Below are positions 1-64,000 of a stretch of DNA of 64,000 bases, one piece after another (position 1 is the stretch's first letter; every line of letters begins with the position of its first letter). The stretch spans positions 1 through 64,000 of the forward strand of contig JABUMY010000016.1 in assembly GCA_013327885.1 (NCBI GenBank). The letters run 5' to 3'. The translations under genes and the position numbers were made by a program. Under the pieces are notes generated by a model. The model had not been told where the DNA came from and ran no database searches. It was given only the letters and a program-made list of their open reading frames with translations. The DNA is from Flavisolibacter longurius (GTDB lineage Bacteria > Bacteroidota > Bacteroidia > Chitinophagales > Chitinophagaceae).

Positions 1-218
1 AAAACCTGCCGAAACTCGTCTTGATGTTGTGCATGCCTTTATGTTCGTTTGGTCACTTACATAGACAAGTGCACAACATCTTTCGCTTTATACCAACACA
101 ACTATTTTCTCAATAGCACAACACGTTGTTTCTTATTCTTAAATTAGTTGTTTATGCAACGCAAGTTATCCAATAATATTTCTATAAAGCATTATTTGCT
201 TACATACATAATTAAGTT
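1..218. other. AT-rich intergenic stretch with an 11-bp inverted repeat
   Basis: No credible gene is seen here. The stretch lies downstream of tsaB, which is read leftward. GATGTTGTGCA at 23-33 and its exact reverse complement at 70-80 could form a hairpin with a 36-nt loop. No U-run follows on either strand, so it is not a clear terminator. It may belong to a gene left of the window. Confidence 0.4.
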
Positions 219-893
219 TTAATAAATCTTTTTAGAAATAGGTGAGTGGAAATCCTTACCGTAGAACGGTTCGGTATAGGCTAAATCCGAAAATTCACCT
301 TTTGAAAATTTTTCTGCTGCCAGCACCACCATATCTTTTGCGGTTGCTGTGTAGTCCGCAAAAAATGCATTCGCATGTTGAATAACATCTTTTGCTTTGT
401 TGCTGCCGTTGCCAAAAAATGTGATGCTGGATGTTTGCAGCCATTCGGCGAACGACGTGTCATCCAGTATCATGTTGGTTGGTGCCATCGCTTCTTCCAA
501 CGATGGTTTGTACAAAGCCGTGAACACTTCCATTCGCCGGGCATCAATCATGGGACAAAGCAGCTCCGTGTTGCTGTTTTGCACGCCGGCTGCCATCATC
601 TGCAAGGTGTTGATGCTGATAAGTGGAAGAGAAAGCGCATAACACAAACCTTTGGCAGCGGATAACCCAACGCGGAGGCCTGTGTAAGAACCAGGGCCTG
701 TGCTAACAGCAATTGCATCCAGTTGCGCCGGCGTAAGTTTATATTGTTGCAGCAAAGATTGAATGGCAACATGCAACCAGGCAGCGGATTCTTTTTCGGC
801 TGGATTCACTTTGGTGTCAACAATCGTCTCGCCATCCGACAGGCAAATTGAAGCAACCTGCACGGCAGTATCTATATGAAGGATGCGGCTCAC
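219..893 (-). CDS. tsaB: tRNA threonylcarbamoyladenosine biosynthesis protein TsaB
   Basis: TsaB is the non-catalytic partner of TsaD in making t6A37, the modification of ANN-decoding tRNAs in the cytoplasm. The protein opens with the ASKHA-fold strand ILHIDTA. The family hallmark GPGSYTGLRVG follows at about residues 69-79. About 224 residues is the usual length. No ATG is available. GTG codons exist at 929 and 893, and I prefer 893 because homologues begin almost directly at ILHIDTA. The gene lies 77 bp downstream of a metallophosphatase gene on the same strand and may be cotranscribed with it. Family assignment is firm; the start is less so. Confidence 0.9.
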   Translation of the reverse strand: MSRILHIDTAVQVASICLSDGETIVDTKVNPAEKESAAWLHVAIQSLLQQYKLTPAQLDAIAVSTGPGSYTGLRVGLSAAKGLCYALSLPLISINTLQMMAAGVQNSNTELLCPMIDARRMEVFTALYKPSLEEAMAPTNMILDDTSFAEWLQTSSITFFGNGSNKAKDVIQHANAFFADYTATAKDMVVLAAEKFSKGEFSDLAYTEPFYGKDFHSPISKKIY

Positions 894-970
894 TGGCGGG
901 CAAGTTAAACAGAACTGCCGAAACCTCACATTAGAAAAAAATTAGGAAGTTGTTTTTTGTGATGTGTTCC

Positions 971-2062
971 CTATTGAATTGCTTGGAGCAAGTTTTCCAG
1001 CTTTTCTTCTTCCAGCACCTGGCGCTCGGGCACGTCGCCTTTGGCGATCCACTTTACCAGGCGCAGGCAACCGTCTTCAATCTCGATGCCTGTAATATCA
1101 CCGTCGTTGTAGCAGCAGCAACCGGCATTAAAATACGTAGGCTTCAACGTTAGGTAATCGTCGGAAACAGAATTGTATTCAAACTTTCGTTTCTGAATTT
1201 CGGCTTCGGTTTCTTTTATCAACTGCTCTTTGTTGTTGGCCCTGGCCCAAAGCAGACGCCGGTAAAGCCTTTCGAGGTGTGTAAGCGATTCAAAAACAGG
1301 TTGGTGCGTATGGCCGGTGATCACCAGCATATTGCTGTGCCCGAGGCTCCATTCATACATCAGGTTGTTGTGCAGTGTCTTTAACTGCGCATCGTAGGCC
1401 GGCGTGTTGGGATTGATCTTTAGCAGCATCTGCAGCGGCGCCCATATTTTGGAAACAAAGAACTTGCTGAACCAGTTGCCATCGCTTGCCTTATCGCCCT
1501 GGTGGCCGTGTGTGCAAAGAATCTTCAACTCACGGCCATGGATAGTTGTTTTTAAAAGAATGCCATCGTAGATGGAGATGTCGCCGCCAAAGATGCTTTT
1601 GATCTGCGCAATGGCCAGCGGGTTGTTTTTCCAGTCGAGGTCGTGGTTGCCGATGGTTTTGTGCATGCGTGACTGCGCCACAAATTTGCGGTACCGCTCA
1701 AAGCTTGGCTTTTGCTGTGCCAGCACCCGCGAAAGCGAGTTCTCCCACAGTTCTTCGCAATCGCCCAGCGTGATAAACTGGAAGTTTTGCTGGTAATAAA
1801 AATCAAGTGCTGCCAGGTAAGCCGGTTCGCAGAGCATAAAATCATCGGCACCGTTTTTAGCGCCTTTGTGTTGGTCCGAAAAAATGACAAAGCGGCCCTG
1901 GTTACAGTCAAAGGGAATAACAATGCCTTTGCTTTCTTTTCCGTTTTCAATTCCGCGGTAGATCTTTTCAAGTGCTGTGAAGACCCGTTCTTTTTCCGGC
2001 CGGGAAGAAAACTTGTTAGATGCCCATACTACGAACCTGAAAATTTGCTGTCGTAACCCCAT
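971..2062 (-). CDS. calcineurin-like metallophosphoesterase
   Basis: This 363-residue protein carries the full dinuclear metallophosphatase motif set in order: DxH in FSDQHKG (63-65), GD at 100-101, GNHD at 138-141, then THGHQGD and GHTH further on. There is no signal peptide, so it should be cytoplasmic. Substrate cannot be read from the sequence. Size and motifs fit the broad Metallophos family, which includes UDP-diacylglucosamine hydrolases and nucleotidases. ATG at 2062 gives a sensible N-terminus. It precedes tsaB by a short gap, and a minus-strand terminator at 2087-2116 separates it from ridA. Confidence 0.85.
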   Translation of the reverse strand: MGLRQQIFRFVVWASNKFSSRPEKERVFTALEKIYRGIENGKESKGIVIPFDCNQGRFVIFSDQHKGAKNGADDFMLCEPAYLAALDFYYQQNFQFITLGDCEELWENSLSRVLAQQKPSFERYRKFVAQSRMHKTIGNHDLDWKNNPLAIAQIKSIFGGDISIYDGILLKTTIHGRELKILCTHGHQGDKASDGNWFSKFFVSKIWAPLQMLLKINPNTPAYDAQLKTLHNNLMYEWSLGHSNMLVITGHTHQPVFESLTHLERLYRRLLWARANNKEQLIKETEAEIQKRKFEYNSVSDDYLTLKPTYFNAGCCCYNDGDITGIEIEDGCLRLVKWIAKGDVPERQVLEEEKLENLLQAIQ

Positions 2063-2086
2063 GCGATTGATTCTGGTTTACCAAGA

Positions 2087-2116
2087 TAAAAAAATAGCCC
2101 CGTTTTTACCGGGGCC
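2087..2116 (-). terminator. intrinsic terminator downstream of ridA
   Basis: Read on the minus strand, GCCCCG and CGGGGC (2110-2115 and 2097-2102) form a 6-bp GC stem with a 7-nt loop. A single A and a run of seven T follow. It sits 62 bp past the ridA stop, so it most likely ends the ridA transcript before the metallophosphatase start. Confidence 0.75.
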
Positions 2117-2177
2117 ATTCAAAATACTTATCATTCAGTGGGCCTCGCTAGCTTGTTACCGGCCCATCATTGGTTTG

Positions 2178-2555
2178 TTATTGCACAGCGATCATGCTGA
2201 TCTCGATGTTGACAAACTTGGGCAGTGCCGAAACCTGCACGGTTTCGCGGGCCGGAAAATTGCCGTTGAAATATTTGCCATATACCTCGTTGATCTCGCT
2301 GAACTGGTTCATGTCGGTAATAAAGATGGTGGTCTTTACAACATTGCCGAAGGTCATGCCGGCTTCTGAAAGAATCGCTTTCAGGTTTTGCATTACCTGG
2401 TGGGTTTCATCCTGGATGTCCCTGTTCTTTAGGTTGCCGGTTTGCGGGTCGATGCAAACCTGACCGGAAATATAAAGTGTGCCATTGACAAGTACGGCCT
2501 GGTTATAGGGTCCGATGGGCGCCGGTGCCGATTGGGTGTTGATGATCTTCTTTTC
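2178..2555 (-). CDS. ridA: RidA family enamine/imine deaminase
   Basis: RidA proteins hydrolyse reactive 2-aminoacrylate and related enamines formed by PLP enzymes, releasing 2-keto acids and ammonia. The 125-residue protein has the typical start (MEKKIINTQSAPAPIGPYNQA), the ISGQ strand, and the conserved arginine in ARETVQV that binds the substrate carboxylate. A longer frame begins 10 codons upstream. I choose the ATG at 2555 because family members start at this point. It is followed by its own terminator and stands next to, but divergent from, the gene at 2658. Confidence 0.9.
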   Translation of the reverse strand, partial: EKKIINTQSAPAPIGPYNQAVLVNGTLYISGQVCIDPQTGNLKNRDIQDETHQVMQNLKAILSEAGMTFGNVVKTTIFITDMNQFSEINEVYGKYFNGNFPARETVQVSALPKFVNIEISMIAVQ

Positions 2556-2657
2556 CATAACACGAATTACACCATTTTGCACCAATTGCCCGCAACAATT
2601 TTATAGCCCGCAGCGAATTCATTTGCCTGATTCAACTGAATTTGTGTAATTCGTGTC

Positions 2658-3278
2658 ATGCAGGTAGTTGTTTTAGCGCATGAATGGCAAAAATCAGAAT
2701 GGAAGGACCGTCTTGAAAACGTTTTTTGGATCAGTGATGCCGGTGAATTTAGCAGTCATGCATCGGCCGGTGCTTTTGTTGACCTGGCTTTTGAACCGAC
2801 AACAGAAAGAATAGCGCTGCTTCAAACCTTGTTGCCAAAACCTGTTCTCATCAATAGTGTTTCAGAAACGCTGGCAGAAACCGACCTTGGATTTATTCGC
2901 TTCAACGGCTGGAATACATTTTTGTCATCGCCTGTTTGGGAAGCTGCCTGCAGCAGCGAAGAAGCAAAACAAAAAGGCGAAGCCGTTTTTGCTTTGCTCC
3001 GGAAAACGCCTGAGTGGCTGCCCGATGCGCCGGGCTTTGTTACACCCCGGGTGGTAAGCGCCATCATCAACGAAGCGTTTCTGGCCCTGGAAGAAGGCGT
3101 CAGTACAAAAGAAGAGATCAACACGGCCATGATGTTGGGGACGGCTTATCCTTACGGTCCTTTTGAATGGGGAGAGAAAATTGGGCTGGCAACCATCGCC
3201 AGGCTGTTGCAAAAAATGGGGCAGTCGCAATCCCGTTATACGCCGGCGCCCCTGTTGGCAAAAGAAGCCCTTACCTGA
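2658..3278 (+). CDS. 3-hydroxyacyl-CoA dehydrogenase-like protein, degenerate N-terminal domain
   Basis: The C-terminal half (about residues 125-185, PGFVTPRV through YPYGPFEWGEKIGL) matches the C-terminal dimerisation domain of 3-hydroxyacyl-CoA dehydrogenases. The first 120 residues have the right size for a shortened Rossmann domain but lack the GxGxxG nucleotide-binding loop. At 206 residues it is well below the usual 280-300 of a single-function enzyme, so NAD binding is doubtful. Its role may be a CoA-related scaffold or an uncharacterised activity. It converges on umuC with an 8-bp overlap of the two 3' ends (3271-3278). Confidence 0.65.
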   Translation: MQVVVLAHEWQKSEWKDRLENVFWISDAGEFSSHASAGAFVDLAFEPTTERIALLQTLLPKPVLINSVSETLAETDLGFIRFNGWNTFLSSPVWEAACSSEEAKQKGEAVFALLRKTPEWLPDAPGFVTPRVVSAIINEAFLALEEGVSTKEEINTAMMLGTAYPYGPFEWGEKIGLATIARLLQKMGQSQSRYTPAPLLAKEALT

Positions 3279-4548
3279 CCTCGCAGAGTTCATTCCACCG
3301 CGTGGTGTAGCGTGGCGAATGAAAGGCCTGCCGCATTTTCCAATCCTTTTTGGTGCCGGAAGAGGCAAACTTTACCACATCCCCCCGCATGCTGAAGTTG
3401 ATATTGTCGATCTGCTCCATTAAAAAGCGACCAATGCTTTTTTGCGGCGCAAACAAATTCGCCTGGATGGAGTTGTCCGGCACGATGCCGCTGAGAATGA
3501 CCCCTGCTTTTTTGTACCGTTTGCCTGGTTGGTACAACCGGTCGGCCATATTTACCGCAGGTTTGATCAGGTTTTGTGTAAGCGAGGTTGGCTCGGGAAG
3601 GGTGGTGAAGGAACTAACAGTGAGGCCATGTTTAAACCGCGGACCGTCGATCTTTTCCTGCGTGATCAAAAACAGGCTGATGACAGAAGCGGCGCCCTGT
3701 TGCCGCCGTAGTTTTTCGGCAGCACGGGCGGCATAGGTAGCAACGGCTTCTTTGATGTCTTTCAGCTCTGTGACCGTACTGCCGAACATGCGGGTGGTGG
3801 CAATCATCTTTTTCTTTTCCAGCGGGTCTTTCATTTCAATGGCATGTTCGCCACGCAATTCTTTTACCAGTCGTACACCCACCACGCCGCCCAGGTTTTT
3901 ACGGGCCCACTCTTCGGGCATGTTGCGCAGGTCCCAGGCGGTGCAAATGCCAAGCTGCGTTAGCTTGTCGGCATAACGGCTACCCACACCCCAAATTTCG
4001 CTCACCTTTGTTTGCTTTAAGGCAGCGATCAGTTTTTCTTCTGTTTCCAGTACAACAATGCAGCCTGATGTTTTTTTATCTTTTTTTGCCATGCGGTTGG
4101 CGATCTTGGCCAGCGTTTTTGTTGGCGCTACGCCTACCGACACGCGGATGCTTGTCCACCGGCGAATGGTATCACGCAGGTAAACCGACAGGCTTTGCAA
4201 CTGGTCGGGAGAGTAGTGGTCAAGTTGAAGAAACGCTTCATCTACCGAATACACTTCTACGGCACCTTCTCCTACCGTTTGTTTCAGCACTTCCATTACC
4301 CGCCAGCTCATGTCGCCGTATAAATTGTAGTTGGAAGAAAACACGGATACATTGTGTTTTTCGATCAGTGGCCTGGCCATAAAAAACGGGCCGGCCATGC
4401 TTACGCCAAGGGCCCTGGCTTCATCGCTGCGGGAGATAATGCAGCCATCGTTGTTGCTGAGCACAACAACGGGTTTGTTTTGCAACTGCGGCTGAAAGAC
4501 TTCCTCGCAGGAGCAGTAAAAAGAGTTGCAATCAACAATGGCTTTCAT
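3271..4548 (-). CDS. umuC: Y-family DNA polymerase, UmuC
   Basis: This 425-residue protein is a lesion-bypass polymerase subunit that would act with UmuD' at stalled forks. Catalytic carboxylates are seen in the N-terminal DCNSFYCSCEEVF and in the palm motif YSVDEAFLQLD. The finger, thumb (GVGSRYADKL helix-hairpin-helix) and C-terminal UmuC-specific parts follow in normal order. I choose ATG 4548, where the protein begins MKAIVDCNSFY, over an upstream in-frame codon. That ATG overlaps the umuD stop as ATGA, indicating translational coupling. The 3' end overlaps the convergent gene by 8 bp. Confidence 0.95.
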   Translation of the reverse strand: MKAIVDCNSFYCSCEEVFQPQLQNKPVVVLSNNDGCIISRSDEARALGVSMAGPFFMARPLIEKHNVSVFSSNYNLYGDMSWRVMEVLKQTVGEGAVEVYSVDEAFLQLDHYSPDQLQSLSVYLRDTIRRWTSIRVSVGVAPTKTLAKIANRMAKKDKKTSGCIVVLETEEKLIAALKQTKVSEIWGVGSRYADKLTQLGICTAWDLRNMPEEWARKNLGGVVGVRLVKELRGEHAIEMKDPLEKKKMIATTRMFGSTVTELKDIKEAVATYAARAAEKLRRQQGAASVISLFLITQEKIDGPRFKHGLTVSSFTTLPEPTSLTQNLIKPAVNMADRLYQPGKRYKKAGVILSGIVPDNSIQANLFAPQKSIGRFLMEQIDNINFSMRGDVVKFASSGTKKDWKMRQAFHSPRYTTRWNELCEVR

Positions 4549-4973
4549 GCCTTGTGAATAACATAGGTAACCACGCCCCACACATGCAATGTGCTTCCGG
4601 TGACATCGAGCGAAGAAAGTTTTTTATTGGCGGTGGCCAGCCGTGTGCGGTTGTTGCTGATCTCCAGCTTGCGGATCAGCAGTTCACCATCCACCACGGC
4701 AATTACCAAGCTTCCGTTTTGCGGGGTGAGCGACCGGTCCACGATCACCACATCTCCCACCTGCACACCGGCACCCGTCATGGCATCGCTGTTGACACGA
4801 AGAAAAAACGTGGCCGGCTTGTTTTTGACCAGGTGTTCGTTCAGGTCAATGCCCCGTTCTGCATAGTCATCGGCAGCAGCGCCAAAGCCTGTAGCATTGG
4901 CCGTGCGAACGCTGTTTTGTGTAAATTCCTTTGTGCCTTTGTACGAAGAATAAAAAAAGTTTTCTCCTTCCAT
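4545..4973 (-). CDS. umuD: UmuD, S24 LexA-like autopeptidase
   Basis: UmuD is cleaved under RecA stimulation to UmuD', the active partner of UmuC. The 142-residue protein keeps the Ser-Lys dyad: Ser in VNSDAMTGAG and Lys in GELLIRKLEI. The auto-cleavage region reads ATGFGAAADDYAER, so the expected cut is T|G, in the position of Cys24-Gly25 in the E. coli protein. It heads the umuDC pair (ATGA overlap with umuC). An 18-bp palindrome lies 29 bp upstream and probably controls it. Confidence 0.95.
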   Translation of the reverse strand: MEGENFFYSSYKGTKEFTQNSVRTANATGFGAAADDYAERGIDLNEHLVKNKPATFFLRVNSDAMTGAGVQVGDVVIVDRSLTPQNGSLVIAVVDGELLIRKLEISNNRTRLATANKKLSSLDVTGSTLHVWGVVTYVIHKA

Positions 4974-5001
4974 GATGATTGGTTTTGCAGTGCTAAGTTA
5001 T

Positions 5002-5019
5002 TTAGTAATTTCGTACTAA
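5002..5019. promoter_or_regulatory. candidate damage-response operator in the umuD promoter region
   Basis: TTAGTA, six spacer bases and TACTAA form a perfect inverted repeat between the divergent umuD and 5056 genes. On the minus strand a TAnnTTnG-like -7 element (TAACTTAG) lies just downstream, so a repressor bound here would overlap the umuDC promoter. Binding by LexA or another SOS-type repressor is inference. I did not find the same palindrome before imuA or dnaE2. Confidence 0.5.
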
Positions 5020-5055
5020 AGAAATTAGGTTATTCACAATCGTAAAACCAACCAT

Positions 5056-5661
5056 ATGAGTAACACACTGGTTATGCCCGGCTACCGCATCGCAGAATAC
5101 CGATTGATCGTTCCGCTGAGCGAAGCCTTGCAGCAAACGGTTACGCAGCTACGTAAAGATCTGCACGAACGTTACCGCATCCCGGTTCCGTTCTCGCTGC
5201 CGCCATCGCTCACCATTTTACACTGCCATGCATACGAAGGCATGGAAGCGAAATTGGTGGAGCGCATGCAGCAGGTGGCTACCCGCAACAGTCCATTTAA
5301 AGTGGAGCTGCAGAACTTTGCAGCCTATCCCTCGCACACCATCTATATTCATGTGCCTACGAGAAGCCCTTTCAATGACCTGTGCAAAGAATTGAAAGTG
5401 GTGCGATCGCTAACGAAAATACCCGACCACGATCCGCATTTTATCAACGAGCCACACCTGCTCATTGCACAAAAGCTAAAGCCTTTCCAGTTTACCCGCA
5501 TGTGGATGGATTGCGAGCATACACAGTTCACCGGCCGGTTTATGGCTGGCAGCATGGCGCTGCTAAAGCGATCGGCTGTAACGGAACAATACGAAGAGGT
5601 GCGGCGGTTTACGTTTACGTCCTTAGCCCATTCGGTCAAACAGGGAACCCTGTTCGGATGA
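5056..5661 (+). CDS. 2'-5' RNA ligase/2H phosphoesterase-like protein
   Basis: This 201-residue protein has the layout of LigT/ThpR 2H phosphoesterases. Strand LTILHC lies near residue 55 and EPHLLIA near 135, separated by about 80 residues. The two catalytic HxT/S motifs are degraded: the first has Ser where His is expected and the second reads HLL. Classical cyclic phosphodiesterase activity is therefore uncertain. It is divergent from umuD with a shared regulatory region, and its 3' end overlaps the convergent SRAP gene by 39 bp. The family call is moderate. Confidence 0.65.
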   Translation: MSNTLVMPGYRIAEYRLIVPLSEALQQTVTQLRKDLHERYRIPVPFSLPPSLTILHCHAYEGMEAKLVERMQQVATRNSPFKVELQNFAAYPSHTIYIHVPTRSPFNDLCKELKVVRSLTKIPDHDPHFINEPHLLIAQKLKPFQFTRMWMDCEHTQFTGRFMAGSMALLKRSAVTEQYEEVRRFTFTSLAHSVKQGTLFG

Positions 5662-6366
5662 AACCAGCTCGGGATAATCAAACCGCTCATTGATCTGTGG
5701 CACGTTGGTGTCGGCGCCGCGGGTGGTAATGAGCTTCGAGATCGGATAGGCTTTCATGCTGGCATCGTCGCAGGGGAACAGTATGCTCTTAACCTGTTCT
5801 TCAGTAAGCGAAGGGTCGAGCCAGTGTTGCCATTGCTCTTTGGGAAGAATGACTGGCATGCGCTGCTTGGTATTGTGGATGCGGGCCATCAATGGATTGG
5901 CATCGGTGGTAATGATGGTAAAGGTGTGCAGGATCTCGCCGGTCTCTTTATCGGTCCAGTGGGCATACAGGCCGGCAAAGCCAAAAATAGCATTGCCATC
6001 GAGGTGCACGTAATGCGGATACTTTTTCTTTTTGTATTCCATCCACTCGTAAAAACCATCGGCCAGTACAATGCAACGGTTTTTGGTGTAGGAGCGGAAG
6101 GCGGGTTTTTCAAAGATGGTTTCGCCGCGGGCATTGAGAGTTTGGTTCCGGATCTTGTCGGCATCAGCCAACGATTTCACCCAGTGCGGAATAAGGCCCC
6201 ACTGGTACTGTTGCACCTTGGTTGGTTTTTCCGACGTGATCACGGGCATCTGCGGAAACAAAAAACCCGAGGAATGAAACACCGGCTCAAAGGGTTGTTC
6301 CCACTCGGCCTGGATCATGCGCATGATCTCTTCCTGCTTCTTGGTAAGGGAGTAATGGTAACACAT
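5623..6366 (-). CDS. yedK: SOS response-associated peptidase (SRAP/YedK/HMCES family)
   Basis: SRAP proteins shield abasic sites in single-stranded DNA by a thiazolidine crosslink through the N-terminal cysteine. The protein begins MCYHYS, so Cys2 becomes N-terminal after Met removal. Other active-site elements are present: Asn and Arg in NQTLNARGETI, Glu in ADGFYEWMEY, and His in ARIHNTKQRMP. At 247 residues it has normal length. It lies between umuDC and imuAB-dnaE2, so this stretch is rich in DNA-damage tolerance genes. Confidence 0.92.
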   Translation of the reverse strand: MCYHYSLTKKQEEIMRMIQAEWEQPFEPVFHSSGFLFPQMPVITSEKPTKVQQYQWGLIPHWVKSLADADKIRNQTLNARGETIFEKPAFRSYTKNRCIVLADGFYEWMEYKKKKYPHYVHLDGNAIFGFAGLYAHWTDKETGEILHTFTIITTDANPLMARIHNTKQRMPVILPKEQWQHWLDPSLTEEQVKSILFPCDDASMKAYPISKLITTRGADTNVPQINERFDYPELVSSEQGSLFDRMG

Positions 6367-6404
6367 GGGTAAATATATGCAAGGGTGAAATTACGGAGAT
6401 AGGC

Positions 6405-6452
6405 GGATGTGTGGATATGCAGATATGCGGATATGTAAATGTGCAGATGGGG
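6405..6452. repeat. 8-bp tandem repeat, six degenerate units
   Basis: Six contiguous octamers read GGATGTGT, GGATATGC, AGATATGC, GGATATGT, AAATGTGC and AGATGGGG. They lie between the SRAP start and the radical SAM gene. Such short-word repeats recur at other gene boundaries in this window with different words. Confidence 0.75.
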
Positions 6453-6506
6453 TTGATGAGAAGATAGAGGAAATGAGATGGTCGTTCATGAAATGATAGA
6501 ATTGAT

Positions 6507-7622
6507 ATGGCGAATAATATTATAGGGACAAAAAAGAATCTTGGGCAGCTCGGCAGTGAGAACGAGGCAGAGGAAGAATACAAAAAAGGCCGGGGAGCCC
6601 AGTTCAATACCCGCAACAGTTTTGAGAAAACGGAAGTCTCGAAAGAGCATATCGAAGCCATCGACGAATGGGTAGAAGAAGATGTAAAAACGCAATACAT
6701 CGATGTGGTGGCAAAAACGCTTGTGAACAAGGTGGAGAGTCCGGACGTGGGAATGTTTTACAGCATGAACCCGTACATGGGTTGCGAGCATGGCTGCATT
6801 TATTGTTATGCCCGCAACTCCTTTGAATACTGGGGCTACAGTGCCGGGCTGGATTTTGAAAGCAAGATCCTGGTGAAAAAAGATGCGCCAAAATTGCTGC
6901 GCAAATTTTTAAACCATCCTAAATGGGAATGTGTGCCCATCAGCATGAGTGGCAATACGGATTGTTACCAGCCTGCTGAAAAAAAGTTTCGCCTCACCAG
7001 GGCCTTGCTGGAAGTGTGTAATGAATTCAACCAGCCGGTGGGCATCATCACCAAAAACGCCGGCATCCTGCGGGATATTGATCTGCTGAAGGAAATGGCC
7101 AACAAAAAGATTGTTTCCGTCATCATGACCATTACATCGTTCAATGAAGATTTGCGCCGGGTAATGGAACCCAGGACAACTACTGGTGTGCAACGGCTAC
7201 GGACAATCGAAACGCTGAGCAGGGCCGGTGTGCAAACCGGCGTGATGCTGGGCCCCATGATACCGGGTCTGAATGACCACGAAATGCCGGCCATATTAAA
7301 AGCTGCCAGCGAAGCGGGTGCTACGTTTTCTGCGTACACCTTCATCCGGCTCAATGGCGCCGTGAAGTTTTTATTTCACGACTGGCTCTATAAGGCCTTT
7401 CCGGATCGGGCTGATAAAGTGTGGCACCAAATCGAACAAAGCCATGGCGGCAAAGTGAACGATAGCCAGTTTGGCCGGCGAATGCGGGGTGAAGGACCGC
7501 TGGCGCAACTGATCGCGGATCAATACAAAACCTACACAAAAAAGCTTGGGTTGACGCATGAACGATTAGGGCTGGACTGTACAATTTTTCGGCGGCCGGG
7601 AGAGCAGGGACGATTATTCTAA
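6507..7622 (+). CDS. PA0069 family radical SAM protein
   Basis: This 371-residue protein has the radical SAM cluster motif CEHGCIYC at residues 93-100 (CxxxCxxC). The following YARNSFEYWGY and FESKILVKKDA segments are typical of the PA0069 group, which is distantly related to spore photoproduct lyase. The [4Fe-4S] cluster should cleave SAM to a 5'-deoxyadenosyl radical. The substrate of this group is not established. Its position between SRAP and imuA suggests a link to nucleic-acid repair, but that is inference from context only. Confidence 0.88.
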   Translation: MANNIIGTKKNLGQLGSENEAEEEYKKGRGAQFNTRNSFEKTEVSKEHIEAIDEWVEEDVKTQYIDVVAKTLVNKVESPDVGMFYSMNPYMGCEHGCIYCYARNSFEYWGYSAGLDFESKILVKKDAPKLLRKFLNHPKWECVPISMSGNTDCYQPAEKKFRLTRALLEVCNEFNQPVGIITKNAGILRDIDLLKEMANKKIVSVIMTITSFNEDLRRVMEPRTTTGVQRLRTIETLSRAGVQTGVMLGPMIPGLNDHEMPAILKAASEAGATFSAYTFIRLNGAVKFLFHDWLYKAFPDRADKVWHQIEQSHGGKVNDSQFGRRMRGEGPLAQLIADQYKTYTKKLGLTHERLGLDCTIFRRPGEQGRLF

Positions 7623-7795
7623 AAGGATCGATATGTGTTTCATTGACAGACGACATATTCCATCGGTGACTTTAAGCGATTATTCGAAAGGCAACAGCGG
7701 TTTGTATCGAATGTTTTCGCTGTTCATACCCTCTGTTTATTGGAACATGAATGGAAGAAATGAAACCTGATTGCGAAACATAAACGGGTTGATTT

Positions 7796-8515
7796 ATGAA
7801 GGAAAAGCAAGAACTGTTACAAGGTTTAAGAAAGCAAATTCTTTTGCTCGAAGGATTTAAAGAAACCGTGGTTGCGGAGCAAACAAAGCTGGGTTGCATT
7901 AACGAGGCTTTTCCCAATAAGGCCTTCCCGTTTGCTGCTTTGCATGAGTTTTTTTATTATCGCCCGGAAGAAGCTGCGGCTTCTTCTGCTTTTATTTCTG
8001 GCTTGTTATCATCGTGTGTTTCAAAAGAAAGCAGCATTGTTTGGGTGGGTTCATCGCAGAAAATATTTCCACCCGCACTAAAATGGTTTGGTCTTTCGCC
8101 GCACCAGGTTTTGTTTCTGAATATAAAAAAAGAAAGAGATGTTTTATGGGCCATCCAGGAAGCGTTGAAATGCTCGTCATTGGCTGCCGTTGTAGGTGAG
8201 CTTCCGGAAATAAATCTTACCACCAGCCGCCGTTTTCAATTGGCAATTGAGGAAACCGGTGTTGGCTGTTTTATGCTTAGGGCTGCCCCGAAAAATTTAT
8301 TGACAACCGCTGTCTCCCGCTGGCAAGTGCAGCCGCTGCATTCAAAAGTGGAAGAAGGCTTTCCCGGTATTGGCCACCCACGTTGGCAGGTGCAGCTTTT
8401 AAAAGCCCGCAATGGTAAACCCGGCACCTGGAACATTGAATGGTTTGGCGGCAGCTTTCGGTATGTTTCTAAACTCGCTGTTATCCACAAAGCGGCGCAA
8501 AAACAAACCGGTTAA
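7796..8515 (+). CDS. imuA: ImuA-like mutasome accessory protein
   Basis: ImuA proteins are small RecA/SulA-like factors encoded before ImuB and DnaE2. The 239-residue protein lacks a recognisable intact Walker A motif. It shows the ALHEF start of the family core, a WVGSSQKIFPPAL segment, and the C-terminal RWQVQLLKARNGKPG. The stop is one base before the imuB ATG, so the two are coupled. I saw no clear LexA-like palindrome in the 173 bp upstream. Identification rests partly on gene order. Confidence 0.8.
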   Translation: MKEKQELLQGLRKQILLLEGFKETVVAEQTKLGCINEAFPNKAFPFAALHEFFYYRPEEAAASSAFISGLLSSCVSKESSIVWVGSSQKIFPPALKWFGLSPHQVLFLNIKKERDVLWAIQEALKCSSLAAVVGELPEINLTTSRRFQLAIEETGVGCFMLRAAPKNLLTTAVSRWQVQPLHSKVEEGFPGIGHPRWQVQLLKARNGKPGTWNIEWFGGSFRYVSKLAVIHKAAQKQTG

Positions 8516-8516
8516 T

Positions 8517-10013
8517 ATGCACCGATTCGTATCCATCTGGTTTCCTTACCTCACTACCGACTGGCATGCCCGCAAGCAACCGGCATTGCGGGAAAAAGCA
8601 TTTGTGTTAAAAGCTACAGTTCGCAACCGCATCATTGTTACGGCAGCCAACCATCTTGCAAAAACGCAAGGCATTCACAGGGCCATGGTGCTGGCCGATG
8701 CCAAAGCATTGTATCCTTCCTTGCATGTGATGGATGACAAGCCGGCATTGGCCGCACAGTTGCTCGACCGCATTGCCGAATGGTGCATTCGGTTCACACC
8801 GGTAGCGGCGGCTGATTATCCTGATGGTGTGATCCTTAACGCATCGGGTTGCACGCATCTATGGGGTGGGGAAGAGGCATACCTGGATGACATCACTAAT
8901 CGTTTAACCAAAAGAGGTTATACTGTTCGTGCAGCCATGGCCGATACCATCGGTTGTGCCTGGGCAACGGCACGTTATGGCAAAGGGCCGGTTATCGAAA
9001 CCGGAGACCAACTTCAGGCTTTACAACCCTTGCCTGTTGCTTCACTCCGGCTTGAAGAAGAAACAATTGTTCTTTTGGCCAAACTTGGTTTGCGGCAGGT
9101 AAAAGATGTCATTAACCTTCCGCATAAATCCTTGCGTCGGCGTTTTGGAACAACCTTGTTGCAACGTTTACGGCAAGCTGTTGGTGAAGAAGAGGAATTC
9201 ATTACACCGGTTTATCCGCTTGAACCTTTCCAGGAACGTTTGCCTTGCATTGAACCGATCAAAACAAAAGAAGGAATTGAAATGGCACTGCAACGTTTGC
9301 TGATAATGTTGTGCTCTCGTTTGCACAAAAAAGGCAAGGGTTTGCGCAAAGCTTTTTTTCGGGCTTATCGGCCGGATGGAGGAACATCGGGTATAGAAAT
9401 CAGCACAAACCAACCCACGCAAAATACTGCTCACCTGTTTCAACTTTTTAGTATCAAGCTTTCTACGATCGAACCAAAAGAAGGCATTGAATTGTTTTTG
9501 CTGGAGGCAACAGTGGTTGAAGAATTGGTGATACAACAGGAAAGTTTATGGCAGTTGCAAGGCGGTGCGTTCGATACAAAAGTGCTGGACTTGATGGATC
9601 GTTTTGCGGCCCGTTTCGGTCCCGATGCTATTCATAAATTTCTGCCCGCTGAATCGTACTGGCCGGAACAATCTTTTAAACGAACGACTGATTTAAAAGA
9701 GAACGCTTCAACAGAATGGAAGCTCGACCGGCCCAGGCCCTTGCAATTGCTTTCGCCACCTGAATTAATAGACGTTACCGCTCCCATTCCTGATTATCCG
9801 CCGCTTAATTTTCGCTACAGAAAGGATTTGCATGTTATCAAAAAAGCAGATGGTCCTGAACGCATAGAGCGGGAGTGGTGGTTGCAGGATGGTGAGCACC
9901 GTGATTATTATGCCGTAGAAGATGAAGAAGGAAAACGGTATTGGCTTTTTCGTTCGGGTCATTACAGCAAAGTGGAAAAACCTAAGTGGTTTCTACATGG
10001 CTTCTTTGCTTGA
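8517..10013 (+). CDS. imuB: ImuB, catalytically inactive Y-family polymerase homologue
   Basis: ImuB bridges DnaE2, ImuA and the beta clamp during error-prone bypass. The 498-residue protein begins MHRFVSIWFPYL, the usual ImuB start, with none of the polymerase carboxylates expected in that strand. The middle has a helix-hairpin-helix segment (LAKLGLRQVKDVINLP) and the end is the ImuB-specific tail. A longer in-frame start at 8412 overlaps imuA by 104 bp and has no family support, so I use ATG 8517, one base after the imuA stop. Confidence 0.9.
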   Translation: MHRFVSIWFPYLTTDWHARKQPALREKAFVLKATVRNRIIVTAANHLAKTQGIHRAMVLADAKALYPSLHVMDDKPALAAQLLDRIAEWCIRFTPVAAADYPDGVILNASGCTHLWGGEEAYLDDITNRLTKRGYTVRAAMADTIGCAWATARYGKGPVIETGDQLQALQPLPVASLRLEEETIVLLAKLGLRQVKDVINLPHKSLRRRFGTTLLQRLRQAVGEEEEFITPVYPLEPFQERLPCIEPIKTKEGIEMALQRLLIMLCSRLHKKGKGLRKAFFRAYRPDGGTSGIEISTNQPTQNTAHLFQLFSIKLSTIEPKEGIELFLLEATVVEELVIQQESLWQLQGGAFDTKVLDLMDRFAARFGPDAIHKFLPAESYWPEQSFKRTTDLKENASTEWKLDRPRPLQLLSPPELIDVTAPIPDYPPLNFRYRKDLHVIKKADGPERIEREWWLQDGEHRDYYAVEDEEGKRYWLFRSGHYSKVEKPKWFLHGFFA

Positions 10014-10079
10014 GTTCACACTGTGCTTGCTAAAAGAAAAAATAGAATTGATAAGCTGAAGTAAGTGTAGCAACAAAAG

Positions 10080-13000
10080 ATGAATGATAACATGTATTGT
10101 GAACTTCAAATGACAACGGCCTTCAGTTTTCTTCGCGGTGCTTCACATCCGCATGAGATGGTTGACGAAGCCGCGCTGCTTGGCTACAAAACCATTGCGA
10201 TCACCGATCGAAACACAGTGGCGGGAGTTGTTCGTGCACATGCTGCCGGGAAGAAAAGGGGCGTTCGCATCATTCCAGGTTGCCGGTTGGATCTATTGGA
10301 TGGCCCAAGCCTCTTAGCCTATCCTACTTCCATACAAGCCTGGGCAAATCTTTGCACCTTGTTGTCTGTTGGAAACAGCCGTGCGGAAAAAGGTGAGTGC
10401 CATTTATACAAGGGGGATGTTTTTCAGTACAAAGAAGGCCTGCATTTCATTGTACTATCACCTGAAGCATTAGATGAAACGTTTTGTTTTGCTTCTTCGT
10501 TTGCGGAAGAACTGCTGATCTATAAAAACGCTTTCGGTAACGCCTTATCGCTGGCTATTACCCGGCGTTACAATGGCGATGATGGCAAACAGCTTTATCG
10601 CCTGGCTAAACTCTCCGAACAGCATGCCATTCCACTCGTGGCAACCAACGATGTACATTATCACTGTTCCGAAAGGCGGCAACTGCAGGATGTGCTGACC
10701 TGCATTCGTGAAAAGTGCACCATTCAAAATGCAGGCTTTCGCTTGTTGCCGAATGCAGAACGTTACCTGAAGTCGCAGGAAGAAATGAAGCGGCTCTTTC
10801 TTCATCATGCTGATGCTATCAACCGTACCATAGCGATTGCAGAAGCTTGTCAGTTTTCGTTGGATGAATTGAAGTACGAATATCCTGAAGAGGTAACCAC
10901 TGGTGGCAGAACGCCGTTGGAAGAAGTTGAATATCTCGCCTGGAACGGCGCTAAAAAATACTTCCCTCATTCCATTCCTGAAAAAGTATCCGAAGCCATT
11001 GTTCATGAAATGAAATTCATCAAAGAGATGAACTACGCTGCTTATTTCCTGACGGTTCATGACATTGTTCGCTTTGCCAGGAGCCGCGGTATTCTTTGCC
11101 AGGGACGAGGCTCGGCGGCCAATTCAACCGTTTGTTTTTGCCTGGGAATTACTTCGGTCAACCCGGCTGAAATCGATTTGCTTTTTGAGCGATTCATCTC
11201 TTCTGCACGCAACGAACCGCCGGATATTGATGTGGATTTTGAACATGAAAGACGGGAAGAAGTGATTCAATACATCTACGAAAAATATGGTAGGGACAGA
11301 GCCGCCATTGTTGCCACCGTTACGCAAATGCATGGCAAAGGCGCCATCCGTGATGTGGGAAAAGCCATGGGACTTTCGCTGGATTTGATCAGTAAACTTT
11401 CCGGCAGTATTCATCATTATGGCGGGACCGTGAGCGAAGAAGAAGTGAAAGAAATTGGTCTCAATCCCGCAGATCCCCATTTGAAAAAAGTGTTGGAACT
11501 AACGGCTCAATACATAGGTTTTCCCCGGCAGTTAGGACAACACACAGGAGGATTCATCATTACCCGCGGCAAGCTTACCCATCTCTGCCCGACCTTAAAT
11601 GCCCGCATGCTCGGACGTACCTGCGTGGAATGGAACAAGGATGACATAGATGCACTTGGTTTTTTAAAGATCGATGTGTTGGCACTAGGTATGCTTACCT
11701 GCATCAAAAAGGCGTTTGCAATTGCTGAGAAATATTATGGTAAAGAGTATAACCTCGCTAACATTCCACGGGATGATAAAAAGGTTTATGACATGATCTG
11801 TGCTGCCGATACCATTGGTGTTTTTCAAATTGAAAGCCGTGCACAGCAGGCAATGTTGCCAAGATTGAAGCCAAGGGTATTTTATGATTTGGTAATTGAG
11901 GTGGCTATCGTTCGCCCCGGACCCATTCAAGGTGATATGGTGCACCCTTACTTAAGGCGACGCAACAAGGAGGAGAAGGAAGAGTATCCATCGAAGGAGT
12001 TATACGAAATTTTGAAACGGACCAAAGGTGTTCCGCTTTTCCAGGAACAGGCCATGAAGATTGCCATTGTCGCCGGCGGGTTTTCGCCTGCGGAAGCCGA
12101 TGAACTACGAAGAAGCATGGCCACATTTAAGTTGCCGGGAACCGTGGGTACGTTAAAAGAAAAGCTGATAAACGGAATGGTAAAAAACAAGTATGATAAG
12201 GAATATGCAGAACGTGTATTCAAACAACTGGAAGGTTTTGGCTCCTACGGTTTTCCTGAAAGTCATGCGGCCTCTTTTGCTTTGTTGGTGTATGTGTCCA
12301 GCTACCTGAAATGTCATTACCCCGATGTTTTTGCCTGCGCCATTTTAAACAGCCAGCCCATGGGATTTTACCAGCCTTCGCAATTGGTGCAGGATGCGCA
12401 AAAACATGGCGTTGATGTTCGGCCCATCGACATCAATTATTCGGACTGGGATTATACGCTGGAAGAGCAGAGCGGTGCATACAAAGCATTGCGAATTGGC
12501 TTTCGCCAGGTAAAAGGCATTCGTGCCGATGAAATGGAAACATTGGTGAAGAGGAGGAAAGGTTTTTATCGAAGCGTTGATGAACTGCGTAGCATTGGTG
12601 TTGCAAATGCAACACTTGAACGCCTGGCCGATGCCGATGCCTTTCGTTCTATTGGTTTGGATAGAAGACAGGCACTTTGGGAGGTCAGTACAAAAGATAA
12701 CCAGCAGGCAATGTTTGCCGCTCAGCAAGCTCCCGATTCTATTGGTGAAGAAGTACAGTTGCCACAGCTTCAGCTATCCGAGCATGTGGTACAGGATTAC
12801 GGCGCCACATCGCTTTCCGTGAAAGCGCATCCCGTGAGTTTTCTGCGTTCGCAGTTAGCGCAATTGCATGTAACAGCTTCAAAAGATTTAGGTAAGCTGC
12901 AAAATGGACAGCCGGTAAAAGTTGCAGGCCTTGTGTTAGTGCGCCAACGCCCCGGCACGGCAAAAGGTGTTTGGTTTATGACGATTGAGGACGAAACTGG

Positions 13001-13289
13001 CTGTGCCAACCTCGTTATTTTTCCCAACGTGAATGACCTCTACCGCAAAGCGATGTTGAGTTCACGGCTATTCATGGCGGAGGGTACAGTACAAATTGAA
13101 GGCGAGGTGATTCATGTGATTGTTACGGCCGGTTATGACCTTTCCAAACTCTTGCGCAAGCTTACTTCAGTGGGCAGCGAAGATCTGCCTTTGCTGACCT
13201 TATCTCGTGCAGATGAAAAAGTGCCTGGTGCAGACAACCGTGTTGCAGCGCAACAAAAGCTTTTTCCGGATGCCAGGAATTTTCGGTGA
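10080..13289 (+). CDS. dnaE2: error-prone DNA polymerase III alpha subunit, DnaE2
   Basis: This is the catalytic polymerase of the ImuA-ImuB-DnaE2 mutasome, 1069 residues, as usual for DnaE2. The N-terminal PHP domain starts TAFSFLRGASHPHEM. The C-family palm is seen in the GRGSAANS region (around 343) and in PPDIDVDFEHERR with its paired acidic residues. Finger and tandem HhH domains and an OB fold (VKVAGLVLVRQRPGT, about 945) follow. It sits 66 bp after imuB on the same strand and completes the cassette. Confidence 0.95.
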   Translation: MNDNMYCELQMTTAFSFLRGASHPHEMVDEAALLGYKTIAITDRNTVAGVVRAHAAGKKRGVRIIPGCRLDLLDGPSLLAYPTSIQAWANLCTLLSVGNSRAEKGECHLYKGDVFQYKEGLHFIVLSPEALDETFCFASSFAEELLIYKNAFGNALSLAITRRYNGDDGKQLYRLAKLSEQHAIPLVATNDVHYHCSERRQLQDVLTCIREKCTIQNAGFRLLPNAERYLKSQEEMKRLFLHHADAINRTIAIAEACQFSLDELKYEYPEEVTTGGRTPLEEVEYLAWNGAKKYFPHSIPEKVSEAIVHEMKFIKEMNYAAYFLTVHDIVRFARSRGILCQGRGSAANSTVCFCLGITSVNPAEIDLLFERFISSARNEPPDIDVDFEHERREEVIQYIYEKYGRDRAAIVATVTQMHGKGAIRDVGKAMGLSLDLISKLSGSIHHYGGTVSEEEVKEIGLNPADPHLKKVLELTAQYIGFPRQLGQHTGGFIITRGKLTHLCPTLNARMLGRTCVEWNKDDIDALGFLKIDVLALGMLTCIKKAFAIAEKYYGKEYNLANIPRDDKKVYDMICAADTIGVFQIESRAQQAMLPRLKPRVFYDLVIEVAIVRPGPIQGDMVHPYLRRRNKEEKEEYPSKELYEILKRTKGVPLFQEQAMKIAIVAGGFSPAEADELRRSMATFKLPGTVGTLKEKLINGMVKNKYDKEYAERVFKQLEGFGSYGFPESHAASFALLVYVSSYLKCHYPDVFACAILNSQPMGFYQPSQLVQDAQKHGVDVRPIDINYSDWDYTLEEQSGAYKALRIGFRQVKGIRADEMETLVKRRKGFYRSVDELRSIGVANATLERLADADAFRSIGLDRRQALWEVSTKDNQQAMFAAQQAPDSIGEEVQLPQLQLSEHVVQDYGATSLSVKAHPVSFLRSQLAQLHVTASKDLGKLQNGQPVKVAGLVLVRQRPGTAKGVWFMTIEDETGCANLVIFPNVNDLYRKAMLSSRLFMAEGTVQIEGEVIHVIVTAGYDLSKLLRKLTSVGSEDLPLLTLSRADEKVPGADNRVAAQQKLFPDARNFR

Positions 13290-13330
13290 GAATCAAATTA
13301 CAGGCAGCGTAAAAACATCTTTCTGTGAAA

Positions 13331-13765
13331 CTACCCGTGCATTTCTTCAATGATCTGCACATTCCAGCGGTTGCGTATAAGAAAGGCTGTTAGCAGAATG
13401 CGCATCCGTTCAACCGGTATTTGAAGAAACAACGCTGCCATGCCCAGCACCTCGCTTTGTTTATCATCAATGGCGCCCTTGCTGGTAACAATCTCGCAGA
13501 TCATGGCAAACAAGGTTTCGCGAAAGTCATCGGAAATTAATGGTGCAGCCTGTTCAAGAATGGTTTTCGTATCGCTTTCCTGCAAAAGCGAAATCGCTTT
13601 TACACTCAGTGCATTCGGGTCTGTGCCTGTAAACTTTGAACTCAGAACAATGGCTCGTGACAGTTGATCAACTTCTGAACTGGTTAGGTTTTTATGGTTG
13701 TACATCACGCAGGAAAACAAAATAGAAACAGCAGCTTCCTGTTCGGTTTTAATGGTCAGTGGCAT
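13331..13765 (-). CDS. TerB-like helical protein
   Basis: This 144-residue, all-helical protein resembles the TerB/tellurite-resistance fold in size and pattern, with repeated acidic helices around SKFTGTDPNALSV and SKGAIDDKQSEVLGMAALFLQI. TerB-like proteins are metal-binding or scaffold modules; no substrate is known for this form. A longer frame exists, but ATG 13765 (MPLTIKTEQEA) gives a more typical start. It stands alone, convergent with dnaE2. Confidence 0.6.
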   Translation of the reverse strand: MPLTIKTEQEAAVSILFSCVMYNHKNLTSSEVDQLSRAIVLSSKFTGTDPNALSVKAISLLQESDTKTILEQAAPLISDDFRETLFAMICEIVTSKGAIDDKQSEVLGMAALFLQIPVERMRILLTAFLIRNRWNVQIIEEMHG

Positions 13766-13884
13766 GCAAAAGGTTTGGGTCAAATGTAGGAAAGAGGAGA
13801 GAAGGCAAAGAACTTTAGACACGGGTAGTCTGCATGCAAAAGCGAAAGGAGAATACGTGCAATCGTTGATGAAATTTTTTGTCG

Positions 13885-13915
13885 GCTGAAACGCTTAACC
13901 AGCAAGCGTTTCAGC
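13885..13915. other. 12-bp perfect hairpin upstream of the RNA island promoter
   Basis: GCTGAAACGCTT (13885-13896) and its exact complement (13904-13915) flank a 7-nt loop. It is followed by ATTCTTT, a weak T-run. It could end read-through from dnaE2 or be an operator for the promoter 42 bp downstream. Neither is shown. Confidence 0.5.
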
Positions 13916-13956
13916 ATTCTTTGCAAACACGCTGCAAAAATTATTTTTAGAAAAAT

Positions 13957-13989
13957 TTTGGCTGTATGAAAAAATTAAATTCATCTTTG
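13957..13989 (+). promoter_or_regulatory. Bacteroidota-type promoter of the RNA island
   Basis: TTTG at 13957-13960 and CATCTTTG at 13982-13989 are spaced by 21 bp. They match the -33 TTTG / -7 TAnnTTTG arrangement of the group except for one base in the -7 box. A start near 13996 would put a short leader before the ATG at 14014. Confidence 0.55.
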
Positions 13990-14013
13990 CATCGCAAAAC
14001 AAATTAATAACTC

Positions 14014-14100
14014 ATGCTCCGCAATCCATTACATATCGAAACAAAAGGCTTTAGCCGGATTGGCTATAACCTTTGCGGGGCATGCGTTTCAACGAATTAG
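14014..14100 (+). CDS. putative 28-residue leader peptide, attenuator-like unit 1
   Basis: The ORF reads MLRNPLHIETKG, then Phe-Ser-Arg-Ile-Gly-Tyr-Asn-Leu-Cys-Gly-Ala-Cys-Val-Ser-Thr-Asn and stop. Its codons for Leu-Cys-Gly-Ala (TTTGCGGGGC, 14072-14081) are a perfect 10-base complement of 14127-14136, the left arm of the terminator that follows. A ribosome reaching the stop would cover this segment and let the terminator form. One stalled upstream would leave it free to pair. Phe, Tyr and Asn codons lie directly before the segment. Translation is not proven. Confidence 0.4.
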   Translation: MLRNPLHIETKGFSRIGYNLCGACVSTN

Positions 14101-14124
14101 CGTTAAACCAAAACGAATATGCAA

Positions 14125-14154
14125 AAGCCCCGCAAAACAATGCGGGGCTTTTTT
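14125..14154 (+). terminator. intrinsic terminator, attenuator-like unit 1
   Basis: AAGCCCCGC (14125-14133) and GCGGGGCTT (14142-14150) form a perfect 9-bp stem with an 8-nt loop, leading into a T-run. The left arm can pair instead with 14072-14081 in the leader ORF, which gives a mutually exclusive antiterminator. Confidence 0.85.
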
Positions 14155-14157
14155 ATT

Positions 14158-14189
14158 GTTTACAAAAAATCGTTGCACTGTTTGTAAAC
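14158..14189. repeat. 9-bp inverted repeat between the two attenuator-like units
   Basis: GTTTACAAA (14158-14166) and TTTGTAAAC (14181-14189) are exact inverted copies around 14 bases. There is no T-run. It may be an operator or an RNA hairpin that starts the second unit. Confidence 0.5.
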
Positions 14190-14230
14190 AAAGTGAACAG
14201 GCAAAATAACATAAAACGAAAAAACATTCA

Positions 14231-14392
14231 ATGCTAAAACAACAATACATAGCAATTCATCAAAGAAGTCCTTTAGGGGCGTGGTGTGCTCTTCCCAAAC
14301 CGGCTGCAATGCAGACGATCAGCAATGATCGATTTAATGGCCGCATGGAGAAGGTGTATTCCATCAAACGACCGGGTTGTATGCAAACGTAG
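14231..14392 (+). CDS. putative 53-residue leader ORF, attenuator-like unit 2
   Basis: The ORF runs from MLKQQYIAIHQRSPLG to a short C-terminus ending RPGCMQT. I do not recognise it. Its Arg-Pro-Gly codons include CGACCGGG (14369-14376), which exactly complements CCCGGTCG (14426-14433) in the left arm of the following terminator and repeats that terminator's right arm. This is the same three-segment plan as unit 1, with unrelated sequence. Coding status is uncertain. Confidence 0.35.
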   Translation: MLKQQYIAIHQRSPLGAWCALPKPAAMQTISNDRFNGRMEKVYSIKRPGCMQT

Positions 14393-14423
14393 TCCGCCTC
14401 AGGCAGATTTAACGGATAGCGAA

Positions 14424-14455
14424 AGCCCGGTCGATACCAACGACCGGGCTTTTTT
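14424..14455 (+). terminator. intrinsic terminator, attenuator-like unit 2
   Basis: AGCCCGGTCG (14424-14433) and CGACCGGGCT (14441-14450) give a 10-bp perfect stem with a 7-nt loop followed by TTTTT. The left arm can alternatively pair with 14369-14376 upstream. Confidence 0.85.
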
Positions 14456-14531
14456 GTTAGTCGAAGCTGGGAAGGATTTAAAATTATTGATTGGATGAGT
14501 AAGACACATCGATAAAAACAAAGGAGTGGTT

Positions 14532-14660
14532 ATGACTTTTTTAGTAGTGCTACTGGTGATAAGGTATCTCTTCACTCTTCTCGATAAAATAGGAAGATCG
14601 AAAGAGACAAACAATGATGGATGGCAGGACGGCCCTTCCGAACACAATGTGTGGTGGTAA
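14532..14660 (+). CDS. small membrane ORF, 42 residues
   Basis: ATG 14532 is preceded by AAAGGAG, an unusually good Shine-Dalgarno for this genome. The peptide starts MTFLVVLLVIRYLFTLLDK, one membrane helix, followed by a polar tail ending EHNVWW. I do not recognise a family. It lies between the attenuator-like units and tRNA-Asn in the same direction and would be the first normally translated product after them. Confidence 0.45.
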   Translation: MTFLVVLLVIRYLFTLLDKIGRSKETNNDGWQDGPSEHNVWW

Positions 14661-14687
14661 AAAAATATTAGGTGCAGAAAAGGAGGA

Positions 14688-14718
14688 AAGCATCCCCGTG
14701 AGATGCAGCGGGGAGCTT
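14688..14718 (+). other. stem-loop immediately 5' of tRNA-Asn
   Basis: AAGC, a bulged A and TCCCCG pair with CGGGGA and GCTT to give a 10-bp stem. It ends 3 nt before the tRNA. The tRNA-Tyr leader has the same plan: 4 bp, a 5'-side bulge, a GC stem and a 3-nt gap. Confidence 0.6.
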
Positions 14719-14721
14719 CAA

Positions 14722-14793
14722 GGATGAATAGCTCAATGGCAGAGCAGTGCCCTGTTAAGGCAAAGGTTGAACGTTCGAGTCGTTCTTCATCCG
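14722..14793 (+). tRNA. tRNA-Asn (anticodon GTT)
   Basis: A 72-nt cloverleaf. The acceptor is GGATGAA/TTCATCC, the D stem GCTC/GAGC and the T stem GAACG/CGTTC, all perfect, with T loop TTCGAGT. The anticodon loop CTGTTAA gives GTT at 14754-14756. One mismatch closes the anticodon stem. No CCA is encoded. The sequence is unlike the usual bacterial tRNA-Asn, so it may be a second, specialised copy. Confidence 0.85.
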
Positions 14794-14811
14794 CGATTAA
14801 AAACAAAGGTT

Positions 14812-15228
14812 ATGTTCCGGCGATTATTTAGAAAAATCAGGGATACGGTTGGCTTGTTCAACGGTCATTTTGTAGAAGCGAAAGCGTTTTACGCAATGGA
14901 GTTTGATGCCGTTAGCTGCGTCACGTTCATTGGCGACATTGATACCAGCAAAGGGTTTGCGTATGTAAAAGAAACGCTGCATGGTGAGATCGTCACTACC
15001 TACCAGCATTCTTACTTCGATCATGAAGAAGGCCGCCTGTTGTTTAATAACACTTTGTTTGTACTAACCGACAAGCGGATGATTGAACTGGGAGCAAACT
15101 GGTGCCAGGTTCTTCACACGCCTTTGCAACATGGCTGGGCCAACCAGCTGATTGAGCACCTGGCAACATTTAAAGTAAAAACGGCTGATCCTGTCATTGG
15201 TTTTTCGCGGCAGGCAGCAACAAATTAA
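14812..15228 (+). CDS. uncharacterised protein encoded between tRNA genes
   Basis: This 138-residue protein is not recognised. It begins MFRRLFRKIRDTVGLF (basic) and is followed by a beta-rich region with FDAVSCVTFIGDID and RLLFNNTLFVLTDKRMIELG. It ends with a helical segment and VIGFSRQAATN. There is no signal peptide or membrane helix. An in-frame codon at 14767 lies inside tRNA-Asn, so I use ATG 14812, 18 nt after the tRNA end. The tight tRNA-CDS-tRNA spacing suggests one transcript cut at the tRNA ends. Confidence 0.65.
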   Translation: MFRRLFRKIRDTVGLFNGHFVEAKAFYAMEFDAVSCVTFIGDIDTSKGFAYVKETLHGEIVTTYQHSYFDHEEGRLLFNNTLFVLTDKRMIELGANWCQVLHTPLQHGWANQLIEHLATFKVKTADPVIGFSRQAATN

Positions 15229-15230
15229 AA

Positions 15231-15253
15231 AGCCTGGAGCAAATGCTCCGGCT
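15231..15253 (+). other. stem-loop immediately 5' of tRNA-Tyr
   Basis: AGCC, a bulged T and GGAGC pair with GCTCC and GGCT around the tetraloop AAAT. It begins 2 nt after the preceding stop codon and ends 3 nt before the tRNA. Confidence 0.65.
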
Positions 15254-15256
15254 ACT

Positions 15257-15340
15257 GTGAGTGCGACAACGATGGCGAGTTGTGATGGTCTGTAAAACCA
15301 TTGCCTGCGGGCTGGGTTGGTTCGAATCCAACCACTCACG
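15257..15340 (+). tRNA. tRNA-Tyr (anticodon GTA)
   Basis: An 84-nt class II tRNA. The acceptor is GTGAGTG/CACTCAC, the D stem ACAAC/GTTGT, the anticodon stem ATGGT/ACCAT with loop CTGTAAA, and the T stem GTTGG/CCAAC with loop TTCGAAT. The 14-nt variable arm includes GCC-TGC-GGGC, as bacterial tRNA-Tyr requires. No CCA is encoded. Confidence 0.9.
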
Positions 15341-15383
15341 CGGAAGAAAGAAACGGTGGCGGTTGCTGCATAGCGAACAAGGC

Positions 15384-15402
15384 GTACAAGAGTGCGACGC
15401 AA
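15384..15402 (-). repeat. fragment of the dispersed GTACAAGAGTGCGACGCAA repeat
   Basis: These 19 bases are an exact reverse complement of 16275-16293, the left end of the element at 16272-16386. The copy lies in the spacer between tRNA-Tyr and tRNA-Phe. Confidence 0.7.
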
Positions 15403-15459
15403 GAAAAGCTAAATAGTAGTAATAGCTCACGGTTCATGAAAAGCGAAGTGAAAACAAAA

Positions 15460-15513
15460 AGATTAAACGAGAAAAGAACGAAACTTTCTTTTACGCATTC
15501 TCTCCTTTAATCT
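15460..15513 (+). other. stem-loop 5' of tRNA-Phe
   Basis: AGATTAAA (15460-15467) pairs with TTTAATCT (15506-15513), and GAGAA with TTCTC inside it. The helix is interrupted and AT-rich, with a 24-nt loop. It ends 7 nt before the tRNA. Confidence 0.5.
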
Positions 15514-15520
15514 CTCAGAC

Positions 15521-15592
15521 GGACGAATAGCTCCAATGGTAGAGCATCACGTTGAAGCCGTGACCGTACTGGTTCGAGTCCAGTTTCGTCCA
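15521..15592 (+). tRNA. tRNA-Phe (anticodon GAA)
   Basis: A 72-nt cloverleaf with acceptor GGACGAA/TTCGTCC, D stem GCTC/GAGC, anticodon stem TCACG/CGTGA with loop TTGAAGC, and T stem ACTGG/CCAGT with loop TTCGAGT. GAA is at 15554-15556. The loop has G37 where most bacterial tRNA-Phe have A37, so the usual modification there would be lost. No CCA is encoded. Confidence 0.88.
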
Positions 15593-15613
15593 CATGACAT
15601 AAACAATAAACCA

Positions 15614-16096
15614 ATGGAACAGCAGCAACGTTGGAGAAAGCTGGATGGTACTCGCATCAGGCAGTCAATGGAAGATGAAGTACGGCAGGTCATTTTAAGA
15701 GAAAAAGCCGCTGGTCATCAATTGAAAATTTGCATCGGTACTGACAGCCAGGTAAAAAGCAGGGAAACCGCCTTTGCCACCGTAATTGTGTTCATCCGCA
15801 AAGGACGTGGTGGGTTTATGTATATCCACAACGAAGTCACGTTGCAAAAGATGACCGTGAAGCAGCGGATGTTAACTGAAGTGGCAAAAAGCATCGAGGT
15901 GGCTTACTCGCTGTGCAGCCTGTTTACACTGTATGGTGTGGACATGGAAGTGCATGCGGATATCAACACCAATCCTTCTTTTAAAAGCAACAGTGCTTTG
16001 AGTGAAGCCATGGGGTATATCCTGGGAATGGGTTTTGCCTTCAGGGCCAAGCCGCATGCCTTTGCCAGCTCCAGTTGTGCAGATAAAGTTGTTTGA
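15614..16096 (+). CDS. YkuK-like (DUF458) RNase H-fold protein
   Basis: The 160-residue protein shows the DUF458/YkuK pattern: CIGTDSQVKSRETAFATVIV (strand with an acidic residue), then VDMEVHADINTNPSFKSNSALSEAMGYILGMGF with further acidic positions, ending ASSSCADKVV. The family is predicted to share the RNase H fold. Nuclease activity and substrate are unproven. ATG 15614 lies 21 nt after tRNA-Phe; an upstream in-frame codon would fall inside the tRNA. Its place among tRNA genes and near rtcB makes an RNA substrate plausible (inference). Confidence 0.8.
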   Translation: MEQQQRWRKLDGTRIRQSMEDEVRQVILREKAAGHQLKICIGTDSQVKSRETAFATVIVFIRKGRGGFMYIHNEVTLQKMTVKQRMLTEVAKSIEVAYSLCSLFTLYGVDMEVHADINTNPSFKSNSALSEAMGYILGMGFAFRAKPHAFASSSCADKVV

Positions 16097-16109
16097 TTTT
16101 TGACAGTTG

Positions 16110-16143
16110 GATTGGCGGGAAATGAAAAGCAATCCTGCCAATC
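16110..16143 (+). other. stem-loop 5' of the fourth tRNA-like element
   Basis: GATTGGCGGGA (16110-16120) pairs with TCCTGCCAATC (16133-16143), 11 bp with one G-U. It lies between the ykuK-like stop and the tRNA-like element, ending 7 nt before it, with no T-run. Confidence 0.6.
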
Positions 16144-16150
16144 ATTTCAC

Positions 16151-16229
16151 TGGCTTGTAGTTCAATGGGCAGAGTAGTCCGCTCAGGCGGATTATCTGCG
16201 GGTTGTGGGTTCGAGCCCCACCAGGCCAA
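16151..16229 (+). tRNA. tRNA-like element, irregular anticodon arm (possibly Leu CAG)
   Basis: The acceptor TGGCTTG/CAGGCCA (with one G-U) and T arm GTGGG/CCCAC with loop TTCGAGC are intact. The D stem GTTC/GAGT contains wobbles. The anticodon region does not fold with a 7-nt loop. The best arm is AGTCC/GGATT with 8 loop bases that include CAG after a T. An alternative perfect hairpin is TCCGC-TCAG-GCGGA. A variable region of 11 bases follows. It may be a pseudo-tRNA, a tRNA damaged by a palindrome, or a specialised RNA. Isotype is not secure. Confidence 0.5.
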
Positions 16230-16271
16230 CAGGAATTTTATGGGACCAGCGGTAGTGCTACTATTGAACGT

Positions 16272-16386
16272 CTGTTGCGTCGCACTCTTGTACTGCAGGT
16301 AACGTTGTTGAGCAGCTGTGTGTTTGAAATTGGCGTGAAATTGATGAATAGAATTACAGAACGATGAACGGATTGCGACGCAACAG
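16272..16386. repeat. MITE-like repeat with 13-bp inverted ends
   Basis: CTGTTGCGTCGCA (16272-16284) and TGCGACGCAACAG (16374-16386) are exact inverted termini. Parts recur elsewhere: 15384-15402 (19 bp, inverted), 47952-48004 (diverged left half), and GAATAGAATTACAGAACG at 16346-16363, repeated exactly at 57749-57766. This is a dispersed, non-coding repeat family. Confidence 0.75.
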
Positions 16387-16421
16387 GAGATCAACCGGAG
16401 CGATGTAGCTGGTATCAAAAA

Positions 16422-16905
16422 TTACTTTTCAATTAACTGGAAATACGCTTCTATGAAACGGTTTTTCCTTGGATTGTCTTTGTGTACGAGCATGGCCATC
16501 CGGTAATGCAGTCCGCCGGCTTCCACTTCGTTAGCTACCTGAATAATGGAATGTGAAGAATGCTCGGCATAAGAATACCAGCTCTTGAATTTCTTAAAAC
16601 GGGCGGCATCACGGCCATCAGAAGGGTCGCAAACATAAACAACCGCATTTGTTTTAGCGGCAAGGAAACGGGCCACGATCTCTACAATAGTAAACTGTAT
16701 ACGGTAATCAATGCCTTTGATTACTTCTTTGGAAATGCAGCTGACGTTAAACAGGAAAATATGCGAAGCAATGTCGGGATAATCTGTAAAGTATTCCGCA
16801 GCAAGAATAAAAATTGCATTCGTACGCAACACCTCGGTCGGTTGTGAAAGAAAAGTAATCAGGTTTGTGCTGGTAAATCTTATACGGTTGCGAACGAGTA
16901 TCCAT
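16422..16905 (-). pseudogene. DUF6169-like gene split by a frameshift
   Basis: Two frames together give one DUF6169-like protein. The N-terminal part from ATG 16905 reads PDYFSFTTDRGVAYECNF. The C-terminal part in another frame reads YFTDYPDIASHIFLFNVS and then VVYVCDPSDGRDAARFKK. The switch must fall near 16795-16830, around the GCAGC bases. Either the gene is inactivated, or the assembly has an indel, or a programmed frameshift is used. Function of the family is unknown. It is convergent with the tRNA island and next to rtcB. Confidence 0.6.
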
Positions 16906-17062
16906 ACTTTTCCCTGAGTTCCTGGTAGCTGATACCTTGTTGACGAGCTTCTTCCAGGAATTTTTGATCGGCAACGATTTTTTGTAAAATCTCAGCCTTT
17001 GTCTGTGGCTTGGAATTTTTAGTGTTTTCTTTCTTCGGCTCCTGCATCACTTTGTTAGACAT
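16880..17062 (-). CDS. small basic/helical protein, 60 residues
   Basis: The protein is rich in Lys, Glu and Gln. It begins MSNKVMQEPKKENTKN, then ADQKFLEEARQQGISYQELREKYGYSFATV. It is not recognised. The C-terminal part resembles a single helix-turn-helix-like or linker segment. The stop overlaps the start of the DUF6169-like gene by 26 bp, so the two are probably cotranscribed, divergent from rtcB with 57 bp between the starts. Confidence 0.5.
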   Translation of the reverse strand: MSNKVMQEPKKENTKNSKPQTKAEILQKIVADQKFLEEARQQGISYQELREKYGYSFATV

Positions 17063-17119
17063 AAAAACGATTTGTTCAAATTTACAAAAGAAAATCTGCG
17101 ATAATAAGCAGTAATAATT

Positions 17120-18571
17120 ATGGCAAAACTAAAATTAACAGGCAAGGAATTGCGGCAGTTAGGTTATCCTGAAGGGCCGGTCATTTCGATTGCCATGAAT
17201 GTAATGGAAAAAGCTTTCAAGCATCTTTCAAAAGAAGATGCGCTGGAGATATTAAGCGCGGTGCTGCAAAGTCCCAATCAATATGCAGAAGACGGTAAAC
17301 TTGGAAAAATTGCAGAAGCGCTGATTCCAAAGCCTAAAGTTGGTGGCGATGAATTGCCACTGGCTGAAAAAGGCATTTCCTTTAACGTGTTTGGTGCGGA
17401 AGGCATTGAGCAAGGCGCTTTGCATCAAATGCATACGGCGGCCAAACTTCCGGTAGCCGTTGCCGGGGCACTGATGCCCGATGCGCATCACGGTTATGGT
17501 CTGCCCATTGGCGGTGTGCTGGCTACTGAAAATGCGGTCATTCCGTACGGTGTGGGGGTGGACATTGGTTGCCGGATGGCGCTTTCCATTTTCGACATCA
17601 ACCCCAAAGAGCTGATCGATCGTGAACATTATTATGTGCGGGAACTGAACGAAGCGACCTTGTTTGGAAGTGGGTCTGTGTTTCAAAAACCTGCTGACCA
17701 TGAAGTCATGGAGCGGAAGGAATTTGATGAACTGGGCTTGCTGAAAGGCCTGCAGGGGAGAGCCTGGAAGCAGTTGGGTTCGTCGGGTTCGGGAAACCAT
17801 TTTGTGGAGTGGGGTGTAGTGGAGGTTAAGGATGAGGATAAGGTTCTGGGCGTAGCACCAGGTTCTTATATTGGTTTATTGTCGCATTCCGGTTCAAGAG
17901 CCTTGGGTGCCAACGTGGCCAACCATTACACCAAACTGGCAAAGGAAAAGCGGCGTCTGCCCGGCGATGCGGCAAACCTTGCCTGGCTTTCATTGGACGA
18001 ACAGGAAGGAATAGAATACTGGATGGCTATGAACCTGGCGGGTGATTATGCCTCGGCTTGTCACCACGTGATTCACGAAAAGATTGCAAAGCAGTTGGGC
18101 CGAAAGCCGCTGAAGATGGTAGAGAACCATCACAACTTTGCATGGAAGGAAAAATGGGAAGGTAGAGATGTGATTGTTCACCGTAAGGGAGCAACACCTG
18201 CCGGTAAAGATGTGTTGGGAATTATTCCAGGCTCTATGGCCGCACCGGGTTTTATTGTGAAAGGAAAAGGGGAGATGGCGTCGGTGAATTCGGCTTCGCA
18301 TGGTGCGGGGCGAAAGATGAGCCGTACCGCCGCGTTGAAATCCGTTACTCATAAAGAGCTGAACGAAGCACTGGCAAAACAGAGTGTGAAGCTCCTGGGT
18401 GGCGGATTGGATGAAGCACCGTTTGCTTACAAGGATATTCATGAAGTGATGAAGGCGCAAACGGCGTTGGTAGATACCGTTGGTGTGTTCTATCCCAAAA
18501 TTGTAAAAATGGATGGGGCACAGCCGAAGCAGTGGAAGAAGGGGAAGAGCGATGCGATTATGGGAGAGTAG
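17120..18571 (+). CDS. rtcB: RtcB RNA-splicing ligase
   Basis: RtcB joins 2',3'-cyclic phosphate (or 3'-phosphate) and 5'-OH RNA ends using GTP and Mn2+, repairing tRNAs cut by anticodon nucleases. The 483-residue protein has all core motifs: DAHHGYGLPIGG, GVDIGCRMA with the metal-binding Cys, GSGNHFVE, LSHSGSR, HHNF, GSMAAPGFIVKG, and ASHGAGRKMSR with the His that takes GMP. Neither rtcA, rtcR nor prfH is next to it. The upstream neighbours are four tRNA-like genes and a predicted RNase H-fold protein, an informative context for a tRNA ligase. Confidence 0.96.
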   Translation: MAKLKLTGKELRQLGYPEGPVISIAMNVMEKAFKHLSKEDALEILSAVLQSPNQYAEDGKLGKIAEALIPKPKVGGDELPLAEKGISFNVFGAEGIEQGALHQMHTAAKLPVAVAGALMPDAHHGYGLPIGGVLATENAVIPYGVGVDIGCRMALSIFDINPKELIDREHYYVRELNEATLFGSGSVFQKPADHEVMERKEFDELGLLKGLQGRAWKQLGSSGSGNHFVEWGVVEVKDEDKVLGVAPGSYIGLLSHSGSRALGANVANHYTKLAKEKRRLPGDAANLAWLSLDEQEGIEYWMAMNLAGDYASACHHVIHEKIAKQLGRKPLKMVENHHNFAWKEKWEGRDVIVHRKGATPAGKDVLGIIPGSMAAPGFIVKGKGEMASVNSASHGAGRKMSRTAALKSVTHKELNEALAKQSVKLLGGGLDEAPFAYKDIHEVMKAQTALVDTVGVFYPKIVKMDGAQPKQWKKGKSDAIMGE

Positions 18572-18805
18572 GCTGGAAGGATTTATGTTACGATCTACAG
18601 CACAATTAGAAGTTAACAGTTTATAACATCGTTTTCATCCGTTTCATGCCGTATCAGCTTGTCTTTACAGCCGATTCTTTTGTGTAATAGTAAGGATTGA
18701 TTCTGACATAGATGGAAAATGCATGGTGTAGAAATCTACAATGACATAGAGGATAATGAATTACCTTAAAAAGTCTTTTTAGGGGAAAAAATAACAACCA
18801 CAAAT
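18572..18805. other. intergenic, no gene seen
   Basis: This is AT-rich sequence after rtcB without an open frame of note. No terminator with a T-run was found directly after the rtcB stop. It runs up to the MITE-like element. Confidence 0.5.
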
Positions 18806-18810
18806 GATTA

Positions 18811-19022
18811 ACTCAACTTACGCAGCCATTTTTCGTTTTTTCACAGCAAAGTGTATGCTGGGACAGGGTTTCAGCCAAATCTTGTCTAAGTGAGAATTGG
18901 CTTATTTTACGTATTTTTCATTCTGTCTATTCTTCAAACCCAATTAGCTTAGACTCCGAACCAGAAAGGCTTTTCACAGATGTCGAGTGCTGAAAGCGTG
19001 AATTTGACTGCGTAAGTTGAGT
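18811..19022. mobile_element. 212-bp MITE with 15-bp terminal inverted repeats
   Basis: ACTCAACTTACGCAG (18811-18825) is matched exactly in inverse at 19008-19022. The pentamer GATTA lies directly outside both ends (18806-18810 and 19023-19027), as expected of a target-site duplication. No transposase frame is present, so it is non-autonomous. Partial similarity between the ends continues a few bases further inward. The parent insertion sequence is not in the window. Confidence 0.85.
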
Positions 19023-19228
19023 GATTAACTGATCGTTATTGATTGATAAGTGTTTATTATTAGTTTCTGATTAGAAACCATTACGCCTGAATTGTAAAGC
19101 GGTATTCTTTGCAATTTTTCTGCAAATTTGCCGAAAATTGACGGCCTAAGCAATATACGGTTGAGGTTAGCAAATTTATTCATTGTTAGGCGAACCTAGT
19201 GTGAATAGATCATCAAAAGTGATATAAA

Positions 19229-20401
19229 ATGAAAAGCCAGTTACTCAAGCACTATCTATTTAAAGTTGTTCCTTATCCTATTGTTCGCAGGATCCTAAAA
19301 CACCTGAATTTTAGAAGTCTTTTCTTTTCATATGCAGAAGTTGACAGCTCACAATATCTTGTTCAGGATACCAATTATGTTTACAGGTTTCATGGTATGG
19401 AGGAAGAACTTGGTCACAAGGTTATAACTGGTTTTATTCGTCAGACAATGACGTTTATCAAGCCGTATAAGTTGCAGCGGGAATATATCCTGGATGGTGG
19501 CAAATGTTACATAGAACCGAAACACGGATGGGGCATTCGTTTTGGTACCCGTCAGTTAATTAAGGACTCTATTATCTATAACCGTCTTATTGAGGCATAT
19601 TACCCTCCCTTGCTGAAATTTCTTTTTTTCAAAAAAAGAAATTTGAAGCATTTTCCCAAAGCCGTATCTCTCCATATGATCGCTGGTGGCGAAAAAAACT
19701 ATTGGCACTTATTTACCAATATCCTCGGCGTGGTAACGCTTTTGGACAAGCATAATTTTCCAAGGGACATACCCTTGGTGATACCTAAAAAGCTGGCTGA
19801 CCAGAAGATCTTTAAAGAAGTCGTGGATTATTCTGAAGATCTGAAAAACCGTAACTGGGTCATCCAGGAAAACGAATATATTCTGGCAGACCAAGTGTTT
19901 TTTTGCCAGCGTATGCTGAATCAAAAAGATCAGTTTGCCCGGCTTTTAGATCTGCTTCGCATTCCTGATGCTGACAAAAATGTTCGCCGCAAAATTTATG
20001 TTTATCGCAATCCTAAACGGATTCGATTTATCAATAACGATAATGAGATCCAGGAGGTTGTCAGACGCTATGGATTTGAAGTGGTGGATTGCGATGAGTT
20101 AAATTTTGCCGAGCAAGTAGAATTATTTCAGCAGTGCTCCCATATTGTTAGTATACATGGCGCCGGGCTAACCAATATTGTTTGGCGAAGAAACGCCCCG
20201 ATGACTATCTTAGAATTATTTCCAGAAAACTATGTGCAACCAACCTATTTCTGGCTGGCAAAAAATTTCGGAAAAACCTATTATGCTTTGACCGGCGGTA
20301 AAATTTTACCCGATTCTTCTTTCTATCTTAATCCGGAAAAACTGGAACAAAAACTAAAACAAATTCTCTCTACTGAAAATACAGCAGTGATGAGCCGGTA
20401 A
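19229..20401 (+). CDS. glycosyltransferase family 61 protein
   Basis: This 390-residue protein has the GT61 (DUF563) signature in its C-terminal half: SIHGAGLTNIVW and then LELFPENYVQPTYFWLA. The middle contains KRIRFINN and GGEKNYWHLF. GT61 enzymes transfer xylose, GlcNAc or other sugars. The acceptor here is unknown. It is AT-rich compared with rtcB and lies at the edge of the polysaccharide locus. A paralogue at 33916 shares the same plan, including YGWGI/HGWGIR, HGAGL and the closing segment. No membrane anchor is seen. Confidence 0.88.
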   Translation: MKSQLLKHYLFKVVPYPIVRRILKHLNFRSLFFSYAEVDSSQYLVQDTNYVYRFHGMEEELGHKVITGFIRQTMTFIKPYKLQREYILDGGKCYIEPKHGWGIRFGTRQLIKDSIIYNRLIEAYYPPLLKFLFFKKRNLKHFPKAVSLHMIAGGEKNYWHLFTNILGVVTLLDKHNFPRDIPLVIPKKLADQKIFKEVVDYSEDLKNRNWVIQENEYILADQVFFCQRMLNQKDQFARLLDLLRIPDADKNVRRKIYVYRNPKRIRFINNDNEIQEVVRRYGFEVVDCDELNFAEQVELFQQCSHIVSIHGAGLTNIVWRRNAPMTILELFPENYVQPTYFWLAKNFGKTYYALTGGKILPDSSFYLNPEKLEQKLKQILSTENTAVMSR

Positions 20402-20571
20402 GCAAGTTGTCTGCTCAACTTCATAACAGCGATTCTCATTGTACAAGGTGTAGTGCTGTAAGGCATCCATTTGCTGCCAACTTTCACAGTAGTAAAATAA
20501 CCTGGCAAAAAGCTTGCTCCTGGCTGGCCGGCCTAAGTACTGTTACCCTATTGCAGGCCCCACTCCCTAAT

Positions 20572-21798
20572 TTATACTTTTATGTATATCCTCTTTTTAT
20601 CCATCCAATAGCAAACAGCCCACATAAAACTGATCACAGTCAGTGCAAACAAGAGAGAACCAATTTTCGGATCACCCGGAATGGTTTTGTAAACATTATC
20701 ATACAGGAAATTCCAGGGATTTGTGTAAATAGTATCTCCCTTTGCATTGACACCATTCGGAATGCGGATAAGCCGCAAACCTTTTGGAAGAAACGCACTC
20801 AGTGCAAAAACGAAAAGCGCATTTTTCCCAAACACATCAAAAAAGCGTGTCCACCAGCCCCTTATACCCCTAACTTCTATAAAATAAATCAGTGTCGCCA
20901 ATAGGGCTGTCGCCATCCCGGTAGTGACCAATACGTAAGAACTGGTCCAAATTTTTTTGTTGACCGGGAAGCTGAGGCTCCAGGCATAGCCCGCCAGTAG
21001 AAAAGCCATTGCCGAAATAAACAGTCCGGTCAATATCTGGAAAAGCGGATGGGCTGAGGCTGTAGTACCCGAACTTCTTGTTTCTGCTTCCAGTTTACTC
21101 CTGTTAAGAATGTAGTCGCCAACAAGGTAGCCAAAGATCACCTGAACAATGGCTGGCAGCGTACTGGTTAAACCTTCCGGGTCAAAGGGCACGCCTTCAC
21201 CCCGGTACATGTGATGTTCCTGTAAAACCGCTTTGTCAATAGCGGTTCCAAAATAGCCTTGCAAACTGTAAGGATCGGCAGGGTTGCCAAGTGTATAGGT
21301 CAAAAGCCAATAAACTAACAGCAGGATGAGCCCTGCAAGAAAAGCACCTCGCCGTTTTAAATAATAAACAAGTATGGAAGCAAAAAGATAGCAAAGGGCA
21401 ATCCGTTGCAACACCCCAAAGATCCGAACGCCGCTTGTGGTTCCCTTGGTGGTTGTCCAGGTCCACCCGCTGACAATTAAATCGCCGTCCTGATAACGCA
21501 CAAACGGCCACCAGTTCAAAAAAAGCCCAATGGCAAAAATGAGCAGGCTGCGCTTGAGTACTTTTCGCCAGAAAACAGCGTCACCAGCCGCCTCCAGCCG
21601 GGGCATAACAAAGGCCATGGCATTGCCCACGGCGAACAGAAAAAACGGGAACACGAGGTCTGTGGGTGTAAGCCCGTGCCAGGGCGCATGGGCCAGGGGC
21701 GCATAAATATGGCTCCAGCTTCCTGGGTTGTTCACAAGGATCATCAGGCAAACGGTGGCGCCACGAAAGACATCTAAAGAATAATAGCGTTGCTTCAA
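20572..21798 (-). CDS. DUF5009/HGSNAT-like membrane acyltransferase
   Basis: This 408-residue polytopic protein begins MKQRYYSLDVFRGATVCLMI, the RxxSLDxFRG start of heparan-alpha-glucosaminide N-acetyltransferase and NagX-like proteins. About ten hydrophobic segments follow, with HGLTPTDLVFPFFLFAVG in the conserved second motif. These enzymes move acetyl groups across the membrane to sugars. It lies on the opposite strand to the surrounding polysaccharide genes, so a direct role in that locus is only possible. The C-terminal MDKKRIYIKV is cytoplasmic-like. Confidence 0.85.
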   Translation of the reverse strand: MKQRYYSLDVFRGATVCLMILVNNPGSWSHIYAPLAHAPWHGLTPTDLVFPFFLFAVGNAMAFVMPRLEAAGDAVFWRKVLKRSLLIFAIGLFLNWWPFVRYQDGDLIVSGWTWTTTKGTTSGVRIFGVLQRIALCYLFASILVYYLKRRGAFLAGLILLLVYWLLTYTLGNPADPYSLQGYFGTAIDKAVLQEHHMYRGEGVPFDPEGLTSTLPAIVQVIFGYLVGDYILNRSKLEAETRSSGTTASAHPLFQILTGLFISAMAFLLAGYAWSLSFPVNKKIWTSSYVLVTTGMATALLATLIYFIEVRGIRGWWTRFFDVFGKNALFVFALSAFLPKGLRLIRIPNGVNAKGDTIYTNPWNFLYDNVYKTIPGDPKIGSLLFALTVISFMWAVCYWMDKKRIYIKV

Positions 21799-21949
21799 AA
21801 CGGTAAGATTTGGGTTTAAATGTAGGGGGAGCCGGGTTAAGTCTGAAAGAATAATTTCAAAATCAAAAGGTCAAAGGTGTCGCTTCTGTACGTGCAGCCC
21901 GCCGGGTCTGCAAACGATGCGCAGGCATAAATTGTACTTTCGCCGTTAT

Positions 21950-22534
21950 ATGCAGCCATTTTTTCAACATGATTCGGCCATTGTCGACGATGGTGCCACC
22001 ATTGGCAATAACACCCGGATCTGGCATTTCTGCCATATCATGCCCGGTGCTGTAATAGGCGCTGATTGTATCCTCGGGCAGAATGTTTTTGTCGATAACA
22101 ATGTAAGGATAGGGGATGGGGTCAAGATCCAGAACAATGTTTCTGTTTATAACGGTGTAACCATCGAAGATGATGTGTTTATTGGTCCTTCGGTTGTGTT
22201 TACCAATGTGCTGAACCCGAGAAGCTTTATTGAGCGCAAGCATGAGTTCCGGCAAACGCGTATTCAAAAAGGAGCCAGCCTTGGCGCCAATGCCACAGTT
22301 ATTTGTGGTGTCGATGTGGGCGAGTATGCATTTATTGGCGCAGGTAGCGTTGTAACAAGGAATGTTTTGCCCTATTCTCTTGTTTATGGTAACCCTTCCC
22401 GCCATCGTGGCTGGATAAGCAAACGAGGTCTTCCTTTGCAGTTTGTTGACGGAAAATCGGCCTGTCCGGAGAGTGGTGAATGCTATTTGTTGATTGACAA
22501 CCAAGTACAGCCTATAGCCCTTTTACCCTCTTAA
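21950..22534 (+). CDS. WlbB/WbpD-type sugar N-acetyltransferase
   Basis: A left-handed beta-helix acyltransferase of 194 residues. Hexapeptide repeats run from IGNNTRIWHFCHIMPGAVIG to VGEYAFIGAGSVVT. The loop NPRSFIERKHEFRQTRIQKGA is typical of WbpD/WlbB, which acetylate UDP-2-acetamido-3-amino-2,3-dideoxyglucuronate. The C-terminal extension CPESGECYLL resembles a small metal-binding tail. I prefer ATG 21950 over the in-frame ATG 21917, because a TAnnTTTC -7-like box sits at about 21935 between them. It is followed by the long leader of the wza operon. Confidence 0.82.
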   Translation: MQPFFQHDSAIVDDGATIGNNTRIWHFCHIMPGAVIGADCILGQNVFVDNNVRIGDGVKIQNNVSVYNGVTIEDDVFIGPSVVFTNVLNPRSFIERKHEFRQTRIQKGASLGANATVICGVDVGEYAFIGAGSVVTRNVLPYSLVYGNPSRHRGWISKRGLPLQFVDGKSACPESGECYLLIDNQVQPIALLPS

Positions 22535-22561
22535 CTGGTTCATTTATTGGCATTTTCGTAA

Positions 22562-22592
22562 TTTTTTCAGACCCCCGGGTGCCCTATATTTG
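22562..22592 (+). promoter_or_regulatory. promoter of the wza-wzc polysaccharide operon
   Basis: TATATTTG (22585-22592) is an exact TAnnTTTG -7 box, with a T-tract at 22562-22567 in the -33 position. It implies a start near 22599 and a 5' leader of about 330 nt before wza. Confidence 0.65.
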
Positions 22593-22598
22593 CACCTC

Positions 22599-22928
22599 CT
22601 TAAACAAACCCCTCTGTGTAAAAGGCATCCAGAACTATGTGACTGAGAGTGGCGAAGCCGCGTCCAGCATGGAAATAAGCCAGCGGTAAGATGCCGGACC
22701 TACAGAAAAAAGATAAGATTTCCACTGCTTTCCGGCCTTCTAAGAAAGCGGTGATTGAGAGTGGGTTAAATGGGAAATGTACAGTTTCTGCAACTTCTCT
22801 TGTTGACTCTTGCTTTGAGTGGTTTGCCAGGGAAAACGATTCTGACACCTTTTGAGGCCTTGTTTTGCCGATATTTCTTTACTACACAAAGAAAGAAAAA
22901 CATCTCTTATAACTGTTAACTATTTATT
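22599..22928 (+). promoter_or_regulatory. structured 330-nt leader upstream of wza
   Basis: The leader can fold. GGCATC (22624-22629) pairs with GATGCC (22690-22695), enclosing a GGC-GAA-GCC hairpin, and GCTTTC (22727-22732) pairs with GAAAGC (22744-22749). I cannot match it to a known riboswitch. The opposite strand has an 82-codon frame without family support. The first 100 bases look like a dispersed repeat to me. This could be an RNA regulator of the operon or simply an inserted repeat. Confidence 0.4.
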
Positions 22929-23699
22929 ATGCGTTTGTTTTCTGGCTTTGCTTTTGCACTTATTTTTTTTCTTGCATCCTGTAAAAGTCAAAGCGGTATC
23001 ATAAATTATCTGCAGCAGGCAGATACAGCAGGTAAATTTTCATTAAACCTGTCCGAGCCCCGTATCCAGATAAATGACCTGTTGTCCATAAAGGTATACA
23101 GCCAAAGTGCTGATCCGCGCATTGATGCGCCCTATAACCTGCCGGAACAGAATGCAACCGGCGCATCCGCAACATCTGCTACAGCCGGTTTTCTGGTTGA
23201 TGCAGCAGGAACCATTGAATACCCGATGATAGGGTCAATGAAAGTAGCAGGACTGACCAAGGCAGAATTGGCGCAGCAGATCAAGGAGAAATTGCAAACA
23301 GAGTTGAAAAACCCGGCTGTTATCGTTCGGTTTCTAAACTATAGGGTCACCGTTTTAGGTGAGGTCCGGTCACCGGGAACCTTCACAATACCAACAGAAC
23401 GGGTTACCATCCTGGAAGCCCTTGGCCTGGCAGGTGACATCACTGATTTTGGCAAACGCGATACGGTAAAAGTGGCAAGGGAAGTAAATGGGCAAATGGA
23501 AATCGGTAGTGTGAATTTGCGCTCAGGAGATGTTTTTAACTCCCCTTACTACCGGCTGCAACAAAATGATGTGATATTTGTAGAGCAATCGAGAAAAAAA
23601 TTGGAGCAGGAAGAAAGGCAGTCAGTAGCACAGCGGGTGGGCATAGCTGCCAGTATCGTTACCGCCGCTGCATTGATTATAAATGTACTTCGCCGATAA
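22929..23699 (+). CDS. wza: polysaccharide export outer-membrane lipoprotein (Wza/OPX family)
   Basis: This OPX protein would form or gate the outer-membrane exit for the capsule or exopolysaccharide. The 256-residue protein has a lipoprotein signal with lipobox LASC (Cys18). A Poly_export domain follows, including PRIQINDLLSIKVYSQSADP and DAAGTIEYPMIGSMKVAGLT. Then come a SLBB domain (VTVLGEVRSPGTF, about 139-151) and a C-terminal hydrophobic helix (AASIVTAAALIINVL). It precedes wzc by 20 bp, forming the export pair of the locus. Confidence 0.93.
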   Translation: MRLFSGFAFALIFFLASCKSQSGIINYLQQADTAGKFSLNLSEPRIQINDLLSIKVYSQSADPRIDAPYNLPEQNATGASATSATAGFLVDAAGTIEYPMIGSMKVAGLTKAELAQQIKEKLQTELKNPAVIVRFLNYRVTVLGEVRSPGTFTIPTERVTILEALGLAGDITDFGKRDTVKVAREVNGQMEIGSVNLRSGDVFNSPYYRLQQNDVIFVEQSRKKLEQEERQSVAQRVGIAASIVTAAALIINVLRR

Positions 23700-23719
23700 T
23701 TTAAAATCCAACCTAAACT

Positions 23720-26110
23720 GTGATGAAAGAAAGCGCCGCAGCACATAAGACAAGAACCGACGTGAGCATCAAGGAGCATATTTTTAAATACCTCCGCTAC
23801 CTTCCCTTGTATGTACTATTTATTGCCCTGGCACTGCTGGGGTCTTATGTATATATACGTTATGCCACAGAAATTTTCCGATCGACCGGACAGATCGTCC
23901 TTCGTGACGATAAAAACGCCAGTTCTTTCAAGGACGATAAGCTGGACCTGTTGATGCAATCTGATTCTAGGAAGAATGTGCAAACCGAGGTAGAGATCAT
24001 TCAATCAAAGCCGGTTATGCGCAGAGTGGTAGAAGGGCTCAACCTGAACTTCAATTACATTGCAATCGGTCGTTTTAAAGAACAGAATATCTACAAGACG
24101 GCTCCTTTTCGTGTAGAGGCACAGCAGATCACAGACTCGTCAGAAAGCTTCACACTTAAGCTGTTATTCAATACGCAAAATTCGTTTACTGTAAATGACT
24201 CCCGGCAAACCTATGTCTTTGGGCAGACCATTAAAAACGAATATGGTCAATTCAAGGTGGTGCGGATATCCGATGATCCTATCAGCCAAGAATGCCAGGT
24301 GAAATGGAACCCTACCGATGTGCAGGTTGGTATTTTTCTGGATGGCTTGCTCGTGACGCCAAAAATGAATACCAGCATTTTAACCATTACAATGGATGCT
24401 ACCAGTCCGGAATTGGCAGCAGATATCATCAACCAACTTATCGAGGAGTACCGCAAGACCACCATTGAGGATAAAAACGAGGTTACCCAAAAATCACTGG
24501 CGTTTATCGACGCGAACCTACGCGGTCGCGAAAAAGAGCTTGACAGCATCAAACAGGTATATGTAGCCTTTCAAAAGGCCAACAATATTATCGATGCCGA
24601 AACGCAGTCTTCTAATTATTTTACCCGTGTGGAAGATGCTTTGCAGCAGGAACAACAACAACGGGTATTGCTCAACAACGCCACGCAACTGCAGGATTAT
24701 CTGCGAGCCGAAACCAATAGTCAAAGCGTCGTTCCGTCTTCTTTGGGTATAGAAGATCCGACCTTGAATACCTTGGTAGCCTCTTACAATACAGCGCAAA
24801 TGCAGCGCAAGGAGTTGTTGGAGAATGCTCCTCCCGGTAACATTATGGTGCAGCAAAAAACCAGCGAGGTTGAAATGCTGCGTACCAAAATTCTCGAAAA
24901 TGTAAAAAACATTCGTACCGCCTACAGTGGTTCTATCGGCACATTGCGTAGTACCAGCAGTGCCGCCGTTTCGCAGATCAATACCCTGCCCAATAAAAAG
25001 CAGGAGATGATCAACATTCAGCAACAACTGGAAACAAAAGCACAGATCTATAATACGCTTTTGTCGAAACGCGAAGAGTCGGCTATTGCCCTGGCTTCTA
25101 CTATCTCCAATACCAAAATCCTATTAGAGGCAACGCCAAACTCCACACCGGTAAAGCCCAACGGAAGAAATGTAAAGATCCTGACAATATTAACTGCGCT
25201 TTTGTTACCCACTATCATCATTATCATTATTGATCTTGTCAATGATAAAGTGACCTCACGCAGTGATATCGAAAAGCTCACAGATACAACTATCTTAAGC
25301 GAGGTTGGCCACTCGGGCGATGAAGGCACTCTTATTGTGACCTCGGGCAACCGGAAATTCATTGCCGAACAATTCAGGATACTTCGCTCCAATCTTCAAT
25401 ATGTGTTGCCCAATATTAAGAATCCGGTGATCATGGTAACTTCTTCGTTCAGCGGGGAAGGAAAATCTTTTGTAAGTACAAATACAGGAGCTGTAATGGC
25501 GCTGGCAAACAAGCGTACGGTTATTCTTGAATTTGATATACGCAAACCCAAGATTCTTTCGGGACTGGGGTTGCCAAAGCGACAAGGCCTGACAAACTTT
25601 TTATTAGGGCAAGCAACGATTGAAGAGATTATTCAACAGGTACCAGGCTACGAAAACCTTTTTGTTCTGCCTTGCGGACCCATTCCTCCCAATCCGGCTG
25701 AATTATTACTAGATGTAAAGTTCCAGGAATTGTTTACCTACCTGCGCCAGAACTTTGATGTTACGATCATGGATACCGCCCCGGTGGGAATGGTTAGTGA
25801 TGCGATGACATTAAGCAAGTTTGCTGACTGTACCCTTTATATTGTTCGGCAAGGGCATACCTACCGGAAACAAATCCGCCTGGTGGATGACTATCACAAA
25901 GAAGGAAAGTTGCCCAAAGTTTCCATTGTACTGAATGATGTGAAAGCGCAGGGTGGCTATGGTAATTATGGCTATGGTTATGGCTATGGTTACGGGGCCG
26001 GTTATTTTGAAGAGGAAGAAAAAGGTACCGGTGCTATGCGGGGTTGGTTTAGCTGGCTGGGTAAAAAGAACGGAGTAGATAAAAAACGTAAAAAGAAAAA
26101 AGCAAAATGA
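23720..26110 (+). CDS. wzc: Wzc-type polysaccharide co-polymerase with tyrosine kinase domain
   Basis: This 796-residue inner-membrane protein has a Wzz domain between two membrane helices (about 24-46 and 490-510), with a periplasmic coiled coil. The cytoplasmic BY-kinase has Walker A SSFSGEGKS (about 575), Walker A' EFDIRKP and Walker B VTIMDTAP. A tail GYGNYGYGYGYGYGAGY (about 746-762) provides the autophosphorylated tyrosine cluster. It controls chain length and export together with Wza. The stop overlaps the next start as ATGA. The cognate phosphatase is probably the PHP protein at 42095. Confidence 0.95.
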   Translation: MMKESAAAHKTRTDVSIKEHIFKYLRYLPLYVLFIALALLGSYVYIRYATEIFRSTGQIVLRDDKNASSFKDDKLDLLMQSDSRKNVQTEVEIIQSKPVMRRVVEGLNLNFNYIAIGRFKEQNIYKTAPFRVEAQQITDSSESFTLKLLFNTQNSFTVNDSRQTYVFGQTIKNEYGQFKVVRISDDPISQECQVKWNPTDVQVGIFLDGLLVTPKMNTSILTITMDATSPELAADIINQLIEEYRKTTIEDKNEVTQKSLAFIDANLRGREKELDSIKQVYVAFQKANNIIDAETQSSNYFTRVEDALQQEQQQRVLLNNATQLQDYLRAETNSQSVVPSSLGIEDPTLNTLVASYNTAQMQRKELLENAPPGNIMVQQKTSEVEMLRTKILENVKNIRTAYSGSIGTLRSTSSAAVSQINTLPNKKQEMINIQQQLETKAQIYNTLLSKREESAIALASTISNTKILLEATPNSTPVKPNGRNVKILTILTALLLPTIIIIIIDLVNDKVTSRSDIEKLTDTTILSEVGHSGDEGTLIVTSGNRKFIAEQFRILRSNLQYVLPNIKNPVIMVTSSFSGEGKSFVSTNTGAVMALANKRTVILEFDIRKPKILSGLGLPKRQGLTNFLLGQATIEEIIQQVPGYENLFVLPCGPIPPNPAELLLDVKFQELFTYLRQNFDVTIMDTAPVGMVSDAMTLSKFADCTLYIVRQGHTYRKQIRLVDDYHKEGKLPKVSIVLNDVKAQGGYGNYGYGYGYGYGAGYFEEEEKGTGAMRGWFSWLGKKNGVDKKRKKKKAK

Positions 26111-27072
26111 GGTTATTAATAACCGGTGGAGCCGGTTTTATTGGCTCTAATCTGGTGGAGCATTTTCTGGCTTTGCCTTCCGTGCAACTGGTTAGGGTAC
26201 TGGACAATCTTTCTACCGGGTCCCTGAAAAACATCGAAAGCTTCCTTTCAAACCCCAAGTTTGAATTTTTAGAGGGAGACATCCGCAGCTACGAAACCTG
26301 CCTGCAGGCCTGCAAGGGCATGGACCTGATCACTCACCAGGCAGCCCTTGGGTCTGTACCCCGCTCTATCAATGATCCGCTTACGTCAAACGACGTAAAC
26401 GTTACCGGTACGCTTAACATGTTTACGGCTGCAAAGGAGTCCGGTATTAAGCGGATCGTGTACGCAGCGTCTTCTTCTACCTACGGCGATCATCCCGGTC
26501 TTCCTAAAAAAGAAGACCTGATCGGGAAACCGCTTTCGCCTTATGCCGTTACTAAACTGGTGAACGAACTGTATGCATCAGTTTATGCCAGTATTTATGG
26601 ATTGGAACTGATCGGCCTGCGGTATTTCAATATTTTCGGTCCAAGGCAAAACCCGGCAGGGCCCTATGCGGCGGTAATCCCGCTCTTTGTAAAATCTGTG
26701 TTGGCCAATGAGCCGCCAACTATGAATGGCGATGGTGAGCATAGCCGCGATTTTACCTATGTAACAAACGCAGTGCTGGCGAATGAGCGGGCACTTTTTA
26801 CCCAAAATCCTGCGGCTGTAAACCAGGTATATAACATTGCCTGCGGCGAACAAACAACGCTCAATGACTTGTTTCGCGAGATAAAGAATTTGGCTGGAAG
26901 CGACCTGGCGCCGCAATACGGACCAGAACGAAAGGGTGATGTAAAACACAGCCTGGCAGATATTTCAAAAGCTGAAAACCTGCTTGGCTACAAGCCGGCA
27001 GTTTCTATTCGGGAAGGGCTGAAACCTACATTCGAATGGTATCGCAAGCAACAGCATTTTTCATATAGTTAA
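26107..27072 (+). CDS. wbpP: UDP-N-acetylglucosamine/galactosamine(uronate) 4-epimerase, WbpP/TviC-like
   Basis: A short-chain sugar nucleotide epimerase of 321 residues with the NAD motif TGGAGFIGS (6-14). Downstream segments closely follow WbpP/TviC: ALGSVPRSINDPLTSN, ASSSTYGDHPGLPK, SPYAVTK (the catalytic Tyr and Lys), RYFNIFGPRQNP and INGDGEHSRDF-like. It would interconvert UDP-GlcNAc and UDP-GalNAc or their uronic acids. It is coupled to wzc by a 4-bp overlap and continues the biosynthetic run into rfbB 14 bp later. Confidence 0.88.
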   Translation: MRLLITGGAGFIGSNLVEHFLALPSVQLVRVLDNLSTGSLKNIESFLSNPKFEFLEGDIRSYETCLQACKGMDLITHQAALGSVPRSINDPLTSNDVNVTGTLNMFTAAKESGIKRIVYAASSSTYGDHPGLPKKEDLIGKPLSPYAVTKLVNELYASVYASIYGLELIGLRYFNIFGPRQNPAGPYAAVIPLFVKSVLANEPPTMNGDGEHSRDFTYVTNAVLANERALFTQNPAAVNQVYNIACGEQTTLNDLFREIKNLAGSDLAPQYGPERKGDVKHSLADISKAENLLGYKPAVSIREGLKPTFEWYRKQQHFSYS

Positions 27073-27086
27073 GTCCGCAATTTTTT

Positions 27087-28148
27087 ATGTCAACTACCAA
27101 AACGTTTCTCATCACCGGTGGCGCTGGATTTATTGGATCGCATGTGGTGCGACTGTTTGTAACAAAGTATCCCCACTACCGCATTGTTAACCTGGATGCA
27201 CTGACCTATGCCGGCAACCTGGAGAACCTTCGCGACATAGAAGCCTCTCCCAATTATGTTTTTGAGAAAGTAAACCTGCTGGATACCCAGGCCCTGCAGC
27301 GGGTGTTTCAGCAATACAGCCCCGATGGGGTGATCCACCTGGCGGCAGAGTCGCATGTGGACCGCTCCATTCTTTCACCCTTGGACTTTGTTTATACCAA
27401 TGTGGTCGGAACCGTCAACCTGCTCAATGCCGCCAAAGAGGCCTGGCAGGATGGTTACGAGGGCAAGCTGTTTTACCATGTATCCACTGATGAAGTGTAT
27501 GGAGCCCTAGGTGATACAGGTCTGTTTACTGAGAAGACACCTTACGACCCGCACTCACCGTATTCTGCTTCTAAAGCCGCCTCGGATCATTTTGTGCGGG
27601 CTTACCATGATACCTATGGCCTGCCGGTGGTGGTGAGCAACTGCTCCAACAACTACGGACCTTATCATTTCCCCGAGAAGCTGATCCCGCTTTTTATCAA
27701 TAACATTATCAACAAAAAGCCGCTGCCGGTTTATGGCGATGGGCTCTATACCCGCGACTGGCTTTTTGTAAAAGACCACGCTGCCGCCATTGACCTGGTA
27801 TTTCACCAGGGAAAGAGGGGCGATACCTATAACATCGGTGGCTTTAACGAGTGGAAAAACATTGACCTGGTAAAGCTGCTGTGCCGGCTGATGGATGAAA
27901 AGCTGGGAAGGGCGGAAGGAGAGAGTGAGTCTTTGATCACCTACGTCAAAGACCGTCCGGGCCACGACCGCCGGTATGCCATTGACGCCACCAAGATCAA
28001 TAAAGAGCTGGGATGGAGCCCTTCGGTCACCTTTGAAGAAGGCCTGGGCCAGACCATCGACTGGTACCTGCAGAACGAAGAATGGCTGCAGCATGTTACC
28101 TCCGGCCAGTACCAGCACTATTACCAAACCCAATACCAATCGGCTTAA
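27087..28148 (+). CDS. rfbB: dTDP-glucose 4,6-dehydratase
   Basis: RfbB converts dTDP-glucose to dTDP-4-keto-6-deoxyglucose in the cytoplasm. The 353-residue protein has TGGAGFIGSHVVR (8-20), HVSTDEVYG, the YSASKAASDH catalytic pair, NCSNNYGPYHFPEKLIP and RDWLFVKDH, all standard for the enzyme. It starts the rfbB-rfbC-rfbA set, with 14 bp after wbpP and 42 bp before rfbC. The GC content is higher than in the block from 30 kb on. Confidence 0.95.
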   Translation: MSTTKTFLITGGAGFIGSHVVRLFVTKYPHYRIVNLDALTYAGNLENLRDIEASPNYVFEKVNLLDTQALQRVFQQYSPDGVIHLAAESHVDRSILSPLDFVYTNVVGTVNLLNAAKEAWQDGYEGKLFYHVSTDEVYGALGDTGLFTEKTPYDPHSPYSASKAASDHFVRAYHDTYGLPVVVSNCSNNYGPYHFPEKLIPLFINNIINKKPLPVYGDGLYTRDWLFVKDHAAAIDLVFHQGKRGDTYNIGGFNEWKNIDLVKLLCRLMDEKLGRAEGESESLITYVKDRPGHDRRYAIDATKINKELGWSPSVTFEEGLGQTIDWYLQNEEWLQHVTSGQYQHYYQTQYQSA

Positions 28149-28190
28149 AGCAGGCGTTGCTTTACTGAGCCAATCGATAGAAAAAACTTC

Positions 28191-28757
28191 ATGGAAATCG
28201 TCCCTACGAAACTTGCCGGCTGTTTTATCCTCAGGCCGGCTGTCTTTACAGATGCAAGAGGCTATTTTTTTGAAAGCTTCAACCAGCATCGTTTTCAGGA
28301 GCTAACAGGAGAGAGGGTTCACTTTGTACAAGACAACCAGTCTTTTTCCACCTATGGTGTACTCAGGGGGCTGCACTTTCAAGCCGGCGAACATGCCCAG
28401 GCAAAGCTGGTGCGGGTGCTGCAGGGAGAGGTGCTTGACGTAGCGGTGGACATCCGGCCATCTTCGCCAACCTTTGGTCAGCACATATCTGTGCTTTTGA
28501 GTGCTGAAAACAGGGAGCAATTGTTTATTCCCAAGGGTTTTGCCCATGGGTTTATTGTGCTGAGTAAAACGACAGAATTCTTTTACAAGTGCGATAACTA
28601 TTACCACAAAGCTTCGGAAGGTGGCCTGCGCTACAATGACCCGGCGCTCAACATCGACTGGAAACTTCCCGCATCGGACATTCTGGTTTCCGACAAAGAC
28701 GGGGAGCTCAAAGGTTTGGGCGAAGTATTTGGCTTAACAAAAGCATCCTTCCGATAA
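28191..28757 (+). CDS. rfbC: dTDP-4-dehydrorhamnose 3,5-epimerase
   Basis: RfbC epimerises dTDP-4-keto-6-deoxyglucose at C3 and C5. The 188-residue cupin protein shows the family start (LAGCFILRPAVFTDARGYFFESFNQ), the catalytic His in LRGLHFQ, and the LFIPKGFAHGF strand. It uses ATG 28191 and sits in the rfb run. Since rfbD is not next to it, the final product cannot be named from this locus alone. Confidence 0.95.
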   Translation: MEIVPTKLAGCFILRPAVFTDARGYFFESFNQHRFQELTGERVHFVQDNQSFSTYGVLRGLHFQAGEHAQAKLVRVLQGEVLDVAVDIRPSSPTFGQHISVLLSAENREQLFIPKGFAHGFIVLSKTTEFFYKCDNYYHKASEGGLRYNDPALNIDWKLPASDILVSDKDGELKGLGEVFGLTKASFR

Positions 28758-28819
28758 CCCTTTCCTTCTTTTGGCAATTTGCCAGCCTTTATTTTCTTTG
28801 AAAACAACAAACAAACTTC

Positions 28820-29689
28820 ATGAAAGGAATCATTCTGGCAGGTGGTAGTGGCACCAGGCTTTATCCCATAACTAAAGCTATCTCCAAGCAGCTCATGCCT
28901 ATCTACGACAAGCCGATGATCTACTATCCCTTGTCGGTGCTGATGATGGCAGGCATTAACGAAGTGCTCATCATCACTACACCCGAAGACAATGCTTCTT
29001 TCCGTCGCCTGTTGGGCGATGGCTCACAGATAGGCTGTCGTTTCCAGTACGCCATTCAGGACGTACCTAATGGCCTTGCCCAGGCTTTTGTGATTGGCGC
29101 TGATTTTATCGGCACCGACAAAGTTGCCCTGGTGTTGGGTGATAACATCTTTTACGGTACCGGGCTGGGACGGCAACTGCAGGCCCTCAACAATGTAGAT
29201 GGGGGGTATGTGTTTGCCTACGAAGTATCGGACCCGGAGCGCTACGGGGTGGTGGAGTTTGACGGGGAGAATAAGGTGATCTCCATTGAAGAAAAGCCAG
29301 GGGCACCCAAGTCTAATTTTGCGGTTCCCGGTCTTTATTTCTATGACAACGAGGTTGTAAGCATTGCAGGGAACCTGCAGCCTTCGGCAAGAGGTGAGTA
29401 CGAGATCACCGACGTTAACAAAGAATACCTCCGGCAGGGAAAACTAAAGGTGGCCATCCTCGACAGGGGCACCGCCTGGCTCGATACGGGCACCTTCGAC
29501 TCGCTGAGCGATGCCTCGGAGTTTGTAAGGGTGATAGAAAAACGACAGGGCACCAAGATCGGCTGCATTGAAGAAGTGGCCTACCGCATGGGTTATATTA
29601 ACGAAGAACAACTGCAACAACAAGCCCAAGGTCTTATCAAAAGCGGCTATGGAAAGTACCTGGAGTCAGTAAAAAATAAAAAAAGCTAA
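28820..29689 (+). CDS. rfbA: glucose-1-phosphate thymidylyltransferase
   Basis: RfbA makes dTDP-glucose from dTTP and glucose-1-phosphate, the entry step of the dTDP-sugar path. The 289-residue protein begins [18 protein letters not shown] (nucleotide-binding loop) with [17 protein letters not shown] next and LGDNIFYG for metal binding. All are canonical. It ends the first part of the operon, followed by a 342-bp AT-rich gap. Confidence 0.96.
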
Positions 29690-30031
29690 GTGATCGGTAA
29701 GTCTTGAAGGATTTGGCTTGTTGGCAACGCCATTTGATGTAAGAATAACATAAAATGATATGGCTGAGCTAAAAACATTTTTGATAAGTAAAGATTTGGA
29801 ACAGTTTATTCACAGAAAATAACCTCCCTATTTCGGAAATATTTCATTTCCAAACACCAGGCCTTTTTACATGTTATTGTAAATGCTTGATAAGCTAAAT
29901 TAAATAACGTCCTTTATTTTTGTGATTTTGAAAGAGATGAATGTGATGTTGCTGATTATATAAAAAAATATTACAATGCGTTCCATTTTAAATAGTTGAT
30001 TTTATCCTTTAAATAGTTCAATCATTCACAA
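29690..30031. other. AT-rich gap between rfbA and the sugar-specific block
   Basis: No gene is seen. It contains GGAAAT-N5-ATTTCC (about 29838-29854) and a TATTTTTG -7-like box at 29915-29922 that could start transcription of the block from 30032. The base composition changes here from mixed to AT-rich, which may mark a recombination junction. Confidence 0.45.
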
Positions 30032-30649
30032 TTGAAAGGGTTTTTTTTATTTGCATTATATCTTCGAAAAGTAATCGGCTACGTATGGGCAAAGGCTAGC
30101 AATCTTATCGTATTGCGAACTTCCAATATTATTTACCCTCCGTCATTCGTAATCAATGGTAATTTAAGCATCATAGGAAAAGGCAAGATAAAAGTTGGAA
30201 ACAATGTCATCATTAACTCAGGCATAAAAAAGAATCCGGTTGGCCTTGCTACCAAAACTATATTGTTTTGCTACCCCAATGCGACTATCTCTATGGGAAA
30301 CAATATCGGTATTTCCAATTCCCTGCTGTGCGCAATGAACTCAATAATCATAGAGGACAATGTTAGAATAGGTGGTGGTACGCAAATTCTTGACAATGAT
30401 TTTCACTCCTTATACTTGCCTCAAAGATTGAGCAATCCAGATCCTGATATCAAGTCAAAGCCGGTTTTGATAAAAGCAGGAGCATTTATTGGATGCAACT
30501 CAATTATTCTTAAAGGTGTAACAATAGGCGAACGCAGTGTTATTGCAGCCGGCTCGGTTGTTACGAAATCAATCCCTGCTGATGAAATCTGGGGAGGAAA
30601 CCCGGCTCACTTTATCAAGTCACTTTTAACAGATGAAAGAAACAGATAG
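30032..30649 (+). CDS. hexapeptide-repeat acyltransferase
   Basis: A left-handed beta-helix acetyltransferase of 205 residues. The C-terminal half is of the maltose/serine O-acetyltransferase type: IRIGGGTQILDNDFHSL with the catalytic-type His, then GAFIGCNSIILKGVTIGERSVIAAGSVVT. It likely acetylates a sugar of the repeat unit. The start is TTG at 30032; no ATG lies close. The 3' end overlaps the methyltransferase gene by 17 bp. Confidence 0.85.
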   Translation: MKGFFLFALYLRKVIGYVWAKASNLIVLRTSNIIYPPSFVINGNLSIIGKGKIKVGNNVIINSGIKKNPVGLATKTILFCYPNATISMGNNIGISNSLLCAMNSIIIEDNVRIGGGTQILDNDFHSLYLPQRLSNPDPDIKSKPVLIKAGAFIGCNSIILKGVTIGERSVIAAGSVVTKSIPADEIWGGNPAHFIKSLLTDERNR

Positions 30650-31538
30650 CTTTTTTGTAGACCAAATATGTCCGGTTTGTAAAACTTCGTTGCACACAAA
30701 AGTATTTTCTATTAACCATAGGCAAAGCCAGGTATTAGATATGATAGGCGCTACGGTTAAAGAACCCTATGCTGATATTGTTAAGTGTAAAGAATGTCAG
30801 CATAACTACATGACACCGATAATTTCGGATGAAAAACTGACACACTATTATTCAAAAATCAATTCTGAATTTTACGCAAATCCTAAGCCGGAAGTAGGAA
30901 ATATCAATGAGAAGGAATATGCGGATTACACCAAACTGATTCAAACAAAATGTAAAACCGGCAAGGTTTTAGAAATTGGTTGTGGGAAAGGTTATTTGTT
31001 AAAAACACTCCAGGATAACGGTTTTGAATGTTATGGCGTAGAACCCTCACCGTTTGCTGCCGGCTTTGCAAAAGAAACGTTGAATCTTCAGGTGGAAAAC
31101 TGCTTCCTTCATGAGAGTAGTTTTTTCAATATGAAGTTTGATATTGTTGTCATGATAGATGTTGTAGAACATATTTCCAATATGCAACGCTTCATGCAGC
31201 AGGTCAGCAGTGTATTAAAACCCGGTGCAATTATTTTCATAGGAACCGGGAATATCGACAGCTTTAATGCACGCTTCGCAGGTTCTAATTGGGGATATTT
31301 CGTATCATGGGAACACGTGTCTTTTTTTAATCTAAAAAGCATGCGTGCCTTGTTAACTAATTTTAATTATACGGATATAGAGATCCGGAAAACTTCATTG
31401 CAACATCGGCCGGTAAAAAACACCGTGGAGTTTATAAAAAATGTTGCCAAGAAAGCCATCAACCCTTTCGTAAGACGTAAATTTTATCACGGTATCTGTT
31501 ACGATCACATGATCGTAATGGCTAAGCATAAAGCATGA
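30633..31538 (+). CDS. class I SAM-dependent methyltransferase with N-terminal zinc-ribbon
   Basis: This 301-residue protein has two Cys pairs in the first 55 residues (CPVC near 13-16 and CKEC near 49-52), followed by a Rossmann methyltransferase domain with motif I LEIGCGKGYLL and VMIDVVEHI. This layout is common in sugar C- or O-methyltransferases of polysaccharide loci. The substrate is unknown. It overlaps both neighbours (17 bp and 4 bp), so it is translated within the AT-rich operon block. Confidence 0.85.
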   Translation: MKETDSFFVDQICPVCKTSLHTKVFSINHRQSQVLDMIGATVKEPYADIVKCKECQHNYMTPIISDEKLTHYYSKINSEFYANPKPEVGNINEKEYADYTKLIQTKCKTGKVLEIGCGKGYLLKTLQDNGFECYGVEPSPFAAGFAKETLNLQVENCFLHESSFFNMKFDIVVMIDVVEHISNMQRFMQQVSSVLKPGAIIFIGTGNIDSFNARFAGSNWGYFVSWEHVSFFNLKSMRALLTNFNYTDIEIRKTSLQHRPVKNTVEFIKNVAKKAINPFVRRKFYHGICYDHMIVMAKHKA

Positions 31539-33031
31539 TGAACAGAAAACGTATTACTCTGAATATTGTTTTCTCAGTGATACAAACAGCCTTTATAGGC
31601 ATAACCTATTTTTTTCTTTACCGGTATATGTTGCAGTATCTCGGAGAAAAAGAAATGGGTGTATGGGCTATTGTGCTTTCCGTTTCATCTGTAGCCAATA
31701 TAGCCAATATGGGGATTGGTACCAGCGTGGTGAGGCTAACAGCAAAGTTTACGGTTGCAAACGACAAGGTCAGCATCAACAAACTCATTCATACCGCACT
31801 TGTTTTTTTGGGTATGACTTTCTTGGGCATCGCAATAGTGCTTTATGTAGTCTCTCCATATTGGCTTGGAGTTGTCATTCAGCAAGACTTCTATCAAACT
31901 GCCATAATGCTGATTCCGTATTCGTTAGCTGGCCTTTGGATAAATGCAATCAGCGGTGTGCTTCTTTCCTGTCTAGACGGTTTTCAAAAAAATTTTATTC
32001 GAAGCATCCTCTATGTTGTATCCTGTTTGTTATTACTTCTTTTGAGCTTTTATTTCGTACCCAAATACGGTATTCTGGGCATTGCCTTTGCGCAATTGGC
32101 GCAAGCTGTCTTTTTATTTTTTAGTGCTTTGATTACGTTGAAATTGGTTTTTCGTGAAATGAAAATTTTCCCGCTTCGTTGGGACAAAGTCATTTTCAAA
32201 AACATATTTTCTATTGGTATGAAGGAGCAGGTGATATCACTCTGCCAATTGTGTTTTGATCCCTTGACAAAATCGATGTTGGGTAGTTTTGGTTCGCTGT
32301 CATTGGTAACGTATTACGAGATGGCCAATCGCCTTGTTTTGCAAATGAGAAGTTTATTGGTAAGTGCTAACCAGGTATTCATTCCCGTATTTGCCACAAT
32401 AGATGAAAAGTCAAGCCGGGAGCAAAAACATGCCCTCTTTCAAAAAGTTTTTTCGTTGAATTTGGTTTCAACTCTTTTATGGGCTGTATTGCTTGCGGGG
32501 ACACTGATACCAGTCAGTCATTTGTGGATTGGAAGTTTTCAGATCGATTTTCTTGCCAGCGGCTTGTGTTTGATTATTGCCTATAGCTTTAATATTTTGT
32601 GCAGCCCTGCGTATTTCGCCAACGCAGGCGCCGGCAAACTAAATGATAATGTGATAGGAAACGTCATCATTTGCTTGGTTAATCTTTTACTGGGCTATGT
32701 GTTGGGGTTCTTTTTTGGTGGATATGGCGTATTGGTTGCCTGGTCACTTGCGTTAGCGATAGGCTCACAATATATTATCACGGTTTATAACCGAAAGCAT
32801 AATTTACCCATACAAACCTTATTCAGCAGGGTAGAATTTTGGCTGCTTATTTTGGGGCTGGTATCTACAGTACTCTTAAATTATATATTTCTTCGATTTC
32901 CTGACCTTTCAATACTGCAGATGTTAACAATAAGCCTACTCTTGTTTGGCGTTTGCTGTATTTTGCCTGTCACCAGGCATCCGGTTTTACGTTCTTTGGT
33001 GAACAAGAGTAAGCTAAAATTTAGCAGCTAG
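31535..33031 (+). CDS. wzx: Wzx-type oligosaccharide flippase
   Basis: A polytopic protein of 498 residues with about 12-14 hydrophobic segments, matching the PST/MOP flippase fold. It would move undecaprenyl-linked repeat units across the inner membrane. Sequence is variable in this family, so the call rests on topology, the MVGIGTSVVRL-like N-terminal region and position among glycosyltransferases. ATG 31535 overlaps the previous stop. Confidence 0.85.
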   Translation: MMNRKRITLNIVFSVIQTAFIGITYFFLYRYMLQYLGEKEMGVWAIVLSVSSVANIANMGIGTSVVRLTAKFTVANDKVSINKLIHTALVFLGMTFLGIAIVLYVVSPYWLGVVIQQDFYQTAIMLIPYSLAGLWINAISGVLLSCLDGFQKNFIRSILYVVSCLLLLLLSFYFVPKYGILGIAFAQLAQAVFLFFSALITLKLVFREMKIFPLRWDKVIFKNIFSIGMKEQVISLCQLCFDPLTKSMLGSFGSLSLVTYYEMANRLVLQMRSLLVSANQVFIPVFATIDEKSSREQKHALFQKVFSLNLVSTLLWAVLLAGTLIPVSHLWIGSFQIDFLASGLCLIIAYSFNILCSPAYFANAGAGKLNDNVIGNVIICLVNLLLGYVLGFFFGGYGVLVAWSLALAIGSQYIITVYNRKHNLPIQTLFSRVEFWLLILGLVSTVLLNYIFLRFPDLSILQMLTISLLLFGVCCILPVTRHPVLRSLVNKSKLKFSS

Positions 33032-33034
33032 CCT

Positions 33035-33898
33035 ATGTTACCTCTTATTTCAATTGTCATTGTGACCTTCCGTGCAGGTGCCACGTTGAAAGATTGTTTA
33101 AAATCCGTCATCTCTCAACAATATAAAAATATTGAGCTTGTGGTGATCGATGGTGGCAGTGACGACAATACACTCGATATCATTCAGGCGCATGCTTCCC
33201 ATATTGGTTATTGGGTGAGTGAAAAGGACAAGGGAATTTACGATGCGATGAATAAAGGCATAAAGGCTTGTAAGGGTGACTGGGTTATTTTTCTTGGTGC
33301 CGATGATATTTTCTATTCAGATACAATTTTGAATGAAATTTTCATAGAAAATGAAATTTCAGTTGATGTTAGTTTTTTATACGGTAATATCATCCTTAAA
33401 AGCAACGGAGAGTTAAGAGGAGGAAGCAGGGATTATTACCAGTTAATAGAAAATAATATTCCGCATCAGGCCATATTTTATAAAAAGAAATTATTAGAAC
33501 AATTAGGGGGCTATAACTGCAAGTATAAAATTTTGGCTGATTACGATATCAACTTGCGCATCTTCAGAGAACCAGGAATAGTCAAAAAATATTTGCCGGT
33601 AACCGTGAGCCTTTTTAATGACAAGGGCACTAGTAATACTACAATCGATAAGGATTTCTTTCAGGAACAGTTGCAATATTTCATTACAAAAGATAAATTA
33701 CAGGCCAATAGCCCCCTTTTGCAGAAATATTACTTTTTTAATGGATTTGCATATATTTTGCAGCATCAATGGTTGAAAGGTATACGGGTATTATGGCAGG
33801 CTTTGCGTACGGGCGAAAGAAAATTTTATTATTTTCTGGTTACTGGCCTCTATTTCCTCTCCATAATTGGCGTTAGGAAAAAAATTAAATCAAGCTAA
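33035..33898 (+). CDS. glycosyltransferase family 2
   Basis: This 287-residue GT-A enzyme has the start LISIVIVTFRAGATLKDCL, the VVIDGGSDDNTLDI nucleotide-binding motif, and DxD-like GADDIFYSD near residue 92. The C-terminal part has one hydrophobic helix (FYYFLVTGLYFLSIIG) for membrane association. It begins 3 bp after the wzx stop. The sugar transferred is unknown. Confidence 0.92.
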   Translation: MLPLISIVIVTFRAGATLKDCLKSVISQQYKNIELVVIDGGSDDNTLDIIQAHASHIGYWVSEKDKGIYDAMNKGIKACKGDWVIFLGADDIFYSDTILNEIFIENEISVDVSFLYGNIILKSNGELRGGSRDYYQLIENNIPHQAIFYKKKLLEQLGGYNCKYKILADYDINLRIFREPGIVKKYLPVTVSLFNDKGTSNTTIDKDFFQEQLQYFITKDKLQANSPLLQKYYFFNGFAYILQHQWLKGIRVLWQALRTGERKFYYFLVTGLYFLSIIGVRKKIKSS

Positions 33899-33915
33899 AA
33901 GCTTTATAATTTTCT

Positions 33916-35106
33916 GTGCAACTAAAAAACTACCTGTTTGCTTTTGTACCATACAAGCAAATCAGAAAGCTGAAGAAGTATGGTACATTGAAATTTTTAT
34001 TGTGGGGCAAGGCAAAGCGACAGTTCGGTCACTATCTTTTACAAGAGGCGGACCCTGTTTTGAACCTGCACAAAATGGAAACAAGTTTGGGGAATGAAGT
34101 CGTGACAGGATTTACAGCCTGCCATAATGCCTACATTGCTTGCAAAGACCTCCTCCGTGAATATGTGCTGGTGTGCCAAAATTGTATAATAGAACCAAAA
34201 TATGGTTGGGGAATTGATGTGGCAACGGATACATTGATCTTTGATTCCATCGCCAATAATTCCTGGCTGGAAACTTATCACCCCGGATATTTTCAGTATA
34301 AAAAAAGCAAAGAAAAAGCAGATTTCTATCCGGATATTATTTCTATCCGGATGTTAAAGGGCGGTGAGAGGAATTACTGGCATTTTTTGCACGATCTGTT
34401 GGGCGAGGTTGTATTAGCTAAAGAGTATGTGCACAATGCAGCAAATATTCCCTACCTGATCAGTGAAGACTTAGCTAAACAGCCTTTTTTCAAGCAGGCA
34501 ATTGCTGAGAGCAGCTACCTCTCCGGGTTAAATTGGGTGGTGCAGAAAAAGGATCAGTATGTGAGAGCAGACAAAGCCTATTTTTTACAGGTTCAGCCCA
34601 ACAAAAAAGAAACGCTCCTGGGGGTTCGTGCTCTTTTTAATTTACCCCTGGCCGATAACACCCATAAAAGGAAAGTATTTCTTACGCGAAATCCTAAACG
34701 TATCCGGTATTTAAAAAATGCCGGCGAAATTGAAATCATTGCTAGAAAATACAGTTTCGAAATTATTGACGCTGACACGCTTTCTTTCTCGGAACAAATA
34801 AATTTATTTCGTCAGGTCCGGTTCCTTGCAGGCATACATGGAGCTGGGCTGGTAAATATGATTTTCAGGCAAGGCGCACCTATGAGTCTGTTGGAGCTAT
34901 TCCCCCAAAATTATATACAGCCCCATTATTTCTGGTTAAGCAAAGACCTGGGTTTTGACTACGCTTGCCTGGTTGGTTCCAAAGCTGGCACCGATACTGC
35001 TTTCTCTGTTGCGCCGGCCGAGTTTGAAGACAAGATTCAGGAAATGCTTAATGCAGAGCATGCTAACACGTCCATTTCAGTGGATACAATGAATTATAAA
35101 TCCTAA
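33916..35106 (+). CDS. glycosyltransferase family 61 protein (second copy)
   Basis: This 396-residue GT61 enzyme is a paralogue of the gene at 19229. Matching segments are EPKYGWGIDVATDT, LKGGERNYWHF, FLTRNPKRIRYL, IHGAGLVNMIF and LELFPQNYIQPHYFWL. It starts with GTG at 33916, the only suitable codon after the GT2 stop. It lies inside the AT-rich block, whereas its paralogue is outside the operon, so duplication or recombination within the locus is likely. Confidence 0.88.
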   Translation: MQLKNYLFAFVPYKQIRKLKKYGTLKFLLWGKAKRQFGHYLLQEADPVLNLHKMETSLGNEVVTGFTACHNAYIACKDLLREYVLVCQNCIIEPKYGWGIDVATDTLIFDSIANNSWLETYHPGYFQYKKSKEKADFYPDIISIRMLKGGERNYWHFLHDLLGEVVLAKEYVHNAANIPYLISEDLAKQPFFKQAIAESSYLSGLNWVVQKKDQYVRADKAYFLQVQPNKKETLLGVRALFNLPLADNTHKRKVFLTRNPKRIRYLKNAGEIEIIARKYSFEIIDADTLSFSEQINLFRQVRFLAGIHGAGLVNMIFRQGAPMSLLELFPQNYIQPHYFWLSKDLGFDYACLVGSKAGTDTAFSVAPAEFEDKIQEMLNAEHANTSISVDTMNYKS

Positions 35107-35117
35107 CCTACTTACCT

Positions 35118-36989
35118 ATGTGTGGCATTGCCGGTTCAATAAATCACCAGCTCGATATTTCGCAACTCACCAAAGATTTGTGGCACCGTGGTCCGGATGA
35201 GCAGGCTACCAGCCAGCGAAATGGGTTATTGCTCCATCATCATCGGTTAGCCATTGTGGACATAGCTTCTGGCAAACAGCCGATGAAGGTAAATTCCTCC
35301 CTTGAAATGACAGAGAAGGAGGAAGACGCTGCCTTTACCATAATTTTCAATGGCGAGATTTACAATCACCAGGAACTGCGTCAGAAATATCAATTGCAAT
35401 GTAAAACCGGTTCTGATACAGAAACACTTCTGCATCTTTATGCAAAGCTGGGCAGGCAAATGCTTTTGGAGCTTGATGGCATGTTTGCCTTAGCGATACA
35501 TGACCAAAGAAAAAATGAGGTTTTTATCGCCAGGGACCGGGCTGGGAAAAAGCCGGTTTATTATTACTTTGACGGCAAACGATTTTTATTTTCCAGCGAA
35601 TTGAATGCATTGCGCAATCAGTTACCCCTGGAGATAGCTGAAAGCCACATTCAGCAGTTTGTGCGGATGGGGTATTTTTTTAAAGCCAACACGCCGTACA
35701 GAAATGTACATGAATTGCCGGCGGGTAGTTTTGCTCTTGTTGCGCTGCACAATCTTGAGTTGAAAATAGAGCGCTGGTGGAATATTCTTTCCTATTACTC
35801 AAATCCATCTTCTGACAGCTTTGAGGAAGCACTAGCCAAAACCGACCAGATCCTGCATACGGCTGTCAAACGGCGGGTAGAGTCTTCTGATCTGGAAGTC
35901 GGCTCCTTTCTCAGTGGCGGCATTGACAGCGGCCTGGTAACAGCCATTGCTAAAACGTACAACAACTCGCTCAAGACGTTTACAGTTTCATTTGCTGGCG
36001 AATACGACGAGGCTCCCCTGGCTAAACTGGTAGCGGATCGTTTTCATACACAGCATCATGAAATCAAAATATCGTTCACTAACCTGCAGGATGACATTAT
36101 AAAAATTCTTTCCAATTACGGCGAACCATTCTTTGACAGTTCAGCCATTCCGAGTTACTATGTAAGTCAGGCAGCCAAACAGCATCTTACAGTGATATTA
36201 AATGGTGATGGTGGCGATGAGATTTTTGGAGGATATCGTCGATATGTGCCGTTTGCTCTATTCGATTTTTTTAAATCAAACTTTATCACGAAGAAATTGG
36301 CAGGATTAGCGCATGGTGTTCTGCCAAAGCCAAACAACAAAAAAAGTAAATACAACTATTTATACCGTCTCTCGGATCTTGCCCGAAAAGATAGTTTGGA
36401 TGTTTATCTTGCCGCAACGGTAGATAGTTTTGAAGGATATGAAAACTATCTGCAGGGTCGGCAAAGCTTGGAGGAAGTAGAAGCTAGTTTTCGCAACATT
36501 AACAGTGCACATCTGTCAGGTCTGCAAAAATTGATGTGCCTGGACTTTGATAATATTCTTGCCGGTGACCTGCTTGTTAAAATGGATATTGCTACGATGG
36601 CACATTCGCTGGAAGGCCGTAGCCCCTTGTTGGCGAAAGAACTGTTGGAGTACATACCAACACTTCCTGATTCGTTTAAAATCCAAAAAGGTCAAACGAA
36701 AGTTTTGTTACGGAAGCTGGCTGAGCGCTATTTGCCCGCTGAATTGATACACCAGCCGAAACGGGGTTTCGAGATACCATTAAAAAAATGGGTGGATAAT
36801 GAATTAAAGCCTGTAATAGCGGATTACATTTTACCCTCAAATGCGTACTGCAAAAATTACATTGACCCGAAATTCCTTGACAATGTTTGGCACCGAAGGG
36901 TCAATGTCGGTGATGAAAAACGGGCAAAAATGATCTGGACTGCTTTTACGCTGGAGGTCTGGTACAAAACCTGTTTCTGCCGTTCCTGA
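35118..36989 (+). CDS. asnB: asparagine synthase (glutamine-hydrolysing) family protein
   Basis: This 623-residue protein has the class II glutaminase domain with catalytic Cys2 (MCGIAGS), followed by the synthetase PP-loop SFLSGGIDSGLVTAI (about 265). In polysaccharide loci such proteins often amidate uronic acids of the repeat unit instead of making free asparagine. That role fits the presence of a WbpP-like epimerase but is inference. It begins 11 bp after the GT61 stop. Confidence 0.92.
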   Translation: MCGIAGSINHQLDISQLTKDLWHRGPDEQATSQRNGLLLHHHRLAIVDIASGKQPMKVNSSLEMTEKEEDAAFTIIFNGEIYNHQELRQKYQLQCKTGSDTETLLHLYAKLGRQMLLELDGMFALAIHDQRKNEVFIARDRAGKKPVYYYFDGKRFLFSSELNALRNQLPLEIAESHIQQFVRMGYFFKANTPYRNVHELPAGSFALVALHNLELKIERWWNILSYYSNPSSDSFEEALAKTDQILHTAVKRRVESSDLEVGSFLSGGIDSGLVTAIAKTYNNSLKTFTVSFAGEYDEAPLAKLVADRFHTQHHEIKISFTNLQDDIIKILSNYGEPFFDSSAIPSYYVSQAAKQHLTVILNGDGGDEIFGGYRRYVPFALFDFFKSNFITKKLAGLAHGVLPKPNNKKSKYNYLYRLSDLARKDSLDVYLAATVDSFEGYENYLQGRQSLEEVEASFRNINSAHLSGLQKLMCLDFDNILAGDLLVKMDIATMAHSLEGRSPLLAKELLEYIPTLPDSFKIQKGQTKVLLRKLAERYLPAELIHQPKRGFEIPLKKWVDNELKPVIADYILPSNAYCKNYIDPKFLDNVWHRRVNVGDEKRAKMIWTAFTLEVWYKTCFCRS

Positions 36990-37053
36990 TTCTCTCGCTA
37001 GTTCGCCCAACTGTACTTTTTGCCTGCAGTAAAGAAGGTTCACTCTTCTGAAT

Positions 37054-38163
37054 ATGTTCCCACAAAAACGTGTATTATTCCTAGTTCCTTATCCTGTAAG
37101 ACGAGCGCCGTCCCAGCGTTTTCGCGTAGAAAATTTCCTTCCTTATCTCGATCAGGCACCGGTTTCCTATAAGATTGCTCCGTTTTTAGATACAGATACT
37201 TTTGATATTCTGTACCAAAAAGGACATGCTTTTCGTAAAGTTTGGGGCGTGGTGAAAGGATTTCTGCTTCGTTTCAAAACAGTTTTGTTTGAGGCACCTG
37301 CTTATGAGTATGTGTTTATTCACCGCGAAGCCTCACCACTGGGCCCTCCCATTTTTGAATGGATGCTGGCCAAACTATTGCGCAAAAAAATCATCTATGA
37401 TTTTGATGATGCGATCTGGATAGAAGATTCAGAAAATAAGATTCTCAATTGGGTTAAGGCTGCCTGGAAGATCAGGTGGATCTGCAAATGGGCACACACT
37501 GTAGCTGCCGGCAATGCTTATCTCGCTGCATTTGCTTCCCGGTACAATAAGAGCGTGGTAACGCTTCCTACCTGTGTGGATATGGAGCTACAGCATAACC
37601 AGGTAAAGCAACAAACCGAAGGTGCTGTTACCATCGGTTGGACAGGTTCGCATTCTACCATGCGATACCTTGATATGCTGGTGTCTGTGTTGCAAGACCT
37701 ATGCGAGAGGTTTGGCGCTGAGGTGGTCATTATCAGCAACCGGCAACCGTCCTTCCAGTTTCCTGGCTTGCACTTCCTTCCCTGGCGTGAGGCCACTGAA
37801 ATAGAGGACCTGTTGAAAATTGATATTGGCATTATGCCCCTGGAGCATGACAAATGGAGCGAAGGAAAATGTGGTTTCAAGCTGATTCAATACCTCGCCT
37901 TGGGCATTCCGGCAGTTGCCAGTCCTGTGGGCATCAATCGCTCAATTGTTGAACATTCTGTTAATGGCTTCTTGTGTAACAATACTGAGCAGTGGCAACA
38001 AGCACTGGAATTACTTATCAGCGATGCGGCTTTGCGGAAAGAGATGGGGCAGCGTGGCCGGGAAAAAATGCTTGCAACTTATAGTGTTCAGTCCAATACC
38101 GGATGTTTCCTCAAGTTGTTTTCTTCGGATGAACGGTCAAGGCCGAAAGAAACTTCGCTGTAG
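37054..38163 (+). CDS. glycosyltransferase family 4
   Basis: This GT-B enzyme of 369 residues begins with PQKRVLFLVPYPVRRAPSQR. The C-terminal nucleotide-sugar site is seen in WSEGKCGFKLIQYLALGIPA, with Lys and Glu-like positions of the GT4 motif, and in GINRSIVEHSVNGFLC. It is one of two GT4 enzymes in the locus. Its last 76 bp overlap the 3' end of the Wzy-like gene on the other strand, an unusually long convergent overlap. Confidence 0.9.
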   Translation: MFPQKRVLFLVPYPVRRAPSQRFRVENFLPYLDQAPVSYKIAPFLDTDTFDILYQKGHAFRKVWGVVKGFLLRFKTVLFEAPAYEYVFIHREASPLGPPIFEWMLAKLLRKKIIYDFDDAIWIEDSENKILNWVKAAWKIRWICKWAHTVAAGNAYLAAFASRYNKSVVTLPTCVDMELQHNQVKQQTEGAVTIGWTGSHSTMRYLDMLVSVLQDLCERFGAEVVIISNRQPSFQFPGLHFLPWREATEIEDLLKIDIGIMPLEHDKWSEGKCGFKLIQYLALGIPAVASPVGINRSIVEHSVNGFLCNNTEQWQQALELLISDAALRKEMGQRGREKMLATYSVQSNTGCFLKLFSSDERSRPKETSL

Positions 38164-39473
38164 CTATAAATTACCACAAGAAAGGCTGCAAAAAATGGCA
38201 TACAGGGTATCTTATATCTTGAAAGAGTGCCAAAGTTCCCGGTAGAAATACCTACTGCAAATGCAAAAATCATAGCGTATAAAACAAAGAAAAGAAGATT
38301 GGGATCTGTCATCAGTAAACGGAAAATACGTTTAATACCAATTTTCAAAAAGATGACAACCAGGAATACCGCAAAGATGGCGGATTCCAAAGCCGACAGT
38401 AGCATGATCGGCTTTTTTACTTCCCAGAGGAAAGGGCGAAACAGCGTAACGGTAACAGCCTGTGGAAACTTGCTTACCATTCCCAACAGCGTAGGGTCAA
38501 ATTCGCCCAAATCATAGGCTGAGCCGCCTTCCAGGTTTGAAACGTTCGTGATGTAACGTTGGGTGGTCTGCGCTGTCTGTGCAACTTTCTCCAGCGAATA
38601 ACTTCCCAATTCCTCCGCAAAAATTTGTGATGAAAGCAATACTCCGCTGATACAAGCCGCTGCAAATCCAAGATTGAGTGCCCAGCGAATACTTCGATAA
38701 CGTATATTTTTCGAATACGTCATAAGTAACCACAGGCCAAGGGCCGGCATAAATGCCATGAGTATATAAACTTTAATGATGGCGATTAAGTAAAAGCTAA
38801 ACGCCAGCAGAAGGATATTTTTAAAGGAAAAATCTTTGTTTATAAAGATGCGGAAGATGGTATAGGTCATCCATCCCAATCCAAACATACAAACCGTGTC
38901 TTTAAACAGGCCTGAACCCCAAACAACGGTGCTGGGTATAAAGAGAAAGGCAATGGCTAACTGCTTGTGAAGGTTAGGATAAATTTGCACAAAAGTGCGA
39001 AACATGGCCCAGATACCTGAATATGAGATCAGTGCAAAGAGCAATGTAATGGGCATATAGGTGGTTCCATTCAGCAAACCCAGAATGGAAGCAATGACCG
39101 GTACGGCATAATCAGAGGGTGATTCGTACCACAGCATTTGTGAAGAATAAGGGTATACCGCCGGATCGTTATCCGGTGATACCCGAAACAGAAGCTTTAA
39201 CCAGGTGATTGGTGATTTTTCAAAAGACGAATTGATGATCTGGCTGTGTGTAAAATAGTTGTATGTATCACCAAAACCATAATAATATTGATAAACAAGC
39301 GCAATAAAAATGGCACCGAAAAATTTTACCAGCAGCCCCGGTAGAAAATACTGCCGCATGGGGTGACCAACAGGATAGTTTTTATTCCGTATCCATCTTG
39401 CTATGGCATACAGAATCAATAAATAAATGGGAGTTAAAACCAAATCCCAAATTGTCAGATATTGCTCATTCAC
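38088..39473 (-). CDS. Wzy-like polysaccharide polymerase/O-antigen polymerase candidate
   Basis: A 461-residue membrane protein with about 11-12 helices and a large loop near residues 290-345 (YITNVSNLEGGSAYDLGEF). The loop has the size expected for the catalytic periplasmic region of Wzy or WaaL proteins. Sequence identity in this class is low, so the role is inferred from topology and locus. It is the only gene on the minus strand in the 22.9-42.8 kb run, and it converges on the GT4 gene. Confidence 0.65.
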   Translation of the reverse strand: MNEQYLTIWDLVLTPIYLLILYAIARWIRNKNYPVGHPMRQYFLPGLLVKFFGAIFIALVYQYYYGFGDTYNYFTHSQIINSSFEKSPITWLKLLFRVSPDNDPAVYPYSSQMLWYESPSDYAVPVIASILGLLNGTTYMPITLLFALISYSGIWAMFRTFVQIYPNLHKQLAIAFLFIPSTVVWGSGLFKDTVCMFGLGWMTYTIFRIFINKDFSFKNILLLAFSFYLIAIIKVYILMAFMPALGLWLLMTYSKNIRYRSIRWALNLGFAAACISGVLLSSQIFAEELGSYSLEKVAQTAQTTQRYITNVSNLEGGSAYDLGEFDPTLLGMVSKFPQAVTVTLFRPFLWEVKKPIMLLSALESAIFAVFLVVIFLKIGIKRIFRLLMTDPNLLFFVLYAMIFAFAVGISTGNFGTLSRYKIPCMPFFAAFLVVIYSYSEVSFGLDRSSEENNLRKHPVLD

Positions 39474-39655
39474 GGTTTTCTTACTTCAGCGGCGAAAGTA
39501 AGCTATTAATGCCCGTCTTAAAATACCTTTCTCGTTAAGGTTTTTCATCTTCTTTTCTGGTTACAATGCATACCCGCAAGCACAGGAAAGCATTGGCCCT
39601 AATTTTTTAGCAGTAACCATAACTTATCATTTTAGAAAAACAGATTGGACATCAA

Positions 39656-40810
39656 ATGAAACGCTTCTTAATCGTAGGCGCCGGCTTTTCCGGCGCTGTT
39701 TTGGCAAATGAGCTGGCAGAGAACCTGGATTGCAAAATAGAGGTCATTGACGAACGCTCCCATATTGGTGGCAATTGTTACACAAAGCGGGATGAAAAAA
39801 CCGGTGTGATGGAGCATGTGTATGGTCCGCATATTTTCAATACCGACCGGCAGGACATCTGGGATTATGTTAACCGCTTTATTGAACTGGTGCCGTATAC
39901 CAACCGCGTAAAAGCCGTTTACAACGGTGCCGTTTATTCCATGCCGGTGAACCTGCATACCATCAACCAGTTTTTTGGCAAAACTTTGAACCCTACTGAG
40001 GCAAGGGAGTTTTTGGAATCTGTGGCTGATAAAAGCATCGAAGAACCGCAGAATTTTGAAGAGCAGGCCATGAAGTTCATCGGAAAGGATTTATACAAAG
40101 CGTTCTTTTATGGCTATACCAAAAAGCAGTGGGGCTGCGAACCCACCGAACTGCCAGCAGCTATCTTAAAACGTATTCCTGTACGATTCAACTACAACGA
40201 CAACTATTATAACAACCCGCTGCAAGGCATTCCGCGCAATGGTTTTACGGAGATGTTTGAGAAGCTGCTTGACCATCCGGCTATCACGGTCACACTAAAT
40301 AAAAAGTTCGATAGCAGCGAAGATGTTTCCGGTTACGACCATGTCTTCTTTACCGGACCGCTCGACCAGTATTTTCAATACCGCTACGGCCGCCTTTCTT
40401 ACCGCACGGTATATTTCGAAAAAGGCTATGCGCAGGGCGATTACCAGGGCAATGCCGTGATCAACTATTGCAACGAGGAAGTACCTTACACCCGGGTGCA
40501 CGAGCACAAGCATTTTACACCCTGGGAGAACCATGAGCAAACGGTGTACTTTAAAGAATTCAGCAAAGAAACCAGCGAAGAAGATGTGCCTTATTATCCC
40601 AAGCGCCTGGCTGATGACAAGGAAAAACTATCCCGCTACCGCTCCGATGCCGAAGGCCTGAAAGGTGTTAGCTTCCTGGGTCGGCTGGCTACCTACCGCT
40701 ACATGGACATGCACCATGTGATTGGCGAAGCGCTTGACTTTTCCCGGAGGTTTATGCAGGCAAGTTCCGAAGGCACAACGCCACCGGTATTTCCAAACCA
40801 CGAAGCTTGA
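39656..40810 (+). CDS. glf: UDP-galactopyranose mutase
   Basis: Glf converts UDP-Galp to UDP-Galf, the precursor of galactofuranose residues. The 384-residue FAD protein starts MKRFLIVGAGFSGAVLANELA. It has IGGNCYTKRD, GPHIFNTDRQDIWDYVNRF, FFYGYTKKQWG and YRTVYFEK, all typical. It shares 4 bp with the longest frame of the next gene, although that gene's real start is probably 86 bp further on. It implies Galf in the polysaccharide. Confidence 0.96.
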   Translation: MKRFLIVGAGFSGAVLANELAENLDCKIEVIDERSHIGGNCYTKRDEKTGVMEHVYGPHIFNTDRQDIWDYVNRFIELVPYTNRVKAVYNGAVYSMPVNLHTINQFFGKTLNPTEAREFLESVADKSIEEPQNFEEQAMKFIGKDLYKAFFYGYTKKQWGCEPTELPAAILKRIPVRFNYNDNYYNNPLQGIPRNGFTEMFEKLLDHPAITVTLNKKFDSSEDVSGYDHVFFTGPLDQYFQYRYGRLSYRTVYFEKGYAQGDYQGNAVINYCNEEVPYTRVHEHKHFTPWENHEQTVYFKEFSKETSEEDVPYYPKRLADDKEKLSRYRSDAEGLKGVSFLGRLATYRYMDMHHVIGEALDFSRRFMQASSEGTTPPVFPNHEA

Positions 40811-40896
40811 TTTTATATCGTAAACGGTTGGCGTGGTGCGCTTCGCTGGCGGTTTATTCGGACAATGGCGCAATCTGCCTTAATTTCGTGCCCCTT

Positions 40897-42111
40897 ATGC
40901 CAAGAGTCCTGAGGATATTAAACCGTTTGATCGTTGGCGGCCCCGTGCTGAACGCTACCTATCTGACCAAATACCTAAGCCCCGAATTTGAAACCATGCT
41001 GGTGGTAGGTGAACGGGAATCGCATGAAAAAAGTGCCGATTACCTGGCCGCTAACCTGGGTATTGACTATGTTACCGTTCCGGAAATGGGACGCTCCATC
41101 AGTCCGGCAAAAGATTACCAGGCGTATCAAAAGCTGAAAAAGATCATCCGCGATTTTAAGCCCGATGTGGTACATACCCATGCGGCTAAACCGGGAGCTT
41201 TGGGCCGCCTGGCGGCATCTTCCTGCAACGTTCCGGCCATTGTGCATACCTATCATGGTCATGTTTTCCATTCGTATTTCAATAAGCTGAAATCAGGTTT
41301 TTATATCAATACCGAGCGTTTCCTCGCCAGTAAGTCCAGCGCCATTGTGGCCATCAGCGAGGCGCAGAAGGCAGAGCTTTGCAATGAGTTTCGCATTGCA
41401 CCGGAACACAAGTTCAGGGTAATTCCCCTGGGGCTCGACCTGGACAAGTTTCAGCAGAATGAGGAGGAAAAACGGTCCCGCTTTCGCAGAGAATTTGGTG
41501 TGCAGGACGACGAGATCGCCATTGGCATCATCGGCCGCTTAGTGCCGGTAAAAAATCATTCACTTTTCCTGCAGGCCTTGCACCATGTACTGCAAAACAC
41601 AAAACGAAAGATAAAAGCCTTTGTTATTGGCGATGGCGAAACGAGGGATGAACTGGAAGCAAAAGCGTCTGCCCTGGGCATTTCTTTTTCGGTGCAGGAC
41701 AGTAAAGAACATCCGCATCCCCTGGTGTTTACGTCCTGGCGCAGCGATGTGGATACCATCATGGCTGGCCTGGACATCGTTACCCTTACCTCTTTCAACG
41801 AGGGTACACCGGTAAGTCTTATTGAAGCGCAAGCGGCCAATAAGCCTATCCTCAGTACAAGGGTTGGTGGCATTGGCGATATTGTGGTAGAAGGAAAAAC
41901 AGCCCTGCTGTCCAATATTGATGATACAGAAACTTTCTGCCAGCATCTATTACAATTGGTGGAAAATGACAACCTTCGCCTAGAATTGGGTAGCAACAGC
42001 CGGCAGCTTGTGATGCAGCGGTTTAGCTACCAGCGCCTGATGAACGATATGTCGGGCCTTTATTACGAATTACTCAGTAAAAAATTAACGGCGAATGCTG
42101 TTCTTCGGTAG
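40897..42111 (+). CDS. glycosyltransferase family 4
   Basis: A 404-residue GT-B enzyme. It begins MPRVLRILNRLIVGGPVLNA and contains DVVHTHAAKPGALGRL and VHTYHGHVFHSYF. The C-terminal donor site is TSFNEGTPVSLIEAQAANKP, with the EGTPVSLIEA form of the E-x7-E motif. An in-frame start at 40807 would overlap glf. A TAATTTCG -7-like box just before 40897 and the family start favour ATG 40897. It overlaps the next gene by 17 bp. Confidence 0.92.
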   Translation: MPRVLRILNRLIVGGPVLNATYLTKYLSPEFETMLVVGERESHEKSADYLAANLGIDYVTVPEMGRSISPAKDYQAYQKLKKIIRDFKPDVVHTHAAKPGALGRLAASSCNVPAIVHTYHGHVFHSYFNKLKSGFYINTERFLASKSSAIVAISEAQKAELCNEFRIAPEHKFRVIPLGLDLDKFQQNEEEKRSRFRREFGVQDDEIAIGIIGRLVPVKNHSLFLQALHHVLQNTKRKIKAFVIGDGETRDELEAKASALGISFSVQDSKEHPHPLVFTSWRSDVDTIMAGLDIVTLTSFNEGTPVSLIEAQAANKPILSTRVGGIGDIVVEGKTALLSNIDDTETFCQHLLQLVENDNLRLELGSNSRQLVMQRFSYQRLMNDMSGLYYELLSKKLTANAVLR

Positions 42112-42835
42112 AAAGAAAAAAGAATCCGTCCCCCTTGACCTTAGTTGGCTGCAAACCGATATGCACTCCCATGTGCTGCCCGGGATAGACGATGGCTCAC
42201 CGGATGTGGCCACTTCCATTGAACTGATCAAAGGACTGCAGGCCGCAGGGTATAAAAAGCTCATTGCCACACCGCATATCTTTTGGGAGATCCATCCCAA
42301 TACACCGGAAAAAATATCCGAAAGCCTGGCCAGCCTGCGCCAGGGACTGGCGGCAGAAGGCCTAACGATCGACATCCATGCCGCTGCGGAATACTACATC
42401 GACGAACATTTTGAAACCCTGCTGCGTAACAAAGCCCCCTTGCTCACCATCAGCGAAAACAAGGTGCTGGTGGAGTTTTCGATGGTGACAGCACCCATGG
42501 AACTGAGCCGGGTGATCTTCGACCTGCAGATCGCCGGCTACCAACCTATCATTGCCCACCCCGAACGCTACACGTATTTATTGTTTCGCAAAGAGCTGTT
42601 CGATGAGCTGAAAGAGGCGGGTTGCCTGTTTCAGCTGAACCTACTTTCGCTTACCGGCTATTACGGCCGGCAGGTGCTGGAACTGTCCGAATATCTTCTG
42701 AAAAAAGAATATTACGACCTGGCCGGTACCGATCTTCACCACGAACGCCACCTGGAGGCACTGCAAAAGCTAAGCAACAACAGTCACCTGGCCCGCCTGC
42801 AGGAAGCCGGCATTTTACGAAATCAGGGTCTTTAG
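42095..42835 (+). CDS. CpsB/YwqE-type PHP tyrosine-protein phosphatase
   Basis: This 246-residue protein has the PHP metal site in DMHSHVLPGIDDGSPD, then LIATPHIF, and AHPERYTYL and GTDLHHERH near the end. CpsB/YwqE enzymes dephosphorylate the tyrosine tail of Wzc-type kinases. This is the likely partner of the wzc gene at 23720 and closes the polysaccharide operon. ATG 42095 lies inside the preceding GT4 gene (17-bp overlap). Confidence 0.92.
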   Translation: MLFFGRKKKESVPLDLSWLQTDMHSHVLPGIDDGSPDVATSIELIKGLQAAGYKKLIATPHIFWEIHPNTPEKISESLASLRQGLAAEGLTIDIHAAAEYYIDEHFETLLRNKAPLLTISENKVLVEFSMVTAPMELSRVIFDLQIAGYQPIIAHPERYTYLLFRKELFDELKEAGCLFQLNLLSLTGYYGRQVLELSEYLLKKEYYDLAGTDLHHERHLEALQKLSNNSHLARLQEAGILRNQGL

Positions 42836-42854
42836 CCAACCAAACGTAATTTTG
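42824..42854 (+). promoter_or_regulatory. promoter of the carH-like gene
   Basis: TAATTTTG (42847-42854) is an exact -7 TAnnTTTG box, with CTTTA about 20 bp upstream. Transcription would start near 42861, only 9 nt before the ATG at 42870. This rules out the upstream TTG as the start. Confidence 0.55.
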
Positions 42855-42869
42855 ATTGTAATACAGGCA

Positions 42870-43745
42870 ATGAGCTTTACAATCAAAGAACTGGAGTCGC
42901 TATCGGGCATAAAGGCCCATACCATCCGCATTTGGGAGCAGCGCTACCAATTTCTAAAGCCTGCCCGTACCACCACCAACATTCGCCGGTATAACAATGA
43001 AGAATTAAAAACCCTGCTCACCGTTGCGCTTCTTAACAAATACGGTTATAAGATTTCCCGCATCGATGAAATGCAGCAGGAGCAGCGGATACAGGCAGCC
43101 CTGGAACTGGAGCAGCCCGTTGCCCGCCAGGAATACGTGATCAATTCCCTGATCGGCTGCATGGTTGACCTGAAGAATATCGAGTTTGAAAAGATCCTGA
43201 ACCAGCAGTTTGCCGAAAACGGGGTAGAAGAAACCGTTACAGGAGTCATCTTTTCCTTCCTGGAACGGGTGGGTATTCTTTGGCAAACCTCCCGCCTGCG
43301 CCCTGTACAGGAGCATATCACGTCCTGCATCATTCGCCAGAAGATCATTCATGCCATTGAAGGGCTTCCCTTTGCATCTCAGGAATCGCCCCTGTTTGTC
43401 CTGTTTCTTCCCGAAGGCGAGCATCATGAACTGGGACTTCTTTTTGTGCATTACCTGCTTCGCAAGCAAGGCTTGCCGGCACTTTACCTTGGCGCCAACG
43501 TGCCGCTCAACGACATCGAATACGTTGTCCAGGTAAAACAGCCATCCTATATCTATCTCCACCTCACCACATTTCCCCAAAGCCGGTATAACAGGCTGCT
43601 GCAGCAGATACAAAAACACAGCACCGGCAGTACATTAATTCTTTCAGGCTATACAGCCCAGCATTACCAAAAGGGGGCTGGCGAAAACCTTGTGCTGCTG
43701 CAATCCCTCCAGGCGGTTCAAACCTTTATCAGGGAAATCCGTTAG
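42870..43745 (+). CDS. carH: MerR-family B12-dependent photoreceptor regulator (CarH/LitR-like)
   Basis: This 291-residue protein has a MerR DNA-binding domain (MSFTIKELESLSGIKAHTIRIWEQRY, about 1-70). A helical middle domain follows with the W-x9-EH photoreceptor motif (Trp138, Glu148-His149). Then a cobalamin domain carries E-x-H-x-x-G in GEHHELGL (about 183-190). In CarH, adenosylcobalamin holds a DNA-bound tetramer in the dark, and light breaks it to release carotenoid genes. The divergence-free position directly before the crt operon, with paired operators, supports the same role here. Start ATG 42870 is chosen from the promoter. Confidence 0.9.
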   Translation: MSFTIKELESLSGIKAHTIRIWEQRYQFLKPARTTTNIRRYNNEELKTLLTVALLNKYGYKISRIDEMQQEQRIQAALELEQPVARQEYVINSLIGCMVDLKNIEFEKILNQQFAENGVEETVTGVIFSFLERVGILWQTSRLRPVQEHITSCIIRQKIIHAIEGLPFASQESPLFVLFLPEGEHHELGLLFVHYLLRKQGLPALYLGANVPLNDIEYVVQVKQPSYIYLHLTTFPQSRYNRLLQQIQKHSTGSTLILSGYTAQHYQKGAGENLVLLQSLQAVQTFIREIR

Positions 43746-43850
43746 GTAAAACTTCAACCACAATTTATTGGCGTTGAGCAACATTGATTGTTGCTTGGTG
43801 CGGAGCCTTCCCGTTTCTCATCCTCCCGGTATTTTGTGCCTTGGCATAAT

Positions 43851-43935
43851 TGTTTAATAAAAATATACTCATAGTTAAACAAAAATTTTGCTGGTATGTA
43901 TTAATGTTTAACTTTGAATACGTAAAAATTAAACA
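43851..43935 (+). promoter_or_regulatory. crt operon promoter with two TGTTTAA-N17-TTAAACA operators
   Basis: The inverted pair TGTTTAA (43851-43857) and TTAAACA (43875-43881) is repeated with the same 17-bp spacing at 43905-43911 and 43929-43935. The promoter is TTTG (43887-43890), then TAACTTTG (43909-43916), which overlaps the second operator. A CarH-like repressor bound to both would block RNA polymerase. Confidence 0.75.
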
Positions 43936-43937
43936 AA

Positions 43938-44417
43938 ATGAGTACGCAGGAATTTAATAGCTTGGTATTAAACAACGCCGACGGCCTCAGGCCCTTCGCT
44001 ATCACCCTTGCCAAAGACTATGAAGTAGCCAAAGACCTTTGCCAGGAAACCCTGTGCAAAGCCTTTACTTACCGTGAGAAGTACGAACCGGGAACCAACA
44101 TCAAAGCCTGGTTGTTCACTATTATGCGCAACATTTTTATTAACGATTACCGCCGCAATGGCCGCAAAAAAGTGGTGATGGACGTAGTAAAATCTTCCGT
44201 AACGCCACACGCCTTATCTCCGGAAACCAAGGTGCGGCTCAAAGAAATTAATTCGTCCATTCACCATTTACCCGCTATCTTTAAAAGTGCCTGCCTGTTG
44301 TATCTCCATGGTTACAAATACCATGAGATCGCACTGGCCCTTAACGAACCCTTGGGAACCATTAAAAGTCGCATCCACTTTGCGAAGAAAATGTTGCAAA
44401 AACAGGTAGACAGGTGA
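43938..44417 (+). CDS. ECF-type RNA polymerase sigma factor
   Basis: This 159-residue sigma-70 family protein has region 2 (AKDYEVAKDLCQETLCKAFTY, about 25-45) with AWLFTIMRNIFINDYRR. Region 4 is FKSACLLYLHGYKYHEIALALNEPLGTIKSRIHFAKKML. No anti-sigma gene follows. Its stop overlaps the crtI start by 3 bp, so it is the first gene of the carotenoid operon, directly downstream of the operators. It may amplify the light response. Confidence 0.93.
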   Translation: MSTQEFNSLVLNNADGLRPFAITLAKDYEVAKDLCQETLCKAFTYREKYEPGTNIKAWLFTIMRNIFINDYRRNGRKKVVMDVVKSSVTPHALSPETKVRLKEINSSIHHLPAIFKSACLLYLHGYKYHEIALALNEPLGTIKSRIHFAKKMLQKQVDR

Positions 44418-45889
44418 AGAAATCAGTCGTCATTATCGGTGCCGGTTTCGCGGGGCTTTCCGCCGCAGCTTTCATGGCCAAAAGTGGCTGGAAGGTAACC
44501 GTTGTGGAGAAGAATGCCACAGCAGGCGGTCGTGCCCAGCAATTGGTGGCCGATGGATTCACCTTCGACATGGGCCCAAGCTGGTACTGGATGCCCGATG
44601 TGTTTGAACGTTTCTTCAACCAGTTTGGCCGCTCCGTTTCCGACTATTATTCCCTTACCCGCATTGATCCCTCGTATCGTGTGTTTTGGCAGGATGAGCA
44701 CCTGGATGTGCCGGCAGACTACGAGGAATTAAAAGCCGCTTTCGAAAACATTGAGCCGGGCAGCGGCACAAAGCTGGATAAATACCTCGCAGAAGCCAAT
44801 GTAAAATACCGCATCGGTATGCAGGACCTGGTGTACAAACCGGGCCAATCCATGGCTGAGTTTTTGGATTGGACCGTGATCCGAAACGTTTTTAAACTGG
44901 ATGTCTTTACTTCTATCAAGTCGCATGTGGCCAAGCATTTTCAGAGCGAAAAGCTGCGGCAGTTGATGGAATTCCCGGTGCTTTTTTTGGGTGCGCTACC
45001 CAAGAACACACCGGCCCTTTACAGCCTGATGAACTATGCCGACATAATGGGCGGTACCTGGTATCCCGATGGCGGCATGTTCAGCATTGTAAAAGCCATG
45101 CAAAGCCTGGCCGAAGAGCTGGGCGTGGTCTTTCATTTTGGCGAAGCCGCTGAGGAAATTGTGATCGAGAAGGGGGCTGCCAAAAAATTACGAACAACAA
45201 AAAGCGAATACACGGCCGATGCCATCATCAGCGGAGCCGATTATCAGTTTACCGAATCGGCGCTTTTGCCACAGGCTTACCGTACCTATTCGGATACCTA
45301 TTGGGACAAAAAAGTGCTGGCGCCATCCTGCCTGCTTTATTATATAGGATTGAACCGTCCTTTAAACAATATCTTACACCACAACCTGTTTTTTGATGTG
45401 CCGTTCGACGAGCATGCCGACCAGATCTACACCAACCCGGCATGGCCGAAAGAGCCGCTTTTTTACCTGAATGTTCCTTCCAAAACCGACCCCTCCTGTG
45501 CGCCTCCCGGTTGCGAAAACCTGATGGTGCTGATACCCGTGGCCTCGGGCCTGGCAGATGACACAGAAGAAAAAAGGGATTATTACTTTCAGAAAATAGT
45601 GCAGCGGCTGGAAGGCTACACCGGGCAAAGACTGGCAGATGCCATCATCTTTAAAAAGACCTTTTCCGTTTCGGATTTTATACAGGAATACAATTCGTAC
45701 AAGGGCAATGCGTACGGACTGGCCAATACCCTTTTGCAAACCGCCATCTTTAAGCCATCGTGCCGGAGTAAAAAAGTAGCCAATCTTTTTTATACAGGCC
45801 AGTTCACCGTTCCCGGACCAGGCGTCCCACCCAGCCTGATCAGTGGGGAAGTGGTGTCGCGTCAATTGATTCAATCGTTTAAAGAATAG
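44414..45889 (+). CDS. crtI: phytoene desaturase
   Basis: CrtI introduces double bonds into phytoene to give lycopene or a related polyene, at the membrane, using FAD. The 491-residue protein starts with the FAD motif VIIGAGFAGLSAAAFMAKSGW and EKNATAGGRAQ. It ends with the bacterial-type GPGVPPSLISGEVVSR. The start is GTG, overlapping the sigma-factor stop as GTGA. It is 4 bp before crtB. Confidence 0.95.
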   Translation: MKKSVVIIGAGFAGLSAAAFMAKSGWKVTVVEKNATAGGRAQQLVADGFTFDMGPSWYWMPDVFERFFNQFGRSVSDYYSLTRIDPSYRVFWQDEHLDVPADYEELKAAFENIEPGSGTKLDKYLAEANVKYRIGMQDLVYKPGQSMAEFLDWTVIRNVFKLDVFTSIKSHVAKHFQSEKLRQLMEFPVLFLGALPKNTPALYSLMNYADIMGGTWYPDGGMFSIVKAMQSLAEELGVVFHFGEAAEEIVIEKGAAKKLRTTKSEYTADAIISGADYQFTESALLPQAYRTYSDTYWDKKVLAPSCLLYYIGLNRPLNNILHHNLFFDVPFDEHADQIYTNPAWPKEPLFYLNVPSKTDPSCAPPGCENLMVLIPVASGLADDTEEKRDYYFQKIVQRLEGYTGQRLADAIIFKKTFSVSDFIQEYNSYKGNAYGLANTLLQTAIFKPSCRSKKVANLFYTGQFTVPGPGVPPSLISGEVVSRQLIQSFKE

Positions 45890-45893
45890 GAAT

Positions 45894-46736
45894 ATGACGG
45901 TAGATTTATTTCACAAGGTTAGTCACGAGTGCAGCCGCAGCGTTACTATCCGGTACAGCACTTCGTTTTCATCGGCCATTAAGCTGCTGCACCGCGACCT
46001 GCGGCAACCCATCTTCAATATTTATGGCTTTGTGCGGCTTGCCGATGAAATTGTGGACACCTTTCACGAGCACGACAAGCAGGAACTGTTGCAGCAGTTT
46101 AAAAAAGAAACGTTTGACGCCATTGCCCGGAGCATTAGTCTCAACCCTATTCTCAACAGCTTTCAGCAAACTGTCAATGATTTTAAGATCGATCACCACC
46201 TGATCCATGCCTTTTTCAGCAGCATGGAAAGTGACCTCACCCAAAACCAGTACGACCGCCAGGGCTACGAAGAATATATCTACGGTTCCGCCGAGGTAGT
46301 AGGGCTGATGTGCCTTTATGTTTTTTGCGAGGGTAATACGGCGGAGTACCAGCGCCTCAAACAACCGGCGCAGGCTCTGGGCGCAGCTTTTCAAAAAGTT
46401 AACTTTTTACGGGATATCAAAGCCGATTTTGTGGACCTTTCCCGGATTTATTTCCCCGGCTGCGATTTTCACAACTTTACCGAACAGGATAAGCAGCAGA
46501 TACAAGCTGACATTGAAAGCGATTTCCGCGAAGCCTACAAAGGTATCCTCGGCCTGCCCATCAAAGCAAAATTTGGTGTGTATGTTGCCTACAAATATTA
46601 TTATTCGCTTTTCAAAAAAATTAAGCGCATTGAGCCGCGCTATATCTTGCAGACGCGAATCCGGATCCCGAACTATCACAAGGCCTATATCGTGATCAGG
46701 GCCGGTGTTAAAAACAGGTTGAACTTACTTTCATGA
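45894..46736 (+). CDS. crtB: phytoene synthase
   Basis: CrtB condenses two geranylgeranyl diphosphates into phytoene. The 280-residue protein has the first Asp motif in RLADEIVDTFHEHD and the second in FLRDIKADFVDLSRIYFPG, both needed for Mg2+ diphosphate binding. Length is normal. The stop overlaps the idi start as ATGA, so expression is coupled. Confidence 0.95.
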   Translation: MTVDLFHKVSHECSRSVTIRYSTSFSSAIKLLHRDLRQPIFNIYGFVRLADEIVDTFHEHDKQELLQQFKKETFDAIARSISLNPILNSFQQTVNDFKIDHHLIHAFFSSMESDLTQNQYDRQGYEEYIYGSAEVVGLMCLYVFCEGNTAEYQRLKQPAQALGAAFQKVNFLRDIKADFVDLSRIYFPGCDFHNFTEQDKQQIQADIESDFREAYKGILGLPIKAKFGVYVAYKYYYSLFKKIKRIEPRYILQTRIRIPNYHKAYIVIRAGVKNRLNLLS

Positions 46737-47305
46737 ATCCAAACGAAGTGATATTGGTGACTCCTGCAGACGAAGCCATTGGCGTGATGGAAAAAATGGA
46801 GGCGCACCAGAAAGGGGTGCTGCACCGGGCTTTTTCTGTTTTTCTTTTTGACAAAAGCGGACGTATGCTGCTGCAGCAGCGGGCTGGTCAAAAATACCAT
46901 GGCGCTTACCTTTGGACCAATGCCTGCTGCAGTCACCCCATGCAGGGCGAAACAGTAGAAGCGGCTGCGCAACGCAGGCTGATGGAGGAACTGGGTTTTG
47001 AAACACCGCTGGAAAAGATCTTTGCTTTTGAATACAGGGCTACGGTTGAAAACAACCTGATTGAACATGAATACGACCACGTATTTGCCGGCGAATACGA
47101 AGGTCCCGTTCAACTGAACCCTGAAGAGGTTTGTAACATTGCATATGAAGAGCTGGCTGCCATCAAACAGCAGTTGGAAGAAAACCCGGAAAAGTTTACC
47201 TCCTGGTTTCGCATTGCCTTTCCGCAGATAGAAGCCTGGTGGAAAGAGCAGTATACTTCGGGCAAACAGCCCGTGGACGCAATTGGTGAACAAGAAAAAC
47301 ATTGA
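46733..47305 (+). CDS. idi: isopentenyl-diphosphate delta-isomerase (type I)
   Basis: Idi interconverts IPP and DMAPP, feeding carotenoid synthesis. The 190-residue Nudix protein has the active-site Cys in WTNACCSHP, the Nudix box in VEAAAQRRLMEELGFE, and the Glu pair in HEYDHVFAGEYEGP. It overlaps crtB by 4 bp. Such placement in a crt operon is common in Bacteroidota. Confidence 0.95.
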   Translation: MNPNEVILVTPADEAIGVMEKMEAHQKGVLHRAFSVFLFDKSGRMLLQQRAGQKYHGAYLWTNACCSHPMQGETVEAAAQRRLMEELGFETPLEKIFAFEYRATVENNLIEHEYDHVFAGEYEGPVQLNPEEVCNIAYEELAAIKQQLEENPEKFTSWFRIAFPQIEAWWKEQYTSGKQPVDAIGEQEKH

Positions 47306-47307
47306 CC

Positions 47308-47808
47308 ATGAACACCGTGTTTTATATTTTGATCTTGCTGGGAACGTTTTTAGTGATGGAAGGCATTACGTGGTTGACGCACCGTTATGTCATGCACGGG
47401 TTTTTATGGTCGCTGCACCGCGATCATCACCAGAAAGAACCCGGCTTTTTTGAAAAGAACGACTGGTTCTTTGTCATTTTTGCCGTGCCCAGTATTTTCC
47501 TTATTGCTTATGGAACCTATACACCGGTGTGGTGGATGCAGGCCATTGGCTTTGGCATTATGCTTTATGGCGCCGCTTATTTCCTGGTGCACGATGTGAT
47601 CATACACCAGCGGTTTAAGTGGTTCAGTCGCAGCAACAGCACCTATGTGCGGGCCATTCGCTGGGCACATAAAATGCACCACAAGCACCTCGACAGGCAC
47701 CAGGGCGAAAGCTTTGGCATGCTGCTCGTGCACAAAAAATACTGGGATAAAGTGCGCCGCGACCGCAAACTAATGGCCGGCAAGAAAGTGGCGTATGCGC
47801 CGGAGTAA
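47308..47808 (+). CDS. crtZ: beta-carotene hydroxylase
   Basis: CrtZ adds hydroxyl groups to the beta-ionone rings, giving zeaxanthin. The 166-residue membrane di-iron enzyme has the full His cluster: HRYVMHG, HRDHH, HDVIIHQRF and HKMHHKHLDRHQGESFG. I use ATG 47308; a TTG two codons earlier overlaps the idi stop. Its substrate requires a lycopene cyclase, which is not in the window. Confidence 0.93.
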   Translation: MNTVFYILILLGTFLVMEGITWLTHRYVMHGFLWSLHRDHHQKEPGFFEKNDWFFVIFAVPSIFLIAYGTYTPVWWMQAIGFGIMLYGAAYFLVHDVIIHQRFKWFSRSNSTYVRAIRWAHKMHHKHLDRHQGESFGMLLVHKKYWDKVRRDRKLMAGKKVAYAPE

Positions 47809-47897
47809 GGCCCCCTGTCCCCCGGTGGGGGAACTTAGGTCACTAAAACTTTTCTACCTACAACTTTTCCCTTAATAGGATCATTTTATCAATTAAT

Positions 47898-47926
47898 AAT
47901 GCCTGTCGATGATGACGGGCATTTTT
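47898..47926 (+). terminator. intrinsic terminator of the crt operon
   Basis: AATGCCTGTC (47898-47907) and GACGGGCATT (47914-47923) form a 10-bp stem with one G-U and a 6-nt loop, followed by TTTCTTTTT. It lies 90 bp after crtZ. A near-identical hairpin occurs at 57871. Confidence 0.8.
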
Positions 47927-47951
47927 CTTTTTGTTACCGGCTGCGGGGTTG

Positions 47952-48004
47952 CTATTGAGCGTCCCTTGCGTCGCACACTTGTACTGAAGGAATGTTATTC
48001 AGCA
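47952..48004 (+). repeat. diverged copy of the TTGCGTCGCAC dispersed repeat
   Basis: The sequence from CTATTGAGCGTC to TTCAGCA matches 16261-16314 in order with scattered changes, including TTGCGTCGCACACTTGTACT. The right inverted end of the element is missing here. Confidence 0.65.
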
Positions 48005-48453
48005 ATAAAAAACATTTTGCAGTAGGAAATGTCAGCGGATAAAAAGGAAAGATCGACCTACGTTCCCCCACCGGGGGGACAGGGGGCCAAATAAAGAATC
48101 CCCTGTAGAAACAGAGGACGTTGATTAGGACATTGCATACCCGGTTATGGCAATCGGGAAGCCTCTTTAATATTTTTTTCGGCAGTAAATCGGTTTTGGA
48201 AAGAAAAAATGGGTTTGAAAAAAAAGTGCCCCGCTAAGAATAGCAGGGCTTCACCCTTAACCATACGAAACCAAGTTCTTGAATATTTTTAATCGGTCGA
48301 TGTTGTGTTTCGATTGACAATGTAAAAATAGCTGGACCTGACTTTCTTTCGATGGCCTTTCGGCGAAACCCAATAATCTATCGGCTCAAATAACAGACGT
48401 ATCGCCAAACAATAAAGTTGGCTCTAAAAGCCGGCCGGCCAATGAAGGTTTTG

Positions 48454-50670
48454 TTAAACCGCTTCCCGGCGCAAAAGGTCTTCCACCTCTGCACTGGCTT
48501 TTTCGCAATAGGATTTTACATGTTCCAGATCAACTGAAAAATTGGCCTTTTCGCCTTTGATGGCGTCTTTTTCCATCCGGTCGAGGTAGGGGTGAAGGTC
48601 ATCGGAAAGACCCACATAGCCAACGGTTGATTTCAGGCTGTGCGCAATTTGCTTGACGGCCTCAAAATCGGTGACTTGTATTGCTTTTTCCAGTTGGGCC
48701 AGCTCTTCTGGCACCTGAAGGAGGAATTGCTCGAGGATCTGCTTTTCAAACTCTTTGTTGCCGCCTGACAGTTCGGAGAGGTAAGCAAGATCAATATAGC
48801 CGGAACGGTGGCTTTCGGTGGTTTCCGCCACCGGTTCAGCCGGCTCCAGGCTTTGCGCATACTGACCGATCATGTTGTAAAGAATGGTTTCTTTAATGGG
48901 TTTTGATACATAATCGTTCATGCCCATTTGCATGCATTTTTCTTTTTCACCAGCCATGGCATGTGCCGTCATGGCCAGGATAGGAATATTGCTTTGCAAC
49001 TCGTTGCGGATAATGCTGGTAGCCGTATAGCCATCCATTCCCGGCATCTGTATATCCATCAGCACAATGGAGTAGGAGCGTTTCCGCAGTTCTTCCACCG
49101 CTTCGCTTCCGTTATTTACCAGCACAAAGTCAATGTTCCAGCTGCGCATCAGGTGCGAAATAAGCTGCTGGTTCATGGGATTGTCTTCTGCAATCAGCAC
49201 GGAGATCATTTCCAGCGGTACCGCTTCTTCCTGTGCCGAAAGGGCTGCTGCGTAAAGCTGGTTCAGGTCAGGTACCTTGTAGCTAAGTTCTACCGTAAAA
49301 ACCGATCCTTTGCCCTGTTTGCTTTCGAGGCGGATGTCACCGTTTTGAAGGGAAACCAGTTGCTTTACAATGGCGAGGCCCAGGCCTGTGCCTCCAAAAC
49401 GACGGGTGGTTTCCGTATCGGCCTGCTGAAACCGCTCAAAAATGGCCTGTTGCTTTTCTTCCGAAATGCCAATGCCCGTATCGCTGATGGTGATCTGCAG
49501 GCGTGCTTCCGTTTCTGTCTGGTGAAGGGCCTGTACCGAAACGGTGATCTCTCCTTTTTCGGTAAACTTAACCGCGTTGCTGATCAGGTTTACCAGGATC
49601 TGTGTCAGCCGCACGGCATCTCCCGACAACACATCCGGAACATTGGGGTCGATTTTGATGGAAAAGCCGAGGTTTTTTTCTTTTAGTTTTTCGCTGAACA
49701 TAGCGCCAACAGAACTCAGTAAACTGTGCAGGCTGAAACGGGTTTCTTCCAGCGACATCATACCCGCCTCAATTTTAGAAAGGTCCAGGATGTCGTTTAC
49801 AAGGGCCAGCAGGTTTTCGCCGGCCGAATGAATGTTTTGTACATACTGCCGTTGCTCATTGTTCAACTGGGTACGGCGCAGCAGGTTGGTAAAACCCAGG
49901 ATGGCATTCATCGGCGTCCGTATCTCGTGGCTCATATTGGCCAGGAACTGTTCTTTCATGCTTGCCAATTCCTTGCTTTTGCGCTCCGATTCGTTTAGCA
50001 GGGTGATCATTTTTTGCTGTTGCCGTCCCTGGTTCAGCATATACCAGAAAGCTGCCACCACGGCCACCAGCGCTATAAAGCCAAGACCAAATCCCCAAAG
50101 GCGGGTGGTATAGCCTGTTTTTTCAATGGAGCCCGTAATGTTGCGCAACTCTGCCTGGCGGTTGGCATTGAGGGCAATGATAATGTCCTCTATGCTGTCG
50201 CGAAGGTTGCGGCCCTTCCCGGTATTGATAATGCGTTGGGCTTCGCTAATGTCCTTGTTGTGAAAGGCCTCGATAATGGCCTGGCTGAAATTGATCTTTC
50301 GGTTCACCAGTGCATACAGCTTGCGGTATTCGGGGGCAAGCTGTATGGAGTCGGAAGCGGATCTTAGTTTCTGCATCTGTTGCCGGATGCTGCTGATCTT
50401 TCCGTTTACGCCATCTACATAATTAATGTCGTTGGTGATAACAGCACCGCGGATATCGCTTTCCACGGTCAGGATGTCGCTTTGCAGTTTGCGCAGGTTG
50501 TTCTGCAACTGCATTTCGTTTATCAGGTTGGTGTTACCCGAAAGCAGGCGGGAAATGTTGTAGCCGGAGATGACCTGCAGGAATACAATAAATACAATTC
50601 CCAGCAGGAAGAGCCACATTATCCAGTATCGTACATCCGGCTTGCGCATGAAAGGCTGCCGAATATACAA
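48454..50670 (-). CDS. hybrid sensor histidine kinase with CHASE3-like, receiver and HPt domains
   Basis: This 738-residue protein has two membrane helices (about 15-36 and 191-212) flanking a CHASE3-like helical sensor. Then HisKA follows with His248 (ANMSHEIRTPMNA). HATPase has NAVKFTEKG, DTGIGIS and GGTGLGLAIV. A receiver domain (ISVLIAEDNPMNQ, phosphoacceptor Asp in VLMDIQMPGMDG) and an HPt domain (IAHSLKSTVGY) complete the phosphorelay. No partner regulator is adjacent. The start may be the ninth codon. A small membrane gene lies 11 bp upstream. Confidence 0.93.
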   Translation of the reverse strand: MYIRQPFMRKPDVRYWIMWLFLLGIVFIVFLQVISGYNISRLLSGNTNLINEMQLQNNLRKLQSDILTVESDIRGAVITNDINYVDGVNGKISSIRQQMQKLRSASDSIQLAPEYRKLYALVNRKINFSQAIIEAFHNKDISEAQRIINTGKGRNLRDSIEDIIIALNANRQAELRNITGSIEKTGYTTRLWGFGLGFIALVAVVAAFWYMLNQGRQQQKMITLLNESERKSKELASMKEQFLANMSHEIRTPMNAILGFTNLLRRTQLNNEQRQYVQNIHSAGENLLALVNDILDLSKIEAGMMSLEETRFSLHSLLSSVGAMFSEKLKEKNLGFSIKIDPNVPDVLSGDAVRLTQILVNLISNAVKFTEKGEITVSVQALHQTETEARLQITISDTGIGISEEKQQAIFERFQQADTETTRRFGGTGLGLAIVKQLVSLQNGDIRLESKQGKGSVFTVELSYKVPDLNQLYAAALSAQEEAVPLEMISVLIAEDNPMNQQLISHLMRSWNIDFVLVNNGSEAVEELRKRSYSIVLMDIQMPGMDGYTATSIIRNELQSNIPILAMTAHAMAGEKEKCMQMGMNDYVSKPIKETILYNMIGQYAQSLEPAEPVAETTESHRSGYIDLAYLSELSGGNKEFEKQILEQFLLQVPEELAQLEKAIQVTDFEAVKQIAHSLKSTVGYVGLSDDLHPYLDRMEKDAIKGEKANFSVDLEHVKSYCEKASAEVEDLLRREAV

Positions 50671-50681
50671 AATTCAATTTC

Positions 50682-50876
50682 TTATGAACCGGTTGGCCGT
50701 GAAGAAATTAAAGAATGTTTGAAAAAGCGGATAAGAAGGTAAAGACAGGTCACGGTAAGCAGCAGGCTCACGCCGATCACCCATATACGTTTTTGCGTGA
50801 TCAATTCGGTCAGGAAATAAAATTCCCCGATGATAAAAAACGAAAGCAATACGATAAATACAACAAATCGTTTCAT
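50682..50876 (-). CDS. small two-helix membrane protein
   Basis: A 64-residue protein beginning MKRFVVFIVLLSFFIIG, with a second helix WVIGVSLLLTVTCLYLLI and a basic tail. It is unrecognised. ATG 50876 is preferred over a longer frame whose first 37 residues lack any pattern. It ends 11 bp before the hybrid kinase gene, so the two are probably cotranscribed; a modulating role on the kinase is possible. Confidence 0.55.
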   Translation of the reverse strand: MKRFVVFIVLLSFFIIGEFYFLTELITQKRIWVIGVSLLLTVTCLYLLIRFFKHSLISSRPTGS

Positions 50877-51104
50877 GGTGTTAGTGGCAACAATTGCGGC
50901 AGCTGCTCTTTCCTTGTTTGGATTGCGGGTAGCGAATGGCTCTGATCGCAGTTTTATCACAGAATAGTAGTTTTGGTTGCAGTCCAATACAACAACTGCA
51001 AAGGGGTAACGGATTTGGGTAATTTACCTTTAACAGGAAAGATATTGGAGAGTACAGGGCGAAAATAGGCGGGCAATTTCCGTTGTTCTTAATTGTTAGG
51101 TTAA

Positions 51105-51128
51105 ACAAAAAAAGCCTTCGCCGAAGGC
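51105..51128 (-). terminator. intrinsic terminator downstream of the LytTR gene
   Basis: Read leftward, GCCTTCGG and CGAAGGC form a 7-bp stem with a minimal loop, followed by seven T and GTTT. It lies about 160 nt past the LytTR stop and prevents reading into the kinase region. Confidence 0.7.
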
Positions 51129-51148
51129 ATGATTTACCACGTTGAACG

Positions 51149-51188
51149 CTTATAAGTTTACAAGTTCACGGGTTCACGGGTTTACAAG
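51149..51188. repeat. 8-bp tandem repeat (TTCACGGG/TTTACAAG words), five units
   Basis: The units are CTTATAAG, TTTACAAG, TTCACGGG, TTCACGGG and TTTACAAG. The same word family occurs at 60107-60138. Confidence 0.75.
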
Positions 51189-51289
51189 TTGCTTAGAGGC
51201 TAACGTACAGCAAGCAGAAAGAAAACCTTTCAACGGTTTTACGTTTCACCTCTCTCGTTTTTCGTTTGACGTCTAACGTCTCCCGTCAA

Positions 51290-51985
51290 CTACAGCAGGT
51301 TCAAACGCTTGTTCAGGCTTGCCTTGTGGGTATCGGCAACGGGGATGGTTGTTTTGCCGATGGTGATTGTGCCTTCCTGGATAAAATCAATTTTGTTGAT
51401 GGCAACAATATAGCTGCGGTGCACCCGTAGGAATTTGCTGGGTGGCAGTTTTTCTTCAATGGATTTAAGCGTCGCATGCACCACGTGAAATTTTTGTGGT
51501 GTGTGCACTTTTACATAGTCGCCCATCGCTTCGAGGAAGAGGATGTCTTCGATGGAGATGCGCTTGAGCATGCCGTTGTCTTTGACAAACACAAAGCCCT
51601 GCTCTTCTATTTTTACTTCTTCTTTGTTGCTGTCGAGAGTTTCCTGTGCTTTTTCTACGGCCTGCAGCAGGCGTCCCTGCGAAACCGGTTTCACCAGGTA
51701 GTCTACCACGTTCAGTTCAAACGCTTCTACCGCGTAATCTTTTTTGGCCGTGGTGAAAATGATAAGGGGCTTTTTATGTCCCAGCTTTTTGATCAGGTCA
51801 ATGCCGCTGATGTCGGGCATTTCAATATCAAGGAAAAGCAGGTCGATTTGGCTGGCACCTAACTGGTTGTAGGCTTCCATGGCATTGGTACATTCGGCAA
51901 CGATTTCCAGCGACTGGATCTGGCTGACCAACTGTTTCAGCGCCATGCGGGCCATCTTGTTATCATCTACAATTAAACACTTCAT
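51290..51985 (-). CDS. LytTR-family response regulator
   Basis: This 231-residue regulator has an N-terminal receiver with Asp53 in LLFLDIEMPDISG. A C-terminal LytTR DNA-binding domain follows (FVKDNGMLKRISIEDILFLEAMGDYVKVH, then FLRVHRSYIVAINKI). The cognate LytS-type kinase is not next to it, so its signal is unknown. It is monocistronic by position, with a terminator downstream. Confidence 0.93.
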   Translation of the reverse strand: MKCLIVDDNKMARMALKQLVSQIQSLEIVAECTNAMEAYNQLGASQIDLLFLDIEMPDISGIDLIKKLGHKKPLIIFTTAKKDYAVEAFELNVVDYLVKPVSQGRLLQAVEKAQETLDSNKEEVKIEEQGFVFVKDNGMLKRISIEDILFLEAMGDYVKVHTPQKFHVVHATLKSIEEKLPPSKFLRVHRSYIVAINKIDFIQEGTITIGKTTIPVADTHKASLNKRLNLL

Positions 51986-52216
51986 AGCTAAGGGGTATGA
52001 ACAAATATAGGAAAGGAAGTGAAAAATGAAAAAAGTCTAATTTAAAAGCATAGACATTATAAATCATTGTTATGTAATTGAGTAGAAAGGTTATTTGTTC
52101 GCCGCTTTATCGGTGGAAGAAAATCGGGCATCTTCCTCTCCTTTTCCTAATTTCATTTTTTCCGGCAACAGCAAAGGAAAGAAGGCCATCCATTTGCACT
52201 AAAACCTGCACAACAG

Positions 52217-53854
52217 ATGAAAACAATAACGGGCAACCTGGTAGACATTTTCCAGCAAAAAATTTACCCGGCCGACATTCGCATGGAAGGCGGCCGCATT
52301 GTTGCCATTCAGCCGGCCGGCAACCCGGGTGAGGGGCTACCGTTTATTCTTCCGGGTTTTGTAGATGCGCATGTGCACATCGAAAGCTCCATGCTGATTC
52401 CTTCGGAGTTTGCCCGCCTTGCGGTTGTGCACGGAACGGTAGCCACGGTTAGCGACCCGCACGAAATTGCCAATGTCTGTGGCAGCAAAGGCGTGGAATT
52501 TATGATCGACAACGGTGAAACCGTTCCGTTTAAATTCAACTTTGGTGCCCCCAGTTGCGTGCCGGCAACCGTGTTTGAAACCGCGGGTGCAGCCCTTGAC
52601 AGCAAGGCGGTGGAAAGCCTGCTGCAACGGGAAGATGTGCTTTACCTGAGCGAGATGATGAACTTTCCCGGTGTGCTGAACGGCGATACCGAAGTGGCGC
52701 AGAAGATCGCAGCCGCACAGAAATGGAACAAACCTGTGGACGGCCATGCGCCGGGTCTTCGCGGTGAAGCCGCAAAGCAATACATCGACGCCGGCATCTC
52801 TACCGATCACGAATGTTTTACCGCAGAAGAAGCGTTGGAGAAACTGCAATACGGCATGAAGATCCTGGTGCGGGAAGGCAGCGCCGCCAAAAATTTTGAA
52901 GCACTGATCCACTTGTTACACGACCACCCGGAAAAGATGATGTTCTGCACCGATGACATGCACCCGGATAGTTTGGTGGAAGGGCACATCAACCGCTTGT
53001 GTGCAAGGGCCGTGGCCAAAGGCATCGATGTGTTCAAGGTATTGCGGGCTGCCTGCGTGAACCCTGTAGAGCACTACAAATTAAAAGTGGGACTGCTGCG
53101 GCAGAATGATTTTGCAGACTTTATCGTGGTTAAGGACCTGGCGCATTTTGAGGTGCTGCAAACCTATGTCAACGGTGAGTTGGTGGCTGAAAAGGGAAAG
53201 ACGCTGATCGGGCGGAAGCCCTTGCCTCTTGGCAGTATCGTCAATAACTTTCATTGTGCGCCAAAGGTGCCGGAAGATTTTGCTGTGCCTTTTTCCGGCG
53301 AAGAAAAGATCCCGGTGATTGAAGCCCTGGATGGACAACTCATCACCACAAAGCTTTTTGTGGCACCCAGGGTAGAAGCGGAGAACATCGTAGCGGATGT
53401 TGCTGCCGATGTATTGAAAATTGTTGTGGTGAACCGCTACAAAACAGCGCCGGTAGCCAAAGCGTTTATCAAAAATTTTGGTTTGAAAAGAGGCGCCATT
53501 GCGTCTTCCGTGGCACATGACTCGCACAACATTGTAGCCGTTGGTGTGGATGATGAAAGCATCTGCCGTGCAGTGAACCTGGTGATCCCAAAAGAAGGCG
53601 GCGTCAGTTGTGTTGGGAGCCAAGGGGAAAGCATACTGGGTTTGCCGGTAGCGGGCCTCATGAGCACCAGTGATGGGTATCAAATTGCGGAGGAATATGC
53701 GGCAATTGACAAAGCGGCCAAAGGCCTCGGTAGTACTCTTTCCGCACCGTACATGACACTTTCGTTTATGGCCTTACTGGTAATACCGCACCTAAAGCTC
53801 AGTGACCTTGGCCTGTTTGATGGCGATGATTTCAGGTTTGTAACGCCGCTGTAG
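52217..53854 (+). CDS. ade: adenine deaminase
   Basis: Ade hydrolyses adenine to hypoxanthine and ammonia in purine salvage, using a bimetal centre. The 545-residue amidohydrolase has the metal site in [11 protein letters not shown], then [32 protein letters not shown], and DDMHPDSL. The C-terminal adenine_deam_C domain contains [15 protein letters not shown]. Start ATG 52217 gives the usual short N-terminal strand ([12 protein letters not shown]). It is a stand-alone gene. Confidence 0.95.
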
Positions 53855-53914
53855 CAATCGGTGCATCCAAATGGCCAGCCATAGTATTGTCGTATATTTA
53901 AACAAACCAATACG

Positions 53915-54703
53915 ATGGCTGACAACTTCTTCCTGGTGCTCGCCGCCATTCTGCTCCTGCCGGTGATACCGGCCTACATTATTTATAAATTTTTGCCGCC
54001 CAGCGATACCGATGTGAGGGGACCTTACAAAGGGCTATCGCTAAAACTAAAAGGAGCCTTCGCCGGTTATTTTTTATTGGTGATCGTAGGCCTGGCGTTG
54101 CAATACACGGTGATGAACAACAAGCAGCAAAAACAAATTGAGGCTCTGCAACGCGATGTGCAGCACAAAGACACCGCCATTGCGCAGTTGCAGGCCCAGA
54201 TAGCGGCATCGGCCAACCCGGTGATCGACTGGCACATCAAAGGCGCTGTTACACCGGTAAGGGAAGGCACCCGCTTTTTTTACGACGACGGCACCACCCG
54301 CAACGATCCCGATGGCAGTTTTGACCTGATCAAACGGGCCATTGCCAAAGAAGGAAAAGCGTCGCCACCCACATGGGTTTGTATTTACAACAACAACACG
54401 GGCTCCCGTGTTATAAGCCTGAACCGCGAAAGGGGGCATCCGGACTTGGCTGCTTTTAACGTGGAGTTTGACGACCAAAAACACGAGATCCACATCAAGC
54501 GACCCATCGACATCAACAGCATCGAAAAAGACAGCATTGTTGCCGTGGCCAATTTTATAGAAAAGAACGCGGCGCTCAAAACAGAGGTACAGCGTATCGA
54601 CCCTTCCTTCCTGGGAAAAGCTGACAAGATCCGTGAAGAAAAAATGGTGACCAAGGCAGCACTGCAGCAGTTCAACAATGCCCAGCAAAAACGCACCCAG
54701 TAA
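53915..54703 (+). CDS. uncharacterised membrane-anchored protein
   Basis: This 262-residue protein has two N-terminal hydrophobic segments (about 5-27 and 47-67). A short coiled coil follows (QQKQIEALQRDVQHKDTAIA, 71-95). Then comes a soluble domain that may be beta-rich (VIDWHIKGAVTPVREGTRFFYDDG and DQKHEIHIKRPIDI). I recognise no family. Topology suggests a cell-envelope scaffold or sensor with the C-terminal domain in the periplasm or cytoplasm, but no function is assigned. Confidence 0.7.
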   Translation: MADNFFLVLAAILLLPVIPAYIIYKFLPPSDTDVRGPYKGLSLKLKGAFAGYFLLVIVGLALQYTVMNNKQQKQIEALQRDVQHKDTAIAQLQAQIAASANPVIDWHIKGAVTPVREGTRFFYDDGTTRNDPDGSFDLIKRAIAKEGKASPPTWVCIYNNNTGSRVISLNRERGHPDLAAFNVEFDDQKHEIHIKRPIDINSIEKDSIVAVANFIEKNAALKTEVQRIDPSFLGKADKIREEKMVTKAALQQFNNAQQKRTQ

Positions 54704-54710
54704 TTCCTTG

Positions 54711-54738
54711 CATATTGCGCATTGCTTATTGTCTATTG
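54711..54738. repeat. 7-bp tandem repeat, four units
   Basis: CATATTG, CGCATTG, CTTATTG and TCTATTG follow without gaps between the 53915 gene and the anmK stop. Only ATTG is invariant. This could be chance, but the unit phase is perfect. Confidence 0.45.
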
Positions 54739-54740
54739 AA

Positions 54741-55844
54741 CTACGCTTCCTGCCCGATCCACAGCGCACCGCCAATGCTGCCACGCTGTGCACCGGTAAC
54801 TGACGACAGCACCGTGTACTCCTGCCGCCAGCGCAGCACACCAATAAAGGCCATGATCAGGGCTTCTTTGTACTGCACCAGGTTCTCATCGGGTACAATC
54901 ACTTCAATGCCCAACGGTTTCAGTGATTCGGAAAGTTGTTGCACCAAAAACGTATTGAAAGCACCACCGCCGGTGACGAGTAGTTTGGGGTTTGGCGTTT
55001 GGGGTTTGGCGTTGGAGGCAGCGTGTTGCTGAATGGCAATGGTTAGCTGTTGCACGATGTGCGCCACATAGGTACGCAGGGCATCTTGTGTAGAAAGACC
55101 GGCTGCTTCTACCAGCGGAAACACTTCGTCGGTGCCAAACTGGTTGGCAAGGGATTTTGGGTAGGCCTGACCGTAATATGGCAGGGCGTTTAACTGTTGC
55201 AGCAGGGTTTCGTTTACAGCGCCTCCGCTGGCCATTTTGCCGCCGGCATCATATTCCTTGCCTTCTTTGGCACTTAGCAGGTTCAGCACACGGTTGGCCG
55301 GGCAGATATCGTATGCAATGTAGTTGTCGCCATCACGAAACGAAAGATTGGCAATGCCGCCAATGTTCAAATAATAGTCATAATCTTTCAGCAAATACTT
55401 TTCGCCAATGGGTACAATGGGAGCACCTTGTCCGCCGAAAGCCACATCCAGTGCCCGCAGGTCGCTTACAACGGGCAGCCCGGTTTCGGCAGCAATGGCC
55501 GCACCGTCGCCTATCTGCGCCGTCATTTTTGGCGGTACATGAAAAGTAGTATGGCCATGCGAAGCAATCAGTCCTACTTTGAAATGAAGACTGTTTTCAT
55601 CAATAAAACGAACCACTTCTTTTCCCAGGTAATGTCCGTATTCGGCATGCAGCAACTTGTAATTCAGCGCCGTCAAAGCCGTAGCGGTCTGCAGCTTTTG
55701 CTTCCATTCGTTTGTGTAGGGGTAGCAGTCTGCGGCAACAATGTCAAAACTCCAGGCCCCGCCCTGGTGAAGAAATTCGGCAAACACAATATCCAGTCCA
55801 TCCAGCGAACTGCCACTCATCAAACCAATAGCTCTGTATAACAT
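54741..55844 (-). CDS. anmK: anhydro-N-acetylmuramic acid kinase
   Basis: AnmK phosphorylates and opens 1,6-anhydro-MurNAc to MurNAc-6-phosphate in peptidoglycan recycling. The 367-residue protein has the start GLMSGSSLDGLDIVF, the SHGHTTFH and QIGDGAAIAAETGLPVVSD segments, and LLVTGGGAFNTFL in the C-terminal part. A 14-bp sequence is repeated 2.3 times within codons for NAKPQTPNPK (54983-55010), just before the last of these, suggesting a repeat has entered the gene without breaking the frame. It is divergent from upp. Confidence 0.93.
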   Translation of the reverse strand: MLYRAIGLMSGSSLDGLDIVFAEFLHQGGAWSFDIVAADCYPYTNEWKQKLQTATALTALNYKLLHAEYGHYLGKEVVRFIDENSLHFKVGLIASHGHTTFHVPPKMTAQIGDGAAIAAETGLPVVSDLRALDVAFGGQGAPIVPIGEKYLLKDYDYYLNIGGIANLSFRDGDNYIAYDICPANRVLNLLSAKEGKEYDAGGKMASGGAVNETLLQQLNALPYYGQAYPKSLANQFGTDEVFPLVEAAGLSTQDALRTYVAHIVQQLTIAIQQHAASNAKPQTPNPKLLVTGGGAFNTFLVQQLSESLKPLGIEVIVPDENLVQYKEALIMAFIGVLRWRQEYTVLSSVTGAQRGSIGGALWIGQEA

Positions 55845-55900
55845 AATTTCTGTTTTCTAGTTTGGGAATTCTAATTTCGCGAAGGTAGAAATTCAAAGCA

Positions 55901-56551
55901 ATGGTGATCAATCTAAGTAAAGAACATTCGCTGGTAAGCAATTGGGTGGCAGAATTGCGTGATGTAACGGTGCAGGGTGACCGCATGCGTTTCCGGCGCA
56001 ACCTGGAGCGAATCGGCGAAGTGGCCGCGTTTGAGATCAGCCGGCGCCTGCCTTACGTGGAAAAAGAACTTCAAACCCCCATGGGTACCGCTGTTTGCGA
56101 AGTGCTGGAAGAGCAACCCGTGCTCACCACCATCCTGCGGGCCGGCCTCGCCCTTCACAATGGCTTGCTTAGTTATTTCGACAAGGCCGACAATGCTTTC
56201 GTTTCTGCCTACCGCAAGCACAGGCCCGACGGCAGCTTTGAGATCATGCTGGAATACCTTTCCTGTCCCGAGATCGATGGCCGTACGCTCATCATCTCCG
56301 ATCCCATGCTGGCCACCGGCGCCTCGCTGGTAAAGACCATTGAATATTTAAAAGAAGAGGGTTTGCCCAAAGCCATTCACATCGTAACGGCTATTGCCTG
56401 CACGGTTGGAATTGAATACTTACGCCTGCATGTTCCGGAGGCTACAATCTGGTGCGGCGCCATCGACGACGAGCTGACCGCAAAAGGCTATATCGTGCCC
56501 GGACTGGGCGATGCCGGCGATCTGGCATTTGGCACCAAGGTGCAGTCCTGA
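55901..56551 (+). CDS. upp: uracil phosphoribosyltransferase
   Basis: Upp makes UMP from uracil and PRPP in pyrimidine salvage. The 216-residue protein has the family features ILRAGLALHNGLLSYFD near the middle, the PRPP loop SDPMLATGASLVKTIEYL, and the C-terminal GLGDAGDLAFGTK. Divergent from anmK with a 56-bp gap. The next gene begins 62 bp further on. Confidence 0.95.
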   Translation: MVINLSKEHSLVSNWVAELRDVTVQGDRMRFRRNLERIGEVAAFEISRRLPYVEKELQTPMGTAVCEVLEEQPVLTTILRAGLALHNGLLSYFDKADNAFVSAYRKHRPDGSFEIMLEYLSCPEIDGRTLIISDPMLATGASLVKTIEYLKEEGLPKAIHIVTAIACTVGIEYLRLHVPEATIWCGAIDDELTAKGYIVPGLGDAGDLAFGTKVQS

Positions 56552-56613
56552 CAAAAATAATTCTTCCATTTCAGGCCTTTTTTTCCGTAATTTACTCTCA
56601 CTTTCGTATCGAA

Positions 56614-57624
56614 ATGAGAAAAACTGTCTGCTTTATTGTGCTTATCGCTGTGTGGAAGCTTGCGAGTGCCCAGGATCCGAACTTCTCCCAATTCTTTGCT
56701 TCGCCGCTTACGCTGAACCCTGCCCTTACGGGGAAATTCGACGGGGTTGTCCGCGTCGCCGGTAACTACCGCAACCAATGGCCTACCATCAACAATGCGT
56801 TTACAACATATACGGCTTCTATCGACGCTGGCATCCTGAAAAATAACATTCCGCAGTTTGACCAGTTTGGCGTGGGCCTCCTGGCTTTTTCCGACAAAAG
56901 CGGCAACGGCGCCCTGCAAAATAATTTTTTGGGCATCTCCACGGCCTATCACAAAGCGCTGGACGAAAATGGCTACAACCAGTTTGGCCTTGGTTTCCAG
57001 GGAACTTTTGTAAGCAAAACGCTCAATGTAAACGGGCTGCATTTTGAAGACATGTTGCGGTCGGATGGCTTTACGGGTATCACCACCGAATCATTCTCCA
57101 ATACAAACATGAACGTTTCGTATTTCGACCTGAACGTGGGCATGCTGTTCAACGGTTCTACCGATGGCGCCAACAACTATTACGTTGGTGCTTCGATGTA
57201 CCATGTTACCCGCCCGAAAGAATCTTTCCAGGAAGGCAGTTATATCAAAGACCCGAGGGTGACCATCCAGGCCGGGGGCATGCTGCCGCTGGCAGAAGAA
57301 AACGCCGTTCACTTTAGTGCGATTCACAGCCGGCAGGCCGGTGCGGTCAATACTGTTTTTGGCGGGGCGTACATGCTGAACCTGAACAACGATCCCGAAC
57401 GCATCACCAATTTGTACCTGGGCAGCTGGTTTCGCCTGGGCGATGCGGCCATTCCTTACATCGGGCTCGAAGTGGGCTCTTTGCGTTTTGGCGGCAGCTA
57501 CGATGTCAACACTTCTTCGCTGAAGCCCGGCTCCAACATGCGGGGCGGTGCCGAATTTTCCCTCATCTACGTGAAAAAGCCATACGACCCGTTTGCCAAA
57601 AAGCTGAACTGCCCGAAATTCTGA
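56614..57624 (+). CDS. PorP/SprF family type IX secretion system membrane protein
   Basis: These outer-membrane proteins act in gliding or type IX secretion in Bacteroidota. The 336-residue protein has a signal peptide (MRKTVCFIVLIAVWKLASAQ). Typical family start DPNFSQFFASPLTLNPALTG and YRNQWPTINNAFTTY follow, with beta-barrel-like aromatic alternation to the end. A longer in-frame reading from 56452 would start inside upp; ATG 56614 directly precedes the signal peptide. A strong terminator lies 85 bp downstream. Confidence 0.93.
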   Translation: MRKTVCFIVLIAVWKLASAQDPNFSQFFASPLTLNPALTGKFDGVVRVAGNYRNQWPTINNAFTTYTASIDAGILKNNIPQFDQFGVGLLAFSDKSGNGALQNNFLGISTAYHKALDENGYNQFGLGFQGTFVSKTLNVNGLHFEDMLRSDGFTGITTESFSNTNMNVSYFDLNVGMLFNGSTDGANNYYVGASMYHVTRPKESFQEGSYIKDPRVTIQAGGMLPLAEENAVHFSAIHSRQAGAVNTVFGGAYMLNLNNDPERITNLYLGSWFRLGDAAIPYIGLEVGSLRFGGSYDVNTSSLKPGSNMRGGAEFSLIYVKKPYDPFAKKLNCPKF

Positions 57625-57708
57625 TTTACCTGTCGATTAGAAGGGCTGACGTAACCTAGTCTGGTTTATATATTACCTTTTGTTACTTAGCAGAATGTTG
57701 CCTTGCCA

Positions 57709-57745
57709 GGCATTCCATATCTGGGAGATATGGAATGCCTTTTTT
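57709..57745 (+). terminator. intrinsic terminator downstream of the PorP-like gene
   Basis: A 14-bp perfect stem (57709-57722 with 57726-57739) and GGG loop, followed by six T. It is one of the strongest in the window. Confidence 0.85.
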
Positions 57746-57777
57746 GCTGAATAGAATTACAGAACGTAAAAGTGTGA

Positions 57778-57814
57778 TTATTTCATTTTCTTCCACTGGA
57801 AGAAAATGAAATAA
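57778..57814. repeat. 37-bp perfect palindrome
   Basis: Two 18-bp arms (57778-57795 and 57797-57814) are exact inverse copies around a single central C at 57796. The arms are AT-rich with a TCTTCCA core. There is no loop, so this is more likely a protein site, a cruciform or a recombination product than an RNA hairpin. Confidence 0.8.
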
Positions 57815-57870
57815 CAAATCTTCGATTGCAACGAAAGTTAAATAGCAGTACTTCTGCTGAGTAAAAAACA

Positions 57871-57902
57871 AAAATGCCTGTCATCAGCGACAGGCATTTT
57901 TT
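57871..57902 (-). terminator. bidirectional terminator downstream of the SLC13 gene
   Basis: AAAATGCCTGTC (57871-57882) and GACAGGCATTTT (57889-57900) form a perfect 12-bp stem with A or T runs on both sides. On the minus strand it lies 69 bp past the SLC13 stop. It can also act on the plus strand. It resembles the crt-operon terminator at 47898. Confidence 0.8.
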
Positions 57903-57964
57903 ATTATAGAAAACGTATTGTTCGAAAAAAGATGGCTGGTCAAAAAGTTTGATCAACCTTAGTC

Positions 57965-57985
57965 TCCCCTTTAGGGGGACAGGGG
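57965..57985. repeat. copy of the C-rich gene-end repeat covering the SLC13 stop codon
   Basis: TCCCCTTTAGGGGGACAGGGG matches the flanks of the crtZ downstream region. Read leftward it encodes the last residues (Pro-Leu-Ser-Pro) and stop codon of the transporter gene. Confidence 0.65.
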
Positions 57986-59455
57986 AAAAATCAGCGGCAA
58001 CAGCAGCCAGCAAAACAGGGTGATAAGTATCACGGAAATGATGTTCATGATAAAACCAACCTTTGTCATGTGCTTTAGCTTGATATACCCGCTGGAGAAC
58101 GCGATGGCGTTGGGCGGTGTGCCCATGGGCAGCATGCTGGCACAGGATGCCGCCAGCGTCATGGGGATGCCCAGGAGCAAAGGGTGAACCTGGGCCGCTT
58201 CCGCCAGACCCGCCACCACCGGTGCAAATACAATCACCTGCGCCACGTTGCTCATCACTTCCGAAACAAACAGCGAGATCACCGTTACCAGGAAAATCAG
58301 CATAAACGTGCTGAAGCCAAACTGCGCAAACCATTTTCCTAATTGCTCGATCAGGCCCACATTTTCAAGCGCTGTAGCCAGGGCAATACCGCCACCAAAA
58401 AGCAGGAGGATGCCCCAGGCCATTTTCCGGGTATCGCTCCACTCTAAAAGTGCTTCGCCTTTTTTATCACCGGGTGTAATAAACAGCGCCGTGGCGCCCA
58501 TGATGGCAATCATGTTGTCGTCCAGTTTCAGCGGGCCTATTTTATTGAGCAGGTCTTTTGTGATCCAAAGGAGTGCCGTTACAAGAAAAATGGCAAACAC
58601 TCTTTTTTCGGGTTTGGTGAAGGGTCCCAGCGCCGCCAGTTCTTTGGTGATGATGTCGCCGGTGGCACTGTCGTTTTTCATGCCGTTGGGATAAAGCCAT
58701 TTTACCATCACCAGGTAAAGAATGCCCATCAGCAGGAGCGACAGCGGCAGGCAAAGAAGTATCCAGTCGGCAAACGCAATGGTTTCGTTGTAGCGTTTAT
58801 TATAAAAGCCGGCATAAGCTACGTTGGGTGGTGTGCCAATGATGGTGGCCACACCGCCAAAGTTGGAGGCCAGTGCAATGGCGATCATAATGGACATGGC
58901 GAAGTTTGCCATGCCTTTTTTCCCGGCGTGGTTTTCTTCCATCACTTTTACCACCGACAAGGCAATCGGGAACATCATCATGGTGGTGGCTGTGTTGCTC
59001 AGCCACATGCTGATGGCGCCGGTGGAGATGATAAAGCCAAGAATAATACGGTCGCCGCTGGTGCCGGTGAGGCGAACAATGTTCAGTGCAATGCGCCGGT
59101 GCAGGTTCCATTTTTCAATGGCAAGTCCCAGCATAAATCCTCCCATGAACAAAAAGATCACCGGGTTGGCATAGGCGGCGGCTGTAGGGCCAATGGGCGC
59201 AATGCCAAAGAGCGGGAACAAGATAAGTGGGAGCAGGGCCACCACAGGCATGGGCAGGGCTTCGGTTACCCACAACCCGATCATAAGTGTAGCAAACGCA
59301 ATCACCAACGCCGCCTGGCTGGTTACGCCAAAAGGATTCAGGAAATAAACGACAACGGCCGCAATTACACAGAGCAATGCCAATACCTGCCTTGAAAATT
59401 TTACTTGCAACGGGAGAAATTTTGCCGAAGTACGATTGCAAAAACCAGAATTCAA
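57971..59455 (-). CDS. SLC13/DASS family anion:Na+ symporter
   Basis: This polytopic transporter of up to 494 residues has about 12 helices and the DASS signatures: SNTATTMMMFPIALSV (first SNT motif) and ASCASMLPMGTPPNAIAFSSGYI near the C-terminus. Such proteins take up di- or tricarboxylates or sulfate with Na+. The start is uncertain: TTG 59455 overlaps the upstream glycosylase stop by 3 bp, while TTG 59410 follows a TACTTCGG promoter-like box. The last four codons lie inside a dispersed repeat. Confidence 0.92.
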   Translation of the reverse strand: MNSGFCNRTSAKFLPLQVKFSRQVLALLCVIAAVVVYFLNPFGVTSQAALVIAFATLMIGLWVTEALPMPVVALLPLILFPLFGIAPIGPTAAAYANPVIFLFMGGFMLGLAIEKWNLHRRIALNIVRLTGTSGDRIILGFIISTGAISMWLSNTATTMMMFPIALSVVKVMEENHAGKKGMANFAMSIMIAIALASNFGGVATIIGTPPNVAYAGFYNKRYNETIAFADWILLCLPLSLLLMGILYLVMVKWLYPNGMKNDSATGDIITKELAALGPFTKPEKRVFAIFLVTALLWITKDLLNKIGPLKLDDNMIAIMGATALFITPGDKKGEALLEWSDTRKMAWGILLLFGGGIALATALENVGLIEQLGKWFAQFGFSTFMLIFLVTVISLFVSEVMSNVAQVIVFAPVVAGLAEAAQVHPLLLGIPMTLAASCASMLPMGTPPNAIAFSSGYIKLKHMTKVGFIMNIISVILITLFCWLLLPLIFPLSP

Positions 59456-60096
59456 AAATTGAGGCGACCGTTTTTTGTACCGACCTTTTTGGTGGCCGCT
59501 TTTTTTCCGCTGACATAAGGATTGTTCCGGATGTAAAACCGGTAGTGCCAGGCGGCATGGTCGCCAGCATAGTCAACGCCTATGCGGGGCGAAGAAATGA
59601 TGTCTTCGTCATGCACGGCAAAGCCATCATCGGCAATAAAAAGTTCATCACCTGTCAGGTCCGTACCGCATTGCGTGGTATGAAAACCAAACGCTTTGCC
59701 CACTCTTCCGGGCCCGCTGGTGATGGTATTGTCCCACGATTTTTTCCCGGTGCGCTGCAGCATGATCTCTTTTCCTTCGATGGGATCAACAGCCCTGATC
59801 AGGATCGCATGCGGAACGCCTTCGCCGGCGGTAACAATGTTGAACATCTGGTGAATGCCGTAGCAGAGATAAACGTAAGCACTGCCACCGTTGCCGTACA
59901 TCACTTCCGTTCGGTTTGTTCTTCCTTTGGATGCATGCGATGCCCTGTCCTGCTCACCGGCGTAGGCTTCGGTTTCCACAATGCGTCCCGAGGTCAGTTC
60001 GCCATGCAGGTCCGTGACCAATACTTTTCCAAGCAATTCTTTTGCAATGGTCACAACATCATCCCGCAGGTAAAATGAAAGGGGGAGTTTTTTCAT
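59452..60096 (-). CDS. mpg: DNA-3-methyladenine glycosylase (AAG/MPG family)
   Basis: This 214-residue enzyme excises alkylated purines. Key segments are AKELLGKVLVTDL, SGRIVETEAYAGEQDRASHA (with the catalytic Glu) and TEVMYGNGGSAYVYLCYGIHQMFNIV, then GPGRVGKAFG. The last part carries a basic tail (KKAATKKVGTKNGRLNF). It precedes the transporter gene with a 4-bp overlap of frames. It adds base-excision repair to the DNA-maintenance genes of this window. Confidence 0.95.
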   Translation of the reverse strand: MKKLPLSFYLRDDVVTIAKELLGKVLVTDLHGELTSGRIVETEAYAGEQDRASHASKGRTNRTEVMYGNGGSAYVYLCYGIHQMFNIVTAGEGVPHAILIRAVDPIEGKEIMLQRTGKKSWDNTITSGPGRVGKAFGFHTTQCGTDLTGDELFIADDGFAVHDEDIISSPRIGVDYAGDHAAWHYRFYIRNNPYVSGKKAATKKVGTKNGRLNF

Positions 60097-60106
60097 GCTC
60101 GTTTAG

Positions 60107-60138
60107 TTCACAAGTTTACAGGTTCACAAGTTCACCTG
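60107..60138. repeat. 8-bp tandem repeat (TTCACAAG words), four units
   Basis: TTCACAAG, TTTACAGG, TTCACAAG and TTCACCTG, directly upstream of mpg. A further ATTCACC doublet follows near 60200. Same word family as 51149-51188. Confidence 0.75.
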
Positions 60139-60248
60139 TTTATGTTCATAAATTGCGCCAGCAAAACGATGAATCAGTTAGTAATGCCTCGCATCACTCA
60201 CCATTCACCATTCACCTTTCCCGTATATTTACCGCTTAAATCTACGGC

Positions 60249-61037
60249 TTGCTCAAAGAGATCATCATTGCCATACAGTCTTTTTTTGAAGCGCACCAGT
60301 TCATCCGCAAGCACCGGCTGTGGAAGTGGATCCTGATTCCCGGGATTATTTACGCCATTCTTTTTATGGTGGGCATGTACACCTTCTGGAACTCTTCCGA
60401 CGCAGCCGTTACCTGGCTAAGCCGGCGCATCGGGCTGGAAACCTGGCTGCAAAAAGAACGCAGTGAGTGGCTGAGTTTTTTCTTTGTGATGGTGGGACTG
60501 ATCCTGCGACTGATCCTTGTCTTTTTTTATTTTTCCCTGTTCAAATTTTTGTTCCTTATCATCGGCTCGCCGGTGTTTGCCTACCTGAGCGAAAAAACAT
60601 CGAGCATTATTGAAGGCAAGGACTTCCCGTTTTCCTTCGGGCAATTGCTAAAGGATATTGTTCGCGGCATTCGGGTGGCGTTGCGCAATGCGTTGTGGCA
60701 AACGGTTTACCTTGTTGCCATCCTGCTCCTGTCGCTGGTGCCCGTAGTGGGTTGGGTAACACCACTTATCGGGCTTTTTATTGAATGCTATTATTATGGC
60801 TTTTCGATGCTCGACTACAGCCTGGAACGTAACCGCATGTCGGCTGCAGCAAGCATCGATTATATCGGTGCACACAAAGGACTCGCCATCGGCAATGGCC
60901 TCATGTTTTACCTCATGCATGGACTTATTATCGTTGGCTGGGTGCTGGCGCCGGCATACGCCGTTGTCGCTGCAACCTTAAGCTTGTACAAAGCGCAGCA
61001 ACCCGCCGTTCGCTACGAGCCCGGAACGATTCGATGA
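60249..61037 (+). CDS. EI24-domain membrane protein
   Basis: This 262-residue protein has the EI24/CysZ-like pattern. Membrane helices lie at about 28-48 (ILIPGIIYAILFMVGMY), 78-110, 155-180 and 215-245, with the motif GLFIECYYYGFSMLDYSLERNRMS between the last two. CysZ homologues transport sulfate; EI24 proteins otherwise have unclear roles. The start is TTG 60249 (LLKEII at the N-terminus), since no ATG lies before the first helix. Confidence 0.82.
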   Translation: MLKEIIIAIQSFFEAHQFIRKHRLWKWILIPGIIYAILFMVGMYTFWNSSDAAVTWLSRRIGLETWLQKERSEWLSFFFVMVGLILRLILVFFYFSLFKFLFLIIGSPVFAYLSEKTSSIIEGKDFPFSFGQLLKDIVRGIRVALRNALWQTVYLVAILLLSLVPVVGWVTPLIGLFIECYYYGFSMLDYSLERNRMSAAASIDYIGAHKGLAIGNGLMFYLMHGLIIVGWVLAPAYAVVAATLSLYKAQQPAVRYEPGTIR

Positions 61038-61100
61038 GACAGCGTAGGTGCGAAACAACAACAAAAAACTAAAAACCACAAACCAAAAACTTCTCTCCGC

Positions 61101-61808
61101 ATGCCCGCTACCGTTTACTTAATTCCAACCGTTTTGTCCGAAGGTGTTACGCAATGTCTTCCTGCTTATCTCCTCGATGCGGTAAAGGCTTGTTCGGTAT
61201 TTTTTGTGGAAGACGAACGCACCGCAAGGCGCTATCTCAAATTACTCTGGAGAGAAATGGTGATCGATGATTGCGAGTGGTTCAACATGAAGAAAATGAC
61301 ACCGGAAATTTCTTCTGCTTTTCAGCAAAAGTTGCGTGAAGGAAAAAGCATTGGCATTATCAGTGAAGCTGGTTGTCCCGGTGTGGCCGATCCTGGCCAG
61401 GCGCTGGTGAATATTGCACAGCAAAAAGGTGCGGTGGTAAAACCGTTGGTAGGGCCTAATTCCATCCTGCTGGCGCTGATGGCCAGTGGCATGAATGGCC
61501 AGCGCTTCCAGTTTGTGGGTTATTTACCTATCAACCTTGCCGAAAGGGCAAAAGCCATCAAAGCTCTGGAAGCCGAATCGGCTCAAAAATCCTGCACACA
61601 GATCTTTATTGAAACACCTTACCGCAACAACCAGATGCTGGAAACGCTGGTAAAAACCTGTCATCCCCAAACCCTGATCTGCGTGGCCGCCGACCTTACC
61701 GGCACAACTGAGATGGTGCAAACAAAAACAGCCCAGCAGTGGAAGGCCGCTCCTCCGGAGCTGCACAAACGACCCGTGATCTTCCTGCTGTTGGCAGCGC
61801 AAGCATAA
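61101..61808 (+). CDS. RsmI-like SAM-dependent methyltransferase
   Basis: A 235-residue tetrapyrrole-methylase-fold protein related to RsmI, which 2'-O-methylates 16S rRNA C1402. The N-terminus MPATVYLIPTVLSEG, the loop ISEAGCPGVADPGQ, and VGPNSILLALMASGMNGQRFQFVGYLP are characteristic. It is shorter than standard RsmI (about 280) because the C-terminal domain is lacking, so the exact target is uncertain. Confidence 0.85.
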   Translation: MPATVYLIPTVLSEGVTQCLPAYLLDAVKACSVFFVEDERTARRYLKLLWREMVIDDCEWFNMKKMTPEISSAFQQKLREGKSIGIISEAGCPGVADPGQALVNIAQQKGAVVKPLVGPNSILLALMASGMNGQRFQFVGYLPINLAERAKAIKALEAESAQKSCTQIFIETPYRNNQMLETLVKTCHPQTLICVAADLTGTTEMVQTKTAQQWKAAPPELHKRPVIFLLLAAQA

Positions 61809-61937
61809 TCAACCCCAGAAGAACATCCTGCGCTGTAAAGGGCAGGACAAGCTGTATTCTTTTACATAGTAAAACCCTGTCGGAATAAAAAATAAAGATT
61901 CTAAGCAGGAAGTAACCCCTCAGGGGTACAGGGACCG

Positions 61938-61945
61938 TATATTTG
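61938..61945 (+). promoter_or_regulatory. -7 promoter box of purA
   Basis: TATATTTG is an exact TAnnTTTG element ending 18 bp before ATG 61964. An in-frame codon at 61943 lies inside it, so translation must start at 61964. Confidence 0.6.
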
Positions 61946-61963
61946 CCGCGCAATATATTCATT

Positions 61964-63226
61964 ATGGTAGATGTAATTCTGGGACTGCAATGGGGCGATG
62001 AAGGCAAAGGAAAGATCGTTGATTACTTTGCTTCGCAATACGATATCATTGCCCGCTTCCAGGGCGGACCCAACGCCGGGCATACGCTGTATGTCGGCGA
62101 CAAAAAGATCGTTTTGCACCAGATCCCTTCCGGTGTCTTTCACGAACAAACGGTGAACCTGATTGGCAATGGCGTGGTGCTGGATGCGGTAACCCTGCGC
62201 AAAGAAGCCGACAAGGTGGCCCAGTTTGGTGTTGACCTCAAAAAAAATCTTTTCATTTCCGAGCGTACGCACCTGATCCTGCCAACGCACCGTGCTCTTG
62301 ACAAGGCCGCGGAACTGGCGAAAGGCGAAGCCAAAATCGGTTCTACCTTAAAAGGTATCGGGCCTGCGTATATGGATAAAACCGGCCGTAACGGTTTGCG
62401 TGTTGGCGACCTGCTGCACAAAAGCTTTACCCAGCAATACATCAAGCTCCGGTTAAAGCACCAGAAGCTGATTGATAACTACAATTTCAACGAAGATATT
62501 TCGGCGTGGGAAGAAGAGTTTTTTGATGCCATTGAGTTTTTGAAATCGCTCAACATTGTCAACGGCGAGTATTTCATCAACAACCGTATTGCGCAGGGCA
62601 AACGTGTGCTGGCCGAAGGCGCACAGGGCAGTATGCTGGACATTGATTTCGGTACATTCCCCTTTGTAACGTCTAGCAACACCATCTCTGCCGGTGTGTG
62701 TAATGGATTGGGTGTAGCCCCGCAAAAGATCCGCGACGTCATCGGCGTTAGCAAAGCCTATTGCACCCGCGTAGGTGGTGGTCCTTTCCCCACAGAACTG
62801 GAAGACGAGACCGGCGAAAAGCTGCGCAAAGTGGGCAACGAATTTGGCGCCACTACCGGTCGTCCGCGCCGCTGCGGCTGGATGGACCTGGTGGCCCTGC
62901 ATTATGCCTGCATGCTGAACGGCTGTACGCAAATTGTGATGACCAAAGCCGATGTGCTGGATGCTTTTGAAGAGCTGCAGGTTTGTACCTCGTACAACAT
63001 CGATGGCAAGGAAACGGCCGAGATCCCGTTCCAGATGACGCACAACAAAATCGAGCCGGTTTACAAGTCCTTCAAAGGATGGAATATGGACACTACAGGC
63101 ATCAAAGAAGCGGCCGATCTGCCGGTTGAAATGAAAGACTACGTAGCCTTCCTGAACAAGGTGTTGGGCTGCGAAGTAAAGTACATTTCCAACGGTCCCG
63201 GTCGCGACCAGATCGTAAAAATTTAA
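61964..63226 (+). CDS. purA: adenylosuccinate synthetase
   Basis: PurA joins IMP and aspartate with GTP in the first committed step to AMP. The 420-residue protein begins MVDVILGLQWGDEGKGKIVDYFA, holding the GDEGKGK GTP loop, with GPNAGHT next. Further markers are GSTLKGIGPAYMDK, GAQGSMLDIDFGTFPFVTSSN and RVGGGPFPTEL. Length and order are standard. Monocistronic by position, with its own promoter. Confidence 0.96.
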   Translation: MVDVILGLQWGDEGKGKIVDYFASQYDIIARFQGGPNAGHTLYVGDKKIVLHQIPSGVFHEQTVNLIGNGVVLDAVTLRKEADKVAQFGVDLKKNLFISERTHLILPTHRALDKAAELAKGEAKIGSTLKGIGPAYMDKTGRNGLRVGDLLHKSFTQQYIKLRLKHQKLIDNYNFNEDISAWEEEFFDAIEFLKSLNIVNGEYFINNRIAQGKRVLAEGAQGSMLDIDFGTFPFVTSSNTISAGVCNGLGVAPQKIRDVIGVSKAYCTRVGGGPFPTELEDETGEKLRKVGNEFGATTGRPRRCGWMDLVALHYACMLNGCTQIVMTKADVLDAFEELQVCTSYNIDGKETAEIPFQMTHNKIEPVYKSFKGWNMDTTGIKEAADLPVEMKDYVAFLNKVLGCEVKYISNGPGRDQIVKI

Positions 63227-63301
63227 AGCAAAAAAACTTTGTCAAAATTTGGCGGTTTGGTAGTCTTGGATAAATTTTACACCCGCTAATCAGCAATCGT
63301 T

Positions 63302-63691
63302 ATGGCAGAAATATTAGTTGAGGAAATCTCCTCCGGAACAAGCTTACTAGATACATTACTGGCCCAGGCAAAAGGTCGTTCTCCCAAGAAAAAAACGGAG
63401 GACGACGATGATGACCTGGATGAAGAGGTAGCACCAAAGAAAGGCGGCAAAAAAGCAGCGGACGATGACGATGACATCGATGATGATGATGATGACATTG
63501 CCGGCGAAGAAGAGGATGATGATAACTGGGATCCTGACTTTGAAGAGTTTGACGTGCCAAAGTCAAAAAAAGGCAAAGGCAAGGCCGACGATGAAGATGA
63601 AGACTTCAAGATCGAAGAAGAGGAAGACTTCAGCGACATGGACCCCTTTACCGGCGGTGGCGGCTTCGATGATGACGAAGAAGATTTTTAA
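63302..63691 (+). CDS. very acidic low-complexity protein
   Basis: This 129-residue protein is dominated by runs of Asp and Glu, broken by short Lys-rich patches (KGRSPKKKT, APKKGGKKAA, KSKKGKGK). The N-terminus MAEILVEEISSGTSLLDTLLAQA may form a helix and the C-terminus ends FTGGGGFDDDEEDF. No catalytic motif is seen. Possible roles are a nucleic-acid mimic, an RNA-polymerase delta-like factor, or a metal-binding protein. All of these are guesses. Confidence 0.75.
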   Translation: MAEILVEEISSGTSLLDTLLAQAKGRSPKKKTEDDDDDLDEEVAPKKGGKKAADDDDDIDDDDDDIAGEEEDDDNWDPDFEEFDVPKSKKGKGKADDEDEDFKIEEEEDFSDMDPFTGGGGFDDDEEDF

Positions 63692-63697
63692 ACCGCA

Positions 63698-64000
63698 ATG
63701 CATACAGACCTGACGTGTTGCACGTATCCCATTGCTGATCTTCCGGGTCTGAAGAAAAAAGTGCTGAACTGGCTGCGGCCGTTCAGCACTTTTTGTTTTT
63801 TGGATAACCAGCAATACACTACCACAGCCCACGAAGCCGAGTGCCTTGTTGGTGCCGGCGTAAAGCGTTGGGTGCAGGGCGATGACATTCGCGATGCTGA
63901 TGGCTTTTTTGAGGAGAAAAGCTGGCAGTTCGGGCACCTTTCGTACAGCCTCAAAGCATCGCTGCATGGGCTGCCCAATACAAAAACTGACAAGGTTGGC
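63698..64000 (+). CDS. chorismate-binding enzyme (anthranilate/aminodeoxychorismate synthase component I), N-terminal part
   Basis: Only the first 101 codons lie in the window. The N-terminus has WLRPFSTFCFLDNQQY, then ECLVGAGVKRWV and KSWQFGHLSYSLK, as in the non-catalytic N-terminal domain of PabB/TrpE proteins of this phylum. Catalytic residues would lie beyond the edge. It starts 6 bp after the acidic-protein stop. A terminator-like hairpin lies within codons 20-33. Confidence 0.75.
   Translation, partial: MHTDLTCCTYPIADLPGLKKKVLNWLRPFSTFCFLDNQQYTTTAHEAECLVGAGVKRWVQGDDIRDADGFFEEKSWQFGHLSYSLKASLHGLPNTKTDKVG
63756..63800 (+). terminator. terminator-like hairpin inside the chorismate-enzyme gene
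   Basis: AAAAAGTGCTGAAC (63756-63769) and GTTCAGCACTTTTT (63781-63794) are exact complements with an 11-nt loop, followed by GTTTTTT. It looks like the terminator of the preceding acidic-protein gene, but it lies in the next coding region. Confidence 0.65.

Follow-up and report, generated by a model that had tools for sequence, protein, structure and literature searches.

The window analysed here, a stretch of 64,000 nucleotides from the Chitinophagaceae bacterium Flavisolibacter longurius, carries an island of tRNA genes interleaved with protein genes and followed by the RNA ligase gene rtcB. The island opens on the plus strand with a promoter-like sequence (TTTTGG ... TTCATCTTTG, 13957..13989), which we take to follow the Bacteroidota promoter consensus; a similar one lies 5′ of the leader at the related locus L202. 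Leader ORF 1 (MLRNPLHIETKGFSRIGYNLCGACVSTN; 14014..14100, +) contains arm A (14075-14081) of attenuator 1 (14075..14154, +), which continues with arm B (14127-14133), arm C (14142-14148) and a T run. Leader ORF 2 (14231..14392, +) has an uncertain start codon and encodes 53 amino acids, among which all 20 kinds are present; it holds arm A (14369-14376) of attenuator 2 (14369..14455, +), completed by arm B (14425-14433), arm C (14441-14449) and a T run. Next comes a small membrane ORF of 44 amino acids (14526..14660, +), for which a family match was sought and none found, and which is perhaps the detached N-terminal membrane anchor of longer homologues of the orphan protein described below.

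A conserved element (14657..14721, +; 89% to L202) directly precedes the first tRNA, an array-type tRNA-Asn(GUU) (14722-14794, +) that is 92% identical to an array tRNA of Niastella soli and 59% to the core tRNA of its own genome. The orphan gene (14812..15228, +; ATG 14812; 138 amino acids) starts 17 nt past this tRNA and is followed by an array-type tRNA-Tyr(GUA) with discriminator G (15257-15341, +) and an array-type tRNA-Phe(GAA) (15521-15593, +), whose spacer holds a copy of an interspersed palindromic repeat (15384..15419, no strand). The anticodon loop differs from the core only in Phe among the three intact tRNAs (TTGAAGC, core CTGAAAA). The second paralogue of ykuK, ykuK2 (15614..16096, +; ATG 15614), encodes an RNase H-like protein and starts 20 nt past tRNA-Phe, so that the tight spacing of genes and tRNA ends noted in the preliminary description holds. 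A fourth element at 16151-16230 (+) is a disrupted tRNA-Lys(CUU), its anticodon arm replaced by a palindrome that resembles the repeat TCCGCCTNAGGCGGA and may therefore be an insertion of the interspersed repeat. Flavisolibacter sp. RYN_287 has a tRNA-Lys(CUU) in the corresponding position downstream of ykuK2, and alignment with it rules out a working tRNA with an odd loop. Further repeat copies (16236..16398, no strand) overlap what is presumably the former 5′ flank of rtcB (16338..16421, +), which is 86% identical to a segment directly before rtcB in a relative (L240:11065-11148). An apparently inserted cassette on the minus strand (16422..17062), comprising a DUF6169 gene (16422-16832) and a 60-aa ORF (16880-17062), now separates this flank from rtcB (17120..18571, +; 483 amino acids). 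ARAGORN places tRNA-Asn, tRNA-Tyr, tRNA-Phe and the tRNA-like element all on the plus strand, as first described.

Three protein families are matched in the window: PF04308 RNaseH_like (E 2.2e-35), DUF6169 (E 7.4e-14) and RtcB PF01139 (E 2.1e-80), the RtcB also aligning with solved RtcB chains. DUF6169 and rtcB had both been recognised after the island; the families stand, and the DUF6169 gene proves to lie on the minus strand, alongside the 60-aa ORF. ykuK2 has no match among solved structures (best E 0.75). The orphan is a stand-alone N-domain with the C-terminal IGF tail of an AAA protein that full copies of the locus encode, and the profile of that AAA protein matches mitochondrial BCS1 among solved structures (E 3.9e-6). 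PADLOC at E 0.01 returned no family for the orphan, ykuK2, RtcB, DUF6169 or slipin, and weak matches for the AAA protein.

The island tRNAs are extra copies, because housekeeping genes for tRNA-Asn (two), tRNA-Tyr (one) and tRNA-Phe (one) stand elsewhere in the genome. The possibility that they were the only copies, which would have undone the earlier idea of spare, divergent tRNAs, is thus removed, and their 59-68% identity to the core isoacceptors bears out the divergence. Rfam at gathering thresholds reported three of the four island elements in a scan of the window, tRNA-Tyr being missed. When the genome itself was scanned, with scores for 150 of 266 candidates, every one of the four passed; among the 48 matches the lowest two scores belong to the fourth element (40.5 bits) and tRNA-Tyr (35.8). 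Lacibacter luteus likewise carries extra tRNAs in addition to its housekeeping ones.

Comparison with relatives indicates that the window carries a cut-down version of a module conserved in Chitinophagaceae. Full copies consist of a two-attenuator leader, tRNAs in an ordered array (up to 18), ykuK2, a Bcs1-like AAA ATPase, an RNA of about 340 nt, slipin and rtcB, all on one strand. Across 72 rtcB neighbourhoods the upstream tRNAs number 76 on the strand of rtcB and none on the opposite one, with three more downstream, and these strand and side counts rule out chance proximity of tRNAs and rtcB. Anchoring on the AAA protein (best 80 of 270 relatives) finds a tRNA at 50 loci and at least three at 37, rtcB at 55 (54 on the same strand), ykuK at 42 and slipin at 38. 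The link of the tRNAs to rtcB and ykuK is therefore kept in relatives, and free variation of the neighbours is refuted. Two counts weigh against the module: upstream tRNAs occur in only 13 of 39 window-like rtcB loci, and in 14 of the best 80 AAA loci the stretch contains no tRNA and no rtcB.

The two attenuator-like units seen at the outset are real and conserved in relatives. Terminators precede 27 of 32 arrays, compared with 45 of 579 random stretches and, when the opposite strand is scanned, 8 of 32. Terminator 1 lies upstream of 26 of 39 window-like rtcB genes, 3 of 33 other rtcB genes and downstream of none of the 72; the 13 window-like loci without it count against the module reading. 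The terminator of attenuator 1 is supported, and antiterminators formed by arms A and B would complete both units. Across relatives 91.6% of 310 A:B cells pair, with no covariation beyond shuffles, as the arms hardly vary. Among 53 unit 1 loci, 45 have a leader ORF, of which 39 were used; among 49 unit 2 loci, 41 have one. These ORFs end before the terminator and are under coding constraint, which predicts translation. The synonymous share is 0.178 in unit 1, against 0.102 and 0.097 in shifted frames, and 0.104 in unit 2, against 0.070 and 0.057. A cluster of codons for one amino acid was sought in the leader peptides and is absent; instead, about 30 residues hold 17.3 kinds of amino acid, counted without the start Met, where 14.2 are expected by chance. 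At 20 of 24 loci leaders 1 and 2 jointly hold all 20 amino acids, where chance would give about 4 such loci. When leader 1 is reduced to eight strictly non-redundant peptides, the best of 400 simulations equals the diversity excess, which counts against this pattern. Rfam leader families match the window leader below cut-offs only.

The RNA of about 340 nt in full copies comprises two circularly permuted tRNA-like units. Each folds as T-arm, closed acceptor, D-arm and closing stem in 27 sequences of relatives, where 96.9% of 966 cells pair, both partners vary in 31 of 36 pairs, and slid controls reach 36-49%. At the matches of at least 95 bits outside the family, slipin follows directly downstream in 8 of 8 and tRNAs lie upstream on the same strand in 7 of 8. 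The underlying search (R1), in which 10 candidates per genome were scored, reported 182 of 296 genomes at E 1e-9; 9 reach 95 bits, a line that was chosen after the list was seen. Below about 77 bits the matches examined are mostly tandem ordinary tRNAs, and matches of 55-57 bits before slipin (L265, L090) suggest that the 95-bit line misses some true members.

We judge it probable that the locus represents a reduced form of an inducible module combining a tRNA reserve with RNA repair. The occurrence of extra tRNAs near rtcB behind two leader peptides that jointly draw on nearly every amino acid suggests a rescue kit for a shortage of working tRNAs, and our best reading is that the spare tRNAs counter tRNA damage and RtcB carries out the repair. 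The module would act as a translation-stress sensor that answers a shortage of almost any tRNA by turning on spare tRNAs and RNA repair. During normal translation ribosomes would complete leader ORFs 1 and 2, arm A would stay open, and arms B and C would form the terminators, keeping the module off. A shortage of aminoacyl-tRNA, caused by anticodon nucleases, toxins or translation inhibitors, would stall a ribosome early, allowing A to pair with B and transcription to continue. The array would then supply spare tRNAs, some possibly escaping the nuclease, cut tRNAs would be sealed by RtcB, and the permuted RNA with slipin and the AAA protein could serve as a decoy or scaffold. More tentatively, with doubt slightly outweighing confidence, the two tandem leaders (30-50 codons, in which some 17-18 of the 20 amino acids occur per leader) may form a pan-tRNA sensor that releases a parallel set of nuclease-evading tRNAs, RtcB, and a double permuted tRNA mimic that slipin and the Bcs1-like ATPase would hold, providing immunity against tRNA-cutting toxins and defences. 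The preliminary description had already proposed a tRNA reserve with repair by RtcB; spareness, divergence and the link to rtcB and ykuK uphold it in part. Nothing observed speaks for its further suggestion that the RNase H-fold protein trims tRNAs, and what it missed are the leader ORFs before the attenuators, the AAA protein, RNA and slipin of full copies, and the cassette that cuts off rtcB.

The window copy could instead be a decaying relic without function, which is unlikely. Neither the AAA domain nor the tRNA-like RNA nor slipin is present in it, the fourth tRNA is disrupted, tRNA-Tyr has discriminator G, and rtcB is split from the leader by the opposite-strand cassette, a feature that also counts against the preferred reading. 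The permuted RNA search gave matches in the window only on or adjoining island tRNAs; in the rest of the genome the strongest of the matches that were compared with the tRNA list fall on ordinary tRNAs, the best (45 bits) at the tandem core tRNA-Asn. A slipin-like match in the genome has 22% identity; neither a slipin nor a permuted RNA of the module kind was found there. The AAA homologue on another contig (C22; E 1.9e-71 to the profile) has one internal TGA, and since it exists, the genome may still hold a distant AAA copy. Several parts speak against decay by being intact: the leaders, the orphan, tRNA-Asn and tRNA-Phe, which reach as much as 92% identity to other genera, ykuK2, at 84% to a relative, and rtcB, at 94%.

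Across relatives, array tRNAs share 54-71% identity with housekeeping tRNAs of the same anticodon, differ most in the anticodon arms and are, by this measure, a separate, divergent lineage. Loops are mostly unlike the core in Phe, His, Gln, Arg(ACG), Ile(GAU), Asp, Glu and Pro, and mostly core-like in Lys, Met, Tyr, Trp, Cys and Gly. Core match is 48-54% at loop positions 32, 37 and 38, 65% in the tRNA body and 35% in the anticodon stems; because the loop match is only somewhat below that of the body, the loop change may be drift, and the difference from host isoacceptors does not clearly exceed it. U33 is retained in 273 of 282 array tRNAs. Discriminators are retained in Asn (G, 24/27), His (C, 25/25), Lys (A, 23/25), Asp (G, 14/16), Trp (G, 9/9) and Tyr (A, 6/6), and less so in Phe (A, 16/27), Gln (A, 15/24), Arg (A, 12/25) and Glu (A, 6/15).

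It is improbable that the array is a general translation booster, adding tRNA capacity for growth or codon use while RtcB and its partners serve an unrelated RNA task. The length of the longest arrays and several core-like discriminators, with which array tRNAs could be charged, would fit such a role; the composition of 36 arrays, however, is skewed (Thr 0, Ala 3, Val 4, Asn and Phe 27 each), core tRNAs already cover the common array anticodons except Ile(UAU), and the same leader also precedes rtcB without tRNAs. A system in which array tRNAs and permuted RNA mainly absorb nucleases or guide slipin and the AAA protein, outside translation, has an equally small chance. The divergent bodies and anticodon stems and the closed acceptor stem of the permuted RNA agree with it, and excerpts of PMC7790460 suggest Y RNA as a competitive inhibitor of a tRNA nuclease, whereas the kept U33 and the discriminators of the first six tRNAs above speak for use in translation. 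Phage-derived or mobile tRNA cargo that settled beside rtcB is the least probable: AAA relatives occur on 39 viral contigs (18 with tRNAs in the fetched stretch), AAA, ykuK2 and RtcB match phage families, and array loops equal the phage Ile(GAU) and part of the Arg(ACG) loops, but order, strand and leader recur across genera, the 39 viral neighbourhoods have no ykuK, slipin or rtcB match at E 1e-4, and a phage origin of the array tRNAs is not supported by most loops, those of phage Phe, His, Asp, Pro and most Glu being core-type or near.

If a tRNA reserve with RNA repair is the right reading, the module provides a bacterial equivalent of the tRNA arrays of phages, accounts for a second divergent tRNA set in some bacteria and gives a large tRNA-mimic RNA a genomic home. 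It would also add a regulatory logic, an attenuator testing many amino acids at once, that is not recognised in the open-access literature searched. The leader-peptide attenuators of the trp, his and phe operons have a leader ORF and a terminator, both present in the module too, and a complementary upstream arm, a part that arm A would play here; in contrast to them, the module leaders lack a single-codon run, hold unusually many kinds of amino acid and stand as two units in series.

Burroughs and Aravind reportedly described in 2016 a novel tRNA-like molecule that belongs to Band-7/SPFH RNA-repair systems. Slipin, RtcB and a tRNA-like RNA are shared between these systems and the module, and the RNA of about 340 nt is probably their molecule or its kin. 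The RtcB RNA-repair operon of E. coli and Salmonella, as far as excerpts describe it, likewise combines RtcB, YrlA RNA with a tRNA-like domain and regulation tied to tRNA damage, RtcR binding tRNA halves in S. Typhimurium (PMC7790460). The module differs in its tRNA arrays, ykuK2, AAA protein, slipin, leader ORFs with terminators and a two-unit RNA below the YrlA cut-off: at the two loci scored, the YrlA model (Rfam RF02553, gathering score 69) gives 28.7 bits (L217) and, over its full length, 38.6 bits (L211, E 7.8e-7). The permuted tRNA-like fold that characterises the YrlA Y RNA is nevertheless seen in the 27 sequences of relatives. RtcA, RtcR and Ro60 (Rsr) have no match among the eight window proteins scanned (13331-20398).

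Phage tRNA arrays with anticodon-loop mutations, as presented in excerpts of PMC10264068, resemble the module in having extra tRNAs with loops unlike those of the host. Unlike them, the module comprises bacterial loci with repair genes, and most of its changed loops differ from those of the viral contigs examined. In Anabaena, according to excerpts of PMC10272220, the repressor TrcR acts on an operon of 26 tRNAs as well as on rtcB, a slipin and an AAA gene, and antibiotics that target translation induce the tRNA operon. In both cases a long set of extra tRNAs goes with rtcB, slipin and an AAA gene; co-regulation and induction by translation stress, described for Anabaena, are predicted for the module. 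Whereas the Anabaena loci, as those excerpts portray them, are scattered and governed by a DNA-binding repressor, the genes of the module are neighbours placed behind leader attenuators.

Arrays of divergent tRNAs form part of a module in Chitinophagaceae that also comprises a leader, ykuK2 (a PF04308 RNase H-like gene), a Bcs1-like AAA ATPase, a permuted tRNA-like RNA, slipin and rtcB. The typical array runs Pro-(Gly)-Glu-Asp-Gln-His-Arg-(Leu)-Met-Ile-Val-Lys-Asn-Tyr-Ser-Phe-(Trp) and is followed on its 3′ side by ykuK2 and the AAA gene in variable order, then slipin and rtcB, with some members absent at many loci. The window shows part of this order, Asn-Tyr-Phe-ykuK2-rtcB, and the link to ykuK and rtcB that the preliminary description set as a check is conserved in relatives. 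The window RtcB gave 75 matches in 117 genomes of the family, a subset of a larger group, with 60 genomes positive. Seventy-two neighbourhoods, extending up to 9 kb either way and in some cases shortened by contig ends, were compared; of the three other matches, two fall within these stretches and the third is the window itself. The neighbourhoods hold 76 tRNAs upstream of rtcB on the same strand, none upstream on the other strand and three downstream. With a dividing line of 56.5% identity, set post hoc on data already seen, the 39 RtcBs at or above it have upstream tRNAs in 13 cases (three or more in 8), AAA in 17, slipin in 14, ykuK in 11 and the orphan, a 138-aa window protein encoded between tRNA-Asn and tRNA-Tyr, in 6. 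The corresponding counts for the 33 more distant RtcBs are 3 (three or more in 1), 1, 2, 0 and 0. One very distant RtcB (28%; L197, genome G128) has Phe, Arg and His tRNAs within 300 nt upstream.

A profile search with the AAA protein provides a second anchor. The best 80 of 270 relatives are labelled in their records as Chitinophagaceae or uncultured Bacteroidota, and tRNAs on either strand accompany 50 of these 80 (three or more in 37), rtcB 55 (same strand in 54), ykuK 42 and slipin 38. Fourteen of the 80, mostly from Chitinophaga, have neither tRNA nor rtcB in the stretch (L224, L241, L254, L256, L258, L259, L261, L263, L267-L270, L275 and L276); several of them retain a unit resembling that of leader 2. 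The orphan corresponds to the N-domain of the AAA protein, with which it also has the IGF tail in common; the two occur together at L205, L242, L253, L265 and L266. Relatives of the ATPase are also found on 39 viral contigs (L310-L348), some exceeding 300 kb; the fetched stretch carries tRNAs in 18 of the 39, several with 10-22.

The window carries the second of two ykuK paralogues. A search of 38 genomes gave ykuK in 29, with two copies in eight. In all eight, the window included, one copy has same-strand tRNAs within 1.7 kb upstream, with AAA or orphan genes intervening in three, and the other has no tRNAs within the stretch examined. Among the relatives' ykuK loci, tRNAs occur within 1.5 kb flanks in 4 of 29, each a second copy. 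Two loci from another family of the class (L386 and L387) have tRNA arrays adjoining ykuK, with no slipin match in either stretch; the association of ykuK2 with tRNA arrays may be an old one.

The leader contains two attenuator-like units, each with an arm A, arms B and C and a T run. Of the 32 arrays tested, 27 have a terminator-like hairpin no more than 700 nt from the first tRNA; such hairpins occur in 45 of 579 random stretches of the same strand and, on the opposite strand, at 8 of the 32 arrays. CCCCG stems (unit 1) occur at 18 of 32 arrays versus 5 of 579 random stretches, and CCCGG stems (unit 2) at 24 versus 2. Terminator 1 is found within 9 kb upstream of rtcB in 26 of 39 window-like cases versus 3 of 33 others, also before window-like rtcB genes that lack tRNAs; on the downstream side of rtcB, both terminators are absent from the first 6 kb in all 72 neighbourhoods. 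Across 31 unit 1 loci, 97.1% of cells pair in terminator 1, where two pairs have changed on both sides, and 91.6% in the putative A:B antiterminator, whose arms are near-invariant. At 14657-14721 of the window a conserved element with a CCCCG/CGGGG hairpin abuts the first tRNA on its 5′ side; it has matches 5′ of several arrays in relatives and may be a signal for processing or antitermination.

Each arm A lies inside a short ORF, at its 3′ end. Unit 1 is present in 53 loci, 45 with the ORF, of which 39 were analysed after a motif filter; the predicted peptide is conserved and some 30 residues long. Unit 2 is present in 49 loci, 41 with the ORF, and its peptide is less tightly conserved, with RP within the last 12 residues in 32. 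The synonymous share of codon differences is highest in the coding frame, at 0.178 versus 0.102 and 0.097 in the shifted frames for leader 1 and 0.104 versus 0.070 and 0.057 for leader 2. The peptides are rich in kinds of amino acid, counted without the start Met against random protein segments of equal length. Leader 1 has 17.28 kinds versus 14.17 (sd 0.25, best of 400 simulations 14.82), or 16.93 versus 14.00 with all 45 unfiltered. Non-redundant sets give 16.12 versus 14.33 (8 sequences; sd 0.56, best simulation 16.12) and, unfiltered, 16.00 versus 13.94 (11 sequences; best simulation 15.18). Leader 2 has 18.37 versus 16.47, and 18.44 versus 16.61 for 27 non-redundant sequences (best simulation 17.63). 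The two leaders together use all 20 amino acids at 20 of 24 loci, against a mean of 3.9 in simulations (maximum 11 in 2000 runs); the window has 16 kinds in leader 1, 20 in leader 2 and 20 in both.

Full module copies carry a conserved region of about 340 nt 5′ of slipin, for which RNAalifold predicts 61 pairs from 28 sequences, 42 with compensatory changes. Its 3′ part consists of two units, each running from T-arm through a closed acceptor stem to D-arm; the first has a closing stem where the anticodon stem would be and the second an anticodon-like hairpin at its end. In 27 sequences 96.9% of 966 cells are paired in this permuted fold (slid controls, 36-49%), and 31 of 36 pairs have changed on both sides. 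The Y RNA YrlA (Rfam RF02553) matches it below the Rfam cut-off (38.6 bits, E 7.8e-7; 28.7 bits). A model of the permuted RNA scores at least 95 bits in 9 of 296 genomes of the phylum. The eight such hits outside the family all have slipin directly downstream and seven have same-strand tRNAs upstream; within the stretch ykuK occurs in two and an RtcB-like match in two (29 and 53%). Searches of the window and of its own genome did not find the RNA.

The arrays hold a separate lineage of tRNAs. The 36 named loci that have at least three tRNAs on the same strand contain 308 tRNAs in all, counted with ARAGORN, which may miss class II tRNAs. The number of loci with each kind is Asn 27, Phe 27, His 25, Lys(UUU) 25, Arg(ACG) 24, Gln(UUG) 24, Met 16, Asp 16, Glu 15, Ile(UAU) 14, Pro 14, Ile(GAU) 12, Ser(GCU) 11, Trp 9, Tyr 6, Val 4 and Ala 3. 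ARAGORN finds Thr in none of the 36. Identity to the housekeeping (core) tRNA of the same anticodon averages 54-71%, the core reference being two genomes with 41 and 27 tRNAs, the second incomplete. For eight isoacceptors sampled, core tRNAs of the two genera are 81-100% identical and array tRNAs from different loci 71-84%. Anticodon retention is true by definition, since array tRNAs were grouped by anticodon. U33 is retained in 273 of 282, and agreement with core is 51% at position 32, 54% at 37, 48% at 38, 65% in the body and 35% in the anticodon stem. Consistent anticodon-loop changes mark Phe, His, Gln, Arg(ACG), Ile(GAU), Asp, Glu and Pro; the Lys, Met, Tyr, Trp, Cys and Gly loops are mostly core-like. 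The discriminator is retained in Asn, His, Lys, Asp, Trp and Tyr, less so in Phe, Gln, Arg and Glu.

The island of the window fits this lineage. On the + strand, and in the order originally described, ARAGORN recovers tRNA-Asn, tRNA-Tyr, tRNA-Phe and a fourth element that resembles a tRNA. At the gathering threshold an Rfam scan of the window reports three of the four, Tyr not among them; all four pass it in the scan of the own genome (5.75 Mb, 52 contigs, at least 48 matches, 150 of 266 candidates scored), Tyr (35.8 bits) and the fourth element (40.5 bits) having the lowest scores among the tRNA matches listed. The suspicion that these tRNAs are divergent extras also held: housekeeping copies (two of tRNA-Asn, plus Tyr and Phe) lie outside the island, with identities of 59, 62 and 68% for Asn, Tyr and Phe. 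For each of the three the own isoacceptor is less similar than other core tRNAs, and identity to array tRNAs of other genera reaches 92% for Asn and Phe and 81% for Tyr. The fourth element aligns on both flanks (65 of 80 positions) with tRNA-Lys(CUU) of Flavisolibacter sp. RYN_287, which occupies the same site 3′ of ykuK2. A palindrome like TCCGCCTNAGGCGGA stands in place of its anticodon arm; TCCGCCTNAGGCGGA has 14 strand hits in the own genome at no more than one mismatch, and a reversed-pattern control has 0.

The window locus is a shrunken copy of the module: it lacks slipin, the permuted RNA and the AAA domain, repeats sit in two of its spacers and a cassette precedes rtcB. The protein families present are RNaseH_like PF04308, DUF6169 and RtcB. 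Sequence at 16338-16421 matches that immediately 5′ of rtcB in F. nicotianae (L240), and a cassette of DUF6169 and a 60-aa ORF on the other strand now separates it from rtcB. The repeat, an interspersed REP-like palindrome matched about 50 times across the own genome, occupies the two spacers (15384-15419 and 16236-16398). Another contig of the genome (C22) carries an AAA homologue with an internal stop. Upstream, a long + strand ORF (10080-13289), which we take to resemble an error-prone DnaE polymerase, lies near a TerB-like ORF on the minus strand (13331-13822).

Sequence comparison establishes the gene set and its strand, the tRNA lineage, the RNA fold in relatives, the terminators, and the leader ORFs with their diversity. 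The leader could sense translation stress through ribosome stalling, the array tRNAs may evade nucleases, and a decoy or scaffold role is proposed. Burroughs and Aravind have reportedly described Band-7 systems. In the portions of the open-access literature that a search returned, no description of the module was recognised. The closest described case there, as far as the retrieved passages go, is the TrcR regulon of Anabaena (PMC10272220).
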